DNA of 64,000 nucleotides from Desulfovibrio psychrotolerans. GTDB lineage: Bacteria; Desulfobacterota; Desulfovibrionia; Desulfovibrionales; Desulfovibrionaceae. The translations under genes were made by a program, and so were the position numbers. Within the stretch, counting starts at the first letter, position 1, and each line of letters starts with the position of its first letter. Location of the stretch: contig NZ_BLVP01000035.1 of the NCBI RefSeq assembly GCF_013340305.1, positions 62,001-126,000 of the forward strand. The letters are read 5' to 3'. The notes beneath the pieces are model-generated. The model did no database searches, was not told the DNA's origin, and was given only the letters and a program-made list of their open reading frames with translations. Below, in pieces: positions 1 through 64,000 of the stretch.

Positions 1-669
1 CGATCTGATATTCTCAAGAAATACATTACTGATTCGAAAGAAATAAGGAGAGATTACACGCAAATAGATGACAACAAAAAAATCTGTCTTGTTTTAAACT
101 TTCACAGCCATGAATATTTTCACTCTGCAGGCAATCTACACATTAGCCATGTATCACTTATTGCATTTTACAATGATATTATACGCCTTTCCGATTCAAT
201 GCCAGATGTACATTTTATCATAAGAGGGAAAGACGACGAATGGTGTTCGTACCCTACATTCGCTGAAACTGTCCGCCAAATCGAATCTCGAAAAAACATA
301 GAAATCAACAGACAGTACCGCGTGCACAACATCAGCTACAAGCTTGCAGCTATTTCTGACTTTTGCATCGCCTGCTATTCATCCATGTGCGATGAATATA
401 TCTCATGCGGAAAACCGCTTATCGTTCATGATTACAAAAAGTTCTCCTCTCACCACTTTAGCTGCCATGCCACAAACCTGCATGGCTATCCTCTATTTGC
501 CCATTCCTATGACGACCTGGATCGCATGACCAGACGGATTGTCGAGTCAGGATTCCTAACGGATCAAGAGGAGTATTTTTCCTTCATTCGCAGCAAAATT
601 GGCGGGCTCTCAGACGGCCATTGCCGAGAGCGGATAGTGAACTACATCTTATCATCTGCCCAGAACTGA
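1..669 (+). CDS. Surface-polysaccharide glycosyltransferase-like protein, 5' end outside the window
   Basis: The frame is open from the first base to the TGA at 667-669, so this is the C-terminal ~222 residues of a longer protein. The visible part has the alternating strand/helix pattern of the nucleotide-binding half of GT-B glycosyltransferases or CDP-glycerol-type transferases. A late stretch, CYSSMCDEYISCGKPLIV, resembles the 'serine-serine, glutamate, glycine-x-proline' loop of those folds. The base composition is strikingly AT-rich compared with genes further right, which suggests foreign origin. It precedes the sugar-acid gene set and probably acts in the same surface-glycan pathway. 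The exact family and donor cannot be told from this fragment. Confidence 0.55.
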   Translation, partial: RSDILKKYITDSKEIRRDYTQIDDNKKICLVLNFHSHEYFHSAGNLHISHVSLIAFYNDIIRLSDSMPDVHFIIRGKDDEWCSYPTFAETVRQIESRKNIEINRQYRVHNISYKLAAISDFCIACYSSMCDEYISCGKPLIVHDYKKFSSHHFSCHATNLHGYPLFAHSYDDLDRMTRRIVESGFLTDQEEYFSFIRSKIGGLSDGHCRERIVNYILSSAQN

Positions 670-707
670 CGTTTACTTTTTGTTCAATTTTCCTTAACGT
701 AACACCC

Positions 708-1229
708 ATGCTCGACAAGCTCTTCACATCCAAAACGCGCATCAAGCTGCTCCTCAAGCTTTTCCTTAACCCTGAGGTCTCTTCCTATCTGCGCGAATTA
801 TCCAGCGAGTTCAGCCTTTCACCCAACGCGCTGAAAGAGGAATTGGACGGCCTGAGTCAGGCGGGGTACCTTGACAAGGAAAAGAAAGGACGGAACATCT
901 ACTACAAGGCCAACACACGGCATCCTTTCTTTCCGGAAATCAGCTCCATCGTGCGCAAACATTTCGGCATAGACAGGGTGATCGAGCAGATTCTCACCCA
1001 CCTTGGCGACGTACAGGAAGTTTACATTCTGGACGACTATGCCAAAGGGGTGGACAGCGGCATAATTGACGTGCTCGTCGTCGGCAACGTAGACCCCAAT
1101 AAACTGCACGGTGTGGCACAGCCCATAGAGAAAAAGCTGGGCAGAAAGATCAGAACCATGGTCATGCCCACCAGCGAATTTAACACAACCAGTCTGCTGG
1201 CTAAACGCCCGTATTGGAAGGCATATTAA
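708..1229 (+). CDS. Winged-helix regulator with degenerate nucleotidyltransferase-like domain
   Basis: A 173-residue protein. Residues 1-80 form an ArsR/MarR-like winged helix (LRELSSEFSLSPNALKEEL is the recognition-helix region, followed by a basic wing around KKGRNIYYKA). Residues ~95-173 look like a minimal nucleotidyltransferase fold, but the usual GSxxxG and DxD catalytic signatures are degenerate: they read DDYAKG and IIDVLVVG. Such fusions occur in polysaccharide clusters and are thought to be regulators. The ATG at 708 is chosen because translation from there begins directly with the winged helix; an earlier in-frame ATG at 621 overlaps the previous gene by 49 bases. No good Shine-Dalgarno is visible. 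It lies 2 bases before the aldolase gene and probably controls the cluster. Confidence 0.7.
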   Translation: MLDKLFTSKTRIKLLLKLFLNPEVSSYLRELSSEFSLSPNALKEELDGLSQAGYLDKEKKGRNIYYKANTRHPFFPEISSIVRKHFGIDRVIEQILTHLGDVQEVYILDDYAKGVDSGIIDVLVVGNVDPNKLHGVAQPIEKKLGRKIRTMVMPTSEFNTTSLLAKRPYWKAY

Positions 1230-1231
1230 CC

Positions 1232-1993
1232 ATGCGTCCCCCTATGACCATAGCTGCATTACGCCAAAAACTTTCAACTGGCGGGCACACCGTTGGATCG
1301 TGGATGCAAATTCCCTCGCCCGATGTAGCCGAACTTATGGGCAATTCAGGGTATGACTGGATTGCTGTGGACCTAGAACACGGCGCCTTTACCCGCAGCG
1401 ATCTCCCGGACACATTTCGCGCCATTGACCTAGGCGGCTCGCTGCCTTTTGCCCGGGTTGCGGACTGCACCATGACCTCGATCAAGGGAGCCTTGGATTC
1501 CGGAGCTGCGGGTCTCATCTTTCCCATGATCGAATCCCGTAAACAACTGGACGATGCTATCAGCCTTTCTCTGTACCCGCCCAACGGAATACGCGGAGTC
1601 GGCTATTGTCGAGGCAATCTGTTCGGCAAGCAGTTCGAACAGGGCGTTGCTGCCAATCCCGACCTCTTTTTCTGTGCACAGATTGAGCACGTGCGGGCTA
1701 TAGACAACCTGTCGGCCATTCTTGCTCACCCCAGACTGGACGCGATTATGGTAGGCCCTTATGACCTTTCCGGCTCCATGGGCTTGACCGGGCAGTTCGG
1801 ACACTCTGACTTTACGCAAGCTCTTTCCCGCATTGCTGAATCGGCGCGATCCGCATGCATCCCCATGGGGCTGCATGTTGTACAGCCCGACGCAGCAGCA
1901 CTGCGCAGCAAGATTGAGGAAGGATACCAGTTCATTGCGTACGGAATTGATTCCGTGTTTTTGTATAACAGTGCCGAAAGGCCCATCTGGTAA
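1232..1993 (+). CDS. HpcH/HpaI-family class II pyruvate aldolase
   Basis: A 253-residue protein of the HpcH/HpaI aldolase family, which joins pyruvate to an aldehyde (or the reverse) to give 2-keto-3-deoxy acids. The active-site set is complete and spaced as in E. coli HpaI: His50 in DLEHG, Arg75 in FARV, Glu152 in QIEH and Asp178 in GPYDLSG, the last two being metal ligands. The start at ATG 1232 is preceded by GGAAGG; a GTG/ATG further up would overlap the regulator. Neighbours (cytidylyltransferase, HAD phosphatase, dehydrogenases) suggest an anabolic role, making a sugar acid for a surface glycan instead of degrading aromatics. The substrate aldehyde cannot be read from the sequence. Confidence 0.82.
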   Translation: MRPPMTIAALRQKLSTGGHTVGSWMQIPSPDVAELMGNSGYDWIAVDLEHGAFTRSDLPDTFRAIDLGGSLPFARVADCTMTSIKGALDSGAAGLIFPMIESRKQLDDAISLSLYPPNGIRGVGYCRGNLFGKQFEQGVAANPDLFFCAQIEHVRAIDNLSAILAHPRLDAIMVGPYDLSGSMGLTGQFGHSDFTQALSRIAESARSACIPMGLHVVQPDAAALRSKIEEGYQFIAYGIDSVFLYNSAERPIW

Positions 1994-2010
1994 TAGTGGT
2001 TAGACGCACC

Positions 2011-2919
2011 ATGAAGATTACAGTATTTGGCGGAGCCGGGTTCCTCGGCTCACACGTATGCGACAAGCTGTCCGCTGCCGGGCACGACGTCGTCATCTTC
2101 GATATCCGCAAGTCACCATACCTGCGCGATGATCAGAAGATGATCGTGGGCAACATCCTTGACGAGCAAAGTGTTCTAGATTCGGTCTCCGGCGCTGATG
2201 CGGTGTTCAACTTCGCTGGCATCGCCGACATCGGTGAGGCCAACGGACGCCCCATAGACACCGTGACCTACAATATTCTCGGGAATACCATCGTCCTGGA
2301 TGCCTGCCGCCAAGCCAAGGTCAAGCGATTCCTGTTTGCCAGCTCCGTTTACGTATACAGCGACTCCGGCGGATTCTACCGCTGCAGCAAGCAGGCCTGC
2401 GAGCTGTTCATAGAACAGTTTCATAAGAACTACGGACTAGAGTATACCATCTTGCGTTACGGCTCCCTATACGGCTCGCGTGCTGATGAAAAAAACGCCA
2501 TTCACCGATTCGTCAAAGAAGCCCTGACCACAGGGTCTATTACCTATTACGGCTCACCCGAGGCGCTACGGGAATACATACACGTAGAAGATGCTGCCCT
2601 GACCAGCGTGGAAATCCTCAAGCCGGAATACGCAAACCAAAACATCGTGCTCACCGGACACCAGCAAATGGCCGTAGGCAACGTGCTGAAGATGATCGGG
2701 GAAATGCTGGGCAAAGATCTTGACCTGCGCTTCCTGTTCGATTCAGACAGCAACCACTATCTGATCACACCGTACAATTTTAGCCCACGCATGGGGAAAA
2801 AAATCACCCCCATCCTGCACACCGATCTGGGGCAGGGCGTTTTACGACTCATCGAGGAACTGCACCAGGAAATTAATCCCGACATGCAGAATGTCGGCGG
2901 CTATCTGATAAAAGGGTGA
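2011..2919 (+). CDS. NAD-dependent epimerase/dehydratase
   Basis: A 302-residue extended short-chain dehydrogenase. The N-terminal Rossmann motif GGAGFLG is at residues 7-13, and the catalytic YxxxK is Tyr123-Lys127 (YRCSK) with serines at 111-112. The family converts nucleotide-sugars by epimerisation, dehydration or reduction in the cytoplasm. ATG 2011 is preferred because MKITVFGGAGFLG is the usual family start; a GTG at 1996 is possible. The next gene follows within 3 bases, so the two are translationally linked. Position between an aldolase and a cytidylyltransferase suggests it modifies the same surface sugar. The substrate is unknown. Confidence 0.8.
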   Translation: MKITVFGGAGFLGSHVCDKLSAAGHDVVIFDIRKSPYLRDDQKMIVGNILDEQSVLDSVSGADAVFNFAGIADIGEANGRPIDTVTYNILGNTIVLDACRQAKVKRFLFASSVYVYSDSGGFYRCSKQACELFIEQFHKNYGLEYTILRYGSLYGSRADEKNAIHRFVKEALTTGSITYYGSPEALREYIHVEDAALTSVEILKPEYANQNIVLTGHQQMAVGNVLKMIGEMLGKDLDLRFLFDSDSNHYLITPYNFSPRMGKKITPILHTDLGQGVLRLIEELHQEINPDMQNVGGYLIKG

Positions 2920-2921
2920 GC

Positions 2922-3689
2922 ATGAACATCATTGCAGTTATTCCTGCCCGTATGGGCTCCAGCCGTTTCCCCGGCAAACCCCTTGCCGATATACACGGGG
3001 TGCCCATGATCGGCCACGTTGCCTTCCGTACCGCCATGTGCACATCACTTACCGCCACGTATGTCGCTACCTGCGACAGTGTGATCATGGACTATTGCAC
3101 ATCCGTTGGCCTTAAGTGCGTAATGACTGCAGACACCCATGAGCGCTGCACCACCCGCACCGCAGAAGCCCTGCTCAAGATCGAAGAAGAGCTCGGCATC
3201 AGGGCGGACATCGTGGTTATGGTACAGGGCGATGAACCCATGACCACACCGGAAATGATCGAAGCCGCCGTAAAACCCATGATCGCAGACCTTTCAATTA
3301 ATGTGGTCAACCTGATGGGCGACATGAAGACCGTGGAGGAGTTCGAAGATCCCAACGAGGTCAAGGTGGTTGTGGACCTGAACAACGATGCCCTCTATTT
3401 CTCGCGCGAGCCGGTACCGTCCCGCAAGAAGGGCGTAACCAACGTGCCCATGCGCAAACAGGTCTGCATCATCCCCTTCCGCCGCGACTATCTGCTGCGC
3501 TTCAACGCGTTACCGGAAACACCGCTGGAAATAATCGAATCCGTGGACATGATGCGTATCCTTGAACATGGCGAAAAGGTGCGGATGGTGCCTTACGCGG
3601 CAAACACCCTCTCAGTCGACACGCAGCACGACCTCGACCGCGCCATCGAAATGATGAAGAACGACGCGCTGCGCAAAAAGTACAGTTAG
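2922..3689 (+). CDS. KdsB-like sugar-acid cytidylyltransferase
   Basis: A 255-residue protein of the CMP-Kdo synthetase (KdsB) family, which transfers CMP from CTP to a 3-deoxy-2-ulosonic acid. The CTP-binding signature ARMGSSRFPGKPL is at residues 9-21, the metal-binding VQGDEP at 101-106, and a late VDT near residue 235 matches the second metal site. The length equals that of typical KdsB. ATG 2922 is chosen because AAAGGG lies just upstream; a GTG at 2916 would overlap the previous stop. No KdsA (Kdo-8-phosphate synthase) is nearby; the pyruvate aldolase two genes earlier may supply the sugar acid. It could be ordinary KdsB or a paralogue for another ulosonate. Confidence 0.82.
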   Translation: MNIIAVIPARMGSSRFPGKPLADIHGVPMIGHVAFRTAMCTSLTATYVATCDSVIMDYCTSVGLKCVMTADTHERCTTRTAEALLKIEEELGIRADIVVMVQGDEPMTTPEMIEAAVKPMIADLSINVVNLMGDMKTVEEFEDPNEVKVVVDLNNDALYFSREPVPSRKKGVTNVPMRKQVCIIPFRRDYLLRFNALPETPLEIIESVDMMRILEHGEKVRMVPYAANTLSVDTQHDLDRAIEMMKNDALRKKYS

Positions 3690-3693
3690 CACC

Positions 3694-4563
3694 ATGACTG
3701 ATACGAAACGCAAACTTACCCGCCTCTATGCATGGCTTATAAGCCTGCCTCTGGTGATGCTACCCAGAAACAAGCACCTTGCCTTCCGGGCGATGCTTGC
3801 CGAAGACATGGTCCCCACAGCTACGGTGAAAACAAAGCACTCCACACTGAAACTCCACTGTCCGGGCCGCCTGTTGGCGTATAGGGCAAACACGTTCCAC
3901 ACAAAGGAACCCGAGACACTTGCCTGGATCGATTCCTTTGAACCGGGTGACGTCTTCTGGGACATTGGCGCAAACGTGGGCCTGTATTCGCTCTACGCAG
4001 GCAGCAGAGGCACCCAGGTACTTTCATTTGAACCGGCGGCTCCAAACTTCTATCTGCTGTGCAAGAACGTGCATCTTAATGATCTCGGAAAGATGGTCAC
4101 CCCGCTCTGCATTGCCCTTGGCGGCAGCAACGGCCTGCTGCCACTCTCCATGTCCTCCATGGACCTGGGCGGGGCGGAGTTTTCTTTGAACGAGCAGGCG
4201 GGGTCGATTTCCGGTGCAGGGTCCGTGCAACTTGCTATAGAATTCAAGCAGCAGGTCATGAGTTACACCATCGACTCTCTAGTAAGGGAACAGGGCATTC
4301 CGTTCCCCAACCACATCAAAGTTGATGTAGACGGAATAGAAGAATTAATCCTTTCCAATGGTGTCCAAACGCTGGCCGATCCAAAGGTTAAAACCCTCGC
4401 GCTTGAAACTAACATGGACGATACAGGGTTTGTCGAGCGAATCACGGCACTTGTCGAGTCACTCGGCTTCAAGCTCTACCTCCGAGAACGCAGTCCTATT
4501 TTTGACAACACGCGCTACCAGAATTTCTACAACAGTTTTTACAGAAAAGTGGGACAGCCATGA
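3694..4563 (+). CDS. FkbM-family methyltransferase
   Basis: A 289-residue S-adenosylmethionine-dependent methyltransferase. Motif I is DIGANVGLY at residues 90-98, followed by an acidic strand end in LSFEPAAPN, and the characteristic FkbM post-motif KVDVDGIEELIL lies near residue 215. FkbM enzymes O-methylate sugars or polyketides, so this likely methylates a hydroxyl of the surface glycan. A hydrophobic patch near residues 12-24 could be a helix or a weak membrane contact. It starts 4 bases after the cytidylyltransferase and overlaps the next gene by 4 bases, so the genes form one operon. Confidence 0.85.
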   Translation: MTDTKRKLTRLYAWLISLPLVMLPRNKHLAFRAMLAEDMVPTATVKTKHSTLKLHCPGRLLAYRANTFHTKEPETLAWIDSFEPGDVFWDIGANVGLYSLYAGSRGTQVLSFEPAAPNFYLLCKNVHLNDLGKMVTPLCIALGGSNGLLPLSMSSMDLGGAEFSLNEQAGSISGAGSVQLAIEFKQQVMSYTIDSLVREQGIPFPNHIKVDVDGIEELILSNGVQTLADPKVKTLALETNMDDTGFVERITALVESLGFKLYLRERSPIFDNTRYQNFYNSFYRKVGQP

Positions 4564-5465
4564 AAATCGCCATCACCACCTCGTCATTTGCCAAATTCAG
4601 TGACGCGCCCCTGCAACTGCTGCGGGACGCAGGCATCGAGTACGTGCTCAACCCGCACGGACGCAAGCTGACTGAAGAGGAAACGATCGAGGTACTGCAG
4701 GGCTGCGTGGGCGTGGCTGCGGGAACAGAGCCCCTGACGGAGCGTGTCATGGCCGCGCTGCCCGAGCTCAAAGCCATTTCCCGCTGCGGCACCGGCATGG
4801 ACAATGTGGACCATGCCGCAGCCAAGGCACGAGGCATTGCCGTGCGCAACACCCCGGACGGGCCCACGTTGGCGGTTGCAGAGCTCACCCTCGGCTATGC
4901 GCTCGACCTTATGCGCAAGGTCACCCAGCAGGACCGCGAGCTGCGTTCCGGCGTGTGGAAAAAGCGCATGGGCAACACCCTGAAGGGAAAGAAGCTCGGC
5001 ATAATCGGCTTTGGCCGCATCGGGCAAGCGGTGGCTTCCGTGTTTGCTCCGCTGGGCGTTGAAATCGCCTTCAACGACCCTGTCGCCACATCCGACGCCT
5101 ATGCAAGCAAAAGCGTGGACGACCTGCTCTCGTGGGCGGATATCCTCACCCTGCACTGCTCCAAGACCGGTGGCGAATGCTCCTTGTTCACCACAGAGCG
5201 CCTCATGCAGATGAAGAAGGGTAGCTGGGTCATCAACGCCTCTCGCGGCGGCATCATCGAGGAAGACGCCCTGTACGAACTTTGCAAATCAGGTCATCTT
5301 TCCGGTGCCGCAATCGACGTGTTCGACAAGGAACCTTACGACGGCCCTCTGAAGGAGCTGGATAGCGTCATCCTCACCCCGCACATCGGCTCCTACGCCA
5401 TGGAAAGCCGCATCCAGATGGAAACCGACACCATCCTGAACCTGCTGGATGCCCTGAGGGGATAA
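4560..5465 (+). CDS. D-isomer-specific 2-hydroxyacid dehydrogenase (phosphoglycerate dehydrogenase-like)
   Basis: A 301-residue NAD-dependent dehydrogenase that interconverts 2-hydroxy and 2-keto acids. The NAD motif GFGRIG is at 150-155, and the catalytic triad is Arg229 (NASRGG), Glu258 (DKEP) and His275 (TPHIGS). The regulatory C-terminal ACT domain of SerA is absent, as in many short forms. It starts inside the preceding stop (ATGA, 4-base overlap). In this cluster it may act on a glycerate-type precursor or on the keto group of the sugar acid; serine synthesis is less likely given the context. Confidence 0.82.
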   Translation: MKIAITTSSFAKFSDAPLQLLRDAGIEYVLNPHGRKLTEEETIEVLQGCVGVAAGTEPLTERVMAALPELKAISRCGTGMDNVDHAAAKARGIAVRNTPDGPTLAVAELTLGYALDLMRKVTQQDRELRSGVWKKRMGNTLKGKKLGIIGFGRIGQAVASVFAPLGVEIAFNDPVATSDAYASKSVDDLLSWADILTLHCSKTGGECSLFTTERLMQMKKGSWVINASRGGIIEEDALYELCKSGHLSGAAIDVFDKEPYDGPLKELDSVILTPHIGSYAMESRIQMETDTILNLLDALRG

Positions 5466-5468
5466 CCA

Positions 5469-6119
5469 ATGCCCGTTTCCCTAATTGTTTTCGACTGCGA
5501 CGGCGTCATCCTTGAAAGCGTGGAAGCCAAGACCCACGCCTTCGGGCAGGTGGTGGCAGAATTCGGCCCGGAAGCGGTGGCCCGCCTTATCACGTATCAT
5601 AACGCCAACGGCGGGGTAAGCCGGTACAAGAAGTTCGAGTGGTTCTATGCCGAGGTGCTGGACAAATCCATCACCGAAGAACAGTCGCAGGCTATGGGGC
5701 GCAAATTCGAGGAACTTTCCTTTGCCAATGTCATGAGTGCCCCTATGGTTCCCGGGGCATTGGAGGCCATACGTTCATTCCATGGGAGAATCCCCATGTA
5801 TGTCGCCTCCGGTGCGCCTCATGAGGAATTGAACGTGATATTGAAGGAACGTGGCCTCTCCGGTTATTTTGAAGGAATTTACGGCTCCCCGCCCGGTAAG
5901 ACGGAGTTGTTACGCCTGTGCATAGAGCGTGCGGGGGTTCAAGCGGCGGAAACGCTTATGGTGGGCGACAGTTCCACGGACCTGAAAGCGGCAGAAGCCA
6001 ACGGCACCCTGTTCTACGGGAGAGGAAAGGGCTTTGCGGACAGCGCGTGGCCATGGGGGGAAGATCTCCGACCATTGTTTCTCGACGCTGACCTTGTTTT
6101 CAATCACAGCAACAGATAG
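5469..6119 (+). CDS. HAD-superfamily phosphatase
   Basis: A 216-residue haloacid dehalogenase hydrolase. Motif I is DCDGV (nucleophile Asp9, general acid Asp11), motif II is in YVASGAP near residue 120, and motif IV is GDSSTD near residue 172. A helical cap follows motif I, as in the beta-phosphoglucomutase/Gph subgroup. It begins 3 bases after the dehydrogenase stop. By analogy with KdsC in the Kdo pathway it may remove a phosphate from the sugar-acid precursor before CMP activation. That role is inferred from context only. Confidence 0.8.
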   Translation: MPVSLIVFDCDGVILESVEAKTHAFGQVVAEFGPEAVARLITYHNANGGVSRYKKFEWFYAEVLDKSITEEQSQAMGRKFEELSFANVMSAPMVPGALEAIRSFHGRIPMYVASGAPHEELNVILKERGLSGYFEGIYGSPPGKTELLRLCIERAGVQAAETLMVGDSSTDLKAAEANGTLFYGRGKGFADSAWPWGEDLRPLFLDADLVFNHSNR

Positions 6120-6130
6120 GATACCGTCTC

Positions 6131-7021
6131 ATGCAGCGGTTTATTGATCCGAGCACACGACGCAAGAGAAAGATTATTGCGGATCGCATCAGCACGGTTG
6201 ATGGCGTTCCGGTTTTTTCCATTGTCGAATTCAACATTCACGGTTCCTGTACCCGCGCCTGCCCCTTCTGCCCTTTCTACGATCCTGCCGTCTACAAGAA
6301 AAATCCTGTGGCCATGGATTTCGGCCTGTACCAAAAAATTATTCGGGAACTGGAGTCCATCCAGTACGCAGGCAAGATTCTTTACTCCGGGTTTTGTGAG
6401 CCTCTGCTGAACAAACACATCACCGAGTTCATCGCGTTCACCCGCAAAACACTACCCAACTCCCGTATTGAAATGGTGACCAATGGTGATCTGCTCACGA
6501 AGGAAGTTCTGCTCTCTCTTCTCGACGCCAGCCTGGATACCATCAACATTTCCATATATGACGGCCCGGCAGAGGCGAAACAGTTTGAGCTACTGGTTGA
6601 AGAAGCCAATGTTCCGGAAGGCGCTGTTGTTCTGCGCAGGCGATACAAGACCGAAACCAACTTTGGCATGACCATTTCCAACCGGTCCGGCCTTATCAAC
6701 TCCAACGCCTATCGAGACGAGAATGAAACGCCACCGGAACTGCCGCTGCACCAGCCCTGCTACTATCCGTTCTACATGATCATGGTGGACGTGGACGGCA
6801 GCCCACTGCTCTGTCCTCACGACTGGAAAAAGCTGTCCGGATTGGGCAATCTCAAGACCGAATCCCTACTGTCTGTATGGAACAGCAAGAAGATGAACGC
6901 ATGGAGAAAGCGGCTCATCAATTGCAAGCGCGATTTTGATCCCTGCGCCCTCTGTGACGTCGACGGGCTTGTCATGGGAGAAGAACATTTCCAGCTATGG
7001 AGAGAGTCTCTTGGCGAGTAG
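6131..7021 (+). CDS. Radical SAM protein with SPASM domain
   Basis: A 296-residue radical S-adenosylmethionine enzyme. The 4Fe-4S motif CTRACPFC supplies Cys40, Cys44 and Cys47 (CxxxCxxC). The C-terminal part has a SPASM-like cysteine set, including PLLCPHDW and DPCALCDVD, likely for an auxiliary cluster. Relatives with SPASM domains carry out sugar dehydrogenation or epimerisation, or modify peptides; in a glycan operon a sugar-modifying role is the natural guess. It starts 11 bases after the HAD gene, and its 3' end overlaps the following dehydrogenase by 11 bases. Confidence 0.78.
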   Translation: MQRFIDPSTRRKRKIIADRISTVDGVPVFSIVEFNIHGSCTRACPFCPFYDPAVYKKNPVAMDFGLYQKIIRELESIQYAGKILYSGFCEPLLNKHITEFIAFTRKTLPNSRIEMVTNGDLLTKEVLLSLLDASLDTINISIYDGPAEAKQFELLVEEANVPEGAVVLRRRYKTETNFGMTISNRSGLINSNAYRDENETPPELPLHQPCYYPFYMIMVDVDGSPLLCPHDWKKLSGLGNLKTESLLSVWNSKKMNAWRKRLINCKRDFDPCALCDVDGLVMGEEHFQLWRESLGE

Positions 7022-7730
7022 CATAGCACTGGTAACAGGAGCTTCGGGCGGCATCGGAACCGCCATCGTCAACGCTCTGCTAGCACGGGGGATACATGTT
7101 ATCGCCCAGCATAACAACACCCCACTTTCCGAGAGTATAGCCGAACATCCCGGGCTGACCGCTCTGCGCTGTGATTTTGCCGATCAACAAGGGAGCCTCG
7201 CGCTTCTGGATGCCGTGCTGGCAGAACACGGCGGGCTGGATATCCTTATCTGCAACGCCGCATCCTACCACGGATATGCGTCACTGGATGATATTGCGGT
7301 ACAGGATCTTGAAACGTCCTTCGCCATCAATACCTTCATGCCCTTTCTTCTCGCCCAGCGGGCGCTGCGGTATATGGAACCGCAACAGCGGGGTCGCATT
7401 CTCTTTCTCTCCAGCATCGGAGTCAAATTTGGAGGCTCCATCGCATCGCTTCCCTACGCCTCTTCCAAGGCCGCGCTGGAAACAATGACCATCACGCTGG
7501 CCAAACGGTATGCCGAACTCGGCATACCCTGCAACGCTGTACGTGTCGGTGTCACAGATACCGGGATTCATGCACGAAACCCTTCCAAGGACATGGGCAA
7601 GAGAGTATCTCTCATCCCAGCAAAGCGCATGGCCAGACCCGAAGAGATTGCCAACGTAGTATGCTACCTGACTCTGGACGCGCCAACATTTCTTACCGGG
7701 GCCGTCATTCCTGTTTCCGGCGGCGAGTAA
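7011..7730 (+). CDS. Short-chain dehydrogenase/reductase (TTG start)
   Basis: A 239-residue classical SDR of the FabG type. The NAD(P) motif TGASGGIG is at residues 9-16, NAAS follows near 82, and the catalytic residues are Ser134/Ser135, Tyr149 and Lys153 (YASSK). The C-terminal LTGAVIPVSGG is typical of the family. The start is probably TTG 7011, preceded by TGGAGAGA; no ATG or GTG fits the beginning of the Rossmann strand. The gene overlaps the radical SAM gene by 11 bases. It probably reduces a keto sugar in the same pathway. Confidence 0.8.
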   Translation: MASSIALVTGASGGIGTAIVNALLARGIHVIAQHNNTPLSESIAEHPGLTALRCDFADQQGSLALLDAVLAEHGGLDILICNAASYHGYASLDDIAVQDLETSFAINTFMPFLLAQRALRYMEPQQRGRILFLSSIGVKFGGSIASLPYASSKAALETMTITLAKRYAELGIPCNAVRVGVTDTGIHARNPSKDMGKRVSLIPAKRMARPEEIANVVCYLTLDAPTFLTGAVIPVSGGE

Positions 7731-7744
7731 CCCGCTTTACTACC

Positions 7745-9262
7745 ATGCAGCCACCTCCGCACCTCCGCACTCTGTTCACGGCATTCAGCGCCGTCAACCG
7801 CAAGGCCTTCGTCACCCGGCAACTCAGGTTCAACTTTGTTCTCAGCAAGGTTCCGGCGGAAACATCCCTGTTCACAGACTACCTTTCAGGAAAGGCCATC
7901 CCCAAGACAACTTTGTTGGAAACCGCAGCCTGCATCGTACGATATTACATGGTAAACATGGCCCTATTTCTATTCTTCTGCCTCACCAAACTGCTGCACA
8001 TTATATCCGGCCAACGGTGTCAGATTCCGGGCCCCGACAGCGTGATCTTGGATAGTTACTGTGTCGTCCCACGCATTCTGAAGAGCGGAGTATTTGCGGA
8101 TTCCTATTTCGGTGATATCGCCCACGTGCTGGAACAGCAACGCACCCCCATAGTGTACCTCCCCAGACTCTATGGCTCGCGCAACCCCCTGACCTACATA
8201 AAGCTGTTCGTTCTGCTGAAAGAATCTGGAGCGAATGTCCTTACCGAATATCAACTGATTTCTCCCCGCCAGCTTCTCAGCCTGTGGTGGGACCTGCTCT
8301 CCATGCCGTATCATGTCCTGCGCCTGTGCGGCGATCTGGACCCGACATCCCGAGAACAGGCATTCATACGCCACGCCCTAATACGTGGACTACGAAGCGG
8401 ACACCTTGACCCATGCTCGCGCTACTGGGCAGCCATGCGACTTGGCAGCCAGCTTGATGCCACGGCAAAACCCATCAGTTGGTATGAAAACCAGTCCGTT
8501 GACAAAGCCTTTTCGCGCGGATTGCGCGATGGCGGCTTCAGCGGCAGGCACTACGGCGCACAGTTGCTTGTCTGGCCCGCAACGCTGCTTAATACCCACC
8601 GTGATACGGTTGATGAAGTCTACGACATGACACCCGACATTGTTGTCGTGAACGGACCTTATTTTCTTCCCGACGACGATAATGACGGGCAAAGCGTCTA
8701 CCGCTGCGGCCCTTCTATGCGTTACAAACACATTTTTGAACGTGCCGCAACGCGCAATCTGCAAGGCCCAGCAACGGTTCTGCTGTCCTATTTCCATGAC
8801 GAAACCTTACGAACCCTGCAGGCCATTCGACCACTGTTCTCCAAGATTGGTCTGCGATTCAAGTTTCATCCCGCAACCAACCCCCAACGCTATAGGGAAT
8901 TTCTTCCCGAAAACGCGACCATCGTCACGGGATCTCTCATTTCCGCCATCGAGGGCTCGTCCGTAGTCATCGGGTCCGGCACCGGCACTCTTGCAGAAGC
9001 CGTAGCGCTCGGCATTCCCGCCATTACCGTGGAAAGCCCGGACCGCTTCTGCCACAACTACCTGCCCCCGTTCGGCAAGGGCATTCTCTGGGAGGTATGC
9101 AGTGCTCCCGAACGTATCGACACCGTACGCAGCACCCTGCTCTCTGCAACCTCCCCGCAACAGCGTGAGGATATGCGCAGGCAGTTCAGGGACCTGCTTT
9201 TCCGTGACCCCACAGAGGAAGCAATCCTCGAGGCTTTTGACCTGCGGCCCAATGCAGCGTAA
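7745..9262 (+). CDS. Putative surface-carbohydrate glycosyltransferase, GT-B-like
   Basis: A 505-residue protein not assigned with certainty. Residues ~75-95 form a hydrophobic segment. The C-terminal third looks like the donor-binding half of a GT-B enzyme: LRFKFHPATNP, then SSVVIGSGTGTLAEAVALG and a conserved proline, the 'serine-glycine-threonine, glutamate, glycine' loop seen in capsule and polysaccharide transferases. It resembles the kind of protein annotated as surface carbohydrate biosynthesis protein. The fragment at 1-669 shares the general layout. ATG 7745 lies 14 bases after the SDR stop; no strong Shine-Dalgarno is seen. A transferase for the sugar made by the preceding genes is the best guess. 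Confidence 0.55.
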   Translation: MQPPPHLRTLFTAFSAVNRKAFVTRQLRFNFVLSKVPAETSLFTDYLSGKAIPKTTLLETAACIVRYYMVNMALFLFFCLTKLLHIISGQRCQIPGPDSVILDSYCVVPRILKSGVFADSYFGDIAHVLEQQRTPIVYLPRLYGSRNPLTYIKLFVLLKESGANVLTEYQLISPRQLLSLWWDLLSMPYHVLRLCGDLDPTSREQAFIRHALIRGLRSGHLDPCSRYWAAMRLGSQLDATAKPISWYENQSVDKAFSRGLRDGGFSGRHYGAQLLVWPATLLNTHRDTVDEVYDMTPDIVVVNGPYFLPDDDNDGQSVYRCGPSMRYKHIFERAATRNLQGPATVLLSYFHDETLRTLQAIRPLFSKIGLRFKFHPATNPQRYREFLPENATIVTGSLISAIEGSSVVIGSGTGTLAEAVALGIPAITVESPDRFCHNYLPPFGKGILWEVCSAPERIDTVRSTLLSATSPQQREDMRRQFRDLLFRDPTEEAILEAFDLRPNAA

Positions 9263-9301
9263 TCTAGCACCCCATCCATACACCTATACGGGATAACACT
9301 G

Positions 9302-10069
9302 ATGAAAACCATCATCCTCTGCGGCGGCAAGGGCACCCGCATGCGCGAAGAGACCGAATACAAACCCAAGCCCATGGTGGAAATTGGTGGCAAGCCGGTC
9401 ATGTGGCACATCATGAACCGCTACGCCCGGTATGGTTATAAAGATTTCGTGCTGCCGCTGGGTTACCGGGGCGAGTACATCAAGCAATATTTCTGGGAAT
9501 ACAAGATACGCAACACAGACTTCACCGTAGACCTTGCCAGCGGCGAGGTGCAGACCCACAACGCCTGCTGCACGGACTGGAAGGTCACGCTCTGCGATAC
9601 CGGCGAAGACACCCTTAAGGGCGCGCGCATCAAGCAGGTTGCCAGATACATAGACACGGAGCGCTTCATGGTCACCTACGGTGACGGCGTGTCGGATATC
9701 GACATAGACGCCCTTGTTGCCTTCCACAAAAAATCCGGCAAAATAGGCACCTTCACAGGCGTCCGCATGCCCTCGCGCTTCGGCACCGTGAAGACCGATG
9801 ACGAAGGCAATATCACCTCGTGGCAGGAAAAGCCCGTTCTGGACGAATACATCAACTGCGGCTTTTTCGTTTTCAAACGCGAGTTTCTGGACTACCTCAA
9901 TGAAGACCCTGAATGCGACCTGGAAAAGGAACCGCTCATGCGCCTTGCGGCGGAAGGGCAGCTTTCCATGTATCCGCATCCCGGTTTCTGGCAGTGCATG
10001 GATACCCTGCGCGACTACCAGAATCTGAACGCGCTGTGGAACAAGGGCAACGCCCCCTGGACCAAGTAG
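9302..10069 (+). CDS. rfbF: Glucose-1-phosphate cytidylyltransferase
   Basis: A 255-residue enzyme making CDP-glucose from CTP and glucose 1-phosphate, the first step of CDP-deoxyhexose synthesis in the cytoplasm. The start ILCGGKGTRMREETEYKPKP is the nucleotidyltransferase signature with the RfbF-specific continuation, and the length matches RfbF. From here rightwards the DNA is clearly GC-rich. It is separated from rfbG by 247 bases that contain a palindromic element, yet the genes are co-directional and functionally paired. Confidence 0.93.
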   Translation: MKTIILCGGKGTRMREETEYKPKPMVEIGGKPVMWHIMNRYARYGYKDFVLPLGYRGEYIKQYFWEYKIRNTDFTVDLASGEVQTHNACCTDWKVTLCDTGEDTLKGARIKQVARYIDTERFMVTYGDGVSDIDIDALVAFHKKSGKIGTFTGVRMPSRFGTVKTDDEGNITSWQEKPVLDEYINCGFFVFKREFLDYLNEDPECDLEKEPLMRLAAEGQLSMYPHPGFWQCMDTLRDYQNLNALWNKGNAPWTK

Positions 10070-10225
10070 CCAGCGCATTTCAAGAGGGGCAGCCCTGCTT
10101 TCGGGAAATGCGGTGAACGACATGCCGGAATCATGGCCACGGTCATAGATTGCTGGTTGTGATTGTTCCGCACCACCCGCAAGGCGGCTTGCAGCAAACA
10201 GACAGCGTATACAGCTTCCGCGGGT

Positions 10226-10277
10226 GCAGGGGAAGTATCCCCCCTGCCGGCCCCTGCCGGGTGAAGGGCAGAGCCCT
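10226..10277. repeat. Palindromic GC-rich intergenic element
   Basis: Two inverted repeats stand between rfbF and rfbG. GCAGGGG (10226-10232) pairs with CCCCTGC (10241-10247), and AGGGC (10265-10269) pairs with GCCCT (10273-10277). A GCCGGAGG-type stretch follows. The 'gcagagccct / cccctgcc' wording resembles intergenic palindromes I associate with Desulfovibrio genomes. It could be a mobile or structural repeat, or an mRNA-processing site. No T-run follows, so simple termination is unlikely. Confidence 0.45.
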
Positions 10278-10316
10278 CCCCGCCGGAGGCACAACCATAC
10301 CTCCTCAGGAGTTTCC

Positions 10317-11420
10317 ATGACGGTTTTCGGCGGCATCTATTCGGGCAAAAAGGTTCTGGTCACCGGTCACACGGGCTTCAAGGGTTCGTGGCTCACAGCG
10401 TGGCTGCTTTCCCTCGGTGCCGAGGTGGCGGGCTATTCACTGGATGTTCCCACCTCTCCCGCCAATTTCGAGGTCCTGGAACTAGGCAGGCGCATTACCC
10501 ACATTCAGGGCGACATCCGCGACCGTGCCGCACTGACCAAGGCCGTACAGGATTTTGCGCCCGATGCCATCTTCCATCTTGCGGCGCAGGCACTGGTGCG
10601 CGAATCTTACCGCGAACCTGCCTACACCATTGAAGCCAACGCCATGGGCACTCTGAACGTGATGGAGGCTGTACGACTTACGCCCTCCGTGCAGGCACTG
10701 GTGCTCATCACGTCCGACAAAGCCTACCGCAACGATGAGTGGGTATGGGGCTACCGCGAAACCGACCACTTGGGCGGCGAAGACCCTTACTCCGCCTCCA
10801 AGGGCTGCGCAGAAATCATCGCGCACTCCTACATGCAGTCCTTTTTCGGCAACGGTCCCCGCTCCGCCACCACGCGGGCAGGCAACGTCATAGGCGGCGG
10901 CGACTGGGCAGCAGACCGCATCGTGCCGGACTGCGCCCGCGCATGGGCCAAGGGCGAACCCGTCTCCATCCGCAGCCCGTGGGCCACACGCCCGTGGCAG
11001 CATGTTCTGGAACCCCTTTCCGGCTACCTCTGGCTGGGCGCAAAGCTGCTGGAAAACGCACAGGGCCCCTTCCCGCTGGACAAGCAGGCCTTCAACTTCG
11101 GCCCCGCGGCAGACGTGAACAACCCCGTGGCCGAGGTGGTGGACGCCCTTGCCGCCTACTGGTCAGGCTTCTCCAGCGAGATGGACCGCAGCGGCTGCGC
11201 GGGCATGAAGGAATGCACCCTGCTCAAGCTATGCTGCGACAAGGCGCTTTCGCACCTGCAATGGCGTGCGGCCATGCCCTTTGCGGAAACCATCCGCTTC
11301 ACGGCGGAATGGTACCGCGCCTACTACCGTGAACAGGCAGACATGTTCGCCTTCACCATGGCCCAGATTGCGGAGTATACTGAAAAAGCGAGGGCACAGG
11401 ACATAGCATGGACCCGGTAG
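10317..11420 (+). CDS. rfbG: CDP-glucose 4,6-dehydratase
   Basis: A 367-residue extended SDR converting CDP-glucose to CDP-4-keto-6-deoxyglucose. The NAD motif GHTGFKG is at residues 17-23 and the catalytic motif is in DPYSASKGCAE. GNVIGGGDWAADRIVPD is a hallmark of the RfbG subgroup. ATG 10317 is preceded by AGGAG at 10307-10311; the frame is open upstream but codes for nothing recognisable. It acts directly after rfbF, and its end overlaps the next gene by 13 bases. Confidence 0.93.
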   Translation: MTVFGGIYSGKKVLVTGHTGFKGSWLTAWLLSLGAEVAGYSLDVPTSPANFEVLELGRRITHIQGDIRDRAALTKAVQDFAPDAIFHLAAQALVRESYREPAYTIEANAMGTLNVMEAVRLTPSVQALVLITSDKAYRNDEWVWGYRETDHLGGEDPYSASKGCAEIIAHSYMQSFFGNGPRSATTRAGNVIGGGDWAADRIVPDCARAWAKGEPVSIRSPWATRPWQHVLEPLSGYLWLGAKLLENAQGPFPLDKQAFNFGPAADVNNPVAEVVDALAAYWSGFSSEMDRSGCAGMKECTLLKLCCDKALSHLQWRAAMPFAETIRFTAEWYRAYYREQADMFAFTMAQIAEYTEKARAQDIAWTR

Positions 11421-11905
11421 CCGCCATAGACGGGGTGGAGCGCATCCCCCTGCGCCAGATTCCCGCAGAAGGCGGTGCCGTGCTGCACATGCTGCGCGCC
11501 GATGCGCCGCACTTTACCGGCTTCGGAGAGGTCTATTTTTCCGAATGCCTCCCCGGCGCGATCAAAGCTTGGAAGCGCCACAGGGAAATGACCCAGAATT
11601 TCGCCGTGCCTTCGGGACGCATACGCGTGGTCATCTATGACGACCGGGAAAACTCGCCCACGCGCGGCACCGTGGCGGAACACACGCTGGGCAGGCCCGA
11701 TTCCTACTGCCTGCTGCGCATTCCGCCCATGGTCTGGTACGGCTTCACGGCGGCGGATGCAGCGGGCGGCATCATCTGCAACTGCGCGGATATGACCCAC
11801 CGCCCGGAAGAATCGGAACGCATCGCGGCAGATTCGCCCGCCATTCCCTATGTCTGGCCGGAGTTGCGGGAAGCGGTTCCCGGCAGCCCGCCAAAGGAGC
11901 GTTAA
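11408..11905 (+). CDS. RmlC-like 3,5-epimerase family protein
   Basis: A 165-residue cupin related to dTDP-4-dehydrorhamnose 3,5-epimerase. The conserved strand reads AWKRHREMTQNFAVPSG, where the histidine is in the place of the RmlC catalytic base, and RIPPMVWYGF carries the aromatic residue facing the sugar. It is a little shorter than RmlC (~180). Because it is translationally coupled to rfbG it presumably epimerises CDP-4-keto-6-deoxyglucose at C3 and/or C5, not the dTDP sugar. A polar, acidic C-terminal tail follows the cupin. Confidence 0.78.
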   Translation: MDPVAAIDGVERIPLRQIPAEGGAVLHMLRADAPHFTGFGEVYFSECLPGAIKAWKRHREMTQNFAVPSGRIRVVIYDDRENSPTRGTVAEHTLGRPDSYCLLRIPPMVWYGFTAADAAGGIICNCADMTHRPEESERIAADSPAIPYVWPELREAVPGSPPKER

Positions 11906-11908
11906 TCC

Positions 11909-12772
11909 ATGCCAGAACAATCCGTGCTTATCACCGGCGGTGCCGGCATGCTGGCGGGCAGGCTGGCCGCCAACTTTCGCGCTCAGGGCTGGGAAGTGCA
12001 CGCCCCCTCCCGCACCGACCTGGACATAACCGACGAAAACGCCATCCTCGCCTGCCTGCAAAGCATCAGGCCCTCCGCCGTGGTCAACACGGCAGCCATG
12101 CTGGTGGAACCCTGCGAGGCAGACCCCAAGGCCGCGTTCCTCATAAACGCGTGGAGCGTACGCAATCTGGCCCGCGCCTGTGACAGGCTGGGCACTCAGC
12201 TGGTGCAGATTTCCACCAGCGGCGTGTTCGGAGACGTGGTGCGGCCCTTCCACGAGTTCGACCCCGTAGTCAACAAAACCCGCTACGCCGCTTCCAAATA
12301 CGCAGGCGAAACGTTTGCCCGCGAATGGTGCGAACGGCACATCATCCTGCGCCTCGGCTGGCTGTACGGCGGCGGCATGGACACCAAGCGCGACTTTGTG
12401 ACAGCCCGCCTTGAGGAAGCTGCTGCAAACCCCGTCATGCGCTGCGCGGCAGACAAATACGGCTGCCCCACCAATGCGGACGATGTGGCAGTCACCCTGC
12501 TCTCCCTGCTGGACGGAAACATCTACGGCGTGTTCCACTGCGCCAACACGGCAGACTCCCCCTGCGCCCGTGCCGACTACGTGGAGGCCATCCTCAAGTC
12601 CGCAGGAAGTGATACCCGCGTGGAGCGGGTAAGCTCCTCAAGCTTCCCCCGCGCCGCCAACGTGCCGGACTGCGAATGGCTCACCAGCTACGCGCTGGAA
12701 TATGCGGGCATTCCCCTCCTGCCCCACTGGCGGGAGAGTCTGGAACGATACATGTCCCAACTGCCGCGCTGA
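11909..12772 (+). CDS. RmlD-like NAD(P)-dependent 4-ketosugar reductase
   Basis: A 287-residue SDR of the dTDP-4-dehydrorhamnose reductase (RmlD) type. GGAGMLAG near the N-terminus binds the cofactor, VVNTAAMLVEPCEADP is the RmlD-like substrate-side loop, and YAASKYAGE carries the catalytic Tyr and Lys. AAAGGAG lies just before ATG 11909. It would reduce the 4-keto group left by rfbG and the epimerase to give a finished CDP-6-deoxyhexose. The sugar stereochemistry cannot be read from the sequence. Confidence 0.8.
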   Translation: MPEQSVLITGGAGMLAGRLAANFRAQGWEVHAPSRTDLDITDENAILACLQSIRPSAVVNTAAMLVEPCEADPKAAFLINAWSVRNLARACDRLGTQLVQISTSGVFGDVVRPFHEFDPVVNKTRYAASKYAGETFAREWCERHIILRLGWLYGGGMDTKRDFVTARLEEAAANPVMRCAADKYGCPTNADDVAVTLLSLLDGNIYGVFHCANTADSPCARADYVEAILKSAGSDTRVERVSSSSFPRAANVPDCEWLTSYALEYAGIPLLPHWRESLERYMSQLPR

Positions 12773-12789
12773 CGGCATCCGGAGGCCCC

Positions 12790-13452
12790 ATGCACCCCCG
12801 CTACGTCATCCTCGGTTCAGGCGGACACGCCCGCGTGCTGCTCGATACCATGCGCTGCCTCGGGCTCGATGCCGCCGCGTTTTCCGATGTCCGTCCGGAT
12901 CTCGTGGGCGGGCAGCTGAACGGAGTTCCCATCGTGGCTGAGGCGGAACTGGCCGAAGGCGCATCCGGGGCGTTCCCGCCGGATGCCACCCTGCTGGTCA
13001 ACGGCATAGGCGGCGTCAAGGACATGTCACCCCGGCGCAATGTGTTCCGGCGTTTCAGGGAGCTTGGCTACTCCTTTGCCACGCTGGTGCACCCCGCAGC
13101 CTTTGTGGCGGCGGACGTGCAGCTTGGCGAAGGCGCACAGGTCATGGCAGGAGCCGTGCTCATCACGGGTGCCACCGTGGGAGAAAATTCCATCATCAAC
13201 ACCCGCGCCTGCGTGGACCACGATTGCTCCATCGGCGCGCACTGCCACATCGCTCCGGGTGTCACCCTCTCCGGTTCCGTTACCGTGGGCGAATGCACCC
13301 TTGTGGGCACGGGAGCGGCGGTCATACAGGGCATCCGCATCGGCTCGCGCTGCGTCATCGGCGCAGGTGCCGCCGTGGTGAGCAATATTCCCTCGCACAG
13401 CACCGCCACGGGCGTTCCCGCCCGCGTGCATCCCCCCTCGCTTCCCAAATAG
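12790..13452 (+). CDS. NeuD/PglD-family sugar acetyltransferase
   Basis: A 220-residue transferase. The N-terminal Rossmann-like part begins YVILGSGGHARVLLD and binds the sugar nucleotide. The C-terminal part is a left-handed beta-helix of hexapeptide repeats with the catalytic histidine in VDHDCSIGAHCHIAPG. GGAGG at 12781-12785 fixes the ATG at 12790. Family members N-acetylate amino sugars (PglD) or O-acetylate sialic acid (NeuD). No aminotransferase is visible in the cluster, so O-acetylation, or an amino sugar made elsewhere, must be considered. Confidence 0.82.
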   Translation: MHPRYVILGSGGHARVLLDTMRCLGLDAAAFSDVRPDLVGGQLNGVPIVAEAELAEGASGAFPPDATLLVNGIGGVKDMSPRRNVFRRFRELGYSFATLVHPAAFVAADVQLGEGAQVMAGAVLITGATVGENSIINTRACVDHDCSIGAHCHIAPGVTLSGSVTVGECTLVGTGAAVIQGIRIGSRCVIGAGAAVVSNIPSHSTATGVPARVHPPSLPK

Positions 13453-13455
13453 AAA

Positions 13456-13482
13456 AGGGCGCAACATTCACTGCTGCGCCCT
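13456..13482. terminator. Hairpin between convergent genes
   Basis: AGGGCGCA (13456-13463) pairs perfectly with TGCGCCCT (13475-13482) across an 11-base loop. It lies 3 bases after the acetyltransferase stop and 31 bases beyond the end of the opposing GGDEF/EAL gene. There is no strong T-run on the plus strand, but AAAA precedes it, giving TTTT on the minus strand. It probably ends both transcripts. Confidence 0.6.
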
Positions 13483-13512
13483 GCCTACTGCGAATATCTG
13501 CGGCGGCTGACG

Positions 13513-15330
13513 TTACGCCACCCCGCGCAGGGTGCATTCTTCCAGCGCTTCCAGCGCGGCAAAGACCAGATTGGGCACTTCATCACCGGGCACGGGGCGT
13601 GAAAACAAAAAGCCCTGCCCGCTCTCGCAGCGCAGTTCAGAAAGCATAATCCGCTGCTCTTCCTCTTCCACGCCTTCCGCCACCACTTCCAGCCCCAGCG
13701 AATGCGCCAGTGCCACCACGGCCTGCACAATCTTGAAGTTACCCGGCTCGCGGCTCATCTTGCCCACAAAGCTGCGGTCCACCTTCAGCGTGTCTATGGG
13801 AAACGCCTGCAGGTACGAGAGCGAGGAGTAGCCGGTGCCAAAGTCGTCTATGCACAGCTTCACGCCCAGCTCTTTCAGGCGTGCAAGGGTCATGTTGGCA
13901 AATTCCGGGTTGCCCATGAGCATGGTTTCCGTCACCTCCAGCCGCAGGCACTGGGGCGGCAGGGCAGTTTCGCGCAGCACCTCCGCCACCTGCTCCACCA
14001 TGCCCGGCTGCGAAAGCTGCCGGGCAGAAAGGTTCACGCTCACCACCATGTCTTCAAACTCGGGGTAGGTCTCCCGCCATCGCGCCATGGTCTGGCAGGC
14101 GTCCATGAGCACCCACTTGCCAATGTGCATAATCTGCCCTGTTCCTTCCGAAATGGGAATGAACTCCGTGGGCGAAACGGTGCCCTTGTCCGGGTGATTC
14201 CAGCGCACCAGCGCCTCAAACCCGGTAATGCGACGGCACGTTATGTTCACGATAGGCTGATAGACAAGAAAGAATTCGTCGCGTTCCAGTGCCCGGTACA
14301 GGTCCATCTCTATGTGCATCAGGTTCATGGCCCGTTCAAGCATGGAGGGGTCAAACACCACAAGGTTCCCCCACCCTTCCTCGCGGGCCTGATGCATGGC
14401 AATGTTGGCATTGCGCAGCATCTCGTCTGCCGTGGCGTAGGAGGCATCGCCCATCACCACGCCAAAGCTGCCCGTCACCCGCACAACGCGCTGCCCTATG
14501 GCCAGCGATTCTTCCACGGCATCCATTATCCGCCGGACAATGATCTGCACCTCGCGCAGCGATTCCACCTCTTCCAGCAGAATCACAAACTCGTCGCCCC
14601 CAATGCGCGAAACCGTGTCCATGGCACGCACCTCGCGCACCATGCGGCTGGCAGTGTCCCTGAGCACCTGATCGCCTATGGCCTGTCCCAACGAGTCGTT
14701 AATGACTTTAAACCGGTCCAGGTCCATGAACACCAGAGCAAAATCGGCCCGCTCCTTGCGCTTGGCGCGCTCAAGGGCGCGGCCTATGCGGTCCATGCAC
14801 AGGGTACGGTTGGGCAGGTCGGTCAGCGGGTCGTGCCATGCCTGATGCTTGAGCTGCATGGTCAGCATCTTGCGCTCGGAAATATCCCGGCAAGTTGCCC
14901 TGTGACCCAAAAACTCGCCGGAATCCCCTTCCACGCGGCGCACCAGAAACTGAATCCAGCGCTCACGCCCATCCGGCGTACGCAGGCGAAACTCCGCCTC
15001 GCCCGCACGGGCACCGCCCAGCATCATGGCCTGCAGCTTGCGCCATACGGGCACATCCGCTTCATGCATGATGGCGGCAAAAAAATCGGGATTTTTATAA
15101 AACTGTTCGGGACCGTAGCCGCACACCCGCTCACAGGCGCGCGAGACGAACTCCATGCCGCCGTCAGGGGCAATCCACAGTTCCCAGTTGTACAGATGCT
15201 CCGCCAGCACTGAGAAACGCTGGCGGCAGTGTTGCAGGGCTCGGTGCAGCGCACCGTCCCCGGAGTTTCCTGCGATTGCGTCCCCCGACTCGCACGCAGA
15301 ACACCCTCCGTCAGGCATTGTATCTGCCAT
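13513..15330 (-). CDS. PAS-GGDEF-EAL cyclic-di-GMP turnover protein
   Basis: A 605-residue cytoplasmic signalling protein. A PAS domain spans about 40-155, a GGDEF diguanylate cyclase about 160-335, and an EAL phosphodiesterase about 345-600. The cyclase signature GGDEF is intact at 244-248, with an inhibitory RxxD site (RAMD, 235-238) five residues earlier. The EAL side keeps EAL (372-374), NLSARQL, EVTETML, DDFGTGYSS and EGVE, so both activities could work. No membrane segment is present. ATG 15330 is preceded by GAGGT; an earlier GTG adds a Cys-rich stretch of doubtful value. It is divergent from the efflux pair. Confidence 0.9.
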   Translation of the reverse strand: MADTMPDGGCSACESGDAIAGNSGDGALHRALQHCRQRFSVLAEHLYNWELWIAPDGGMEFVSRACERVCGYGPEQFYKNPDFFAAIMHEADVPVWRKLQAMMLGGARAGEAEFRLRTPDGRERWIQFLVRRVEGDSGEFLGHRATCRDISERKMLTMQLKHQAWHDPLTDLPNRTLCMDRIGRALERAKRKERADFALVFMDLDRFKVINDSLGQAIGDQVLRDTASRMVREVRAMDTVSRIGGDEFVILLEEVESLREVQIIVRRIMDAVEESLAIGQRVVRVTGSFGVVMGDASYATADEMLRNANIAMHQAREEGWGNLVVFDPSMLERAMNLMHIEMDLYRALERDEFFLVYQPIVNITCRRITGFEALVRWNHPDKGTVSPTEFIPISEGTGQIMHIGKWVLMDACQTMARWRETYPEFEDMVVSVNLSARQLSQPGMVEQVAEVLRETALPPQCLRLEVTETMLMGNPEFANMTLARLKELGVKLCIDDFGTGYSSLSYLQAFPIDTLKVDRSFVGKMSREPGNFKIVQAVVALAHSLGLEVVAEGVEEEEQRIMLSELRCESGQGFLFSRPVPGDEVPNLVFAALEALEECTLRGVA

Positions 15331-15534
15331 GACTCTAACCTCGCAAAGGCAAAGCGTCGGGGGCCGCACTATAAAACACCCCGAAAAAACCACATTCCCT
15401 ATTCACATGCCACAATCTGGCGTATACAGTCTGTAGGCATTCACCCCGAATAGCTATATCCCCACGCGTGCAGTAATACATATGCCCCGGAATAACAAGC
15501 CCGGCTCATCGTCATACAATACAGGATATTAACA

Positions 15535-16713
15535 ATGAACCACACACACCTCCGCATCGGCCCGCACCGGTTCTGCCGGACACATCGGATACACGGGTCT
15601 TTCCTGCTGCTTCTGCTGCTCTGGGCCGCAGTCTTTGCCGTCCCCGGCACTCCATGCGCACAGGCGCAGGAAGTGCCCGCCACCGCCGTTGCCCGTATTG
15701 CCCTGCTGCCGGAAACCCGGCAGGCCGTAGGTACTGTCCGACCACGCACAGAAACCCGCATAGAGGCGCAGATCACCGCCCGCATCCTCGAAATACGTGC
15801 GCAGTCCGGCAGCCGCGTCAACCGGGGCGATGTGCTGGTGGTGCTGGATACCCGCGAACTGGAGACCCTTAGCGGGCAGGCACAGCAGGGCATCTCCTCC
15901 GCGGCTGCTGCCACACGGCAGGCGCGGCAGGCCCTTGCCGCAGCAGAGGCGGAATTCGTCAAGGCAGAGGCCCACTACCGCCGCATCCGCACCCTGTATG
16001 AAACAGGCACCGTGGCCCGCAGCGAAATGGATCAGGCAGAAGCCGCCTACGCGCAGGCAGAGGCAGAAGTACGCCGCGCCCGCGATGGTGTTTCCGGGGC
16101 GCAGTCCGCAGAGTCACGTGCGGGCAAGATGCGCGAACAGGCGCAGATAGCGCTGGAATACGGCGAAATCCGGGCACTGGATGACGGCGAAGTGGTCCGG
16201 CGCGAGGCAGAACCGGGCGACCTGGCCTTTCCCGGCAAAACCCTGCTCATGCTGCAGACCGGCGGTTCCCTGCGGCTGGAAGCTCAGGTGCGCGAAGGAC
16301 TCATCGGCAGGGTACGTCCCGGCACCCCGCTTTCCGTCATCATCGGCTCTCTTTCCGATGCCCCCCTCACCGGCACGGTGGAAGAAGTGGTCCCCGCCGC
16401 AGACCCGCTCTCACGCACCTTTGAAGTACGGGTAGGGCTGCCTGCGGTGCCGGGACTCTATCCCGGAATGTTCGGCAGGCTGCTCATCCCCGTGGGCGAA
16501 AGCGAAACCGTGCTCATTCCCGCCGCAGCCGTTTCCCGCGTGGGGCAGCTAGAAACCGTGCGCGTCCGCGAGGGAGAGCAGGAAACACCGGTCTATGTGA
16601 AGACAGGCCGCACGTATCCCGCAGGGCAAAGCGGCACATATGACGAGGTGGAAATCCTGTCCGGTCTGCGCGGCGGTGAAACCGTGGTGCTGGAGGCAGG
16701 CCATGCACGATAA
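15535..16713 (+). CDS. RND efflux periplasmic adaptor (membrane fusion protein)
   Basis: A 392-residue exported protein. A signal peptide (basic start, Leu-rich core about residues 22-36, AQA site near 43) precedes a biotinyl-lipoyl half (RIEAQITARILEIRAQSGSR), a coiled-coil hairpin rich in Ala and Glu (about 110-205), the second lipoyl half and a beta-barrel. It links an inner-membrane RND pump to an outer-membrane channel. The pump gene overlaps its 3' end by 11 bases. A sigma-70-like pair ATAACA/TACAAT (15492-15520, 17-base spacing) sits very close to the start and is only suggestive. Confidence 0.88.
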   Translation: MNHTHLRIGPHRFCRTHRIHGSFLLLLLLWAAVFAVPGTPCAQAQEVPATAVARIALLPETRQAVGTVRPRTETRIEAQITARILEIRAQSGSRVNRGDVLVVLDTRELETLSGQAQQGISSAAAATRQARQALAAAEAEFVKAEAHYRRIRTLYETGTVARSEMDQAEAAYAQAEAEVRRARDGVSGAQSAESRAGKMREQAQIALEYGEIRALDDGEVVRREAEPGDLAFPGKTLLMLQTGGSLRLEAQVREGLIGRVRPGTPLSVIIGSLSDAPLTGTVEEVVPAADPLSRTFEVRVGLPAVPGLYPGMFGRLLIPVGESETVLIPAAAVSRVGQLETVRVREGEQETPVYVKTGRTYPAGQSGTYDEVEILSGLRGGETVVLEAGHAR

Positions 16714-19700
16714 GGATACCATGCCCGAAAAGCCCCTGTCGGAGCAGCCAGACGCCTCTCCCGCCCCGGATGATGGGGCAAATGATGCGGCAGATGATGC
16801 GACATCGGGGCAGCCGGCACATTCCGATGCGGCTGCGGATGCGAACGCTGAAGTGTTAACCGGCACTGCAACCGATACGGCAAACTGTGCGACAATTCAC
16901 ACGACAGCCGACGCGACAGCCGATTCCGCAACTAATGCGGCAGCCGGTGCTGCTGCGGGCCTGCTTATGGGCATAGTGCGCCAATTCCTCACGGGAAAAA
17001 ACGCCGTCCTCTTTCTCGTTTTCGCACTCTGCCTCGGCGCCGCAGCCATTTTCGTCACCCCGCGCGAGGAAGAACCGCAGATCGTCGTCCCCATGGCAGA
17101 CATCATGGTGCAGGTGCCCGGTGCTTCCGCCGAAGAAGTGGAAAAACTGGTCGCCACCCCGCTGGAACGGCTGCTCTGGCAGATAGATGGCGTGGAATAT
17201 GTCTACTCCACCTCGCAGCGCGATGGCTGTCTTGCCACTGTGCGCTTCCACGTGGGCGAGGACCGGGAAAACTCGCTGGTCAAACTGCATAACACCATCG
17301 CCACGCACCCGGACCTTGTCCCCTCCGTGGTCAGCGGCTGGGTGGTCAAACCGGTAGAGATAGACGATGTGCCCATCGTCACCCTCACCCTGCACGCCGA
17401 CCCGCAGACAGGGTACGGCCCCCACGAACTGCGCCGCATGGGCGAAGAAATGTTCCACCGGCTGGCGGAAACGGAAGATGTTTCCCGCTGCACCATCACC
17501 GGCGGGTTCCCGCGCGAGGTGCGTGTAGATCTCTCGCCCGAGGCACTCTCCGCCTTCCGCGTCTCCGCACTGGAAGTGCGCAACGCCCTTGCCGGTGCGG
17601 ACGCATCGGTCACGGCAGGCTCGCTGGACACGCGGAACCGCACCCTCACGGTCACGGCAGATTCGTTCCTGAACACACTGGAAGAGGTGCGCTCGCTGGT
17701 GGTGGGCGTGGCTGAAGACCGCCCCGTGTACCTTGCGGACGTAGCCACTGTCACAGACACCCACGCGGAACCCGTAGCGTACTCCCGCATCGGCTTTTCC
17801 GATGCGTACGCCAGCAGCGCAGGCCTGCCGCAAGGTCAGTCCCTGTCCGCCGTCACGCTGGCAATCTCCAAGAAAAAGGGCACAAACGCCGTGGCCGTGG
17901 CCCGTAACGTCATCGCCACGGCAGAACACCTGCAACAGACCGTGCTGCCCCACGGGGTGCACGTGCGCGTCACGCGCGACTACGGTGCCACTGCCCAGTC
18001 CAAGGTAACGGACCTGCTCTCCTCCCTCGGGTTTGCCATCGCCACCGTGGTGGCGCTGCTGGCCTTCACACTGGGCAGGCGCGAGGCACTGGTGGTGGCG
18101 GTCGCCGTTCCGGTCAGCTTCGCGCTGGCACTCACCGTGAACTGGCTGTTCGGCTACACCATAAACCGCGTCACCCTGTTCGCCCTCATCCTTTCGCTGG
18201 GCCTTGTGGTAGATGACCCAATAACCAACGTAGACAACATCCAGCGCCACATACGGCAGGGCAAGCTCCCCCCCCTGCCCGCCACTCTGGCGGCGGTGCG
18301 CGAGGTACTCACCCCGGTTATCATGTCCACGCTGGCCATCATCGCCTGCTTCATGCCCATGTTCTTCATCACGGGCATGATGGGTCCGTACATGGCCCCC
18401 ATGGCCGTTAACGTACCCCTCACCGTCATTTTTTCCACACTGTGCGCCCTCACCGTGGTGCCATGGCTCAGCCATCTGCTGCTCAGGCACCGCGCGGGCA
18501 GCGGCCAGATGCAGGAACTCACCCCCGCATGGATCGTGCGCAACTACAGACGCTGCGTGGAACCGTTTCTGGATTCCCGTAACGCGCGGCGCATCCTGCT
18601 GGGCGGCATCATGGCAGGCATGGTCTTCAGCATAGCGCTGGCAGGCTTCAGGCTGGTGCCGCTCAAAATGCTGCCCTTTGACAACAAGAACGAATTCCAG
18701 ATCGTCCTCGACCTGCCGGAAGGCTCCAGCGTGGAAACCACCGACCGCGCCGTGCGCGACATGGAAGCCTTCCTGCGCACCATGCCGGAGGTGACGGATT
18801 TCGTTACCTACGCGGGCACCTCTTCGCCCATGGACTTCAACGGCATGGTCCGCCACTACTACCTGCGCGGCGAGCCGCATCAGGCAGATATCCGTGTGAA
18901 CCTGCTGGATAAATCGCAGCGCTCAGCGCAGAGCCACGCCATTATCCTGCGCGTGCGCGATGCTTTGCAGGCTGTGGCAGACAGGCACGGCGCGCGCCTC
19001 AAAATCGTGGAAACCCCGCCCGGGCCTCCCGTGCTTTCCACCATCACGGCAGAAGTGTATGGCGAACCGGACCGCACCGTAGAGCAGCTTATCCGGGCGG
19101 CGTCCCACGTGCAGGACATCATGCGTCAGGAACCCGGCGTCACGGACATAGACGCCAGCTACGAATCCCCCCGGCAGCGTCTGGATTTTGCCATAGACAG
19201 AGAAAAAGCCGCCCTGCACGGCATAACCGCCCGCGCCATTACAGATACCCTGCGCCTTGCCGTGGGCGGCGGGCAGCCCGCCACCGTGCACCTGCCGGAC
19301 GAGCGGCAGGCCTTGCCTATCCGCGTGACCCTGCCGCGCGACAAGCGCTCCTCCACCGCCTCGCTGGAAGAAATTCCGCTCAAATCCGCCGCCGGCCACA
19401 TGGTGCCGCTGGGCGAGCTGGGCCGCTTCATTCTGCTGAAAGAAGACCAGCCCATCTACCACAAAAACCTCAGGCGTGTGGTCTACGTGTATGCAGAAAT
19501 GGCCGGGCGGGCACCGGCGGAAGCCGTGCTGGACATGTCCTCGGCCCTGCGCGCCCACCCCATGCCCCCGCGCACCCACGTGGTCTGGACGGGCGAAGGG
19601 GAGTGGAAAATCACCGTGGATGTCTTCCGCGACCTCGGCATCGCCTTCGGAGCCGCCATGCTGGTCATCTACCTGCTGCTGGTCCTGCAAACCGATTCCT

Positions 19701-20158
19701 TCCGGCTGCCCCTGCTCATCATGACAGCCATCCCGCTCACCCTGCTGGGCATCATGCCGGGATTCTGGCTGCTGAACCTGCTCTTCGGCGATACGGTGGC
19801 GGGCTACCCGGACCCGGTCTTCTTCACCGCCACCAGCATGATCGGCATGATAGCCCTTGGCGGCATCGTCATCCGCAACTCGCTGGTGCTCATCGAATTC
19901 ATTCAGGAGGCCGTGCGGCAGGGGCAAAGCCTGCGCGAGGCTGTGCTGCAAAGCGGTGCCACCCGGCTGCGGCCCATTGTGCTCACCGCCGCCACCACGG
20001 CTCTGGGCGCATGGCCCATAACGCTGGACCCCATCTTCTCCGGTCTGGCCTATGCGCTCATCTTCGGCCTTGTGGCCTCAACCCTGTTCACGCTTGTGGT
20101 CATTCCCGTGGCCTACCACCGGATGCAGGCCCGTTCTGCCTTGCCGACGGAGAACTGA
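16703..20158 (+). CDS. RND-family efflux permease with long N-terminal extension
   Basis: A 1,151-residue inner-membrane transporter of the AcrB/HAE family. The first transmembrane helix is near residues 93-112, followed by the large periplasmic porter loop, a cluster of helices with the proton-relay aspartates in LGLVVDDPITNVDN, a second porter loop and the C-terminal helices. Before helix 1 there is an unusual ~90-residue Ala/Asp/Thr-rich cytoplasmic extension encoded by degenerate gatgcg-type repeats; typical family members have ~10 residues there. GGAGGCAGG precedes ATG 16703, which overlaps the adaptor gene by 11 bases. The exported substrate is unknown. Confidence 0.88.
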   Translation: MHDKDTMPEKPLSEQPDASPAPDDGANDAADDATSGQPAHSDAAADANAEVLTGTATDTANCATIHTTADATADSATNAAAGAAAGLLMGIVRQFLTGKNAVLFLVFALCLGAAAIFVTPREEEPQIVVPMADIMVQVPGASAEEVEKLVATPLERLLWQIDGVEYVYSTSQRDGCLATVRFHVGEDRENSLVKLHNTIATHPDLVPSVVSGWVVKPVEIDDVPIVTLTLHADPQTGYGPHELRRMGEEMFHRLAETEDVSRCTITGGFPREVRVDLSPEALSAFRVSALEVRNALAGADASVTAGSLDTRNRTLTVTADSFLNTLEEVRSLVVGVAEDRPVYLADVATVTDTHAEPVAYSRIGFSDAYASSAGLPQGQSLSAVTLAISKKKGTNAVAVARNVIATAEHLQQTVLPHGVHVRVTRDYGATAQSKVTDLLSSLGFAIATVVALLAFTLGRREALVVAVAVPVSFALALTVNWLFGYTINRVTLFALILSLGLVVDDPITNVDNIQRHIRQGKLPPLPATLAAVREVLTPVIMSTLAIIACFMPMFFITGMMGPYMAPMAVNVPLTVIFSTLCALTVVPWLSHLLLRHRAGSGQMQELTPAWIVRNYRRCVEPFLDSRNARRILLGGIMAGMVFSIALAGFRLVPLKMLPFDNKNEFQIVLDLPEGSSVETTDRAVRDMEAFLRTMPEVTDFVTYAGTSSPMDFNGMVRHYYLRGEPHQADIRVNLLDKSQRSAQSHAIILRVRDALQAVADRHGARLKIVETPPGPPVLSTITAEVYGEPDRTVEQLIRAASHVQDIMRQEPGVTDIDASYESPRQRLDFAIDREKAALHGITARAITDTLRLAVGGGQPATVHLPDERQALPIRVTLPRDKRSSTASLEEIPLKSAAGHMVPLGELGRFILLKEDQPIYHKNLRRVVYVYAEMAGRAPAEAVLDMSSALRAHPMPPRTHVVWTGEGEWKITVDVFRDLGIAFGAAMLVIYLLLVLQTDSFRLPLLIMTAIPLTLLGIMPGFWLLNLLFGDTVAGYPDPVFFTATSMIGMIALGGIVIRNSLVLIEFIQEAVRQGQSLREAVLQSGATRLRPIVLTAATTALGAWPITLDPIFSGLAYALIFGLVASTLFTLVVIPVAYHRMQARSALPTEN

Positions 20159-20180
20159 CACGGCAGAAAACAAACAGCAA

Positions 20181-20211
20181 AAGGCCTGCGGCATATTTTG
20201 CCGCAGGCCTT
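20181..20211. terminator. Bidirectional intrinsic terminator
   Basis: A perfect 13-bp stem: AAGGCCTGCGGCA (20181-20193) pairs with TGCCGCAGGCCTT (20199-20211) over a 5-base loop. On the minus strand it is followed by TTTT and a T-rich stretch, an excellent terminator for the TPR gene. On the plus strand it lies 22 bases after the RND pump stop and likely serves that operon too. Confidence 0.88.
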
Positions 20212-20309
20212 GCTGAAAAGGGATTTCCCGGCCCGTAAGCGCCAGCGTCAGGGCCGGAAAATCGTATGGGGAGGGGAGAACTCGTCTTCGTTATGACAGG
20301 AGGTGCGCG

Positions 20310-20876
20310 CTACGCGCCGCTCGCCTTGGCGTACAGCTGACGCGCGCCCTCGTTTGCCGGATCCTTCTCCAGCAGCATTTCCAGATGCTCCATGGCTTCC
20401 GCGTTCCTTCCCAGCCAGATAAGGCATCCGGCAAGGGAAAAGCGCACGGCATCCTTGCCGGGAGCATGGGCGAGGCTTGTTTCGAGCATGGGCACAACCT
20501 CAGCAACGCGGTCAAGGGCGTAGCTTTCCTGAATCATGCCGCTCATGGCGATCATGTTTTCCGGGTTGTTCTCCAGTGCACGCATAAAAAATTCCATTGC
20601 CTCAACGTGGTTGCCGCGATCCATGTGGATAAGACCCATACCCGCCAGCGTCTTGTCGCTGCTTTCAATGGTATCAGCCTTGCGGTACAGCAGAAGCGCC
20701 TCATCCAGCTTGCCGCGCTGCACGGCAATGGTTGCCAAACCCAGATACGGGTCGGGATGCACTCCGTTGGAAGTGGCGGCCTTCTTGTAGTACTCTTCCG
20801 CCTTGTCGAGCTCACCCATAAACAGGTAGCACTCGCCAAGTTCCTTGTTGATTTCGTAATCGAGATGGTTGCTCAT
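20310..20876 (-). CDS. TPR-repeat protein, sigma-54-type promoter
   Basis: A 188-residue soluble protein made of tetratricopeptide-like helix pairs; typical packing residues recur in GECYLFMGELDKAEEYYKKA, GLATIAVQRGKLDEALLLYRKA, GLIHMDRGNHVEAMEFFMRA and AGCLIWLGRNAEAMEHLEML. TPR proteins are scaffolds, so no reaction is implied. ATG 20876 is chosen because GGAGGG lies 5-10 bases upstream. A strong -24/-12 promoter sits ~108 bases before it, divergent from flgB, which ties it to the flagellar or another RpoN regulon. Its function is otherwise unknown. Confidence 0.85.
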   Translation of the reverse strand: MSNHLDYEINKELGECYLFMGELDKAEEYYKKAATSNGVHPDPYLGLATIAVQRGKLDEALLLYRKADTIESSDKTLAGMGLIHMDRGNHVEAMEFFMRALENNPENMIAMSGMIQESYALDRVAEVVPMLETSLAHAPGKDAVRFSLAGCLIWLGRNAEAMEHLEMLLEKDPANEGARQLYAKASGA

Positions 20877-20993
20877 GATCCCCTCCATGCAGGACAAAGT
20901 TTCCCCTCGCTAAGCAGTCAATCTGCTTTATGCAAGTTGCAGGCCAGCGCGGTGGATACAATTTTTTCCGCATCGTCCTGCCTGCCGGAAGCT

Positions 20994-21010
20994 ATGCAAC
21001 GTGTGTGCCA
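20994..21010 (-). promoter_or_regulatory. Sigma-54 (-24/-12) promoter for the TPR gene
   Basis: On the minus strand the sequence reads TGGCACACACGTTGCAT, with GG-N10-GC spacing and only one departure from the TGGCACG-N4-TTGCW consensus. The start of transcription would be near 20984, giving a leader of about 108 bases before the ATG at 20876. Confidence 0.85.
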
Positions 21011-21297
21011 AAAAATCAGGCCCGTTCACCACAATCGCCACGACCGCAACGTTCTCCCGTCTTCCGGTGCTTCCTTCTTATGATGCACCCTTAACACGGC
21101 CCGTGCTTCGTTTCCGAAAGACAGCACCGCACCGTGCCTGCCCCCCCTGCCCGCGACCACTTCCTTCTGCTCCCCTTATTGCCCTCCCGCCACATTCTCC
21201 ACGCGAACCCGCGCACCCGGCTGCGGAGGCGGTATTCCGGCTACCGCCCGTGCTTGCAGCACATAAAAATGGTTTTATACCAACAAGATATATCACA

Positions 21298-21313
21298 TGG
21301 AACGCCTCTTGCT
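21298..21313 (+). promoter_or_regulatory. Sigma-54 (-24/-12) promoter for the flgB operon
   Basis: TGGAACGCCTCTTGCT has GG at 21299-21300 and GC at 21311-21312 separated by 10 bases, and departs from the consensus only at the fourth base. Transcription would begin near 21324, leaving a 65-base leader before flgB. RpoN control of flagellar structural operons is well known in related bacteria. Confidence 0.85.
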
Positions 21314-21388
21314 AATCCTCTTTCCAGTAAATCATGGCCCGGGCGCACAAAAAGAGTCCGAAAGAACATAACCTAGGAGGATCATTGC

Positions 21389-21799
21389 ATGAAAAGCCTG
21401 TTCAGCGCACATATACGTGTCACCGAAAAGGTTCTGGACATGCAGCTTCAGCGTCAGAATGTTGTCATGAGCAACATGGCCAACCTGAAGACTCCCGGAT
21501 ACAGGGCCAGAAATCTTGAATTCGAAGAAGATCTGCAAAAGGCCCTGAATCTGGACAGCCGGGGCAAGATGACGCGCACCGCCTCATCGCACATGCCCGC
21601 CGTGTTCGATCCCGAAAAATTCGGCCCGGAATGGGAAAAGGTCTTCAAGCCGCGCGTGGTGCACGGCGAAGACCAGGTGGATCTGGACAAGGAAATGGCA
21701 AAGATGGCCAAGAACAACATGCAATACAACGCCCTTGCCACCGTCATGCGGGGCAACTTTGAAGGGCTTACCAAAATCATAACGGAAGGGCAGAAATAA
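21389..21799 (+). CDS. flgB: Flagellar rod protein FlgB
   Basis: A 136-residue proximal rod subunit of the flagellar basal body, exported by the flagellar type III system to the periplasm. The N-terminal pattern MQLQRQNVVMSNMANLKTPGYRA is the flagellar rod/hook signature, and the C-terminal YNALATVMRGNFEGLTKIITEG helix is the usual partner in the rod coiled coil. AGGAGGA precedes the ATG. It is first in a seven-gene operon and its stop overlaps the flgC start by one base (TAATG). Confidence 0.95.
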   Translation: MKSLFSAHIRVTEKVLDMQLQRQNVVMSNMANLKTPGYRARNLEFEEDLQKALNLDSRGKMTRTASSHMPAVFDPEKFGPEWEKVFKPRVVHGEDQVDLDKEMAKMAKNNMQYNALATVMRGNFEGLTKIITEGQK

Positions 21800-22236
21800 T
21801 GGACTTCATGACAGCTCTCGACATCGGCGCCTCCGCCCTCAGCGCGGAGCGTACCCACATGAACATCATTTCCATGAACCTTGCCAACGCCAAGACCACC
21901 CGCACGCCGGAAGGCGGACCCTACCGGCGCAAGACGGTGCTCATGGCGGCAACAGAAGTGGACCACCCCTTCAGCAAGCAGATGCAGTCCGCTCTGGACA
22001 GGGAACTGCGCGGCGTGCGCGTGCTGCACGTGGCGCAGGACAAGCGCCCCCTCAAGCAGGTGTACGAACCCGGACACCCCGACGCCAACGAAGACGGCTT
22101 CGTCTTCTACCCGGATATCAACGTGGTGGAGGAAATGGCCCACCTGATGACCGTACAGCGCGGGTACGAGGCCAACGTGGCCACTATGGAAGCCGTAAAG
22201 GGCATGTATAACAAGGCGCTTGAACTCGCCAAGTAA
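21799..22236 (+). CDS. flgC: Flagellar rod protein FlgC
   Basis: A 145-residue rod subunit that assembles next to FlgB. MNIISMNLANAKTTRTPEGG is the conserved rod signature, and the C-terminal region ending in ATMEAVKGMYNKALELAK matches the FlgC terminal helix. PDINVVEEMAHLMTVQRGYEANV is a strong family marker. One-base overlap with flgB implies translational coupling. Confidence 0.95.
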   Translation: MDFMTALDIGASALSAERTHMNIISMNLANAKTTRTPEGGPYRRKTVLMAATEVDHPFSKQMQSALDRELRGVRVLHVAQDKRPLKQVYEPGHPDANEDGFVFYPDINVVEEMAHLMTVQRGYEANVATMEAVKGMYNKALELAK

Positions 22237-22260
22237 TCCCGCCGCAGGCAGGAGGAAGCC

Positions 22261-22590
22261 ATGAGCATACAGAACGTGGGCATGAAGGCATACGCCAATG
22301 CCATGCACAACTTCAGCAAGGCGCAAAAGGCCACAACGGGTGAATCCTTTGCCCTGCCAAGGCCCCCCAAAGAATCGCTCACCACCACCATCAAGGACTC
22401 CCTGCGCAAAACAAATGACATGGAAGCCGAAAAGTCCAAGCAGATTCAGTCCTTTGCCTCCGGCGAAACGCAGAACGTGCACGAGCTTATGATCACCCTG
22501 CAAAAGGCGGGGGTCGCCATGTCCATGACCAGCGCGGTTCGCAACAAGGTTATGGAAGCCTACAAGGAACTCAGCCGCGTCAGCTTCTAG
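22261..22590 (+). CDS. fliE: Flagellar hook-basal body protein FliE
   Basis: A 109-residue protein that joins the MS-ring to the rod. The C-terminal half has the family pattern: FASGETQNVHELMITLQKAG followed by a helix ending in VRNKVMEAYKELSRVSF. The N-terminal half is polar and variable, as usual for FliE. AGGAGGAAG precedes the ATG at 22261. Confidence 0.93.
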   Translation: MSIQNVGMKAYANAMHNFSKAQKATTGESFALPRPPKESLTTTIKDSLRKTNDMEAEKSKQIQSFASGETQNVHELMITLQKAGVAMSMTSAVRNKVMEAYKELSRVSF

Positions 22591-22670
22591 CGGCGCGCAT
22601 GGCAAAATTTTGGCCGCCGGAACGGCGGTTCGGGTTGGCAATTCACACCACACAGCACACGGAGTAGCCC

Positions 22671-24296
22671 ATGTCTCCCCTTCTCAACGATGCCGTAGAC
22701 AAGTCCAAAGCCTTCTGGAGCCAGATAAGCCTTTCCCAGCGCGTGTTCATAGGCGGGCTGGCCCTTGCGGTCATCGGTGTGTTCTTCGCCCTCATCCTGT
22801 GGATGAACCAGCCGGATTACAAAACCCTCTACACCAACCTGAGCCTCGAAGACGCCAACCGCGTGGTCAAGCTTCTGGATGCCGACAAGACCAAATACAA
22901 GCTTGCGAATGACGGCACCACCATTCTCGTTCCGGCCGACCGTGTATACGACCTGCGTATCCGCGTGGCGGGCGAAGGCAGCCTCGTGGGACAAGGCATC
23001 GGCTTCGAAATCTTCAACGAAGTGAAGGTGGGCCAGACCGAGTTCGTCCAGAAGATCAACTACCAGCGCGCCATGCAGGGCGAACTTTCGCGCACCATTT
23101 CCGAATTTCCTGCCATCAAAAGCGCGCGCGTGCACCTTGTGGTGCCCCACCGCAGCCTGTTCATTGAAGATGAACAAAAGCCTTCCGCCTCTGTGGTGCT
23201 CACCATGGTGGACGGCAAGAAGCTGGAACAGAAAGACGTCATGGCCATCGTCAACCTTGTGGTCATGGCCGTGGAAGGTATGGACAAGAGCCGTATCGCC
23301 GTGAACGACACCAAGGGCAACATCCTCTACTACCCCAGTGATGAGGAAACCCTGCATGGCATGACCACCACCCAGCTTGATAACAAGCTCACCCTGCAGC
23401 GCGACATGGAACGCCGCATTCAGGAAATGCTGTTCCCCATTATCGGGGCCGGGCGGGTCATTGCCAAGGTAAACGCCGATCTGGACTTCTCCCAGCGCAC
23501 CATCCGCAAGGAACTTTTCGACCCGGAAAGCGCCGTGGTCCGCTCCGAACAGCGCAGCGAAGAAACCACCCGCGGCCAGTCCAACCTGGAAGCGGGCACC
23601 CCGGACCCCAACTTCCGGGGCGACGGCATAACCGGCGGCCTGAGCTCGCAGGAATCCGCCCGTGAAACACGCACCACCAACTTCGAAATCAACAAAGAAG
23701 AACAGAACATCGTTGCCCCCGTGGGCGAGGTAAGCCGCCTCTCCGTGGCGGTCATTCTGGACGGCACCTATGCCCGGAATGCGGACACAGGCGAATATGT
23801 ATTCACCCCCCGCAGCGAGGAAGAAGTTGCCCGCATCCGCCAGCTTGTTGCCAGCGCGGTGGGCTACGACACGGCACGCGGCGACATCATAGAAGTCTCC
23901 AGCATCTCCTTCGGCGGCCCGGATATCCTGCCCGAACCCAGCCTCACCGAAGTGGTCATGGATTACGCCATGCGCCTCGGCAAGCCGCTGCTGAACGCCC
24001 TTCTGGTCTTCCTGTTCCTTATCATGATCGTGCGCCCCGTCATCCTTGCCATGATCCGTCCCAAAGTGCATTCTAGCGACGTGGTCGAAGGGCTGGAAGG
24101 CCTGCCCTCCGGCGAGGAACGTCTGGCACTCATAGAAGGCGGCGACGAGCTGGATGCCCTTGACGCCCTGAAGAAGATAGAAGACATCAAGGCACACGCA
24201 ATGCAACTGGCGGAACAGAATATGGAACAGGCAGTCAGCATACTGAAGTCGTGGCTCAAGCAGCCTGAAGGAGCGAAAAGTGGCGGACAAGCTTAG
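22671..24296 (+). CDS. fliF: Flagellar MS-ring protein FliF
   Basis: A 541-residue inner-membrane protein that forms the MS-ring. Transmembrane segments lie near residues 25-45 and 440-460; the periplasmic ring-building domains are between them. LDADKTKYKLANDGTTILVP and RLSVAVILDG are recognisable family stretches. The C-terminal cytoplasmic tail (VSILKSWLKQ) is the FliG-binding end. The gene ends 17 bases inside fliG. Confidence 0.95.
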   Translation: MSPLLNDAVDKSKAFWSQISLSQRVFIGGLALAVIGVFFALILWMNQPDYKTLYTNLSLEDANRVVKLLDADKTKYKLANDGTTILVPADRVYDLRIRVAGEGSLVGQGIGFEIFNEVKVGQTEFVQKINYQRAMQGELSRTISEFPAIKSARVHLVVPHRSLFIEDEQKPSASVVLTMVDGKKLEQKDVMAIVNLVVMAVEGMDKSRIAVNDTKGNILYYPSDEETLHGMTTTQLDNKLTLQRDMERRIQEMLFPIIGAGRVIAKVNADLDFSQRTIRKELFDPESAVVRSEQRSEETTRGQSNLEAGTPDPNFRGDGITGGLSSQESARETRTTNFEINKEEQNIVAPVGEVSRLSVAVILDGTYARNADTGEYVFTPRSEEEVARIRQLVASAVGYDTARGDIIEVSSISFGGPDILPEPSLTEVVMDYAMRLGKPLLNALLVFLFLIMIVRPVILAMIRPKVHSSDVVEGLEGLPSGEERLALIEGGDELDALDALKKIEDIKAHAMQLAEQNMEQAVSILKSWLKQPEGAKSGGQA

Positions 24297-25281
24297 CGGC
24301 GCGTCAAAGACAGCCATTCTTCTGCTGGCCATGGGCGACAAGTTCACGTCCGAAGCGTTCAAACGCATGGACCGGTCCGAAATCGCCATAATATCCAAGG
24401 CCATGGTGGAGCTGGAATCCATTCCCAAAGAAGTGGTGGAGGATGTTCTGCGCGAGTTCCATTTCGCCCTTGTCTCCGGGCAGGAAATGATCTCCGGCGG
24501 CGCAGACACCGTAAAGCGCCTGCTCATGAAGAATCTGGACAGCGAAACCGCCAAGTACATCATGGACTCCCTGAACCTGGATACCGGCCCCGCCCCCTTC
24601 CGGGAACTGGAAAACGTAAGCCCGCGCATTCTCGCCCAGATACTGCGCAACGAACACCCGCAAACGCTGGCGCTCATCCTCGGCCACCTGCAGTCGGAAC
24701 AGGCGGCGGAACTGCTCACCAACCTGCCCGCAGGCGTGCGCCCGGAAATACTTATGCGCCTCGCCAAACTGGAAGCCGTGCCCGAAGACATGCTCATGGA
24801 AGTGGACAAGGTGCTCCAGAGCCAGCTCATCGCCATGGGCGGCAAGGAAGGCAAAAAGGTGGGCGGCGTCAGTGCTGTTGCAGAAATCCTCAACGCCGTG
24901 GACCGCGCCACCGAGGAAGAGGTTCTCTCCGAGATCGAGGAAGAATCCGCCCAGATGGCGGAAGATATCCGCAACCTCATGTTCGTGTTCGAGGACGTTT
25001 CCGGACTGGACGACCGCGCAGTGCGCGAACTGCTGAAGGAAATCTCCAACGAAGATATGACCATGGCCCTGCGCGGCGCATCGGACGACCTCAAGGAGCG
25101 TTTCTTCAAGAACATGTCCGAACGTGCAGCCACCATGATCCGGGAAGACTTGGAAATCATGGGCCCCACGCGCCTCTCGGACGTGGAAAACGCCCAGCAG
25201 AATATTGTCAAGGTTGTCCGCAGGCTGGAAGTGGAAGGACGTATCGCCATAGGACGCGGAGGTGGAGATGTCTTCGTCTGA
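24280..25281 (+). CDS. fliG: Flagellar motor switch protein FliG
   Basis: A 333-residue C-ring protein that transmits torque and rotation switching. The middle EHPQ motif is present (NEHPQTLALILGHL), and the C-terminal torque helix region reads DDRAVRELLKEISNEDMTMALRGA. The start is GTG 24280, preceded by GAAGGAG, and lies within the fliF coding region. The length is normal. Confidence 0.95.
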   Translation: MADKLSGASKTAILLLAMGDKFTSEAFKRMDRSEIAIISKAMVELESIPKEVVEDVLREFHFALVSGQEMISGGADTVKRLLMKNLDSETAKYIMDSLNLDTGPAPFRELENVSPRILAQILRNEHPQTLALILGHLQSEQAAELLTNLPAGVRPEILMRLAKLEAVPEDMLMEVDKVLQSQLIAMGGKEGKKVGGVSAVAEILNAVDRATEEEVLSEIEEESAQMAEDIRNLMFVFEDVSGLDDRAVRELLKEISNEDMTMALRGASDDLKERFFKNMSERAATMIREDLEIMGPTRLSDVENAQQNIVKVVRRLEVEGRIAIGRGGGDVFV

Positions 25282-25996
25282 TTCTACCCAGACCTCCAAA
25301 TGGGGCACCATCTTCATGGGCCCCGCCCGCACAGACGAACGCCAGATCCATCAGGTGGAAGGCTCGCGCTCCATGCAGTGGGATGCGGAGACAGAAGCCA
25401 ATTACATGGAGCGGGTTCGCGCCCGCGCCGCCATGCGTGCCGCAGAAATGCTGGAACAGGCCCGCGTGGAGGCAGAGAACATCCGCCGCGAGGCCATGGA
25501 ACAGGGCTACAACGATGGCCTTGGGCAGGCACAGCAGGAACTGGACGAATTCCGCCGGACCATGTCCGACTCCGTATCCGGTGTGCTTGGAGCTATACAG
25601 GGCCAATGTTCCGGCATCTTCTTCCGCTGGCGTCAGGATCTTGTCACCCTGCTGCGGGCGTCCGTGCGGCGCGCCGTGGAGCTGGAAATTGCCGAAGACC
25701 GCGCACGCATTCTGGAAGCAGTTCTCGCCAAGGCCGTGGAAACGCTGGACAGCCAGCGCAAGCTGGTCATCCGCGTCAATCCCGAAGACGAGCCCGCCGT
25801 GCGCGACATCTTGGAAACCTCGCGCAAGCACCACACCGGCCTGGAAGCGTGGAGCGTGCGGGCAGACGCAGAAATCGGCCCCGGCGGGCTGGTGGTGGAA
25901 AGCCGCGACGGCATGGTGGATAGCACGCTGGAAACGCGCTACGCGCTGGTAGACCAGATCCTCGAACAGCTTGTCATTCCCGGAGACGGTGTATGA
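25268..25996 (+). CDS. fliH: Flagellar export ATPase regulator FliH
   Basis: A 242-residue cytoplasmic protein. A long Ala/Glu/Arg-rich helix (about 45-95) is followed by the C-terminal globular domain with KLVIRVNPEDEPAVRDIL and a late IGPGGLVVESRDGMVDSTLE, the FliH/HrpE signature. FliH binds the ATPase FliI and docks it to the export gate. ATG 25268 with GGAGG just upstream lies within fliG, and the stop overlaps fliI by 4 bases. Confidence 0.9.
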   Translation: MSSSDSTQTSKWGTIFMGPARTDERQIHQVEGSRSMQWDAETEANYMERVRARAAMRAAEMLEQARVEAENIRREAMEQGYNDGLGQAQQELDEFRRTMSDSVSGVLGAIQGQCSGIFFRWRQDLVTLLRASVRRAVELEIAEDRARILEAVLAKAVETLDSQRKLVIRVNPEDEPAVRDILETSRKHHTGLEAWSVRADAEIGPGGLVVESRDGMVDSTLETRYALVDQILEQLVIPGDGV

Positions 25997-27309
25997 TAGA
26001 CCCCCGTGGCGCGCTGGACATGCTGCAAAACCTGAACACGGCGCAGGCCTACGGCAAAGTGAACAAGGTGGTGGGGCTGGTGGCGGAAGGCTGCGGGATA
26101 AAGGCACCTCTGGGGTCCGTGTGCCAAATTCTTCCCGGCGGCGAGGCCGCTGCCGTACCGGCCGAAGTGGTAGGCTTTCGTGATGGCAACCTGCTGTTCA
26201 TGCCATACGGCGACCTGCGCGGCATAAGCCCCGGCGCGCTCATCCGCAACTCCAGTCTGCCCCCGGTATTTCCCGTGGGTGACGACCTGCTCGGCAAGGC
26301 CTTCGATGCCTTCGGCGCAGAGATGAAGGCGGGAGAAAGCCACCCCCTGCTCACAGGCGGCTACAACCCTCTGTATGCCGAACCACCCAACCCCCTGCTC
26401 CGCCCCCGCATTGATGAACCGCTGGACGTGGGCATACGCTCCATAAACAGCCTGCTCACGCTGGGCAAAGGCCAGCGCGTGGGCATTATGGCAGGTTCGG
26501 GCGTGGGCAAGTCCACACTCATGGGCATGATGGCGCGCTACACCAAGGCAGATGTAAACGTCATCGCCCTTGTGGGTGAACGCGGGCGCGAGGTGGTGGA
26601 ATTCATGGAAAAGGACCTTGGCCCGGAGGGTATGGCCCGTTCCGTGCTTGTCATCGCCACGTCCGACCAGTCGCCCCTTGTGCGCATGCGCGCCGCCTAT
26701 GCCGCCACCGCCGTGGCGGAATTCTTCCGCGATCAGGGCAAAGACGTCCTGCTCATGATGGACTCCGTCACGCGCTTTGCCATGGCGGCCCGCGAAATAG
26801 GCCTTGCCGTGGGCGAACCACCCACCACAAAGGGCTACACGCCGTCTGTGTTTGCCCAACTGCCCAAACTGCTGGAACGCGCCGGACGCAACGAGCACGG
26901 CACCATCACCGGCATTTACACCGTGCTGGTAGACGGCGACGACTTCAACGAACCCATCGCCGACGCCGTGCGGTCCATTCTGGACGGCCACATCGTCCTC
27001 ACCCGCGACCTTGCGGATCAGGGGCACTACCCGTCCATAGACGTGCTCAAGTCCGTCTCACGCCTGCGCGCAGACATCTGCCCGCAGGAGATCGTCACCG
27101 CCGGACGCGTGATTACCCGGCACCTTGCCACCTTCCAGCGCGTGGAAGACATGATCAATATCGGCGCCTACGCCCAAGGCTCCAACCCGGACATAGACCG
27201 CGCCATCACCATGGTCCCCCGCATCAACCACTTCCTGCAACAAAACGTCTCCGAACCCTGCCCCCTTGAGCAGAGCTTCGCGGAAATGCAGCAACTGACG
27301 GAAGCGTAG
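25993..27309 (+). CDS. fliI: Flagellum-specific ATP synthase FliI
   Basis: A 438-residue ATPase energising flagellar protein export. The Walker A motif GSGVGKSTL starts near residue 167, and family markers follow: VIALVGERGREVVEF, LLMMDSVTRFAMAAREIGLA and a C-terminal ADICPQEI. It overlaps fliH by 4 bases and is the last gene of the operon. No fliJ chaperone gene follows; that component must lie elsewhere or be unrecognised. Confidence 0.95.
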   Translation: MIDPRGALDMLQNLNTAQAYGKVNKVVGLVAEGCGIKAPLGSVCQILPGGEAAAVPAEVVGFRDGNLLFMPYGDLRGISPGALIRNSSLPPVFPVGDDLLGKAFDAFGAEMKAGESHPLLTGGYNPLYAEPPNPLLRPRIDEPLDVGIRSINSLLTLGKGQRVGIMAGSGVGKSTLMGMMARYTKADVNVIALVGERGREVVEFMEKDLGPEGMARSVLVIATSDQSPLVRMRAAYAATAVAEFFRDQGKDVLLMMDSVTRFAMAAREIGLAVGEPPTTKGYTPSVFAQLPKLLERAGRNEHGTITGIYTVLVDGDDFNEPIADAVRSILDGHIVLTRDLADQGHYPSIDVLKSVSRLRADICPQEIVTAGRVITRHLATFQRVEDMINIGAYAQGSNPDIDRAITMVPRINHFLQQNVSEPCPLEQSFAEMQQLTEA

Positions 27310-27350
27310 CCCCCCCAGTTCTTCCATCGCAGTCCCCGGCCCAAAAAAAA

Positions 27351-27374
27351 ACGGACAGCCCCAAGGCCGTCCGT
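27351..27374. terminator. Terminator between fliI and nitroreductase
   Basis: ACGGAC (27351-27356) pairs with GTCCGT (27369-27374), with an inner GCC/GGC pairing after one mismatch. On the plus strand CGTTTT follows. On the minus strand the hairpin is followed by nine T, an excellent terminator for the opposing nitroreductase gene. Confidence 0.85.
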
Positions 27375-27399
27375 CGTTTTCTGTTGTCTTTGCTCCCCC

Positions 27400-27996
27400 C
27401 TACACCTTCCACCCCACGGGCATGACCAGCATGGGGTGATGGTCCGGGGGTAGGTCGAGCAGGTCTATAAGCTCCTCTTCGCGGAACCCGCCCACGCAGG
27501 TGGTGCCCAGCCCAAGCGATTCGGCCTGCAGGTAGCAGCTCTGCGACATGTGCCCCGCCTCAAAAAACGCATAGGCCACGCCGCGCTCCCCGAACTTCTG
27601 CTGAATGCGCTCAAACGACGCCGCAAGCACCAGTATCACGGGTGCGGCTTCCATCCAGTCCTGCTCAAGGCACACTTCCGCCACTTCGGCACGCAGGTCA
27701 CCCTCCTGCACCTCTTCCAGCGAATGGCTGAGCGCGTCATACCGGTACACGCCCGGCTCCAGCCCTTCCACGCTGCCCGCCACCACATACACATCCATTG
27801 AATAAAGCGCGGCGTGCGAAGGCACGGTGCGGCGGTTCCACGGGCCTTCCTCGCTCACCCCGTACACGGCCCAGAGCAGTTGCCCCAGCGAATCCGGAGT
27901 CAGCGGTTCATCCGCGTATTCCCGCACGGAACGGCGGTTGGCAAGAGCTGTCTCCACAGAAAGCGGGCCTTCCATCATCGGTTCGGGAAATCGCAT
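27400..27996 (-). CDS. SagB/nitroreductase-family flavoprotein
   Basis: A 198-residue FMN-dependent oxidoreductase. The N-terminal NRRSVREYADEPLTPDSLGQLLWAVYG is the nitroreductase flavin-binding signature, and FEAGHMSQSCYLQAESLGLGTTCVGGF is the second FMN-contact region. The layout matches the SagB-type branch common in anaerobes. ATG 27996 is preceded by AAAGGTGG; in-frame starts further up would add sequence lacking similarity to the family. The substrate is unknown. Upstream repeats may be an operator. Confidence 0.85.
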   Translation of the reverse strand: MRFPEPMMEGPLSVETALANRRSVREYADEPLTPDSLGQLLWAVYGVSEEGPWNRRTVPSHAALYSMDVYVVAGSVEGLEPGVYRYDALSHSLEEVQEGDLRAEVAEVCLEQDWMEAAPVILVLAASFERIQQKFGERGVAYAFFEAGHMSQSCYLQAESLGLGTTCVGGFREEELIDLLDLPPDHHPMLVMPVGWKV

Positions 27997-28027
27997 ATGT
28001 TCCACCTTTGGCTCAAGTTCGGTTGTG

Positions 28028-28104
28028 CATACGTATGATCGCAAAGTCTTCCGGCAGCGGCGCGCTCCGCTATATACTGGCGGATACCGCCTGATACTGG
28101 CGGA
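28028..28104 (-). promoter_or_regulatory. Candidate operator region: palindrome plus direct repeats
   Basis: A perfect 10-bp palindrome, CATACGTATG, is at 28028-28037. An 11-bp direct repeat ATACTGGCGGA occurs at 28074-28084 and 28094-28104, one per 20 bases, with an inverted partner (GGCGG-ATA-CCGCC) between. A TATATA -10-like hexamer for the nitroreductase gene overlaps the first repeat. Two-turn spacing suggests a protein bound on one DNA face, perhaps the neighbouring Lrp-type regulator. No experiment supports this. Confidence 0.4.
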
Positions 28105-28217
28105 CACCTCGCCCGGCGTCATTAGCGCGACAGGAGCAACTGACACGACAGACACGGCAAGGTACGGCAAATTCGACAGGCGCGACAAATACCGCAGACG
28201 CGGTAATTAGGCAGGCG

Positions 28218-28718
28218 CTACGCGCCCTCGCCGGCTCCCAGCCCGCCCACCACGGAAGAGAGCAGCGCGCCGGAAATTTCCTTGGCACTGCGCAGAATAA
28301 TCACTGTCCGCGTGGCATACACCGGCTCTATGTCGTTTATCTGCATGAGAATACGTTCCAGCGAATCCGTGTCGCTGCACCGGATGCGGGCCAGAAAGCA
28401 TTCCTCTCCGGTCAGGTGGTAGGCCTCTTCCACCCCTTCTATCTCCGCTATGGCCCTGCCCACTTCCGGCGCAAGACGGTGCGGATTGATCTTCACGCTC
28501 ACAAAGGCAGAAAGGGGCAGCCCCAATGCGGCGGGCTCCACCTGTACGGAATACCCGCGAATGATCCCGCGCTCTTCCATCTTGCGGATGCGCTCAAACA
28601 CGGCAGAGGTGGTCATGCCCAGCTGCCGCGCAATCTCGGCGTTGGAAACACGGGCGTTCTCCTGAAGAATTGTCAGAATCCGCCTGTTTTTCTCGTCAAT
28701 CTGAATTGCCTGCTTCAT
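28218..28718 (-). CDS. Lrp/AsnC-family transcriptional regulator
   Basis: A 166-residue regulator. The N-terminal helix-turn-helix is clear: ILTILQENARVSNAEIARQL followed by the recognition helix TTSAVFERIRKMEERGII. The C-terminal ligand-sensing RAM domain has GVEEAYHLTGEECFLARIRC. It controls amino-acid or redox genes in response to small molecules. ATG 28718 has no good Shine-Dalgarno, and a sigma-70-like promoter sits immediately before it. Confidence 0.9.
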   Translation of the reverse strand: MKQAIQIDEKNRRILTILQENARVSNAEIARQLGMTTSAVFERIRKMEERGIIRGYSVQVEPAALGLPLSAFVSVKINPHRLAPEVGRAIAEIEGVEEAYHLTGEECFLARIRCSDTDSLERILMQINDIEPVYATRTVIILRSAKEISGALLSSVVGGLGAGEGA

Positions 28719-28726
28719 ACTGCCGA

Positions 28727-28755
28727 CTGATAGACACATGCGGCCCCACCGTCAA
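28727..28755 (-). promoter_or_regulatory. Sigma-70-type promoter of the Lrp-family gene
   Basis: On the minus strand, TTGACG (28750-28755) and TATCAG (28727-28732) are separated by 17 bases. Transcription would begin near 28720, two or three bases before the ATG at 28718, so the message would be almost leaderless. Confidence 0.6.
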
Positions 28756-28920
28756 GCACGCCCTTTGCAGACCAGATGTACCGGCAGAACGGATACGCAG
28801 GGCAAACTGCCTGCCCCGCCCGGCACAATACACCTCCCGGCGCAGCGTTTGGGGTGCCCCGCACAAACACCGGGGCCGCGTTTTGCTTGCCCTGCCCCAC
28901 CGTTCATGATAGCCGCAAGC

Positions 28921-29592
28921 ATGTTTGACCTCGATATAGCACTCAGTATACGCAAAATTTCCATCGCCCTCATCCCCATGCTGGCAGGCATCGTGTTTCA
29001 CGAGGCCGCTCATGGCTGGGTGGCCTACCGGCACGGCGATCCCACCGCCAAGCAGCTCGGCAGGCTTACGCTCAATCCCGTGCCGCACATAGACCCCATG
29101 GGCACAATGGTGTTCATCCTCACGGCCCTCACCAGCCCCTTCGTCATCGGCTGGGCCAAGCCCGTGCCTGTTAATCCGCGCTATTTCCGCAATCCCCGGC
29201 AGGGCATGATGTGGGTTTCCGCCGCAGGTCCGGCCACAAACTTCCTGCTCGCCATCGCCTTTGCCGTGGGCTACAAGCTCGCAGCAGGCAGTGCCGCCAT
29301 TCCGGGCATGCCTGTCAGCGGCGTGCAGGAATTTCTTATTGCCATGTGCAGGGCAGGCGTCTGGATTAACCTCACCCTGTGCTGGTTCAACCTCATGCCC
29401 GTGCCCCCGCTGGACGGCAGCAAAATAGCCGCCGGGTTCATGCCTCCGCGCATGGTCTATTCCTATCTCAGCGTGGAACGCTACGGCCTGATCATTGTCA
29501 TGATTCTTCTGGCGACGGGACTGCTGGGCAAGGTGGTCTGGCCCCTTGTAGACGGCTCCGTCGGCCTTATTTCCGTACTCATCGGCTTATAG
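28921..29592 (+). CDS. Site-2 protease-like M50 zinc metallopeptidase
   Basis: A 223-residue integral membrane peptidase. The zinc motif HEAAH is in the first membrane segment region (GIVFHEAAHGWVAYRHGD), and the third ligand region is NLMPVPPLDG near residue 160, typical of the short S2P/Rv-type M50 proteins. Four to five hydrophobic segments are visible. ATG 28921 is preferred; ATG 28906 adds five residues. Such proteases cut membrane-bound proteins; no partner anti-sigma factor is seen nearby. trpS follows 34 bases later. Confidence 0.85.
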   Translation: MFDLDIALSIRKISIALIPMLAGIVFHEAAHGWVAYRHGDPTAKQLGRLTLNPVPHIDPMGTMVFILTALTSPFVIGWAKPVPVNPRYFRNPRQGMMWVSAAGPATNFLLAIAFAVGYKLAAGSAAIPGMPVSGVQEFLIAMCRAGVWINLTLCWFNLMPVPPLDGSKIAAGFMPPRMVYSYLSVERYGLIIVMILLATGLLGKVVWPLVDGSVGLISVLIGL

Positions 29593-29626
29593 CCGCGCCA
29601 TTCCCATTCTTCCGGAGGACTCCCCG

Positions 29627-30619
29627 ATGACCCGACAGCGCACTGTATCCGGCATGCGGCCCACCGGCCCGCTGCATCTTGGCCACTATTTCGGCGTAAT
29701 AAGAAACTGGGTGGACATGCAGAAGGAGATGGACTGCTTCTTCTTCGTGGCAGACTGGCACGCCCTTACCAGCGACTTTGCAGACCCCGCCCGCATCAAG
29801 GAATTCGTCCCCGAACTGGTCAAAGACTGGGTGGCCTCCGGCCTGAATCCTGAAGAGTGCGTCATCTTCCAGCAGTCGCTGGTCAAGGAACACGCGGAAC
29901 TGAACCTCCTGTTCGGCATGATCACCCCGCTGGGCTGGCTGGAACGCTGCCCCACCTACAAGGAACAGCGCGAGCAGATCACCAACAAGGATCTCGGCAA
30001 CTACGGGTTCCTCGGCTACCCCGTGCTCATGGCCACAGACATTCTCATGTACCGCCCCCAGTGGGTTCCGGTGGGTCAGGACCAGCTGCCCCATGTTGAG
30101 ATGACGCGCGAAATCGCCCGCCGCTTCAACTACCTGTACGGCACCGAATTCTTCCCCGAACCGCAGGCCCGCCTTACCCCGGAAGCCAAGCTCCCCGGTC
30201 TGGACGGCCGCAAGATGTCCAAGAGCTACAACAACTCCATCTACCTGCGCGAAACCATGGAGGAAATTACTCCCAAGGTCCGCGGCATGCTCACAGACCA
30301 GAACCGCCTGCGCAAGACCGACCCCGGCGACCCCAAGGTCTGCAACCTGTTCCCCTACCACGTGCTCATGACCGACGAAGCCACGCAGGCAGAAATCTGC
30401 AGCGGCTGCACCACCGCCACCCTCGGCTGCGTGGACTGTAAAAAAATCCTGCTTGCCTCGCTGGAACGTTTCCTCGCCCCCATTCAGGAGCGCCGCAGGG
30501 CGCTTGAAGAAAAGCCCCAGCTGGTGCGCGATATCATCATGCACGGCACAGACAGGGCACGGGCACAGGCACAGGAAACCATGGAAGGCGTGCGCAGGCA
30601 CTTCCATTTCGACTTCTAA
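29627..30619 (+). CDS. trpS: Tryptophanyl-tRNA synthetase
   Basis: A 330-residue class I aminoacyl-tRNA synthetase charging tRNA-Trp. The HIGH-type signature is TGPLHLGHYFG near residues 11-21, and the KMSKS loop is Lys196-Ser200 (GRKMSKSYNNS). The length matches the bacterial short type. GGAGGAC precedes the ATG. It may be co-transcribed with the M50 protease. Confidence 0.96.
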   Translation: MTRQRTVSGMRPTGPLHLGHYFGVIRNWVDMQKEMDCFFFVADWHALTSDFADPARIKEFVPELVKDWVASGLNPEECVIFQQSLVKEHAELNLLFGMITPLGWLERCPTYKEQREQITNKDLGNYGFLGYPVLMATDILMYRPQWVPVGQDQLPHVEMTREIARRFNYLYGTEFFPEPQARLTPEAKLPGLDGRKMSKSYNNSIYLRETMEEITPKVRGMLTDQNRLRKTDPGDPKVCNLFPYHVLMTDEATQAEICSGCTTATLGCVDCKKILLASLERFLAPIQERRRALEEKPQLVRDIIMHGTDRARAQAQETMEGVRRHFHFDF

Positions 30620-30625
30620 CGGCCC

Positions 30626-30657
30626 GCGCTCCGGGCAGGTCCGCCCGCCCGGAGCGC
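30626..30657 (+). terminator. Hairpin after trpS
   Basis: A perfect 11-bp stem, GCGCTCCGGGC (30626-30636) with GCCCGGAGCGC (30647-30657), lies 7 bases after the trpS stop. No T-run follows, so it may be a factor-assisted terminator or an mRNA-stabilising structure. Confidence 0.55.
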
Positions 30658-30721
30658 GCAACCGTACGATGAATACTCCATTCCACAAGGTACAAACAGC
30701 CACCCAGCGCACGGAGGGTAT

Positions 30722-31519
30722 ATGAACGACCCCGCACATAACGACCACGCCGCCCCCGATGCCGAAGCAACACAGGCGTTTCTGGACAGCCTGCCGGAAA
30801 TCAAACCCGGCCAGTCCTTCCGCTTCGCCTGCCACCCCAAGGTGGCCTGTTTCAATGCCTGCTGCCACGACCTGAACATGCCCCTCGCCCCCTATGACGT
30901 GCTGCGCCTGCGGCAGGAACTGGGCATAGACAGCGAAGAATTCATCGGCGTGTACACCACGGTGGGCCAATACCCCTCGGGCTACCCGGTGCTCCACCTC
31001 AAAATGAGCCCCTCGCCGGACCGCGCCTGCTTCTTCCTTTCCCCTGCGGGCTGCACGGTCTATCCGGGCCGTTCCGCTGCATGCCGCACCTACCCGCTGG
31101 GCCGCGCCACCCGCGAAGATGATGCCGGAAACCCGCTTGAGCAGTATTTCCTTGTGCAGGAACCCCACTGTCTCGGTTTCTCCGAGCCTGCGGAATGGAC
31201 CACGGAAACATGGCTCAGGGATCAGGAACTCACGGAATACAACCGGCTCAACGACCGCTACATGCACCTCATGGCACTGCAGCAACGCACAGGCCGTGTC
31301 CTTGCGCAAAAGCACGCCACCCTGTGCACGCTCTCCCTGTACCAGCTGGACCGCTTTGAAGGATTCATCCGCAGCATGGGTCTGCTGGACCGGCTGGACC
31401 TGACGGAAGAACGCAAGGCACGGATTCTGGAAGATGAGACCGCCCGGCTGGAATTCGGATTCGACTGGCTGGAACTGGTTCTCTACGGCGGCAACGGCAC
31501 GCTGACCGTCAAGGCGTAG
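30722..31519 (+). CDS. YkgJ-family cysteine-cluster protein
   Basis: A 265-residue soluble protein with the cysteine pattern of the YkgJ (putative zinc- or iron-chelating) family: [15 protein letters not shown] near residues 36-50, then [25 protein letters not shown] near 102-126. The C-terminal half is helical and variable. GGAGGG precedes the ATG. The family is widespread in Desulfovibrio but its function is undetermined; metal or cluster binding is inferred from the cysteines. Confidence 0.85.
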
Positions 31520-31577
31520 CGGCCAGCGCACCGCCCCGGACTCACAATCAGGCGCAAAACCGCCCCGGAGCAGACAC

Positions 31578-32156
31578 ATGCCCCAGCAAAAACCCGCCAC
31601 AGAGAGTAACGACACCCTGCCCGCACCGGAAACGGCTCAGGGTTGCAACGGGCACACCATGCCGCCCGTGCCCGACCATCCCGCCGTATTCAGCGCCGCA
31701 CGGCGCGATGCCCTGCTTGCGGCCCTTGCCCCGCACAGGGGCAGACGCATCGTCTTCACCAACGGCTGCTACGATATCGTGCACCCCGGCCACGCGGACC
31801 TGCTTGCCCGCGCCCGCGCCCTTGGCGACCTGCTGGTGCTCGGGCTGAACAGCGATGCCTCCGTCCGCAGCCTCGGCAAGGGCACAGACCGACCCGTAAA
31901 CCCCTTTCCTGTGCGTGCCTACGTGCTGGCGCACCTTGCCGCCGTCGATTTCGTGGCGGAATTCGAAGAACCCACCCCCTACGAACTTATCCGCGCCGTG
32001 CGCCCGCAAATACTTGTCAAAGGCGGCGACTGGTCCGTGGACCGTATCGTGGGCCGCGACCTTGTAGAGGCAGACGGCGGCACCGTGGTCAGCCTGCCCC
32101 TGCTTCCCGGCTTTTCCACCACCGCCCTGCTGGAACGCATCCGCGCCACGCGCTGA
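31578..32156 (+). CDS. rfaE2: D-glycero-beta-D-manno-heptose 1-phosphate adenylyltransferase
   Basis: A 192-residue nucleotidyltransferase of the cytidylyltransferase fold. [17 protein letters not shown] near residues 58-74 contains the HxGH motif, and [16 protein letters not shown] matches the C-terminal half of HldE (RfaE domain II). It makes ADP-heptose for the LPS core as a stand-alone protein without the kinase domain. About 50 extra, polar N-terminal residues precede the catalytic domain; a later start is possible. Confidence 0.88.
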
Positions 32157-32244
32157 ACAGCCGCGCTCTCCCGCCTGCTTCCCCGTCACGCCTTCTTCCT
32201 CTGCGCCCATAATCAAGCGGCATATAAGCCCCCGCAAACGAGCC

Positions 32245-32278
32245 GAAGCCCCTGCGGTTGCTCACCGGCAGGGGCTTC
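32245..32278. terminator. Hairpin between rfaE2 and the M23 peptidase gene
   Basis: GAAGCCCCTGC (32245-32255) pairs with GCAGGGGCTTC (32268-32278), an 11-bp stem with a 12-base loop. It lies between convergent genes and probably ends both transcripts, although only weak T-tails are present. Confidence 0.7.
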
Positions 32279-32299
32279 AACATGCCTAGGAAGAAAAAG

Positions 32300-33205
32300 T
32301 TAGTTCAGGATGTAGCGCATGGGGTTCACGCACACCCCGTTCAGACGCACTTCGTAATGCAGATGCGGCCCGGTGGAACGACCGGAATTGCCGATGTAGC
32401 CTATAAGCTCACCGCGGGTCACGCTCTGCCCCTCTTTGACCACAAACCGCTGCATATGGGCATAGCGGGTGGATATGCCGTCGCCGTGGCTGATAACCAC
32501 GCAGTTGCCATAGCCGCCGTCCACGCCGCTGAACGATACAGTGCCCTTGGCGGGCGCGTAGATGGGCGTGCCCTTGCGGTTGGTAATGTCTATACCCTTG
32601 TGGAATTCACGCCTGCCCGTAAAGGGGGAGCGGCGCATGCCGAACGGCGAGGAAACAAACCCTTCGGAGGGCCATATGGACGGGGTGGAGGCAAGCAGTT
32701 CGCGGTTTTCGCGGAACTGCTGCATCAGTTCCTGCTGCTGCACCTCTTCCATGCGCACTTCGGTGTTCAGCTGGTTGAGAAAGCTGTGCATCTTGCGCGC
32801 CAGCAGTTCCTGACGGTGTATGGGGAGATAGCTTTCGGAAAAATCTTTGGGGCGGGAACCACCCATGGAAGAGGTGGCGTCACCCTGATCCTGCTCAAGG
32901 TTGATCATAACACGCAGCTTGGAGTTGAACTGCTGTACGCGCTGCAGATCGCTCTGCACGCCCTTCAGCTTGTTCGCCATGCTCAGGATCTGGTTATTCT
33001 GCTCTTCCAGCGTCTTTTCTGCTACGCTGTAGTCACGCTTAAGCTTCTGATAACTGGTATAATAATGCCAAAAAACAACGTTACCGGCGGCAAAGACGCA
33101 TACCATGCCAAGCAGGATAACCCCCAGCCAGCCGCGCAGAAAAAACTTCTTGCACTGGCCCTGATTTTCCCTAAACATGACAATGTGGTACTTGCTGAAC
33201 AGCAT
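32300..33205 (-). CDS. M23-family peptidoglycan endopeptidase, membrane-anchored
   Basis: A 301-residue cell-wall hydrolase. A single membrane segment near residues 25-48 is followed by a coiled coil (about 55-105) and a C-terminal LytM domain. The zinc and catalytic histidines are in EFHKGIDI, RYAHM and GPHLHYEVRLNG, all intact. It faces the periplasm and probably cleaves peptide cross-links during growth or division. ATG 33205 is preceded by GGAAG. No partner gene is adjacent. Confidence 0.9.
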   Translation of the reverse strand: MLFSKYHIVMFRENQGQCKKFFLRGWLGVILLGMVCVFAAGNVVFWHYYTSYQKLKRDYSVAEKTLEEQNNQILSMANKLKGVQSDLQRVQQFNSKLRVMINLEQDQGDATSSMGGSRPKDFSESYLPIHRQELLARKMHSFLNQLNTEVRMEEVQQQELMQQFRENRELLASTPSIWPSEGFVSSPFGMRRSPFTGRREFHKGIDITNRKGTPIYAPAKGTVSFSGVDGGYGNCVVISHGDGISTRYAHMQRFVVKEGQSVTRGELIGYIGNSGRSTGPHLHYEVRLNGVCVNPMRYILN

Positions 33206-33290
33206 GCTTCCGCTTCGCCCTTTCACGCATTTTAGTTAGAAAATCCAAAGCCATGCACGCACGGCAATCCTCAAGCAATTCTCCGCCTCT

Positions 33291-34043
33291 TTACTTCGCT
33301 TTGCCACCCCGTGTCAAGTCCAGCTGCCAGCGCGTCAGGGCGTTAAAAACATTCTGGCGCAGCCCCTTGTTACGTGCGGCTAGTGCCCAGAAGTCGTCCA
33401 TGACCTCCTTGCGGCGCGAATCGGAGGCAGAAGGGCACGGGTTGCTCCACAGCGGCAATTCCCACTGGCGCACACACTTGGCAATGATCGATTTCTCCAC
33501 CAGCATGAGCGGGCGTATGACCATCAGCCTGCCGCCGAAGAACGATTCCTTCATGGACATGCCGCGCACACTGCCGCCCTCGTACAGATTCATAAAAAAG
33601 GTGCCCACAAGGTCATCCGTGTTATGCCCAAAGGCAAGATGCGTCAGGTTGTAGTCCCGGCACAGCTCAAACAGCCGGGTCCGCCGCAGCATGGCACAAA
33701 AAAAACACGGGGAGTTGTTCCTGTTTTCCGGCGAATGCCCGCGCGGTCCGTGGTCGGTGACCTCCACATGATAGGCAATACCCCGCTCCTGCAGCCACGG
33801 AATGAGCGGGGCGTGGCTTTCGGGTTCAAACCCCGGGTTCAGGTGCAGTGCCATCATTTCAAAACTGAACGGGATAATCCTGCGCCTGTGCAGCAGGGTC
33901 TGCATGAGCACCCAGCTGTCCATGCCGCCGGACATGGCAATCCCCACCCGCGCCCCCGGATGGAGCATTCCGGTGGTCTGCATAAGTTTTCCTGCGCTGC
34001 TCACGCAGTGTTTCTGGGCGTAACTGAGCTTTTCGCGTGCCAT
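33291..34043 (-). CDS. TtcA/TtuA-like tRNA sulfur-transfer ATPase
   Basis: A 250-residue PP-loop ATPase. The ATP motif SGGMDSW is near residue 41, a CxxC pair occurs in SPCFFCAMLRR, and HLAFGHNTDDLVGTFFMNL and IRPLMLVEKSII are TtcA-family landmarks. The third cluster-ligand region reads NPCPSAS with a single cysteine. Relatives thiolate tRNA (2-thiocytidine or 2-thiouridine) using a 4Fe-4S cluster. ATG 34043 is preceded by GGAAG. The exact modified base is uncertain. Confidence 0.82.
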   Translation of the reverse strand: MAREKLSYAQKHCVSSAGKLMQTTGMLHPGARVGIAMSGGMDSWVLMQTLLHRRRIIPFSFEMMALHLNPGFEPESHAPLIPWLQERGIAYHVEVTDHGPRGHSPENRNNSPCFFCAMLRRTRLFELCRDYNLTHLAFGHNTDDLVGTFFMNLYEGGSVRGMSMKESFFGGRLMVIRPLMLVEKSIIAKCVRQWELPLWSNPCPSASDSRRKEVMDDFWALAARNKGLRQNVFNALTRWQLDLTRGGKAK

Positions 34044-34141
34044 GTTCTTCCGTTCCTGACCTTGTAATATAGCGGTGAGGGGCTTCGTACCCCGCATCGG
34101 GGCGGTACGCAACCACTCACCCGGCGGCCTTTCCTGCGCGG

Positions 34142-34170
34142 TTGACACATATACGCCCGCGGAGTATGCT
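34142..34170 (+). promoter_or_regulatory. Sigma-70 promoter upstream of the DUF4340 gene
   Basis: A perfect TTGACA (34142-34147), a 17-base spacer and TATGCT (34165-34170). Transcription would begin near 34177, about 150 bases before ATG 34330. The leader has no reading frame of note. Confidence 0.75.
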
Positions 34171-34329
34171 GCGCAGCTTGGCATTATTGCGTCCCCGAAG
34201 TTACAAACTACTTCTCATCTCCCCCGCGCGACTCTTTCCGGGGCAGTAACCCGGGGAACGGGCTGATAACACTTTCTCCGCCGATTGGCGCATACGAAAG
34301 GCCGCCGGGAGCCTTTTCAGCAACGATTG

Positions 34330-35658
34330 ATGAAACGACACATCATCGCTTTTCTGGTTCTGTTCGTGCTTGCCAGCGCGGCGGGGCTGGGGCTGCATAT
34401 ATGGACGCAGAGAGGCATGATTCTGCTGGGCGACCCTTCATGGCCGGGGCTTCGTCTTGCCTCCCTGTCGCGCATAGACGTCAAGTCTGCAGCGGGAACA
34501 TACATCTTTGCCCCGGAGAAAGGCGTGTGGTACGTGCGCGCTGCGGACGGGCGGCCCATACTGGCCGATGCCGCCAAAATGCAGACCCTGCTGGATACCA
34601 TAGCCAGAAGGCCGCCGCTGGACCACGTGTCCCGGTATACGCGCCGCGAAAAAAGCCAGTATGGTCTGGACAACGATGACACCAGCATTACCCTACTGGG
34701 CAACGAAATCTGGGGCATCGTTCTCGGCGCGGACGGCCCGCGACCGGGAACAGTATACGCCAGAAGCTCCCTGCAGGGCGATCAGGTGCACCTGCTGGAC
34801 GCATCGTACCGCGAACTTATCGTGCGCCCGGTGGAATATTATTATGACCTGCGTCTGGTGGGGGCCGATTCGCCGGATGCCGTCACCAGAGTAAGTGCAG
34901 AAGGCCCCGGAACAGGCGTGTGGGATGTGGTGCGCGGCAAGAATGAAGGCTTTTCGTTCGCCGCCCCGGAAAAACACCGTCCCCACGCGGTCGCACAGCC
35001 CAAGCTGGAAATGTACCTGCACACGCTGGTCAACGCGCGCGGGCGCGCACTGGCGGATAACGCAACGGAAACGCCGCCCCACCCGCAGCTCAGGCTGTCC
35101 GTGTGGACCAGGCGCTCCGACACACCGGAAACGGTGGATATTTTTCACGACGGCAATGGCGGCAAAACGTTCATTGCGCGGCTTTCAAGGCAGAACGCTC
35201 CGGTTCTCATAGACGGCGAGCTGGCACAAAAACTCGCTGTCACGGCCTATTCCCTGCGGGCGCGCCCCGTGCTGGGAGCCGACCCGGGGCAGGCAGATGA
35301 GCAGATTTTCACCGTCCTTACGGGCGGTGGCACGCGCATCCACACGGCGGTGCGCGATCACAACGGCTGGCGGGACCGGGATTCCGGCAAAGAGCTCACA
35401 GGACTGGACGTCATCCTGTGGCGGCTCGGGGCCATCCAGTTTGTGGACACACCGCAGGCAAAGGCTCCGGAAGGGGCACAGCACGTGCTCACATGGACAC
35501 TGCGCGCCGCTGCCACCGGGCTCATAGCCACTGTGGAATTTCATACAGACCCCGCCGTATCCGGCCGTTGCTGGCTGCACGTGCAGGGCGAAGAATACTG
35601 GTTTCCGGTGGAAAGACTGCTCCTCAACGACTTGCTGAGCAGGCTGCCCGCCCGGTAA
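34330..35658 (+). CDS. DUF4340-domain protein, membrane-anchored
   Basis: A 442-residue protein with one N-terminal membrane segment (residues 4-22) and a large extracytoplasmic part. LSRIDVKSAAGTYIFAPEKGVWYVRAADG is the typical DUF4340 opening; relatives stand next to gliding or ABC-type transport genes, but here it is alone. ATG 34330 gives the shortest N-terminus before the membrane helix; 34285 would add 15 residues. A strong sigma-70 promoter lies upstream. The function is unknown. Confidence 0.7.
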   Translation: MKRHIIAFLVLFVLASAAGLGLHIWTQRGMILLGDPSWPGLRLASLSRIDVKSAAGTYIFAPEKGVWYVRAADGRPILADAAKMQTLLDTIARRPPLDHVSRYTRREKSQYGLDNDDTSITLLGNEIWGIVLGADGPRPGTVYARSSLQGDQVHLLDASYRELIVRPVEYYYDLRLVGADSPDAVTRVSAEGPGTGVWDVVRGKNEGFSFAAPEKHRPHAVAQPKLEMYLHTLVNARGRALADNATETPPHPQLRLSVWTRRSDTPETVDIFHDGNGGKTFIARLSRQNAPVLIDGELAQKLAVTAYSLRARPVLGADPGQADEQIFTVLTGGGTRIHTAVRDHNGWRDRDSGKELTGLDVILWRLGAIQFVDTPQAKAPEGAQHVLTWTLRAAATGLIATVEFHTDPAVSGRCWLHVQGEEYWFPVERLLLNDLLSRLPAR

Positions 35659-35789
35659 CCACCCGGCAAACGCCCGGCAAATGACGGTCGAATTTTCTCA
35701 GGACGTTCAAAGCGGGTATGCTGCACGCGCAAACAAGCCTGCCCCGGCTTCAAGCCCACAGACAAAAGGCTACGCAGGGGAAAGGACTG

Positions 35790-35818
35790 TTCGCACAGCA
35801 GGCAGGGTACCGTATACA
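35790..35818 (+). promoter_or_regulatory. Sigma-70-like promoter for rpoZ-dnaJ-moaC
   Basis: TTCGCA (35790-35795) and TATACA (35813-35818) with a 17-base spacer. Transcription would begin near 35825, giving a ~96-base leader before rpoZ. Both boxes match four of six consensus bases. Confidence 0.5.
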
Positions 35819-35920
35819 TCGGACTGAAAAGGCTGTTAACGGCTCAAAAAGCCTGATACGCCCAAACCACAAGGAAACAGCAGGGGAATCCCTGTTCATT
35901 TCAATACAAGGAGTCAACAC

Positions 35921-36151
35921 ATGGCCCGCATCACAGTAGAAGATTGTCAGAAACGCGTAGACAACCGTTTCCTGCTGGTTCAGATGGCAATCAAGCGCGT
36001 CCACCAGTTTCGCGACGGCTACAAGCCGCTTGTAGACAGCAAGAACAAGGAAGTGGTTACCGCCCTGCGCGAAATCGCTGCCGGCAAGGTGCTGCCCGAC
36101 AACCCCGCATGGTACACCCCCGCCCCCGAAGAAACCAAGACTGCCGAGTAA
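35921..36151 (+). CDS. rpoZ: RNA polymerase omega subunit
   Basis: A 76-residue protein, the small subunit that helps assemble RNA polymerase. [20 protein letters not shown] and the next AIKRV are the family signature. It has a short C-terminal tail instead of the longer acidic one of enterobacteria. AAGGAG precedes the ATG, and dnaJ follows after 9 bases. Confidence 0.95.
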
Positions 36152-36160
36152 TGCCGAGCC

Positions 36161-37288
36161 ATGAGCCAGCGTGACTACTACGAAGTCCTCGGCGTAAGCC
36201 GGGACGCCTCGCAAGACGAGATCAAGAAAGCCTACCGCAAGAAGGCCATGGAGTTCCATCCGGACAGAAATCCGGATAACCCGGATGCCGAAGCCCGGTT
36301 CAAGGAAGCGGCAGAGGCATACGATGTCCTGCGCGACGACGACAAACGCGCCCGTTATGACCGCTTCGGCCATGCGGGTGTGAACGGAAACGGCTTCGGC
36401 GGTGGCGGCGGCTTCCACAGTGCGGAAGACATTTTCAGCCAGTTCGGCGACATTTTCGGCGACCTGTTCGGCTTTTCCATGGGCGGCGCGTCCAGAGGGC
36501 CGCGCGCGCAGTCAGGCGCGGACCTGCGCTACAACCTGTCCATCAGTTTTCGGCAGGCGGCAAAGGGAGACGAGGTCACCCTCAAAATCCCCAAAAAGGT
36601 CACCTGCCCGGAATGCGAAGGCTCCGGTGCCGCCCCCGGCACCAAGCCGGAAACCTGTTCCCGCTGCGCAGGCAGAGGGCAGGTGCGCCAGAGTCAGGGC
36701 CCCTTCTCCATCTCCATGCCCTGCCACGCGTGCAACGGAACGGGACAGTTCATTTCCTCTCCCTGCCCCCGCTGCCGTGGCGCAGGCATCGTGCAGGAGA
36801 TAAAGGAACTTGCCGTGCGCATCCCCGCCGGAGTGGACTCCGGCAACCGCCTGCGCCTGCGCGGCGAGGGCGAACCCGGCATCCACGGCGGCCCTCCCGG
36901 CGACCTGTATGTGGTCATCACCGTAGAGCAGGACAAGACCTTCCGCCGCCACGGGCAGGATCTCATCGTCACGCGGGAAATCAGCTTCGTGCAGGCCGCG
37001 CTGGGCGACAGGATAGAGGTGCCCACGCTGGACGACCCCATCACCGTGGAAATCCCCAAGGGAACCCAGAACGGCGAAATCTTCCGCATGCACGATTATG
37101 GCCTCCCCTCGCTGGGATACGGGGCCAACGGCGACCTGCTGGTAGAAATCGTGGTTAAAACGCCCACCAAACTGAGCAAGCGGCAGGAAGAACTGTTGCG
37201 CGAATTCGCTCAGCTGGAGGACGACAAGCCCATGACAAAGGCCAAAAACCTGTTCAAAAAGGTCGGCAAGGCCATGGGAGTGGACTAA
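36161..37288 (+). CDS. dnaJ: Chaperone DnaJ
   Basis: A 375-residue type I J-protein that stimulates DnaK. The J domain (1-70) has HPD in [12 protein letters not shown], a Gly/Phe-rich linker follows (about 75-125), and four CxxCxGxG zinc motifs are intact: [24 protein letters not shown] and CPRCRGAG. No dnaK or grpE lies beside it. moaC begins 3 bases after its stop. Confidence 0.96.
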
Positions 37289-37291
37289 TCC

Positions 37292-37789
37292 ATGAACGGC
37301 AACGACTTTTCGCACATGCACGATGATGGCTCCATCACCATGGTGGATGTAGGCGGCAAGGCAGATTCGCGCCGCGTGGCCATAGTGCGCACCGTGGTGG
37401 AGGTTTCGCCCGCCACGCTGGACCTGCTTAAGCGGCAGGCACTGCCCAAAGGCGATGTGCTCACCACCGCCAAGGTGGCGGGCATCATGGCCGCCAAACG
37501 CACGTCCGAGCTTATCCCCCTGTGCCACCCGCTGTTCCTCAGCTATGCGGACGTCCGCTTCACCGTGGCAGACCCGGACGACACCTGCCCCGCAGGCCGC
37601 ATACTCATAGAGGCGGAAGCGCGCACCACGGGCCAGACCGGTGTGGAGATGGAAGCCCTTGTGGCCGCCCAGACCGCCGCCATGACCATCTACGACATGT
37701 GCAAGGCCGTTCAGAAAGATATTGTCATCCGCGACTGCCGTCTCGTCTACAAGGCAGGCGGCAAGAGCGGAGAGTTTCGCGCAGAATAG
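37292..37789 (+). CDS. moaC: Cyclic pyranopterin monophosphate synthase MoaC
   Basis: A 165-residue enzyme of molybdenum cofactor synthesis, converting the MoaA product to cyclic pyranopterin monophosphate. LIPLCHPL and [20 protein letters not shown] are diagnostic, and [19 protein letters not shown] follows. It is linked to dnaJ and rpoZ in one transcription unit ending in the terminator at 37821. Confidence 0.95.
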
Positions 37790-37820
37790 CCTCCCGAAAC
37801 CGGACAACGGACAAAGTGCT

Positions 37821-37858
37821 GAAGGCCCGCCCCGCAATGGGACGGGCCTTCGGTTTTT
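37821..37858 (+). terminator. Intrinsic terminator after moaC
   Basis: GAAGGCCCG (37821-37829) pairs with CGGGCCTTC (37843-37851), with further CCC/GGG pairing inside, followed by GGTTTTT. It ends the rpoZ-dnaJ-moaC unit. The ~210 bases after it, up to the hflX end, show nothing beyond short CCAGTTC-type repeats. Confidence 0.88.
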
Positions 37859-38069
37859 CATTCTTTGCTGACCCGGCTCAAGTCCAGTTCAGACGTATTC
37901 AGGCGCATTGGACAAGCCCGGGCCATTCCGTCGCCAGTCCGGTGCTCGTCGGGTGCCGGTCCGGTGCAATTCCGTCCAGTTCTGGCGGCGCTTTAAATGC
38001 GGGCCAGTTCAGGGAACATCAGAACCCGGCGGCAATGCAGCAGAAAACCGTTGCCCACCGGACGGGCAG

Positions 38070-39785
38070 CTACGCAACCACCATGCCCCGTTCCCAGTCA
38101 ATGCGGCTGATGATGGCGGCAGAAAGCCCGTCCAGCCCTTCTCCCGTGCGGGCGCAGATGCATATGGCCTGCGGGTGCGCCTGCCGCAGCGCGAACCGCG
38201 CCTCATCGTCCAGCATATCCCACTTGTTCAGCACCAGCACAGAGGGAATCTCGTGCAGCTGCATGTCCGTGAGAATGGACTCCACGGCCTGAATCTGCCG
38301 CTCCACCTCCGGGTGCCCGGCATCCGCCACGTGGATAAGCAGGTCCGCCGCCTCCAGCTCCTCAAGGGTGGCTTCAAACGCCTCCTTGAGCTCCTTGGGC
38401 AGGTTGCGGATGAAGCCCACCGTGTCCGTGAGAATAAGTTCCCGCTCCTGCGGAAAACGCAGCCGTCGGGTGGTGGGGTCCAGCGTGGCAAAAAGTTTGT
38501 TTTCCGCCAGCACGTCCGAATGGGTCAGCGTGTTCAGCGTGGTGGACTTGCCCGCATTGGTATACCCCACCAATGCCGCCACAGGTACACGCGCCTTTGC
38601 CCTGCGGTCGCGCGCATAACCGCGCTGCCTGCGCAGCGTTTCCAGTTCGCCCTTAATGCGGCTTATACGGTCACGTATCTTGCGCCGGTCCGTCTCCAGC
38701 TTGGTCTCACCGGGACCGCGCCCCCCTATGCCGCCCATAAGCCTGTCCATGGCCCTGTTCTTACCCACCAGACGGGGCATGGTATACTGCAACTGCGCCA
38801 TTTCCACCTGGAGCTTGCCCGCCCGCGAGGTGGCGTGCTGGGCAAAGATATCCAGAATAAGCTGGGTACGGTCCAGCACCTTGCGCTCCGTGGCATCGGT
38901 AAGGTTACGCAACTGCGCGGGAGCAAGCTCACCGTCAAAGACCACCATCCCCGCGTTACCCTGCAGGCACAGCACTTCCAGCTCTGCCAGCTTGCCCTTG
39001 CCGAGTATGAGCTTGTGGTTCACCTGCGGCACGCGCTGCACTATGCGCCCCACCACGGCAATACCCGCCGTGCGCGCCAGCTCCTGTAACTCGTCCAGAT
39101 ACAGCTCCTGCAGGCTGCGCGGCTGCGTGCCCACGCTCACCAGCACTGCCCGCTCGCCGTCGCCGTCCGCCACCCGTGCGTCGGAAAGGGCGCGCGCCAT
39201 TTCATCTTCCAGCGCCTCGGTCAGTGCGTTGAAGTCTGCATCCACCCGGTCCCACGGCACAGCGGGAAAAACCCGGTACCCCTTGTTTTCGCCCTCTTCT
39301 CCATCCGCAGCACGTCCGCCCTGTTCCGCTTCCTGCTCTCCCGCCCCTGCGCCACTTACCACAGAGGGCAGCAGATGCGCGTACTGAAAGCGTTCCGGCC
39401 CGCCGAACTCATCCACCGTGAGCACGCCCACCGAGTCCAGCCGCAGAAAAAGCATGTCCATCATGTCTTCCTGCGAAAGAAGCGTATCGGCAAGATGGGT
39501 ATGCACAAGGCGCAGCCCGCGCAGGCGCGCTGTTCCCTGCCGCGAGCGGGGAAGCTCCGGTATGTATATGGCCCCGGTGTCGCCCACGATGACCAGTTGC
39601 GCCCGCCCCTGCCTGTCTATGAGCAGCCCCACCTGCCGCGCAATGCTGCGCGAAAGGGCGGCAATCTCCCGTGCCTGCTCGGGCGTATAGCCGCCCTGCG
39701 CCGGATACCTGCGGGTATACAGGCGTTGCAGTGCCTTGATCTGACTGGGCTTAAGCCCTTGAATATTTCCGAGAACAGAGGCTAT
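38070..39785 (-). CDS. hflX: Ribosome-associated GTPase HflX, apparent ATA start
   Basis: A GTPase that splits stalled ribosomes. The G1 loop is GYTNAGKST, DTVGFI is G3 and NKWD is G4; the upstream HflX domain has LILGKGKLAELEV. Reading upstream of the first standard start (GTG, 39632) the frame stays open and encodes family-like sequence (GLKPSQIKALQRLYTRRYP, then TPEQAREIAAL), so the true start is further up. AGGAG (39792-39796) lies 6 bases before an in-frame ATA at 39783-39785, giving 571 residues. No ATG, GTG or TTG exists between. The start is either non-standard or a damaged ATG. Confidence 0.82.
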   Translation of the reverse strand: MASVLGNIQGLKPSQIKALQRLYTRRYPAQGGYTPEQAREIAALSRSIARQVGLLIDRQGRAQLVIVGDTGAIYIPELPRSRQGTARLRGLRLVHTHLADTLLSQEDMMDMLFLRLDSVGVLTVDEFGGPERFQYAHLLPSVVSGAGAGEQEAEQGGRAADGEEGENKGYRVFPAVPWDRVDADFNALTEALEDEMARALSDARVADGDGERAVLVSVGTQPRSLQELYLDELQELARTAGIAVVGRIVQRVPQVNHKLILGKGKLAELEVLCLQGNAGMVVFDGELAPAQLRNLTDATERKVLDRTQLILDIFAQHATSRAGKLQVEMAQLQYTMPRLVGKNRAMDRLMGGIGGRGPGETKLETDRRKIRDRISRIKGELETLRRQRGYARDRRAKARVPVAALVGYTNAGKSTTLNTLTHSDVLAENKLFATLDPTTRRLRFPQERELILTDTVGFIRNLPKELKEAFEATLEELEAADLLIHVADAGHPEVERQIQAVESILTDMQLHEIPSVLVLNKWDMLDDEARFALRQAHPQAICICARTGEGLDGLSAAIISRIDWERGMVVA

Positions 39786-39797
39786 GGCGTGCTCCTG

Positions 39798-39839
39798 AAA
39801 AAAAATCCCCGCGCCCCGGAATCCGGTAACAGCGCGGGG
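39798..39839 (-). terminator. Intrinsic terminator or attenuator abutting the hflX ribosome-binding site
   Basis: On the minus strand an 8-bp stem (CCCCGCGC at 39807-39814 with GCGCGGGG at 39832-39839) and an inner CCGGA/TCCGG pairing are followed by A and eight T (39798-39805). It lies just after the IMP cyclohydrolase stop. The T-run ends one base before the AGGAG of hflX, so hflX needs read-through or a promoter inside the hairpin. Confidence 0.85.
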
Positions 39840-39845
39840 ATTAGT

Positions 39846-40445
39846 CTACACGTTATGGGCGGAAAGGTACTCCGTAATCATGCCGTCATAGGCGGCGGTA
39901 CGGGCAAAGGTCTTGGCTGCCATGCGGCGGCGGAAATCCAGCCCCACACGCATGTCGCTGGCATCAAGCTCTGCCGTAGCTTCGGCGTAATCCGCCGGGT
40001 CCGGCAGCACGAGCATGCTGTGAAAGTTTTTGGCTGTCGCCCGCAGCATACAGGGTCCGCCGATGTCTATCTCCTCCACGGCAGCCTTAAGATCCAATCC
40101 CTTCCGGGCGGCTTCCGCAAAGTTGTACAGGTTCACCACAATGAGGTCAAAGGCAACAATGCCCAGTTCCTTGAGGGTGGCAAGGTGCTCCGGGTTGTCC
40201 TTGTCCGCCAGAATACCCCCGTGGATATGCGGATGCAGCGTCTTCACGCGTCCGCCGAGTATCTCCGGAAACCCCGTAACCTTGCTTACAGGCGTGACCT
40301 TCAACCCCGCCTCGGAAAGCATGCGCGCCGTGCCGCCGGTAGAAACCAGCTCCACGCCGCGCCCGTGCAGGAAGGTGGCAAACTCCACCAGTCCTGACTT
40401 GTCGGTAACGCTGAGCAGCGCCCGTTTGATGGGTAAAAGGTCCAT
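39846..40445 (-). CDS. purH: IMP cyclohydrolase (stand-alone N-terminal half of PurH)
   Basis: A 199-residue protein equal to the MGS-like IMP cyclohydrolase domain of PurH, which closes FAICAR to IMP in purine synthesis. KRALLSVTDKSGLVEFA, STGGTARML, GFPEILGGRVKTLHPHIHGG and DLIVVNLYNF are diagnostic. The AICAR formyltransferase domain that follows in ordinary PurH is missing, so that reaction must be encoded elsewhere, as is usual in this group. GGAGG precedes the ATG. Confidence 0.92.
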   Translation of the reverse strand: MDLLPIKRALLSVTDKSGLVEFATFLHGRGVELVSTGGTARMLSEAGLKVTPVSKVTGFPEILGGRVKTLHPHIHGGILADKDNPEHLATLKELGIVAFDLIVVNLYNFAEAARKGLDLKAAVEEIDIGGPCMLRATAKNFHSMLVLPDPADYAEATAELDASDMRVGLDFRRRMAAKTFARTAAYDGMITEYLSAHNV

Positions 40446-41037
40446 ACATCCTCCATGTACAGATTACTATGGCGTGTACGCCAATACGGCCTGTGCGGCT
40501 CATGCCGACCCTGTCCGAACCGCCTCCGGGACAGGTCCGAACCTCTCCTGCCAGAGTCCGGAAAGGGCGTGCGGCGGATACCATTTCCGCCCGCATTCCG
40601 CAGGTTTCCCGTGGCTTGCCAGAATACCGGGTCAATGGCAAGCTCCGCTCCCGTCCCCGTTTTGGCCTGCCGTCAGCAAAGCCCTTTTACGGTACCCGCT
40701 CCCAGTATAGACCAATCACAGAAAAAAGAATATACTTCCCGCGTTGATGATGAGTGCGGTACAGGCTGGCGCGAACACGGAACGATCAAGAAGCGATCAG
40801 GAAACGACGGCAACTCAAACTGACGCGCAGCTTCAGGGAGTTCCCGGCGTTCCGCCCTACCCGGCCAGCTTAAGATTTCTTAACAACAGCAACGCGCAAC
40901 GTGCCGCTTCCTGCGGCCTGATCAGGAAGATGACCGAAACCTGCCACACAAGAGACCTGCGTGTGCCCCGGCACGCTGCCCCCCCCCTCCGCATCAGCGG
41001 GCCACGCTTCATCCACCCCCTTCCTGCGCGGTAGCAG
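40446..41037. other. 592-base region without a gene
   Basis: No convincing reading frame. It contains several inverted repeats: TGGCGT/ACGCCA (40470-40483), CCTGTCC/GGACAGG (40510-40516 with 40529-40535), an AT-rich TTAAGA/TCTTAA (40870-40883) and CTTCCTG/CAGGAAG (40908-40914 with 40924-40930). It must hold promoters for the IMP cyclohydrolase gene (minus) and the ligase gene (plus), but no good -35/-10 pair was found. Confidence 0.5.
40470..40483 (-). promoter_or_regulatory. Palindrome upstream of the IMP cyclohydrolase gene
   Basis: TGGCGT-GT-ACGCCA is an inverted repeat 25 bases before the ATG at 40445. Its position suits an operator near the transcription start. Which regulator would bind is unknown. 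Confidence 0.35.
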
Positions 41038-42387
41038 ATGCCGAACATCTCCCTTTCCCGCGAAGCACTCGTCCGCCGGTACCACGCCATCCGGTCGCAC
41101 CCCGCCGCCTCCCGTGCGGGTGACTGGCTCATCGCGGCAGGGGTATGCACCTTTGCCCTGCTCATGCCGCTGGGTAACATGTTTGCAGAAATCGGCGGCG
41201 TGCTCTGCCTTGCCGGAGTCCTGTGGACCTACCTCTTCAATTTCCGGCAGAGCGCCCTGCACCGGTATCCCCTCTGGCCTCTGTACGCCCTGTTTCTGGC
41301 CTTTCTCGCCTTCAAGGTGGTGCACTCAATCCATCTGCAAACAAGCTGGTACGTCTTCAATTCAAACATCCACAAAGGTTTCGTGCTCTTCCTCGCGGGG
41401 CTGGAATTCGTCCGCACCCGCAAACGCCTCTACCTGTTCGCGCTGCTCCTTGCCGCAGCCTCGCTGGTGCAGGGGCTGGACGGCATCTATCAATTCATAA
41501 ACGGCACAGATTTCATCAAAAACGCCATGACTGAGGGCGGCCGCCTCACCGCAAGCATGGGCGGAGGACGCGTGGGCAACTACATGTCCATGGCCCTGCT
41601 TCCCTCACTGGTGCTGTGGGTTCTGCTGCCCGCCTCGCTGCCGCGCGCCGCAAGGCTGGGCATCACAACCGCCTTTCTCGCACCGGGCATATTCCTGTGG
41701 ATGTTCGCGCAGGCCCGGAGCGGCTGGGTGGGGCTGCTCATCGCCGTCCTCCTGCTGGCGCTCATGCTCAACACCATACGGTTGCGCCACCTTCTGCCCT
41801 TGGGTGCCATTGTGCTACTGATGGGCTTTTTCGGCCCGGAGCGGGTCCGTTTTGCCACTGCCCTGAACGACGTGCGCATCTCCGACATCTGGCCCGCCGC
41901 CATGAGCGTCTTTCACGAGCACTTCTGGCTGGGTGTAGGCAACGGGGCCTTCCGTCACGGCACCAACCTTCTGGGCATCGTCATGGAATGGAACGGAACC
42001 GTGGTGGTCTACCCGCACCCCCATAACATCTACGTGCAGCTTCTGGCGGAAACAGGCATCATCGGCTTCGGCCTCTTTGCGGCGTTCACCCTCAGCAACG
42101 GCGTGTGGAGCGGACTGCGCATACGGCAGGGGCTGCGCACGCCCGACCGCCCCTACTGGTTCGTCACCGCCCTGCTCTGGGCCTCCTACTTCGGGGGGTA
42201 CCTCGGTGCCGCCGTCAGCGCCCACAGCTTCTTCCGCACGTGGTGGCTGGGCACGGCCATGCTCATACTGGGGGCCATGGTCGGCGCATGCGCCTCGTTC
42301 AACCCCGATCCTGCGCAAACCTCGGCAGCCCCTTCAGCAGAACCGCACAACCCTGCTGAGCAGGCCCCCGCACCCCCCGTTCGATAA
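41038..42387 (+). CDS. O-antigen ligase-family membrane protein
   Basis: A 449-residue polytopic protein with about ten membrane helices. The large loop has the Wzy_C/WaaL pattern: FAQARSGWVGL on one side and YPHPHNIYVQLLAETGIIG with the conserved histidine on the other. WaaL-type enzymes attach O-antigen to lipid A core in the periplasm; a polymerase or protein O-glycosylating role is an alternative. It is distant from the polysaccharide cluster. The C-terminal tail is Pro/Ala-rich. No strong Shine-Dalgarno precedes ATG 41038. Confidence 0.82.
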   Translation: MPNISLSREALVRRYHAIRSHPAASRAGDWLIAAGVCTFALLMPLGNMFAEIGGVLCLAGVLWTYLFNFRQSALHRYPLWPLYALFLAFLAFKVVHSIHLQTSWYVFNSNIHKGFVLFLAGLEFVRTRKRLYLFALLLAAASLVQGLDGIYQFINGTDFIKNAMTEGGRLTASMGGGRVGNYMSMALLPSLVLWVLLPASLPRAARLGITTAFLAPGIFLWMFAQARSGWVGLLIAVLLLALMLNTIRLRHLLPLGAIVLLMGFFGPERVRFATALNDVRISDIWPAAMSVFHEHFWLGVGNGAFRHGTNLLGIVMEWNGTVVVYPHPHNIYVQLLAETGIIGFGLFAAFTLSNGVWSGLRIRQGLRTPDRPYWFVTALLWASYFGGYLGAAVSAHSFFRTWWLGTAMLILGAMVGACASFNPDPAQTSAAPSAEPHNPAEQAPAPPVR

Positions 42388-42671
42388 CCCCGCCTCCTGC
42401 GGCTCCGTGGCCCATGCGGCCTTTTGTCTGCTCTGCCTTGCAGGCACCGCCATATTCATGACACTGCCCCGCGCACCCCACCGCCCCGCGCAACGCGCCT
42501 GCCCCTGCATCTGCACCGGCACGGCGCATTTCCCGCCAGGCTTCTGATCATTCTTACGCCCCTACTTCCGGCTGACCGCCCGCAGCCTGCCCGCCGGGAA
42601 CCCATCAGGAACCCTCCGCGCCCCATTCCGACACCCCTCCTCATTTCCGAAAGCCCCATCTCCATCTTCTC
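42388..42671. other. Intergenic region before fliR
   Basis: Together with the promoter this makes a 311-base gap. It is C-rich, with only short frames, and no hairpin terminator for the ligase gene was found. Its right end carries the sigma-54-like promoter. Confidence 0.5.
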
Positions 42672-42687
42672 TGGCGCGCCCCTTGCA
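42672..42687 (+). promoter_or_regulatory. Sigma-54-type promoter directly before fliR
   Basis: TGGCGCGCCCCTTGCA has GG at 42673-42674 and GC at 42685-42686 with 10 bases between, and departs from consensus at one base. The start of transcription would be near 42698, at the fliR ATG (42699). No Shine-Dalgarno lies before that ATG. Confidence 0.65.
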
Positions 42688-42698
42688 ATCACTCCGGC

Positions 42699-43490
42699 AT
42701 GGATCTGTTCAACTTCAGCAAACCCGAATTTTTCAGTTTCATACTGACCTTCATGCGCCTCAGCCTTGTGGTGTTCATGCTGCCCGTGTTCGGCGGCGAT
42801 TCCGCACCCAAGATGGTCAAGGGAGCGGTGTGCATGGTGCTCACGCTGGCCGTGTTCCCGGCCCTTTCCGTCTCCGGGCACGCCATGCCGGAGCACCCCT
42901 TCGACCTCATACGCATTCTGGCGTCCGAGGCGGTACTGGGCCTCACTCTCGCGCTGGCCATAGAGTTTGTTTTCGCTGCCATCCAGACAGGCGGTCAGTT
43001 GCTGGGCTTCCAGATGGGCTTCACCATGATCAACATCGCGGACCCCATGACCGGCACCTCCGTCTCCATCACCTCGCACTTTCTCTACCTTGTTGCGCTG
43101 CTCACCTTCATGACTCTGAACGGCCACCTCTACATGCTGCAGGCGCTGGCAAAAACCTTTGAAGCCATCCCGCCGGGCCATCTGGTCATCGGCCCGGCCA
43201 TCGTGCATCAGATTCTGGACCTTTCCTCCATCATGTTCTCGCTGGCCGTAAAAATCGCCGCCCCCGTCATTGCCTCGCTGTTCCTTGTGGAACTGGCGCT
43301 GGCACTCATGGGCCGCGCCGCGCCGCAGATGAACCTGCTCCAGCTGGGCTTTCCGCTCAAGATAGGCGTGGGCTTCTTCTTCATGGGCATGCTGTTCACC
43401 ATCATGGCACGCCACATGGCCAACTTCATCACCGAAATCGGCCCGCTCATGACCAACCTCATCAACTCCATGTCCCCGCTTGCCCCTTAG
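42699..43490 (+). CDS. fliR: Flagellar export gate protein FliR
   Basis: A 263-residue inner-membrane protein of the flagellar type III export gate. The opening MDLFNFSKPEFFSFILTFMR and the stretch GFQMGFTMINIADPMTG are family markers, and about six hydrophobic segments are visible. It heads the second flagellar block and is followed by flhB after 11 bases. No Shine-Dalgarno precedes the start, in line with the adjoining promoter. Confidence 0.95.
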   Translation: MDLFNFSKPEFFSFILTFMRLSLVVFMLPVFGGDSAPKMVKGAVCMVLTLAVFPALSVSGHAMPEHPFDLIRILASEAVLGLTLALAIEFVFAAIQTGGQLLGFQMGFTMINIADPMTGTSVSITSHFLYLVALLTFMTLNGHLYMLQALAKTFEAIPPGHLVIGPAIVHQILDLSSIMFSLAVKIAAPVIASLFLVELALALMGRAAPQMNLLQLGFPLKIGVGFFFMGMLFTIMARHMANFITEIGPLMTNLINSMSPLAP

Positions 43491-43501
43491 GAGTATGAGC
43501 C

Positions 43502-44572
43502 ATGCCGCAGAGCGATCCGAGTAAAACAGAACAAGCGACACCCAAACGTCGCAAAAAGGCGCGGGGCAAAGGCAACGTCGCAAAATCGCAGGAACTGGGG
43601 AAGGTCGTCTCCATTCTTGCGGGCATGTACGGGCTCTACGCATGGATAGGCGTCATTTACGACAGCATGAACAAGATCATGGTGCGCTTCCTGCGCGACA
43701 GCATGCAGTTCTCGGCCACACCGGAAAGCGTGTACGATATTTTCAAGTGGCTCTCCACAGAACTGGCCAAAATGCTCATTCCCCTGCTCTTCTTCATCGG
43801 CTTTCTGGCCTACCTGAACATGCGGGTGCAGGTGGGCAAACTGTGGACCACAGAAGTCTTCAAATTCAAATGGAGCAGGTTCAACATCATCTCCGGCCTC
43901 AAGCGCCTTTTCGTCTCCACCCAAACCCTCATCCGGATGGGCAAAAGCATCCTGCAGGCCGTGGTCATCGGGTTTGCGCCCTATCTGGTCATCAAGTCCG
44001 AAATGGCAAACTTCCTGCCCCTCTATTACACAGATGCGGCGGGCCTTTCCGTGTATCTGCTGGAAACGGGGCACAAGATGGTGCTTTACGCCCTCGTCCC
44101 CATGACCATCATCGCCCTGGCCGACCTGTGGTACACCCGCTGGGACTACGAAGAAAACCTGAAGATGACCAAGCATGAAGTAAAGGACGAGCGCAAACAG
44201 GCGGAAGGCGACCCCAAGATCAAGGCCGAACAGCGCAAAAAGATGCTGCAGGTCATGATGCGCCGCATGATGCAGGATGTCCCCAAGGCAGACGTGGTCA
44301 TCACCAACCCCACCCACATCGCCGTGGCTCTGCGGTATGACGCCATGGAGGCACCCGCCCCGCGCGTGCTTGCCAAGGGAGCGGACCATCTGGCCGAAAA
44401 AATCAAGGAAGTGGCCCGCGAACACGGCATCCCCGTGCGGGAAAATGTACCTCTGGCACGTGCCTTGTATAAGTCGGTTGAGATTGGCGAAATGATCCCC
44501 GAAGACCTGTACAAGGCGGTGGCATCCATTCTTGCCTCGCTGCATAAATTCAAAGGGAAACAAAGGGGTTAG
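43502..44572 (+). CDS. flhB: Flagellar export switch protein FlhB
   Basis: A 356-residue membrane protein that switches export specificity from hook to filament. Four membrane helices precede the cytoplasmic domain. The self-cleavage motif NPTH is at residues 269-272 (VITNPTHIAVALRYD). The N-terminal TEQATPKRRKKARGKGNVAKS is the usual basic opening. AGGAG precedes the ATG. Confidence 0.96.
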   Translation: MPQSDPSKTEQATPKRRKKARGKGNVAKSQELGKVVSILAGMYGLYAWIGVIYDSMNKIMVRFLRDSMQFSATPESVYDIFKWLSTELAKMLIPLLFFIGFLAYLNMRVQVGKLWTTEVFKFKWSRFNIISGLKRLFVSTQTLIRMGKSILQAVVIGFAPYLVIKSEMANFLPLYYTDAAGLSVYLLETGHKMVLYALVPMTIIALADLWYTRWDYEENLKMTKHEVKDERKQAEGDPKIKAEQRKKMLQVMMRRMMQDVPKADVVITNPTHIAVALRYDAMEAPAPRVLAKGADHLAEKIKEVAREHGIPVRENVPLARALYKSVEIGEMIPEDLYKAVASILASLHKFKGKQRG

Positions 44573-44629
44573 CAGAGCACGCCACACACGGCTCGCACAA
44601 CCCCCCAGCCCGCGGAAGGTGTCGGAAAA

Positions 44630-46735
44630 ATGGCTAAACAGGAAATCACAGCTCCCAAGATAAATTATGAGCGTTTCGCCAAGCAGGGCGACATTCTGCT
44701 GGCAGGCGGTGTTATCACCATCCTGTTCGTCATGCTCATTCCCCTGCCCACCTTCTTTCTGGACATCATGCTCAGCCTGAGCATATCGCTGGCGCTCATC
44801 GTGCTGGTCACATCCATGTTCATGCTTTCGCCGCTGGAATTTTCCATCTTCCCGTCTCTGCTGCTGGTCACCACGCTGCTGCGCCTTGCGCTGAACGTGG
44901 CCTCCACACGCCTCATTCTGCTGCACGGCGATGAGGGAACAGGTGCCGCAGGCTCCGTCATTCAAGCCTTCGGCGAGTTTGTGGTAGGCGGCAACTATGT
45001 GGTGGGCGCGGTTATTTTCATGATTCTCTTCATCCTGAACAAGATGGTCATCACCTCCGGTACCACGCGTATCGCAGAAGTGGCGGCCCGCTTCACCCTG
45101 GATGCCATGCCCGGCAAGCAGATGGCCATTGAAGCCGACCTCAACGCAGGCCTCATAGACGAGGAAACCGCCAACGAAAAGCGCAACATCATCCGGCGCG
45201 AAGCAGACTTCTACGGCGCCATGGACGGCGCGGGCAAGTTCGTGCAGGGCGACGTTACCGCCGGCCTGCTCATCACCATGATCAACATCATCGGCGGCAT
45301 CCTCATCGGCATCGTGCAACAGGGCATGCCCTGGCAGGACGCTCTTACCACATACACCCTGCTCACCATCGGCGACGGACTTGTCGCCACCATCCCATCC
45401 ATTATCATTTCCACCTCGGCGGGCATCATCGTTTCCCGTGCGGCGGCAGAAGCGAAAATGGGCGAAGAATTCATCGGCCAGCTCACCTTCAACTCCCGCG
45501 CCCTCAAGCTGGTGGCAATGGTGCTGCTCATTTTCGCGCTGGTTCCGGGCATGCCTTTCCTGCCCTTCACCATCTTTTCGGCAGGCCTGTTCTTCATTTC
45601 CACACTGGTGGGTTCCCCCGGAGACAGCGCCGCGGAATCCGGAGGCAAAAAGGGCAAAGGTGCCAAGGCCGAATCCAAGGGGCTGGACACGCCCGAAGAG
45701 GTGCAGACCCTGCTCCCGCTGGACGCACTGGAACTGGAAGTGGGCTACGGCCTCATCCCGCTGGTGGACGAGGAACAGGACGGCAACCTGCTCTCGCGCA
45801 TCCGCTCCATCCGCCGCCAGTTCGCGCTGGACGTGGGCGTGGTTGTTCCCTCGCTGCACCTGCGCGACAACCTGCAACTCAAGCCGGGGCAGTATTCCGT
45901 GCTGGTCAAGGGCAACGCGGTGGCCGGGGCAGAAATCCTTATCGACCACTACCTCGCCATGGACCCCGGCGACGCCAAGCACCACATAAAGGGCATAGAA
46001 ACCCGCGAACCCGCCTTCAACCTGCCCGCCCTGTGGATTCCGCAGAGCCAGAAAGAAGAGGCCATGCTCGCAGGCTACACGGTGGTAGACCCCTCCACCG
46101 TCATCGCCACCCACCTTACCGAGGTCTTCAAGCGTAATCTTGCGGATTTCCTCGGCAGGCAGGAGGTGCAGGCCCTTCTGGACAACCTCGCCAAGCACGC
46201 CCCCAAGGCCGTGGAAGAGCTGGTACCCGGCATTCTCTCTCTGGGCGTGGTGCAGAAGGTGCTCCAGAATCTGGTGCGCGAAAACGTCTCCATACGCGAC
46301 CTGCTCTCCATTGTGGAAACACTGGCGGACTATGGCCCCGGCGTCAAAGACCCGGACACCCTCACAGAATACGTGCGCGAACGTCTGGCCCGCACCATTG
46401 TAAAGCCATACATGGACAGCAGCGGCGTTCTGCCCATCATTACGCTGGACCCCTCCGTGGAAAAGACCGTACAAGAGGCCATCCGCCGTTCAGACGGCGG
46501 CACCTATCTGGCACTGGACCCGGCAACGGCACAGCGGCTGATACAATCCGTGAACCAGAGCGTGGAAAACGCGGTGGCGACAGACGGTCAACCCGTCCTG
46601 CTCACCTCGCCTGTCACCCGCCCGCACCTTGCCCAGTTGATAATGCGGTTTCTGCCCTCGGTGTCTGTCATCTCGCAGGCAGAAATTCCTTCTGATATCC
46701 GACTCACCTCCGTCGGCAGCGTAGGACTGAAGTAA
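44630..46735 (+). CDS. flhA: Flagellar export protein FlhA
   Basis: A 701-residue export-gate protein. The N-terminal half has eight membrane helices and the conserved FHIPEP-like loop (LRLALNVASTRLIL, then KFVQGDVTAGLLITMINIIGG). The C-terminal cytoplasmic domain binds export substrates and chaperones. The ATG is preceded by GGAAGGTG, and the stop overlaps flhF by one base. Confidence 0.96.
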   Translation: MAKQEITAPKINYERFAKQGDILLAGGVITILFVMLIPLPTFFLDIMLSLSISLALIVLVTSMFMLSPLEFSIFPSLLLVTTLLRLALNVASTRLILLHGDEGTGAAGSVIQAFGEFVVGGNYVVGAVIFMILFILNKMVITSGTTRIAEVAARFTLDAMPGKQMAIEADLNAGLIDEETANEKRNIIRREADFYGAMDGAGKFVQGDVTAGLLITMINIIGGILIGIVQQGMPWQDALTTYTLLTIGDGLVATIPSIIISTSAGIIVSRAAAEAKMGEEFIGQLTFNSRALKLVAMVLLIFALVPGMPFLPFTIFSAGLFFISTLVGSPGDSAAESGGKKGKGAKAESKGLDTPEEVQTLLPLDALELEVGYGLIPLVDEEQDGNLLSRIRSIRRQFALDVGVVVPSLHLRDNLQLKPGQYSVLVKGNAVAGAEILIDHYLAMDPGDAKHHIKGIETREPAFNLPALWIPQSQKEEAMLAGYTVVDPSTVIATHLTEVFKRNLADFLGRQEVQALLDNLAKHAPKAVEELVPGILSLGVVQKVLQNLVRENVSIRDLLSIVETLADYGPGVKDPDTLTEYVRERLARTIVKPYMDSSGVLPIITLDPSVEKTVQEAIRRSDGGTYLALDPATAQRLIQSVNQSVENAVATDGQPVLLTSPVTRPHLAQLIMRFLPSVSVISQAEIPSDIRLTSVGSVGLK

Positions 46736-47823
46736 TGCAGGTTAAAACCTTCACAGGGCCGGACACCAAAACCGTTCTCGGCCGCATCAAGCAGGAGATG
46801 GGGCTCGACGCCGTCATCCTCTCCAAGCACGAGGGCAACGGTGAAAACGGCCCGTGGTGCGAAATGACGGCGGGCCTGGAACGCGCTGTCAAAACTTTGG
46901 ATGCGGGCGGCAACGGCAACGGCAAGAATGCCGCCTCGCCCGCAGGCTGGAATGAATGGCACCGCGAATGGTCGCTCATCAAGGAGCACCTGCTGGTCCT
47001 CATGAAGCCGGGCATCCGGCTGGAAGACCTTTCGCCCCGCCAGCGCGTGGCACTGGAATATCTGGAGCGAGAAGGCGTGGAAGGCACCGTGCTGCTCGAC
47101 CTCTTCGGCAGGCTGCGCAGCACCCCGCACGCCTCCGTTCTGGAACCGCTCTCAGATATGGTATCCGTCAAGCCGTGGGAAGAGAGCCACTGGCCGGAAC
47201 GCGTGCACGCCGTGGCCGGCCCCTACGGCGCGGGCAAGACCAGCACCCTTGTGCGCATGGCCCTTTCGCTGCGCAGCCGCCGGCCGGACATGAGCATCTG
47301 CATCGTGAACGCAGACAGCGAACGCGGCAACGGACGCCTGCTGCTCAAGCATTACGCGGAACTTTCCGACATGGCCTACCGCGAAGCCTCCGACGGTGTA
47401 AGCCTTGCCAACGTCCTGCGCGAATCCCGCCAGTTCGACAGGGTGCTCATAGACCTGCCCGGACTCGGCAGGCAGGATTCCTTTTCCGCCCTGTCCACGC
47501 GCATGGGCCTGTGCGCCGCGCAGGATATGGCGGTGCATCTGGTGCTTGCCCCCTCCTACGCGCCGCAGCAGATGGCCAGCTTCATGCGGCAATACGCAAA
47601 CGGCTGCGCAGGGAGCATTATCTGGACGAAACTGGACGAAGCCTGTACCTTCGGGGCAGTCGTCAACATGGCGGTATCGTCCGGTTTACCTGTCTCCGCG
47701 CTCTCTTTCGGGCCGGGACTCAAAAACACGCTCACGCCCGCGCGCGATGTCATGCTGTGGAGACTGCTCTTCAAGCACCAGCTCCCGTGTGACACACCTT
47801 CCCGCGGCGATGCGGCCATTTAA
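46735..47823 (+). CDS. flhF: Flagellar placement GTPase FlhF
   Basis: A 362-residue SRP-type GTPase that sets the site and number of flagella at the cell pole. MQVKTFTGPDTKTVLGRIKQ is the normal start, and the P-loop GPYGAGKTST is near residue 162. The NG core is complete (VLIDLPGLGRQ, TKLDEAC), but the B domain is short. It is followed by its partner fleN. Confidence 0.93.
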   Translation: MQVKTFTGPDTKTVLGRIKQEMGLDAVILSKHEGNGENGPWCEMTAGLERAVKTLDAGGNGNGKNAASPAGWNEWHREWSLIKEHLLVLMKPGIRLEDLSPRQRVALEYLEREGVEGTVLLDLFGRLRSTPHASVLEPLSDMVSVKPWEESHWPERVHAVAGPYGAGKTSTLVRMALSLRSRRPDMSICIVNADSERGNGRLLLKHYAELSDMAYREASDGVSLANVLRESRQFDRVLIDLPGLGRQDSFSALSTRMGLCAAQDMAVHLVLAPSYAPQQMASFMRQYANGCAGSIIWTKLDEACTFGAVVNMAVSSGLPVSALSFGPGLKNTLTPARDVMLWRLLFKHQLPCDTPSRGDAAI

Positions 47824-47844
47824 GACAACGGAGTTGCACTGACT

Positions 47845-48660
47845 ATGAAGGGCGATTATCCTCTGGTATTTTCCGTCACCTCCGGCAAGGGCGGAGTCGG
47901 CAAGACGAACATGTCCGTCAACCTTGCGCTGTGCCTTGCCCGGGCGGGCAAACGCGTGGTGCTTCTGGACGCGGACCTCGGCCTTGCCAACGTGGACGTG
48001 GTGCTGGGCATGACGCCCACACGCAACCTTTTCCACCTGTTCCATGAAGACGCTTCCCTGCAAGACATCCTTTTCGACACGCCCTACGGTTTCAAAATCC
48101 TGCCCGCCTCGTCCGGCATGAGCGAGATGCTCGCCCTGTCCACCGGCCAGAAGCTGGAACTGCTGGAGGCCATGGACGGCCTGGAAGATGCCGTGGATTA
48201 TCTGATAGTTGACACCGGGGCCGGGATAAACGACAACGTACTGTACTTCAATCTCGCGGCGCAGGAGCGCATTGTGGTGCTCACGCCGGAACCCACCTCG
48301 CTGACGGACGCTTACGCCCTCATCAAGGTGATGAAGCTCAACCACGGGGTCGAGCATTTCAAGGTGCTTGTAAACATGGTGCCGGACGCAAAAACGGCCA
48401 AGGAAATGTTTACCAGACTGTACGCGGCGTGCGACCATTTCCTTTCCGGCGTCTCGCTGGATCTCGTGGGCTACGTCCCCCGCGATCCGGGCGTCCGCAA
48501 GGCGGTGGTCAACCAGCGCCCCTTCTGCGCGGAAGCGGAAGGCGGCCCCGCCTGCGCGGCAGTGCGCCAGGTGGCGCAGACCATTCAAAACTGGGATGTA
48601 TCGGCCAACCTTGATGGAAATATCAAGTTCTTCTGGAAAAAGCTCCTCTTCCGGCAGTAG
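47845..48660 (+). CDS. fleN: MinD-like ATPase FleN/FlhG
   Basis: A 271-residue ParA/MinD-type ATPase that limits flagellar number, acting with FlhF. The deviant Walker A is SGKGGVGKTNMSV near residues 13-25; LLDADLGLANVDVVLG is the switch I/II region. In some bacteria it also restrains the sigma-54 activator of flagellar genes. It overlaps the fliA gene by about 47 bases. Confidence 0.92.
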   Translation: MKGDYPLVFSVTSGKGGVGKTNMSVNLALCLARAGKRVVLLDADLGLANVDVVLGMTPTRNLFHLFHEDASLQDILFDTPYGFKILPASSGMSEMLALSTGQKLELLEAMDGLEDAVDYLIVDTGAGINDNVLYFNLAAQERIVVLTPEPTSLTDAYALIKVMKLNHGVEHFKVLVNMVPDAKTAKEMFTRLYAACDHFLSGVSLDLVGYVPRDPGVRKAVVNQRPFCAEAEGGPACAAVRQVAQTIQNWDVSANLDGNIKFFWKKLLFRQ

Positions 48661-49465
48661 CCCGGAAACAGGCGGGAGCAGGGGCGGTGCGGCTGGTTCC
48701 GGGGGCAAACAGGCCCCGTGGGAAATGCTGGAATCCGGCTCCGTGGCGTGGGAGGACATGTCCAACCGCGAACAGGAAGCCGTTGTCCGCCACTATGCCC
48801 CAAAGATCAAATTCCTCGCCCTGCGCCTCAAGGCAAAGCTGCCCAAGAACGTGGAACTCGGCGAGCTCATCAGCGCGGGCACGCTGGGCCTCATGGAATC
48901 GCTCGGCAAGTTCAACCCCAAAATGGGCATCAAGTTCGACACCTACGCCGAAAGCCGCATCCGGGGAGCCATGCTGGACGAGTTGCGCAGGCTCGACTGG
49001 TTCCCCCGCAGCCTGCGACACCGGGTGCGACAACTGGAACAGGCCATCCACCGGCTGGAGAATGATAAAGGCCGTGCCCCCACCGAGCAGGAACTGCAGA
49101 CAGAAACAGGGCTGGATGAAAAAGACGTACGGCTGGGGCTGGAAGCCCTGCAGAACCAGCTGTGCCTGAGTCTGGACGCCATACAGGACACCTTTTCCAC
49201 AGAAGGCCGCGAATCCATTGACGGAGAACCCTTTCAGGCCACTGCCCTCAGCGAGCTCATCGAGCGCGTTGCGTCACTTATCGACCAATTGACACCTAGG
49301 GAAAAGCTGGTATTATCGCTCTATTACAGTGATGAACTGAATATGCGTGAAACCGCAGAGGTAATGGGAATAACCGAAGGCAGGGTTTCCCAGTTGCACA
49401 CGCAGGCCCTGCAACGGTTGCGACGCGAGTTTCACACCTCCTACGGAGAAAACGACGGCATCTGA
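48614..49465 (+). CDS. fliA: Flagellar sigma factor FliA (sigma-28)
   Basis: About 283 residues; sigma-70-family factor for late flagellar and chemotaxis genes. Region 2 is YAPKIKFLALRLKAKLP to SRIRGAMLDELRRLDWFPRS, region 3 contains LEQAIHRLENDKGRAPTEQEL, and region 4 is LTPREKLVLSLYYSDELNMRETAEVMGITEGRVSQLHTQALQRLR. An unusual Ser/Gly-rich tail of ~35 residues precedes region 2. Starts at 48596, 48614 or 48725 are all possible; none has a clear Shine-Dalgarno. Confidence 0.9.
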   Translation: MEISSSSGKSSSSGSSPETGGSRGGAAGSGGKQAPWEMLESGSVAWEDMSNREQEAVVRHYAPKIKFLALRLKAKLPKNVELGELISAGTLGLMESLGKFNPKMGIKFDTYAESRIRGAMLDELRRLDWFPRSLRHRVRQLEQAIHRLENDKGRAPTEQELQTETGLDEKDVRLGLEALQNQLCLSLDAIQDTFSTEGRESIDGEPFQATALSELIERVASLIDQLTPREKLVLSLYYSDELNMRETAEVMGITEGRVSQLHTQALQRLRREFHTSYGENDGI

Positions 49466-49483
49466 GCCGACAAGGAGTTTCAC

Positions 49484-49864
49484 ATGGCCTTCGACCCGAA
49501 CATGCGCGTTCTTGTAGTGGACGACTTTTCCACCATGCGCAGAATCGTTAAGAACATCCTGCGCCAGATCGGCTTCACCAACATCGTGGAAGCGGATGAC
49601 GGCACCACCGCATGGGAAACTCTGAACAAAGACAAGATAGACTTCATCATCTCCGACTGGAACATGCCCAACATGACCGGCATTGAACTGCTGCGCAAGG
49701 TCCGCGGCAGCGAAGAGTTCGGCGACCTGCCCTTCCTTATGGTCACTGCCGAAGCCCAGCAGGAAAACATCATAGAAGCAGTGCAGGCAAAGGTCTCCAA
49801 CTACATCGTCAAGCCGTTCACCGCAGAGACGATGAAGCAGAAGATCGACAAGATTTTCCCGTAG
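49484..49864 (+). CDS. cheY: Chemotaxis response regulator CheY
   Basis: A 126-residue single receiver domain that controls motor direction. The acidic pair is in VLVVDDFSTMRR, the phospho-acceptor Asp is in FIISDWNMPNMTG, and Thr and Lys are in MVTAEA and VKPFTAETM. AAGGAG precedes the ATG. It follows fliA by 18 bases. Confidence 0.95.
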   Translation: MAFDPNMRVLVVDDFSTMRRIVKNILRQIGFTNIVEADDGTTAWETLNKDKIDFIISDWNMPNMTGIELLRKVRGSEEFGDLPFLMVTAEAQQENIIEAVQAKVSNYIVKPFTAETMKQKIDKIFP

Positions 49865-50197
49865 CGGACCCGCGCAACCGGTCCTTCTTTGCAGTCTGTT
49901 TGCCCCGGCTCACCCTGCCTTTCCCCTGTCCGGCAATATCCGATACGCTTCCGCCGGGGCAGCTAGAGGCCGTGTGTTCGGGGCGCACCTGACTGTGAAA
50001 AACCTTTCCCATCGGGCTGCTCCCGGCGGTGGGATGCAAAGCGTAAAAATGCTCAGAGTCCTAGGGCACCAGAACCTGTGCTCAGGTCTGAATGTTCCGC
50101 AGCAACGCAGCAGACAGCCTTCCTCAACGGCCGGACGCAGAAAGGCCGCATCCGCGCGGAGGACGGCCAACCGGCCAACCCATGACACCCGGCACCC
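49865..50197. other. 333-base intergenic region between cheY and the fliL-like gene
   Basis: No gene, and no promoter or terminator that I can support. It contains short frames only. No sigma-54 (GG-N10-GC) or sigma-28 signature was found on either strand. Confidence 0.5.
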
Positions 50198-50932
50198 ATG
50201 GCAGACGATGACCTCTCACTGGACGGAGATCTCTCCGACAAGGCGCAGCTAGACACCGAAGAGCTGGGTGGTCTTGCTGGTGCCGCAGGGGGAGCCCCGG
50301 CGGGTAAGTCTGAAGACAAGGTCGAACTGGACCTTGAAGACGCCCCCTTTCTCGAAGATGATGAAGAGGAAGAGGAGCAGCCTGCCGCAGCACAGCCTTC
50401 CGGCCCGGTGCTGCTGGAAACACCCGGTGAGAAGAAGCCCAACCCGCTGAAGACGCTTCTCGACAACAAGAAAATTCTCTACCCCTCTCTGGCGGTCATC
50501 GCCCTGCTGATCATCCTCCTCGCGTGGCTCGTGCTCAAGCCCGCCCCCCGCCCGGAGCCGCCGCCCCAGCCGGAACAGGTCACCGTGCAACAGCCGGAAC
50601 AACCGGAACCGGAGCCTGCAAAGCAAGATTCCTTTGTCGTCACGTGGGACCCTTTCTGGGTGGAACAGAAGGACAAAGACGGCAAAATCCGCTTTCTGGT
50701 ATGCAAATTCGCCGCCGCCACGGATAATGAAAAACTTTCATGGGAGGCGGGAACAAAAAAGGTGGTGCTGCGCGACGCCCTGTTCTATTATCTGCGCAAT
50801 AAAGATCTCCTGTTCCTGACCGATGAAAAGAATGTAGAGGTACTCAAGACCGACCTTCTGGCGGTCATCAACCAATACATGAGCAACGGACAGTTCGAGG
50901 ATCTGCTCATAGAACATTATCTGGTGAAATAA
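50198..50932 (+). CDS. fliL: FliL-family flagellar basal-body protein
   Basis: A 244-residue inner-membrane protein. An acidic, low-complexity cytoplasmic part (residues 1-85) precedes one membrane helix (about 91-113), a Pro/Glu/Gln-rich linker, and a periplasmic domain ending DLLAVINQYMSNGQFEDLLIEHYLVK, which matches the FliL C-terminus. FliL surrounds the stator and modulates torque. The cytoplasmic tail is much longer than in E. coli FliL. Weak Shine-Dalgarno. Confidence 0.8.
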   Translation: MADDDLSLDGDLSDKAQLDTEELGGLAGAAGGAPAGKSEDKVELDLEDAPFLEDDEEEEEQPAAAQPSGPVLLETPGEKKPNPLKTLLDNKKILYPSLAVIALLIILLAWLVLKPAPRPEPPPQPEQVTVQQPEQPEPEPAKQDSFVVTWDPFWVEQKDKDGKIRFLVCKFAAATDNEKLSWEAGTKKVVLRDALFYYLRNKDLLFLTDEKNVEVLKTDLLAVINQYMSNGQFEDLLIEHYLVK

Positions 50933-50933
50933 T

Positions 50934-51266
50934 ATGTCATTGGATGCCAGCCTGCCCGTTCTTCTGGCGCAGATGGGCCATGTGCAGGAAATAGCGCACA
51001 AAGAATCGGCCCACCCCGAGGCGCAGCAAGCAGCCGCGAAGCAAACCATCGCGGAGACGCTGAAGCACGAGCAGAATGCGGTGGAAAGGCCCGACAAGGC
51101 AGAGCAGTCCAAGCTCCTGCTGGAAAAGGACGGCAAGGGCGGCACCGGCGGACACGGCAAGGACAGGCGCAGACGCAACCCCCCGCCCGACGAACCGGAG
51201 GAAGAAGAAACCGTCCGGACCGCGAAAAGTCCCTGGCAGGGAAACATCCTGAATGTGAAGGTCTGA
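50934..51266 (+). CDS. Small hydrophilic protein of unknown function
   Basis: A 110-residue soluble protein that I do not recognise. It has a helical N-terminal half with many Ala, Glu and Gln residues, a basic-then-acidic linker (KDRRRRNPPPDEPEEEE), and a conserved-looking end SPWQGNILNVKV. It starts one base after the fliL-like stop, so it is probably translated with it. A flagellar accessory role is inferred from position only. Confidence 0.65.
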   Translation: MSLDASLPVLLAQMGHVQEIAHKESAHPEAQQAAAKQTIAETLKHEQNAVERPDKAEQSKLLLEKDGKGGTGGHGKDRRRRNPPPDEPEEEETVRTAKSPWQGNILNVKV

Positions 51267-51305
51267 CCCCCACCACGCGCTGCCTTTAGCCATAGAGACG
51301 CCCGC

Positions 51306-51725
51306 ATGCAACTTTCCCACTGGATTCTGCTTTTCATGAGCGTGACGGAAATCGCCCTGCTCCTGCTGCTCTTTGTCTTTTTCCTCCGCCTCAAGCGTTC
51401 CGAATCGCTGCTCAACGAAATGCAGGCCAAGCAGGAAGCCTTTGCCGCCAAAATCCGCTTCAACGCCGAGTTGGAGCAGGAGCTTGTAGACTCCTTTGCC
51501 CAACGTCAGGAACAGTTGCGCCAGCTGGACATTCAGCTGGAAGCCCGCGCCGCGTCCCTGCAAAAACTCATCAAGCAGGCAGAAGACATCACCCGTTCAC
51601 CCCATTTCCTGCGGGAAATGATCATCGACGGACACCGCAAAGGCCGTTCGCCACAGCAGTTGGCGCGCGCCACAGGGCTTTCCGTGGATGAGGTGGAACT
51701 CATCCTCATGAAATCGGGCAATTAG
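51306..51725 (+). CDS. DUF2802-like membrane-anchored coiled-coil protein
   Basis: A 139-residue protein: one N-terminal membrane helix (8-28), a long coiled coil (30-95) and a C-terminal small domain IIDGHRKGRSPQQLARATGLSVDEVELIL that resembles the helix-turn-helix of DUF2802. Relatives in other proteobacteria sit in flagellar or chemotaxis clusters. The C-terminus would be cytoplasmic. Function undetermined. Confidence 0.7.
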   Translation: MQLSHWILLFMSVTEIALLLLLFVFFLRLKRSESLLNEMQAKQEAFAAKIRFNAELEQELVDSFAQRQEQLRQLDIQLEARAASLQKLIKQAEDITRSPHFLREMIIDGHRKGRSPQQLARATGLSVDEVELILMKSGN

Positions 51726-51744
51726 CCGCCCCGCCTGCCCTCCC

Positions 51745-52746
51745 ATGAAGACCACGCGCATCTATCCCGCAAACACCGTCTCCGGCAACGCCGCACAGGA
51801 CCGCGATTCCGGCAACAGAGCCGCCGCGTTCCGCCGCGCCCACAGGCCGGGGCAGGTGCTGCGCGGCAGAATGCTGCGCTTTGTACGCGGTACTATGGCA
51901 TGGGTGAACGTCGCCGGGCACGAACTGCTTGCAGAACTGCACACCCGTCCGGAACCCGGCGTCCCCCTCCATTTTCTGGTGGAACAGACCGTGCCGGACA
52001 TCCTTCTGCGCGAACTGGACCCGGAAGAAGCCCGCCACTATCAGGCCCACCCGCCCCGCACACCGCAGGACATAGCGCGCGACTATCTCACCGCCCGTGA
52101 TGCACTGGACGCACTCCTCCACCAGCGTCTCTGGCCCCTTGCCCCGGCAGGCGACACTCCCCACGCCGCCAGTGCGTCCCAAAGCAAGGCAGACTTCTCC
52201 GCCTTCATCGCGCAGGATGCAGAAGCCCTTGCCGCCTTCACACTGGTGCAGCGGCACAGGCTGACCGTCAACCGTCTGCTCGCAGAGCGCAACAGCGGCG
52301 AACTGTACCACCTGCCATGGCTCCTTCCCCTGGCTCGAGGGGTGGAACTGCTGCGCGCGCAGGGAGAACACGGCGTCCTGCGTCTGACCATAGGCGCGGT
52401 GCTGCCCCGTCTGGGGCGCACCCTCGTTCAGGCTCTGGCGGGATCGGAAAAGCTGGCCTACAGACTCTTTCTGGAACATGCGGAAGCCTCCCGCCCTGCC
52501 GGCGGGCAGGGGAACGGCGCACCGCAAGCCCACAATCTGCCGTCTGCACAACCACCGCCGGATGTGCGGGGCGCAACCGCCACGCAATCACCACCGGAAG
52601 CCCTGTGCCGCCAGCGCGATGCCGCGCAGACCACACGCTACCCTGCCGTCTGCCTCGGCAGCGGGCCACTGCCTCCGGGCATACATGATATCCTCTCCGG
52701 CCTGCTCGGCCCTGTTTCCCACGGCAGCCTGAATATCCGGGCCTGA
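51745..52746 (+). CDS. Protein with a FliK-like N-terminal barrel, unknown function
   Basis: A 333-residue soluble protein. Residues ~35-85 (GQVLRGRMLRFVRGTMAWVN, then AGHELLAEL and PGVPLHFLVEQ) look like the small beta-barrel repeated in FliK hook-length proteins. The typical FliK C-terminal domain is absent. The centre is helical (about 105-240), and the C-terminus is Pro/Ala/Gln-rich and low in complexity. It lies 19 bases after the DUF2802-like gene. A part in flagellar assembly is plausible but unproven. Confidence 0.6.
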   Translation: MKTTRIYPANTVSGNAAQDRDSGNRAAAFRRAHRPGQVLRGRMLRFVRGTMAWVNVAGHELLAELHTRPEPGVPLHFLVEQTVPDILLRELDPEEARHYQAHPPRTPQDIARDYLTARDALDALLHQRLWPLAPAGDTPHAASASQSKADFSAFIAQDAEALAAFTLVQRHRLTVNRLLAERNSGELYHLPWLLPLARGVELLRAQGEHGVLRLTIGAVLPRLGRTLVQALAGSEKLAYRLFLEHAEASRPAGGQGNGAPQAHNLPSAQPPPDVRGATATQSPPEALCRQRDAAQTTRYPAVCLGSGPLPPGIHDILSGLLGPVSHGSLNIRA

Positions 52747-53110
52747 ATACCCTGACCTGAATATACGGCCTGAACAGTTGGCCTGCACATTCCTGAACAG
52801 TTGGCCCATGCATCTGCACTGGCAATCTGAACTGGCAGGCCGGACCTGAGCATCCGTTGGGCACCGGCACCGGCTTCTGTCTCTGTTCTGGCCTTGGCTC
52901 TGGCTCTGGCCTTGACTCTGGTGTCGGCGCTTGCATCGGTTCTGGCATCGGGCCTGCCCGCTTGCAGCCCGGCAGAAAGTTGCGTACAGGGGGCATGCCG
53001 GAACGGGGCATACGGGTCATTCGGCCCGTGCCAAGCGACAACGCAGGCGACACGCAGCCGACAGTGCAAAGAGCAGTGCAGGCAGTATGCGCCGCAACAG
53101 ACACATCATA
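52747..53110. repeat. 364-base gap with direct and degenerate repeats
   Basis: The 15-bp sequence CCTGAACAGTTGGCC occurs twice (52769-52783 and 52792-52806). A degenerate tract of TCTGGC/CTTGGC hexamers lies at about 52875-52950. Frames running through it are low-complexity and start nowhere sensible. No promoter could be recognised. Confidence 0.6.
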
Positions 53111-54130
53111 ATGACACAGCACACCACACACCCTCTGCCCATTGCGCAGCACGCCCCGTGGCTCGCCCCGCTTGCAGGCTATTCCGACCTTGCCTTCCGG
53201 CTGCTCTGCCGTGAATTCGGCGCGCAGGTGGTCTGCTCGGAAATGGTCAGCGCCAAGGGCCTGTACTACAAAAGCCCCGGCACGGAACTGCTGCTGGAAA
53301 CCTGCCCCGAAGACGCCCCCATGGTGCTGCAACTGTTCGGCAACGATGCGGATATCATGGAACGCGCCATGGAACCGCTTCTGGCGGCAGGCTACACATG
53401 GTTCGACCTGAACATGGGCTGCTCGGTGCGCAAGGTGGTCAAAACCGGCTGCGGCGCGGCCATGCTCTGCGATGTGCCCAACGCCCTGAACGTGGCGCGC
53501 ACCATGGTCCGCATGGCGGGTGAAGGGCGCGTGGGGTTCAAAATGCGCCTCGGCTGGGACGCAGGAGCAGAGGTCTACCTTGACCTTGCCAAAGGCTTGC
53601 AGGATATCGGCGCGGGCTGGGTTTCCCTGCATCCCCGCCACGCGCGGCAGGGCTTTTCCGGTCAGGCTCGCTGGAGCGCCCTTGAGGAACTGGTCCGCGC
53701 GCTGGAAATCCCGGTCATCGCCAGCGGCGACCTTCTCCACGCGGAAGACGCCGTGCGTTGCGTGCGCCAGACCGGTGTCGCTGCCGTCATGTTCGCCCGT
53801 GGCGCGCTGAACAACCCCGCCATTTTCGAAGAATTCACCACCCTCATGGGCGGCGGCTCCTTTGTGCGCCCGGACCCGGAAAAGACCATGCGCATCCTGC
53901 GCCGCCACGTCACGCTGGCACGCCGCCACTGCCCGGATAAAACCGCGTTGTTCAAAATGCGCTCGCTTGTCCCGCGCTATGTCAAACTTTTCCCCGGCGC
54001 GCGCCACATGCGAAACAGGTTGACGGAATGCACCAGTTGGGAAACGCTCAACGAACTTCTGGAAGAATTTTTCACCCGCTGGCAGGAACAGGGGGCGGAC
54101 TTTGAGCCCCGGCACATCCTTGCGCCCTGA
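53111..54130 (+). CDS. dus: tRNA-dihydrouridine synthase
   Basis: A 339-residue FMN enzyme that reduces uridine to dihydrouridine in tRNA. APLAGYSDLAFRLLCREFGA is the typical start, NMGCSVRKVVKTGCGAAML holds the catalytic cysteine loop, and VIASGDLLHAEDAVRCV with FARGALNNPAIF are phosphate-binding stretches. ATG 53111 starts the recognisable homology; no strong Shine-Dalgarno is present. ispH follows after 43 bases. Confidence 0.9.
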   Translation: MTQHTTHPLPIAQHAPWLAPLAGYSDLAFRLLCREFGAQVVCSEMVSAKGLYYKSPGTELLLETCPEDAPMVLQLFGNDADIMERAMEPLLAAGYTWFDLNMGCSVRKVVKTGCGAAMLCDVPNALNVARTMVRMAGEGRVGFKMRLGWDAGAEVYLDLAKGLQDIGAGWVSLHPRHARQGFSGQARWSALEELVRALEIPVIASGDLLHAEDAVRCVRQTGVAAVMFARGALNNPAIFEEFTTLMGGGSFVRPDPEKTMRILRRHVTLARRHCPDKTALFKMRSLVPRYVKLFPGARHMRNRLTECTSWETLNELLEEFFTRWQEQGADFEPRHILAP

Positions 54131-54173
54131 CAGCCGGCAACAGCCAACAGCAGAAAGGGCAGAGGATACCATC

Positions 54174-55019
54174 ATGATCGTACGCAGAGCGGAAACAGCG
54201 GGCTTCTGCATGGGCGTTTCCCTTGCCCTGCAAAAGCTGGAAACGGAACTCGCCAAGAAAGAAGGCCCCATAGCCACCCTTGGTCCCATCATCCACAACC
54301 CGCAGGTGCTGGACCATTACGCGCATCTGGGCGTCCGCTGCCTCACCGCCCCGCACGAGGCGCACTCCGATGAACGCGTCATCATCCGCGCCCACGGCAT
54401 TCCGCAGCGGCTGCAGCGCGATCTGGAGCAAACCGCCAAAACCGTGCTGGATGCCACCTGCCCCAAGGTCAAACGCGCCCAGATGGGCATTGCCCGCAAA
54501 CTGCGCGAGGGCTGCACCCTGCTGCTGTTCGGCGAAAAAGACCACCCGGAGGTGCGCGGCCTCATGAGCTATGCGGGAGAAGATGCCTTCGTGTTCGGCG
54601 AGTTTGACGAACTGAAGCAGTACCCCTTCCAGCCGGGCAAGCGGTACTGTGTCGCTGCCCAGACCACGCAGGACCGTAATGTTTTTGCAGAAATTGTCGA
54701 TTGGTTGCGTATGCGCCTTGGTGAAGACCTGCCCGTGCTGGAAACCATCTGCGATGCCACCCGCGAACGGCAGGAAGAGGCCATAGCCCTTGCCCGCGAG
54801 GTGGACGCCATGGTGGTCGTGGGCGGCTACAACAGCGGCAACACCCGGCGGCTTGCAGATGTGGCGCGCGCGCAGGGCTGCCCCACCGTACACGTGGAAA
54901 CACCGGAAGAGCTGAACCCCGCGCAACTGCAAGGCGCGCAGGTGGTGGGACTCACCGCCGGGGCTTCCACACCCAAGGCAATAATTGACGCTATGCAAAA
55001 AAAGTTGGAAGCATTATAG
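54174..55019 (+). CDS. ispH: 4-hydroxy-3-methylbut-2-enyl diphosphate reductase
   Basis: A 281-residue iron-sulfur enzyme, the last step of the MEP isoprenoid pathway, giving IPP and DMAPP. Cluster cysteines are Cys12 (GFCMGV), the one in DATCPKV near residue 97, and one in ETICDATRERQ near 193. IRAHG and AQTTQDRNVF are further signatures. The length is slightly short of the usual 310. AGAGGA precedes ATG 54174. Confidence 0.93.
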   Translation: MIVRRAETAGFCMGVSLALQKLETELAKKEGPIATLGPIIHNPQVLDHYAHLGVRCLTAPHEAHSDERVIIRAHGIPQRLQRDLEQTAKTVLDATCPKVKRAQMGIARKLREGCTLLLFGEKDHPEVRGLMSYAGEDAFVFGEFDELKQYPFQPGKRYCVAAQTTQDRNVFAEIVDWLRMRLGEDLPVLETICDATRERQEEAIALAREVDAMVVVGGYNSGNTRRLADVARAQGCPTVHVETPEELNPAQLQGAQVVGLTAGASTPKAIIDAMQKKLEAL

Positions 55020-55129
55020 AAGATAGACGGGCCGTCATATGCCCGCTCTGAACAGATAATAACGCAGAACGCCGTGTTGCCCCCTTGGCAACGACATACG
55101 AAAACAGCCCATCCCGCTTCGGAGGGACT

Positions 55130-56077
55130 ATGCAGACAAACATTCTGCTGGAATCCGGCACGAATGAACTGGAAATCGTCGAGTTCTTCCTCGATGAATC
55201 AGAAGCCGACGGCAGCAACTACCGCGGCTACTACGGCGTAAACGTTGCCAAGGTGCTGGAAATCATCCGCATGCCCTCGGTTACGGAACTGCCGGAAGGC
55301 AAGCACACCAGCGTGCTCGGAGCGTTCAACCTGCGCAACCACATCATCCCGCTGGTGGATCTTGCGCGCTGGCTGAACAAGAACCGCGGCGAGGTGGAAC
55401 CGCCCAAGGTCATCGTCACGGAATTCAATAATGTCTGCACGGCGTTTCAGGTTTCCGGGGTCAACCGCATCCACCGCATAAGCTGGGAGGCGGTGGAACC
55501 GCCCAACCGCTATGTTTCGTCGCTCAGCAACTACTCCATCACCGGCGTGGTGAAGATAGACGACCGCATCATTTTCCTGCTCGACCTTGAAAAGATCGTG
55601 GCAGACCTCAACCCCGCCCTCGGTCTGCGTCTGGACGAGGCCATAGACTGGTCCGCCAACGTGCGCTACCGCGCCATCATAGCAGACGATTCCGGCCTCA
55701 TCCGCGAAATGCTCCGCGACCTCATGGAAAAGGCCAACTTCGAGGTAGAGGCCATGACCAACGGACGCGAGGCATGGGACCGGCTGGTGGAACTCAAGGC
55801 CAAAGCAGAGGCGGAGCAACGCAGCATAACGGACTACGTGCAGGTCATGGTTTCCGACATAGAAATGCCCAGCATGGACGGCCACAACCTGTGCAAGCGT
55901 ATCAAGGAAGACCCGCAGCTGCGCAAGCTGCCCGTCATCCTCTTCTCGTCTCTCATCACAGACAAGCTGCGCCATAAGGGCGATGCCGTGGGCGCGGACG
56001 ATCAGGTCTCCAAGCCGGAAGTCACCCACCTTGCCCAGCGCGCCCTCGCGCTCATAGAGGCGGCAAAAGAAGAATAA
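55130..56077 (+). CDS. cheV: Chemotaxis coupling protein CheV
   Basis: A 315-residue hybrid of a CheW-like coupling domain (about 15-165, with GAFNLRNHIIPLVDLARWL) and a response-regulator receiver (about 183-310). The phospho-acceptor Asp is in VMVSDIEMPSMDG and the early acidic pair in IIADDSGLIREM. It couples receptors to CheA and adjusts adaptation. GGAGGG precedes the ATG. Confidence 0.93.
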   Translation: MQTNILLESGTNELEIVEFFLDESEADGSNYRGYYGVNVAKVLEIIRMPSVTELPEGKHTSVLGAFNLRNHIIPLVDLARWLNKNRGEVEPPKVIVTEFNNVCTAFQVSGVNRIHRISWEAVEPPNRYVSSLSNYSITGVVKIDDRIIFLLDLEKIVADLNPALGLRLDEAIDWSANVRYRAIIADDSGLIREMLRDLMEKANFEVEAMTNGREAWDRLVELKAKAEAEQRSITDYVQVMVSDIEMPSMDGHNLCKRIKEDPQLRKLPVILFSSLITDKLRHKGDAVGADDQVSKPEVTHLAQRALALIEAAKEE

Positions 56078-56083
56078 CCACAC

Positions 56084-56116
56084 GCGGCGGGGCCAAAAGG
56101 CTCCGCCGCTTTTCTT
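56084..56116 (+). terminator. Intrinsic terminator after cheV
   Basis: GCGGCGGGGCC (56084-56094) pairs with GGCTCCGCCGC (56099-56109) with one G-U pair, followed by TTTTCTTT. It lies 7 bases after the stop. Confidence 0.9.
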
Positions 56117-56135
56117 TGGTGCGTTATGCCAATGC

Positions 56136-57233
56136 TCAGTCCAGCGCCCTGTCCAGATTCACAATAAAATCCTGCACGTTGGTCAGAATGGCGTGGGCGG
56201 TGAGCGATCCCCGGTCCGCCAGCTTGCCCGCCGCAAATTCAGACATATCCACAATAAAGAAATACACGGGCCGCACCGCACCGTCCGCCAGTACCTGATA
56301 GGAAGGCGTCATGTTGCCCGTGGCAATGGTGTGCAGCTGCGTGGCCATGGCCACCACCGTGGTCGCCCGCGAAGCCAGCGCGCGCATGGCGTCCTGCGCG
56401 GCATACACATCGGCGGTCACACCGGGCAGCGGGCCGTCATCGCGTATGGACCCCGCCAGCACATACTCCACGCCCTGTTCCACCACCGCGCGCATCACGC
56501 CGTCGCGCACCGCCCCCTGCCGCACCGCCTCTTCCACTGAGCCATATCCCCGGATGGTATTTATGGCGTCCAGATGGTGATAATGCCCCATGGCCGCCTG
56601 TTTCTTGGAATATATGCCCTGCCCCAGCGCGGTCTCGTACAGCGCACCTTCCAGATCATGGGTGGCAAGGGCGTTTCCCGCCAGCAGACCATGCACATAG
56701 CCCTTGCGCACCAGCGAAGAAAACGCCCTGCGCGCATCGGAATCAAAGATCACCGCAGGCCCGCCCACCCACACAATATACCCCTTCTCCCTGTCATGAC
56801 GCAGAATGTCGTACAGGGTGTCATAGTCTATGGAAAACGAGGTCTCGCGGCTGGTGGAGGTGCGAAAGGCAAAAGTCTCCCCGCCGCAGGCGGACGCCGC
56901 TTCGGCAAACCCTGTCGCATGCACCAGAATCCCGTCCTCACCGTTCTCGCCCCGCCCCACCGCCACAACATCGCCCGCCTTCAGCCGCCGGAACTCCACC
57001 ACCTCTGCCGCCTCGCCCGCCCTGCGTATCACGCAATCCATGCGCGAGTTACGCAGCAGCACCCAGTTTCCGGGGGTCATGTGCACGTACTCGGGAAAAA
57101 TGGACGTTGCATGAAAGTCCGGCGGTGCCATGCCGTCCGCAGGGCAGGGCATAAATTGCGCCGTGGGCGCGTCCCTCAGCGGGGCAGATGAAAAATCCGG
57201 GTGGCGGAACGCGGGCAGAGTAAACAGAGACAT
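56136..57233 (-). CDS. TIGR00300-type protein (archaeal-type ornithine cyclodeaminase relative)
   Basis: A 365-residue protein matching, by eye, the LOR/SDH-type family that includes archaeal ornithine cyclodeaminase and the C-terminal part of cyanobacterial AgrE/ArgZ. Diagnostic stretches are GGPAVIFDSDARRAFSSLV, HGLLAGNALATHDLEGALY, GHYHHLDAINTIRGYGS and VLAGSIRDDGPLPGV, the last being near-identical in the family. The reaction in known members is ornithine to proline plus ammonia with NAD. The N-terminal ~120 residues are the LOR/SDH domain. AAGGAGGTG, an unusually full Shine-Dalgarno, precedes the ATG. Confidence 0.78.
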   Translation of the reverse strand: MSLFTLPAFRHPDFSSAPLRDAPTAQFMPCPADGMAPPDFHATSIFPEYVHMTPGNWVLLRNSRMDCVIRRAGEAAEVVEFRRLKAGDVVAVGRGENGEDGILVHATGFAEAASACGGETFAFRTSTSRETSFSIDYDTLYDILRHDREKGYIVWVGGPAVIFDSDARRAFSSLVRKGYVHGLLAGNALATHDLEGALYETALGQGIYSKKQAAMGHYHHLDAINTIRGYGSVEEAVRQGAVRDGVMRAVVEQGVEYVLAGSIRDDGPLPGVTADVYAAQDAMRALASRATTVVAMATQLHTIATGNMTPSYQVLADGAVRPVYFFIVDMSEFAAGKLADRGSLTAHAILTNVQDFIVNLDRALD

Positions 57234-57472
57234 GGCACACCTCCTTGCACTGAAAACAGAATACGCACCGCCATCCTACCACGCCGCCGTTGCCGCCACA
57301 AGAAACAGGACGCGCATACCCATTGCATCTCCTGTCGTTTCAGGTTCCTGTCCCGTGCCGGGAATCTCACCTGCCACACTTGCAGCCTCCCCCACCTGTC
57401 TGCTATGTTACTTGGTGGCCCCAAGGGCTCTTTCATTTCATCGCCCTCTGGAGCGACAGCAAGGATACACGC

Positions 57473-59284
57473 ATGACCAATTTTCCCGAAGACCAGAACA
57501 ACGCCCCCACAGACGAGCAACCGCAGGCACCTGCCGCGGAACTGGACCCCGCCGAGCGCATCGCTGCGGAGATCACCGACATAGAGGAGCCGGAAGACGC
57601 GCTCCCCCCCGTCACGCTGGCAGACCTTCCCGCCGCCATGCGCGCCGCCTGCGAAAACGCAGGCTGGAAGAGCATCATGCCCGTTCAGGCGCGTTCCATC
57701 CCCTACCAGCTGGCAGGCCGCGACATCATGGTGCAGTCCCGCACCGGCAGCGGCAAAACCGGCGCCTACCTGCTCCCCGCCATAGAGCGGCTGGACCCTT
57801 CCAAGCCCCATGTGCAGATGCTGGTGCTGGTGCCCACGCGCGAGCTGGCGTTGCAGGTGGAGTACGAGGCAAAAACCCTGCTCACGGGCTGCGGGCTGCG
57901 CACCTGCTGCGTTTACGGCGGCGTCGGTTTCGGCAAGCAGTTGGATGCCCTGCGGCAGGGCGCACACGTGGTGGTGGGCACGCCGGGGCGCATACTAGAT
58001 CACCTGCTGCGACGCACCATGGACCTTGGCAACGTGCGCGTACTGGTCTTTGACGAAGCGGACCGCATGCTCTCCATCGGCTTTTACCCGGACATGCGCG
58101 AAATCAAGCGCTACCTGCCCAAGCGCCGTTCCACCTCCCTGCTTTCCGCCACCTACCCGCCCCACGTGGTGCAGCTTGCAGGCGAATTCATGCACCAGCC
58201 ATGCATCCTCAGCCTCAGCCACCGTCAGGTGCATGTGGCGGATACCACCCACAGTTATTTCAGCGCCAAGCCCATGGAAAAAGACAGGGTGCTCGTGCGC
58301 GTGCTGGAGATGGAAAACCCCACCTCCGCCATCATTTTCTGCAACACCAAGGCCAACGTGCATTACGTCACTGCCGTTCTTCAGGGCTTCGGGTACGATG
58401 CGGACGAACTTTCCGCCGACCTTTCCCAGAGCAAGCGCGAGCAGGTGCTGGACAAACTGCGGCACGGCAAAGTGCGCTTCCTCGTCGCCACCGATGTGGC
58501 TGCACGCGGCATAGACATCCCCGCCCTGTCCCACGTCATCCTTTATGAGCCGCCGGAAGACCGCGAATCTTACATCCACCGCGCAGGGCGCACAGGACGC
58601 GCCGGTGCCAGCGGCGAAGTCATCTCGCTTGTGGACATCATGCAGAAGATGGAGCTTGAGCGCATCGCCAAGCATTACAAAATCCCCATGGAGCAGCGTC
58701 CCACCCCCACGGACGAAGACGTGGCGGCCGTGGCAGGGCAGCGCATGACCGCTCTGCTGGAAGCGCGCCTGCGCCAGAAAACCGGGCTGGAAAAGGAGCG
58801 CATGAAGCGCTTCCTGCCGCTGCTCAAAACCCTGCTGGCAGAAGAGGAACAGCTGTCGCTGGTTGCGCAGTTGCTGGATGAACTGTATCAGGCAACGCTG
58901 CACACGCCGCCGCCTGCCCCGGAACCGGAGCAGACGTCCGCCAACAATGGCAGCAGTGCCAGAGAAAGCAGAGAAAGCAGGGAGAGCAGAGAAGGCAGGA
59001 ACAGTCGCGGATCACAGCGCTCCGGCAAATCCCGCAGAGACGGCGGCAGACCTTCGCGCGGCGAGTATCGGGAAGAACCCCGCTCCGGCGACGACCGCCC
59101 GGCACGGGACAACGCGCCCGCAGAAGGCTCCCGCAGGCAGGATACCTCCGATGCAAAGGCTTCCGGGCCGGACAATGCCGATACCGGCAGCACCCGGCAG
59201 CAGGCTGAAACAGCAGACGGGCAGCCCGCGCGCGCAAAACGCCCGCGCAGACGCAAAAAGCCTGCACAGGCCAAGCCGGAATAA
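57473..59284 (+). CDS. DEAD-box RNA helicase with basic Arg/Ser/Gly-rich tail
   Basis: A 603-residue ATP-dependent RNA helicase. Q-motif region PVQARSIPYQL, Walker A SRTGSGKTG, FDEADRML, SATYPP and HRAGRTGRAG are present in order. The helicase core ends near residue 420; a helical segment and a low-complexity basic tail follow, including a 9-bp tandem DNA repeat (four units, 58961-58996) encoding RESRESRES-like sequence. Such tails bind RNA non-specifically. AAGGAT precedes ATG 57473. Confidence 0.92.
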   Translation: MTNFPEDQNNAPTDEQPQAPAAELDPAERIAAEITDIEEPEDALPPVTLADLPAAMRAACENAGWKSIMPVQARSIPYQLAGRDIMVQSRTGSGKTGAYLLPAIERLDPSKPHVQMLVLVPTRELALQVEYEAKTLLTGCGLRTCCVYGGVGFGKQLDALRQGAHVVVGTPGRILDHLLRRTMDLGNVRVLVFDEADRMLSIGFYPDMREIKRYLPKRRSTSLLSATYPPHVVQLAGEFMHQPCILSLSHRQVHVADTTHSYFSAKPMEKDRVLVRVLEMENPTSAIIFCNTKANVHYVTAVLQGFGYDADELSADLSQSKREQVLDKLRHGKVRFLVATDVAARGIDIPALSHVILYEPPEDRESYIHRAGRTGRAGASGEVISLVDIMQKMELERIAKHYKIPMEQRPTPTDEDVAAVAGQRMTALLEARLRQKTGLEKERMKRFLPLLKTLLAEEEQLSLVAQLLDELYQATLHTPPPAPEPEQTSANNGSSARESRESRESREGRNSRGSQRSGKSRRDGGRPSRGEYREEPRSGDDRPARDNAPAEGSRRQDTSDAKASGPDNADTGSTRQQAETADGQPARAKRPRRRKKPAQAKPE

Positions 59285-59323
59285 TATCCGCTCCATCATC
59301 CACCCGCTACAGGCCGTTACAGG

Positions 59324-59797
59324 ATGTTTTCCTCAGTGCACCAAACCCAGTACACCAGCGACGAACTCATACGCACCTTTTCCGCGCTGCTCGACTCGTA
59401 CAGCTTTGAACACGAACTCGCCATTCTGGGAGTGAAGAGGCACCACCTCCTCAAAAAACGGAAGGCGGTGCGCGAATTTTCGGCCCTGTTCATCGCCCTG
59501 TGGGGCCTTGCCCTGCAAAAGTCGTTTCCCGCAGAGCGCGACATGGTCTTTGACGAGTTCATCAGTCGCTATTCCTATTCCGCCAAAGGCTCCAACAAGG
59601 AAGTCACCCTGCTGCTGCGCAGCATAGAGGTGTACGCCACCTTGCTGCAAATAAACCGGGACAAAGACTTTTCAGAAGTTGCCCGGTTCGTCACCGACCT
59701 GCTGATGGAAGATTCGCCTGCCCGCGACCGCGCACGGCTGAAAACCGCCCTCGGCATCCGGGCCATGTTCAACCTCATATTCGACAAGCTCATCTGA
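59324..59797 (+). CDS. Helical protein of unknown function
   Basis: A 157-residue soluble protein, predicted mostly alpha-helical, that I do not recognise. Hydrophobic and basic residues alternate, for instance in FSALFIALWGLALQKSFP. It lies 39 bases after the helicase stop and 41 before the DsrE-like gene, so the three may be co-transcribed. No motif suggests a reaction. Confidence 0.7.
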   Translation: MFSSVHQTQYTSDELIRTFSALLDSYSFEHELAILGVKRHHLLKKRKAVREFSALFIALWGLALQKSFPAERDMVFDEFISRYSYSAKGSNKEVTLLLRSIEVYATLLQINRDKDFSEVARFVTDLLMEDSPARDRARLKTALGIRAMFNLIFDKLI

Positions 59798-59838
59798 ACC
59801 TCCGAACAGTGGCGCATGCCCGCAAAAGAGGATTTTTT

Positions 59839-60180
59839 ATGCATTACGACGCCCTCTTCCACTTCGACAACTCCGAGGCGGAACTGAATATCGCCATCAG
59901 CAATATTCAGAACTACCGCAAGGCCCTGCCGGATGCGGACTTCACCGCCGTCCTGCTGGTCAACGGCCCCGGCATCAAGCTCATGGGCAAAGACAGCCCG
60001 CAGGCGCAGGCTCTGCAAGACCTGCACACGGCAGGCGTAAGCATCCGCGTGTGCAACAATGCCATGAACAAGTTCGGCCTCACGGCCGAATGGCTGCACC
60101 CGGCGTGTACCATCATCCCCGCAGGCATTGTGGAAATCGTGAACCTGCAACGCAAGGGCTTCGCCTACGTCAAGCCGTAA
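59839..60180 (+). CDS. DsrE-family protein
   Basis: A 113-residue protein of the DsrE/DsrF-like superfamily: a strand with HFDNSEAELNIAISNIQNY, TAVLLVNGPGIKLM, and a late VEIVNLQRKGFAYVKP. The loop cysteine in VRVCNNAM-like position (SIRVCNNAM) could be the sulfur carrier seen in active DsrE proteins. AGAGGA precedes ATG 59839. The transcript ends at the terminator 39 bases on. Confidence 0.82.
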   Translation: MHYDALFHFDNSEAELNIAISNIQNYRKALPDADFTAVLLVNGPGIKLMGKDSPQAQALQDLHTAGVSIRVCNNAMNKFGLTAEWLHPACTIIPAGIVEIVNLQRKGFAYVKP

Positions 60181-60218
60181 CACGGCGCTTTTTCCGCAGC
60201 CTGTCAACCTGCCCCGCA

Positions 60219-60251
60219 CCCCGCTCCTGCCTTGCCGGAGCGGGGTTTTTT
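60219..60251 (+). terminator. Intrinsic terminator after the DsrE gene
   Basis: CCCCGCTCC (60219-60227) pairs with GGAGCGGGG (60237-60245), a 9-bp stem with a 9-base loop, followed by six T (60246-60251). Confidence 0.92.
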
Positions 60252-60393
60252 CGCGCCTGCGCAGCCTGCTCCCGCCTGCCGTCCGCATCCCGGCCCTATT
60301 GCCCTGTTATCAAAAATGGTTACTCTTCATGTCCCGGCTCGCTAACGCCTGCTGTTACAAAGCCCGAACCTGCGCCAACAAGGGAGGCGATAT

Positions 60394-61101
60394 ATGGCCC
60401 GTTTCCGTTCCCTCAAGACAACCCTGCGCTGCCTGCTTCTGGCAGAGGACTGGCAGGAAAACCTGCCTCAGCTGCTCGCCCTTCCCGGCAGAGAAACCGT
60501 GGGACCGCTCATGTCCTTTCTGCTGTTCGGGGGAGAGATGAAGTGGCGCGCCGCCACCGCGTTGGGCCTTACTGTGGCCCGCATGGCGGATGAAAACATG
60601 GAACAGGCGCGGGTGGTCATGCGCCGCCTGCTGTGGCACATGAACGAAGAATCCGGCAACATCGGCTGGGGCATCCCGGAAACCATGGCGGAAATCATGG
60701 CCAATCACCGCAGGCTGGCGGACGAATACAACCGCATGCTGCATTCCTACGTGCGCGAAACCACGGAAGACGATAACTATCTGGACCATCCCCCCCTGCG
60801 CGCGTCCGTCTACTGGGGACTGGGCAGACTCGCGCAGGCGCATCCAGACCTCATGGGCAACACGGTACGCGCCCTGTCGTGGGGGCTGGAGGATAAACAC
60901 CGCCCCGGACGGGGCATGGCGGCATGGGCTTTGGGCATCCTGCGGGCGCGCGAGGCAGCGGACAAGGTCCGCACCCTGCTGTACGACGACACGCCCGTGG
61001 AACTTTTCGAAAACCGCACCATGGTCTGCTCCACCGTGAGCGGGCTTGCGGCGCAGGCGCTGGAAAGCATGGGAGAACCCGTACACACGTCCTCTGCATA
61101 G
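60394..61101 (+). CDS. HEAT-like repeat protein resembling DVU0298 family
   Basis: A 235-residue soluble protein of helix pairs: LMSFLLFGGEMKWRAATALG, ETMAEIMANHRRLA, RASVYWGLGRLAQAHPDL and AWALGILRAREAADKV look like HEAT repeats. The order and the segment NEESGNIGWGIPETMAEIM match what I know as the DVU0298 family of Desulfovibrio. Its role is unknown. GGAGG lies 10-16 bases before the ATG. Confidence 0.75.
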   Translation: MARFRSLKTTLRCLLLAEDWQENLPQLLALPGRETVGPLMSFLLFGGEMKWRAATALGLTVARMADENMEQARVVMRRLLWHMNEESGNIGWGIPETMAEIMANHRRLADEYNRMLHSYVRETTEDDNYLDHPPLRASVYWGLGRLAQAHPDLMGNTVRALSWGLEDKHRPGRGMAAWALGILRAREAADKVRTLLYDDTPVELFENRTMVCSTVSGLAAQALESMGEPVHTSSA

Positions 61102-61227
61102 CGGCGGTGACGAACGGGAATAAAAGCGCAACACGCTCTACCCAATGGCATAACTGCCTGAAATGACAGACATGACAAGCGTGGCAGAGGGGACAACCCT
61201 GTCACTGCGCGCGGTGACACATGGCAG

Positions 61228-61950
61228 CTATGACCCGGTTATGACTCCGGCGGTGTTGTCCGGTGCCTGTTCCGATGCCTGTTTGGGTACCTGTCCAGAT
61301 ACCTGTCCAGACACCTGTCCGGAGACATCATCCTGCGACCCCGCCTCAGAACGCTGCGAAACGCCACGCACAAAATCCAGAACCAGCCGGGGCACAAGCG
61401 GCCACAGCACCAGCAGCACAGCAGCACCGGTCAGCCAGCCGCCCAGCACATCCGTAGGATAATGCTTGCCCAGGTACACGCGGGAATACCCTATGAGCAG
61501 CGGCAGCAGCCACAGCAGGCGCAACCGGGGCCACAGCAGCACGGCCATGCCCGCCGCCGCCACGGAATTGGCGGCATGGGCAGAAACGTAGGAGTTGCCC
61601 CGCGACTTCTGCGGAACAAAGTCGGCAGCCCGCTGCTGCCATTGGCCGTCTTCCACGTAGCGCACGCCCGCCATGGCGTTGTGGGGCCGCACCCTGCCGA
61701 ATTCCTTCTTCAGCACATTGCAGGTCAGGTCTCCGGCACCGGCTGCCAGCGCCACCAGCACCAACCCCGCCAGCAGCGGCTTCCACCGCCTGCTGCGCCA
61801 CCCGGCCACGGCAAAGCAGGCCACGGCTATCCCCCACACAAGCAGGCTGTTGGAAAACAACGGCATGGCCACATCCAGCACGCCGCTGCGCCATGTATCG
61901 TTCAGCAGAAAAAAGAGGGAGAGATCCCACTCCGGTGTTGCAAAGCTCAT
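61228..61950 (-). CDS. PAP2-family membrane phosphatase
   Basis: A 240-residue membrane phosphatase of the undecaprenyl-diphosphatase/PAP2 type. The three motifs are KKEFGRVRP, SYVSAHAANS and SRVYLGKHYPTDVLGG. Five to six hydrophobic segments are seen. The third of three successive ATG codons (61950) is chosen because GGAG lies 6 bases upstream of it. The C-terminal tail is a 12-bp tandem repeat encoding VSGQ units, which is unusual. It dephosphorylates lipid diphosphates in the envelope, substrate unknown. Confidence 0.85.
   Translation of the reverse strand: MSFATPEWDLSLFFLLNDTWRSGVLDVAMPLFSNSLLVWGIAVACFAVAGWRSRRWKPLLAGLVLVALAAGAGDLTCNVLKKEFGRVRPHNAMAGVRYVEDGQWQQRAADFVPQKSRGNSYVSAHAANSVAAAGMAVLLWPRLRLLWLLPLLIGYSRVYLGKHYPTDVLGGWLTGAAVLLVLWPLVPRLVLDFVRGVSQRSEAGSQDDVSGQVSGQVSGQVPKQASEQAPDNTAGVITGS
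61289..61324. repeat. 12-bp tandem repeat in the PAP2 gene
   Basis: ACCTGTCCAGAT and close variants occur three times in a row (61289-61300, 61301-61312, 61313-61324), with a degenerate unit upstream. They encode the VSGQVSGQVSGQ tail of the PAP2 protein and could vary in copy number without a frameshift. Confidence 0.8.
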
Positions 61951-62015
61951 CATCATCTCCAGTGCTCCCCCGTGCAGTCAGCCAGTCCTGCCAGTCTTGT
62001 CAGGGTCTGACGGAG

Positions 62016-62072
62016 TCAGCCGGGGGCTGCCTGTTCAGCCGGGGTCTGCCCGTTCTGTCGGGGGCTGCCGGG
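62016..62072. repeat. 19-bp tandem repeat, three imperfect units
   Basis: Units at 62016-62034, 62035-62053 and 62054-62072 begin TCAGCCGGGGGCTGCC, TCAGCCGGGGTCTGCC and TCTGTCGGGGGCTGCC. Each contains a CCGGGGG/GCTGCC core that could fold weakly. Confidence 0.7.
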
Positions 62073-62120
62073 ATTATCAGGTTCGGGTATTCTCTGGAAA
62101 CGTCTCTCTCGTCAGGTAAT

Positions 62121-62150
62121 CCTGAGCAATCCTGAGCAATCCTGAGCAAT
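62121..62150. repeat. 10-bp perfect tandem repeat, three units
   Basis: CCTGAGCAAT is repeated exactly three times (62121-62130, 62131-62140, 62141-62150). The period is close to one DNA turn. Confidence 0.9.
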
Positions 62151-62439
62151 CGCGGGCATTGCCGGGCAATAACGGGGAATACCGGGGAACGCCGGGTAAT
62201 GCTGAACATACCGGGCATAGCCGTATCCCATGGTCCATCCCGCCTGCCCGCTCAGGCATCCGCATATACGGGTATGGTGCGCCGTGCTCATATACGTGTT
62301 TTCCGCCCACGGTACAACCTTCCCCGTGCCGGATAATCCCCTGCCGCCGCATCATGCCCGCGCTCTGCCTGCACCGCCACCTCCAAGGCACTCACCCTCA
62401 CCAATTGTCTGCCCATACGCCTTACAAGAAGCTCTCCCA

Positions 62440-62535
62440 AAACTCTCCAAGACACTCTCCAAAATGCCCCCAGAAACCTCTCAGAACACCTTTCAAGACA
62501 CCTTCCAAGATACCTTTCAATATGCCTTTCGGGAT
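62440..62535. repeat. 12-bp minisatellite, eight degenerate units
   Basis: Eight units of 12 bp run without a break. The best-kept are ACCTTTCAAGAC (62488), ACCTTCCAAGAT (62500) and ACCTTTCAATAT (62512); earlier units starting at 62440, 62452, 62464 and 62476 are more diverged. In one frame they spell TFQD-type tetrapeptides. The period equals that of the PAP2 repeat. Confidence 0.85.
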
Positions 62536-62600
62536 ACCCCCCGGCGGTGTCAGCCCCCGCATCTCAGGCCCAGTGCCGTGCGGGCAGCCGAAAACCGCTC

Positions 62601-62629
62601 TCGACTACCGTTTGCCTTAGTGCTATACA
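62601..62629 (+). promoter_or_regulatory. Sigma-70-like promoter for a possible short RNA
   Basis: TCGACT (62601-62606), a 17-base spacer and TATACA (62624-62629). Each box matches four of six consensus bases. Transcription would start near 62636. Confidence 0.45.
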
Positions 62630-62635
62630 GCGCGG

Positions 62636-62729
62636 AAAATAAAAGGAAGTGGCTTCGCAGGTTTCTTTCTTTTGTTCCGCCCGGTTTTGATCGCGTCGGT
62701 CTGAACCATTCCCCCACGGGCGGTTTTTT
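62636..62729 (+). ncRNA. Candidate small RNA or leader attenuator
   Basis: From the promoter to a terminator-like structure: CCGCCCG (62677-62683) pairs with CGGGCGG (62717-62723), followed by six T (62724-62729), giving an RNA of about 94 bases. The same hairpin could attenuate transcription into the downstream 59-residue gene and ubiE. The 33-base loop makes it weaker than a usual terminator. Confidence 0.4.
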
Positions 62730-62828
62730 GTCATCAAACGGCGGCATGGCATGCCGTCCCTTCCGTGAGCCGAGCGGAAAGGATGCCCGCCGCCGAGAAG
62801 TATCGGCATACGCAGAAGGACGGCGTTC

Positions 62829-63008
62829 GTGGAGAAACTCCAGAAAGAAGCCTTGCAGGTTACCAAGGAAATTGTCGTGAAGTTCATTGAAACGGGCCGG
62901 GTATCGCCCCAGAACATCACGGAAATATTCCCCGCCGTGTACGAGGTCATTCTGAACACCATCGAGGGCGGCTACACGCCTGCCCCTGCGGAAGAAGAAG
63001 CACAGTAG
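62829..63008 (+). CDS. 59-residue protein resembling the MucR N-terminal region
   Basis: A short gene starting at GTG 62829 with AAGGA about 9 bases upstream and ending in TAG at 63006-63008. The core ALQVTKEIVVKFIETGRVSP followed by NITEIFPAVYEVILNTI resembles the N-terminal oligomerisation part of MucR/Ros regulators, but the zinc-finger DNA-binding part is missing. The acidic C-terminus is short. It lies 13 bases before ubiE. The resemblance is by eye and needs a profile search. Confidence 0.7.
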   Translation: MEKLQKEALQVTKEIVVKFIETGRVSPQNITEIFPAVYEVILNTIEGGYTPAPAEEEAQ

Positions 63009-63021
63009 GCGCACGGCTCCC

Positions 63022-63801
63022 ATGCAGCATACCGCACCCCAGTCCGGCACAGCCGCCGGAGCACCACAGTATACTCCCGCCTCGGCATACACGGAACATG
63101 CGCGCCACGCGGAGCAGGTGTCCGGCATGTTCGGGCGCATTGCCCGCTGGTACGATTTCCTGAACCACCTGCTCAGCGGGGGCATGGATTATTACTGGCG
63201 GCAGCAGCTCGTACGGCAGCTTCTCCCCGGTCCCACGGGCAGGGTGCTGGATCTTGCGGCAGGCACCATGGATGTCTCGCTGGAAATTTTGCGCCAGCAT
63301 CCGGGCGTCACCGTGCCCGCACTGGACTACTGCCACCCCATGCTGGCGGCGGGAACGGGCAAGATAGCCAGAAAAGGGCGCAGCACCCGCATCATGCCCG
63401 TGCAGGCAGACGGGCGCGCGCTCCCGCTGCCGGACGCCAGCGTAGACTGCGCCACCATCGCCTTCGGCATACGCAACATCGTGCCCAGGGAAGATGCCCT
63501 CCGGGAACTGCACCGCGTGCTTGTGCCCGGCGGCAGGCTGTGCATACTGGAGTTCGGCACCGGCAAGCACCCGGTGTGGATGGGATTGTACAACTGGTAC
63601 CTGAACAGCGTCCTGCCGGGCATAGGCAAGATCATTTCCGGCGACGACGGTGCCTACAAGTACCTTGCGGACACCATCATGGCCTTTCCCACAGCGGACG
63701 AACTGGTGCAGGAAATGATGGACGCGGGCTTTTACCGCGCCTTCTACAAGCCCATGACATCCGGCATCGTGTACCTGCACGTGGCGGAAAAACGGGGCTA
63801 G
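63022..63801 (+). CDS. ubiE: UbiE/MenG-family quinone methyltransferase
   Basis: A 259-residue methyltransferase. Motif I is DLAAGTMDVSLEIL, the UbiE signature is YDFLNHLLSGGMDYYWR, and FGIRNIVPREDALRELHRVL with LEFGTGKHP are further landmarks. It C-methylates demethylmenaquinone, in line with a menaquinone-using anaerobe. The N-terminal ~25 residues are variable; ATG 63022 has only a weak Shine-Dalgarno. Confidence 0.9.
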   Translation: MQHTAPQSGTAAGAPQYTPASAYTEHARHAEQVSGMFGRIARWYDFLNHLLSGGMDYYWRQQLVRQLLPGPTGRVLDLAAGTMDVSLEILRQHPGVTVPALDYCHPMLAAGTGKIARKGRSTRIMPVQADGRALPLPDASVDCATIAFGIRNIVPREDALRELHRVLVPGGRLCILEFGTGKHPVWMGLYNWYLNSVLPGIGKIISGDDGAYKYLADTIMAFPTADELVQEMMDAGFYRAFYKPMTSGIVYLHVAEKRG

Positions 63802-63808
63802 AGACTGT

Positions 63809-64000
63809 TTACCCCCGGGCCAGCCACACCAGCAGCACCCCTGCACCTATGGCGGCAAGGCCCATGATACGCAGAGAAGGAGCACCGCGCCGGGCAAGGG
63901 TGGCAAGCACGGCGGGCAGTTTTTCGGCAAAAAGGGCATAGGGCAACCCTTCCAGAACAAGCGCAAGCCCCAGCGCGGTAACAAAAAGATTCCAGTCCAT
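63809..64000 (-). CDS. DUF2065 small membrane protein
   Basis: A 63-residue protein with two membrane helices: GLALVLEGLPYALF and LRIMGLAAIGAGVLLVWL. The opening MDWNLFVTALGLALVLEG is typical of DUF2065 (YjeT). Its ATG is the last codon of the window (minus strand), so a longer N-terminus cannot be excluded. It converges on ubiE. Function unknown. Confidence 0.8.
   Translation of the reverse strand: MDWNLFVTALGLALVLEGLPYALFAEKLPAVLATLARRGAPSLRIMGLAAIGAGVLLVWLARG

Follow-up and report, generated by a model that had tools for sequence, protein, structure and literature searches.

A core of five genes in Desulfovibrio psychrotolerans, encoding an aldolase (ALD), an epimerase-like protein (EPI), a KdsB-like cytidylyltransferase (KDSB), a 2-hydroxyacid dehydrogenase (HDH), and a HAD phosphatase (HAD), probably makes a 2-keto sugar acid other than Kdo and activates it with CMP. 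Synthesis of Kdo and of the nonulosonic acids is known through PEP-dependent condensation. The core recurs as a unit, keeps its catalytic residues, has a cytidylyltransferase with a divergent C-terminal-domain signature, and occurs in genomes that lack KdsA, three of which also lack a NeuB-family synthase. The chemical steps, their order, the product, the acceptor aldehyde, and the roles of HDH and EPI are what we infer from the genes.

Layout of the locus

The locus lies in a window of 64,000 nucleotides. All of the genes named in the first-pass annotation were found at positions 708 to 9262 when the genes were read from the window, and all are on the + strand; neighboring genes are 2 to 17 bases apart or overlap shortly, as in one operon. 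They are as follows.

g1, 708..1229, +, ArsR-like winged-helix protein, 173 amino acids; edge marker of the locus in the host genus
g2 (ALD), 1232..1993, +, HpaI-type class II pyruvate aldolase; core; PF03328 HpcH_HpaI, 1.6e-31
g3 (EPI), 2011..2919, +, extended SDR (NAD-dependent epimerase/dehydratase); core; PF01370 Epimerase, 4.3e-41
g4 (KDSB), 2922..3689, +, CMP transferase resembling KdsB, its C-terminal-domain signature changed; core; CTP_transf_3, 3.3e-43
g5, 3694..4563, +, FkbM methyltransferase; local within the family; Pfam FkbM, 7.1e-11; TIGR01444, 4.7e-23
g6 (HDH), 4560..5465, +, D-2-hydroxyacid dehydrogenase, PGDH-like, without ACT domain; core; PF02826 2-Hacid_dh_C, 3.2e-49
g7 (HAD), 5469..6119, +, HAD phosphatase; core; PF00702, 4.6e-19
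g8, 6131..7021, +, radical SAM/SPASM protein; local extra; PF04055 and PF13186
g9, 7011..7730, +, short-chain dehydrogenase; local extra; PF13561 adh_short_C2, 3.1e-40
g10, 7745..9262, +, probable glycosyltransferase, candidate user of the CMP-sugar; no Pfam gathering-level match

Pfam matches and the tight same-strand run bear out g2 to g9 as real genes; g1 is a winged-helix protein and no enzyme, and g10 lacks a gathering-level match. The TTG start of g9 at 7011 is a guess, the frame being open from 6936. The run goes on beyond 9262, the next gene starting at 9302, and genes of the neuraminic/legionaminic and pseudaminic types lie upstream in the same genome (L006).

Recurrence of the core

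Within the host's family, the KdsB-like gene was found in 116 of 288 genomes, the aldolase in 120, and both in 111; in 100 of these 111 the two lie within 3 kb on one contig. The association is far beyond chance, although the genomes are related and the counts are therefore not independent. The set stays together although the order of its genes and their surroundings differ between loci, and it also recurs, reordered, outside the family. The central idea of the first-pass annotation holds in that aldolase, HAD, and KdsB-like gene repeatedly occur together. EPI, HDH, and HAD clusters were present in 24, 22, and 23 of 42 loci, respectively. EPI was absent from L079-L082, L085, L086, and L095, and HDH from all five Desulfovibrio (g18) stretches read (L070-L072, L096, and L097), for which only 35 to 40% relatives occur elsewhere. 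None of 12 canonical KdsB neighborhoods (L102-L106, L228-L231, and L233-L235) contained ALD.

The partners can be exchanged. A NeuA-like enzyme adjoins the other four core genes in four of five far-branch loci; L090-L093 carry ALD-HDH-EPI-HAD with an adjoining NeuA-type cytidylyltransferase gene, the L092 member being a CTP_transf_3 protein. At the same HTH-rfbF site, L088 and L089 have a different HpaI-type aldolase, a HAD, and a KdsB variant. Of 12 new-type or intermediate cytidylyltransferase loci outside the family, 6 (L221-L224, L226, and L227) showed no match to ALD in the part that was read, which for L223 was only 4 kb. In L226 and L227 an AroB-related cyclase (TIGR04425, 429.7 and 474.2 bits; cut-off, 400) takes the place of ALD, so the cytidylyltransferase can occur without the aldolase. 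Also present in these two loci are the KdsB-like gene, HDH, an SDR, and an oxidoreductase, the last being Gfo/Idh-like by a test of the family in L226 only; L225 looks alike by eye, and the KdsB-like genes of L225 and L226 (L127 and L128) share the residues Q181/D210/M211 described below. The substrate of the cytidylyltransferase might accordingly be a hydroxy acid other than an ulosonic acid, for instance a carbocyclic one, with HDH and the cytidylyltransferase as the older pair and ALD as one of several feeders. We hold this to be quite unlikely, however: within the family the constant partner is ALD and no cyclase, and L225 has ALD too, 4.7 kb off.

In L070 and L071 alone, the module trails look-alikes of flgF, flgG, flgA, and flgH, recognized by eye in L070 and as the same clusters in L071; none were seen in the other mapped loci, and a flagellar role was set aside as not general.

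The aldolase

ALD keeps the positions common to GarL and RhmA. In GarL numbering, H50 was found in 32 of 33 sequences (one gap), and R75, E153, and D179 in all 33; we take these positions of the GarL/HpaI family to be the catalytic and metal-ligand sites. The complete HpaI-type active site claimed at first reading agrees with this count. ALD passed no NCBIfam equivalog cut-off, scoring 140.7 bits for HpaI (cut-off, 368.8), 126.3 for GarL (406.75), and 121.4 for RhmA (441).

Membership in the HpcH/HpaI family, and the fact that HpaI tops the equivalog profiles, would fit a catabolic HpaI/GarL-type enzyme hitchhiking in a surface-sugar locus. That is most improbable, given scores far under all three cut-offs, the partnership with cytidylyltransferase, EPI, and HAD across differing flanks, and retention of ALD in a 1.4-Mb genome (G114/L097). 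The first-pass annotation would have given up its proposal for an aromatic-catabolism aldolase in an unconserved neighborhood; because the neighborhood is conserved, that is not the case here, ALD itself having been judged by profile scores.

The cytidylyltransferase and the enzymes of Kdo synthesis

KDSB matched PRK13368 with 330 bits (cut-off, 255) but fell short of the kdsB equivalog TIGR00466 (149.2 bits; cut-off, 155.2), which some other genes of the new type pass (among them G357 with 166.0 and G031 with 162.6). In E. coli KdsB numbering, all 115 distinct new-type matches carry H181Q, E210D, and Q211M; H181, E210, and Q211 are presumably Kdo-binding positions. Q98, D100, R157, and D235 are kept in all 115, and the CTP/Mg residues R10, R15, K19, Q98, D100, and D235 in 114 to 115. 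In the tree, KDSB and its group did not cluster with E. coli KdsB and KpsU. The split of new-type from canonical KdsB had bootstrap values of 92 with L125-L129 and L218 included, 99 with L088/L089, and 77 with L232. The new-type enzymes of at least 55% identity do not form a clade by themselves, because L125 is nested inside. The first-pass annotation would have given up its proposal had the KdsB-like protein grouped with ordinary KdsB in a genome without another KdsB; the phylogeny and the altered signature speak against such a grouping, and the window's own genome does have another KdsB above the cut-off.

An in-frame TGA flagged in some KdsB matches had raised the idea of a selenoprotein. 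It was checked in L106, one of several flagged matches, where the TGA is the gene end and the match is one residue longer; the idea was dropped.

We considered whether the KdsB-like protein is a second, capsule-type (KpsU-like) CMP-Kdo synthetase fed by ordinary KdsA, with the aldolase incidental. KpsU (1gq9) was the top-scoring solved structure for KDSB, and KdsA, which is not part of the core, was present in 26 of 35 genomes with a KdsB-like gene, including the window's own genome (G000), where it lies elsewhere. Against this, E. coli KpsU, like E. coli KdsB, has the canonical residues H181, E210, and Q211 and is not a member of the new group; KdsA is absent from 9 of the 35 genomes; and KdsD above the cut-off was found in none of 11 g18/g29 genomes tested. 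We regard this explanation as unlikely. A second KdsB above the cut-off was present in all 26 genomes with KdsA and in none of the 9 without.

The module could also be an alternative aldolase route to Kdo itself, from arabinose 5-phosphate and pyruvate. The logic of aldolase, phosphatase, and cytidylyltransferase would be the same, and a 2012 paper (PMC3354558) describes Kdo as present in a D. desulfuricans LPS, while citing Gaylarde and Beech for its absence; the module bears on this dispute as printed there. We judge such a route very unlikely, however. The signature residues of the cytidylyltransferase are changed, KdsA already exists in most of the 35 genomes, and eight near-complete genomes without KdsA (G036, G038, G042, G049, G053, G100, G114, and G172) also had no KdsD above the cut-off, WaaA, or LpxC. 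Among the Desulfovibrio genomes tested, WaaA was absent from 12 of 12 and LpxC from 11 of 11, and the module is kept.

Nor is a NeuB-family synthase part of the core, although one occurs elsewhere in 16 of 19 genomes searched, G000 included. Three near-complete genomes (G053, G096, and G172) have ALD and the KdsB-like gene with neither KdsA nor a NeuB-family synthase.

EPI, HDH, and HAD

EPI scored far under the cut-offs of the NCBIfam equivalogs listed. HDH keeps the SerA triad R240/E269/H292 in all 22 sequences, and SerA R60 and R62, which we take to be phosphate binding, in none. The nearest solved structures to HAD are beta-PGM and phosphoglycolate phosphatase; judged by these nearest relatives, HAD is of another type than KdsC. 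That HDH and HAD supply a hydroxypyruvate donor from phosphoglycerate we retain as no more than a possibility, because the lack of conservation at R60/R62 speaks against it.

Flanking and local genes

Epimerase, SDR, dehydrogenase, radical SAM protein, and FkbM methyltransferase had all been assigned to tailoring. EPI and HDH recur and look like core rather than tailoring genes; the others do not share this pattern. The radical SAM protein g8 is local: among the loci compared, the window's own (L007) alone gave a match at E 1e-8. The short SDR g9 has relatives of 28 to 34% in six places (L095, L221, L222, L225, L226, and L227), a level usual in this large family. The FkbM protein g5 had no match at E 1e-8 in 40 family stretches; relatives of 35 to 39% occur outside the family, in L196, L218, L225, and L227.

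The edge gene g1 gave weak NCBIfam ArsR matches, under the cut-off. It is 84 to 86% identical in L068, L088, and L089 of the same genus, where it borders two different aldolase-KdsB cassettes, and 66% identical in L083.

g10 showed a weak Glyco_tran_28_C match, and weak DUF6716/Capsule_synth matches occur among relatives; its relatives stand at 39% in L075/L211, 35% in L077, and 25% in L083/L202. It is probably a glycosyltransferase and a candidate to use the CMP-sugar; we did not accept it as a proven one, given the missing gathering-level match and a poor AlphaFold model (mean pLDDT, 52.7).

Proposed pathway

In the aldolase pathway that we favor, ALD would join pyruvate (or hydroxypyruvate) to an aldehyde, which is probably a phosphorylated sugar, and so form a 2-ulosonic acid or its phosphate. 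HAD would strip the phosphate, and KDSB would couple the anomeric hydroxyl with CTP to form the CMP-sugar by two-metal KdsB chemistry. HDH and EPI may act as a redox pair that prepares the acceptor or adjusts the sugar, and a glycosyltransferase such as g10 would transfer the sugar onto a surface glycan. The first-pass interpretation is borne out in part. Its aldolase-HAD-cytidylyltransferase logic stands as to recurrent partners, a distinct KdsB-like enzyme, and occurrence, in three genomes, without KdsA or NeuB, whereas its tailoring set is less well supported; the sugar itself is a prediction. No acceptor-making enzyme was evident, which counts against the aldolase pathway. Also counted against it were cytidylyltransferase loci without ALD, loci without EPI, g18 stretches without HDH, and the kinship of the genomes.

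A search of titles and abstract openings in the open-licence literature found no report in which a KdsB-like enzyme is the partner of an HpaI-type aldolase. If the proposal is true, CMP-activated keto acids have a second chemical entry point, its enzymes could serve in synthesis, and a new envelope sugar is to be expected in Desulfovibrio, Nitratidesulfovibrio, and Bilophila relatives from the gut and the environment. More speculatively, and with considerable doubt, the module may represent a widespread, unrecognized class of pathways to aldolase-made, CMP-activated ulosonic acids; in those Desulfovibrio sensu stricto genomes without KdsA, second KdsB, KdsD, WaaA, and LpxC, its product might be the acidic keto sugar of a lipid A-less envelope, in the place of Kdo.

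Comparison with known systems

HDH resembles SerA (D-3-phosphoglycerate dehydrogenase) in family and in its catalytic R-E-H triad but differs in lacking R60/R62 throughout and the ACT domain. As in the Kdo pathway (KdsD-KdsA-KdsC-KdsB, with KpsU in capsules), an ulosonic acid is predicted to be built, dephosphorylated, and activated with CTP, and the cytidylyltransferase shares nucleotidyltransferase family and catalytic residues with KdsB/KpsU. Unlike that pathway, the core has no PEP-dependent synthase, its HAD appears to be of another type, the C-terminal-domain signature of its cytidylyltransferase is changed, and there are an extra dehydrogenase and epimerase. The NeuB/NeuA, PseI/PseF, and LegI/LegF pathways likewise yield CMP-activated acidic keto sugars for surface glycans, as predicted here; such genes lie upstream of the window, and a NeuA-type enzyme adjoins the set in L090-L093. 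The module differs from them in having an aldolase and no NeuB-family synthase in its core, and three genomes with the pair lack that family altogether. ALD, finally, shares catalytic and metal-ligand positions with HpaI, GarL, and RhmA/YfaU but scores under all of the equivalog cut-offs, and its partner genes are biosynthetic rather than catabolic.

Gene module at the window locus and in the family

The proposal under study is an aldolase-made, CMP-activated 2-keto sugar acid other than Kdo. The window is C35:62001-126000 of a 3.79-Mb genome (G000), and at 708-9262 it carries ten plus-strand genes, almost without gaps. Nine were assigned by family search:

within 708-9262, +, g1, ArsR-like HTH
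within 708-9262, +, g2, HpaI-type aldolase (ALD)
within 708-9262, +, g3, extended SDR (EPI)
within 708-9262, +, g4, KdsB-like cytidylyltransferase (KDSB)
within 708-9262, +, g5, FkbM
within 708-9262, +, g6, D-2-hydroxyacid dehydrogenase (HDH)
within 708-9262, +, g7, HAD phosphatase (HAD)
within 708-9262, +, g8, radical SAM/SPASM
within 708-9262, +, g9, short SDR
7745-9262, +, g10, without a Pfam family at gathering level

The product of g10 is a candidate CMP-sugar transferase. Relatives of g10 adjoin the module in two family stretches, L075 and L077. From 9302 onward, the window genes look like rfbF/rfbG (CDP-glucose), a label given by sequence reading. In the DNA upstream of the window (L006), NeuC, NeuB, and WbuX scored above cut-off, and LegB-like and PseF-like genes below; next come PseB, PseC, and PseI above cut-off with a PseF-like gene, and an extra NeuB-family synthase gene (L006:16444-17517) that falls under both equivalog cut-offs. 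Neuraminic/legionaminic-type and pseudaminic-type pathways are adjacent at L006:1026-17517.

We matched the window genes to 40 Desulfovibrionaceae stretches (L068-L107) out of 37 genomes. ALD, EPI, KDSB, HDH, and HAD travel together there, the complete five not in every stretch. Clusters of predicted genes from 42 loci, including the two window loci, contained ALD in 33, KDSB in 32 (a figure that takes in some canonical KdsB loci chosen as controls), EPI in 24, HAD in 23, and HDH in 22; a hexapeptide-repeat protein accompanies the core in 13 of the 42, and the flanks vary from genus to genus. A search of 288 family genomes found KDSB (at least 57% identity) in 116, ALD (at least 36%) in 120, and both in 111, with KDSB alone in 5 and ALD alone in 9. 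The two genes share a contig in 100 of the 111, their starts never more than 2.9 kb apart; in the other 11 they lie on separate contigs. The hypergeometric P of 1e-61 for this co-occurrence ignores kinship of the genomes and is indicative only.

ALD was not found in 12 canonical-KdsB stretches (L102-L106, L228-L231, L233-L235), nor in L232, which is of intermediate type and was excluded from these controls. A stricter recount, requiring at least 4 kb on either side and counting identical proteins once, so that numbers are small, placed ALD near 34/38 new-type (g4-like), 3/4 intermediate, and 0/4 canonical genes.

Relatives of g5, g8, and g9 were sought in the fetched loci at E 1e-8. The radical SAM gene g8 had none beyond the window's own locus, to which it seems, on this search, to be private. 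Relatives of g9 (28 to 34% identity) occur in L095, L221, L222, L225, L226, and L227 (L129 is L227's gene). Since g5 relatives (35 to 39%) are present in L196, L218, L225, and L227, every one outside the family, FkbM may be part of a wider set.

The KdsB-like enzyme compared with KdsB

The g4 product (KDSB), CYTIDYLYLTRANSFERASE, is predicted to be other than ordinary KdsB. It scored 149.2 against the kdsB equivalog profile (cut-off, 155.2) and passed the cut-off of the broader PRK13368 model; because certain other new-type members top the kdsB cut-off, this score is no clean divider. We aligned 115 distinct new-type translations with at least 55% identity to g4, one of them a broken copy. In E. 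coli numbering, R10, R15, K19, Q98, D100, R157, and D235 are retained in 114 to 115 of the 115. Relative to E. coli KdsB, the substitutions H181Q, E210D, Q211M, T125N, and D50C are found in 115/115, and Y185I in 114; we take H181, E210, and Q211 to be Kdo contacts. The account of the A. aeolicus structure in PMC3149649 places Kdo binding in the C-terminal domain, residues 100-210, and has Mg-A bound by D95 and D219.

IQ-TREE separated the new type, together with L125-L129 and L218, from the remainder with a bootstrap of 92, which became 99 on adding L088/L089 and 77 on adding L232; E. coli KdsB and KpsU fell outside the new-type group. The FastTree tree was divided likewise, with local supports of about 0.9, and many nodes among canonical sequences were weakly supported.

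Partner replacement and active sites

L090-L093 (genera g35 and g37) contain ALD, HDH, EPI, and HAD, and the adjoining cytidylyltransferase gene is NeuA-type (CTP_transf_3 match of 82.5 bits for the L092 member); L094 has the same four genes without the NeuA-type cluster gene. In two genomes of the window's genus, G143 and G150, a different cassette lies between g1 (84%) and rfbF (93 to 94%). By family search in L088, it encodes a second HpaI-type aldolase (30%) and a divergent KdsB (39%), as well as a HAD protein and proteins of HMGL-like and ferredoxin type. Because the aldolase and cytidylyltransferase are replaced jointly, or the latter is swapped while the rest stays, these arrangements point to a single pathway. 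The alternative cassette (L088:6650-13640 and L089) also holds a 650-residue protein without any Pfam match.

In ALD, GarL H50, R75, E153, and D179, whose functional roles we assume, are retained in 32 or 33 of 33 sequences. HDH keeps SerA R240/E269/H292 in 22/22; R60/R62 are missing, which makes a role as an ordinary phosphoglycerate dehydrogenase unlikely. HDH was not at the locus in the five Desulfovibrio (g18) stretches read; a relative of 35 to 40% identity is encoded elsewhere in 10/10 g18 genomes. In G172, HDH (56%) adjoins KDSB.

Substrate supply in genomes without KdsA and NeuB

We surveyed 35 genomes with a KdsB-like gene, three of which (G339, G478, G560) are without ALD in the stretch read. 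KdsA was present in 26, and 26/26 of these have a second KdsB above cut-off; it was not found in the other 9, all of which carry the KdsB-like gene only. Eight of these nine genomes are at least 98% complete, and G139 is 66% complete. NeuB was found in 16 of 19 genomes searched and not in G053, G096, or G172, where KdsA was likewise not found. G172 (L078) has all five core genes; for G053 and G096 only the ALD and KDSB positions were seen, ∼1.9 kb apart. As to INDEPENDENCE from PEP-dependent synthases, because these three genomes are without KdsA and NeuB, we infer that in at least three genomes the cytidylyltransferase substrate comes from an enzyme of neither KdsA nor NeuB type. ALD would be the obvious candidate source there, beside a possible DAHP synthase or salvage. 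KdsD scored above cut-off in 3/14 genomes (G000, G027, G219) and in 0/11 g18/g29 genomes.

Spread beyond the family

When 395 genomes of the phylum were searched, new-type or intermediate KDSB turned up in further families. Among 12 stretches at such genes (L216-L227), ALD is present in six (L216-L220, L225) and was not found in six (L221-L224, L226, L227), of which L223 spans just 4 kb. All five core genes, in varying order, occur in L196, L207, L210, L213, and L215, from records labeled Desulfobacterales, Desulfobaccales, Thermodesulfovibrionia, Desulfobacula, and Deltaproteobacteria; L207 and L216 lie on one contig. A ∼330-residue protein near the KdsB-like gene (L216:10062-11051), by eye a methyltransferase with a Cys-rich start, has relatives in L068, L085, L095, L210, L218, L220, L225, and L226 (30 to 64% identity). 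Beside the intact module of L196, a second KdsB-like copy (3847-4530) is broken into two open frames and is apparently a decaying duplicate.

L226 and L227 tell against a strict tie to the aldolase: in both, the KdsB-like gene is accompanied by HDH, an SDR, an oxidoreductase, and an AroB-related cyclase gene that passes the TIGR04425 cut-off, with no ALD. L225 has a similar set by eye, plus ALD. Such a set is possibly a pathway to a CMP-activated carbocycle. Given the L226/L227 sets, the link of cytidylyltransferase to HDH may be older than that to ALD, and the product class could be wider than ulosonic acids.

Lipopolysaccharide context

Of 32 genomes searched for WaaA, 18 have it; it was not found in any of the 12 g18 genomes among them. 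The LpxC search covered 25 genomes and matched in 5, with no match in 11 g18 genomes, 7 g39 genomes (G257, G260, G262, G264, G266, G268, G270), G172, or G215. With neither WaaA nor LpxC found in the g18 genomes searched, the module, judged by gene content, seems to have a role apart from Kdo-lipid A in this genus. KdsA is present in 16 g18 genomes, so its loss is not general there; these include G041 and G097, in which neither WaaA nor LpxC was found.

The best reading, and in our judgment a probable one, is that an aldolase-based route leads to a keto acid other than Kdo that is activated with CMP, with putative chemistry, product, and acceptor. In seven near-complete g18 genomes (G036, G038, G042, G049, G053, G100, G114), LpxC, WaaA, KdsA, a second KdsB, and KdsD were not found above cut-off. 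This gene content suggests that their outer membrane is free of Kdo-lipid A, contrary to published D. desulfuricans LPS chemistry: a 2012 analysis, which cites a prior claim of Kdo absence, describes Kdo and heptose, along with lipid A, for one strain of that species (PMC3354558).
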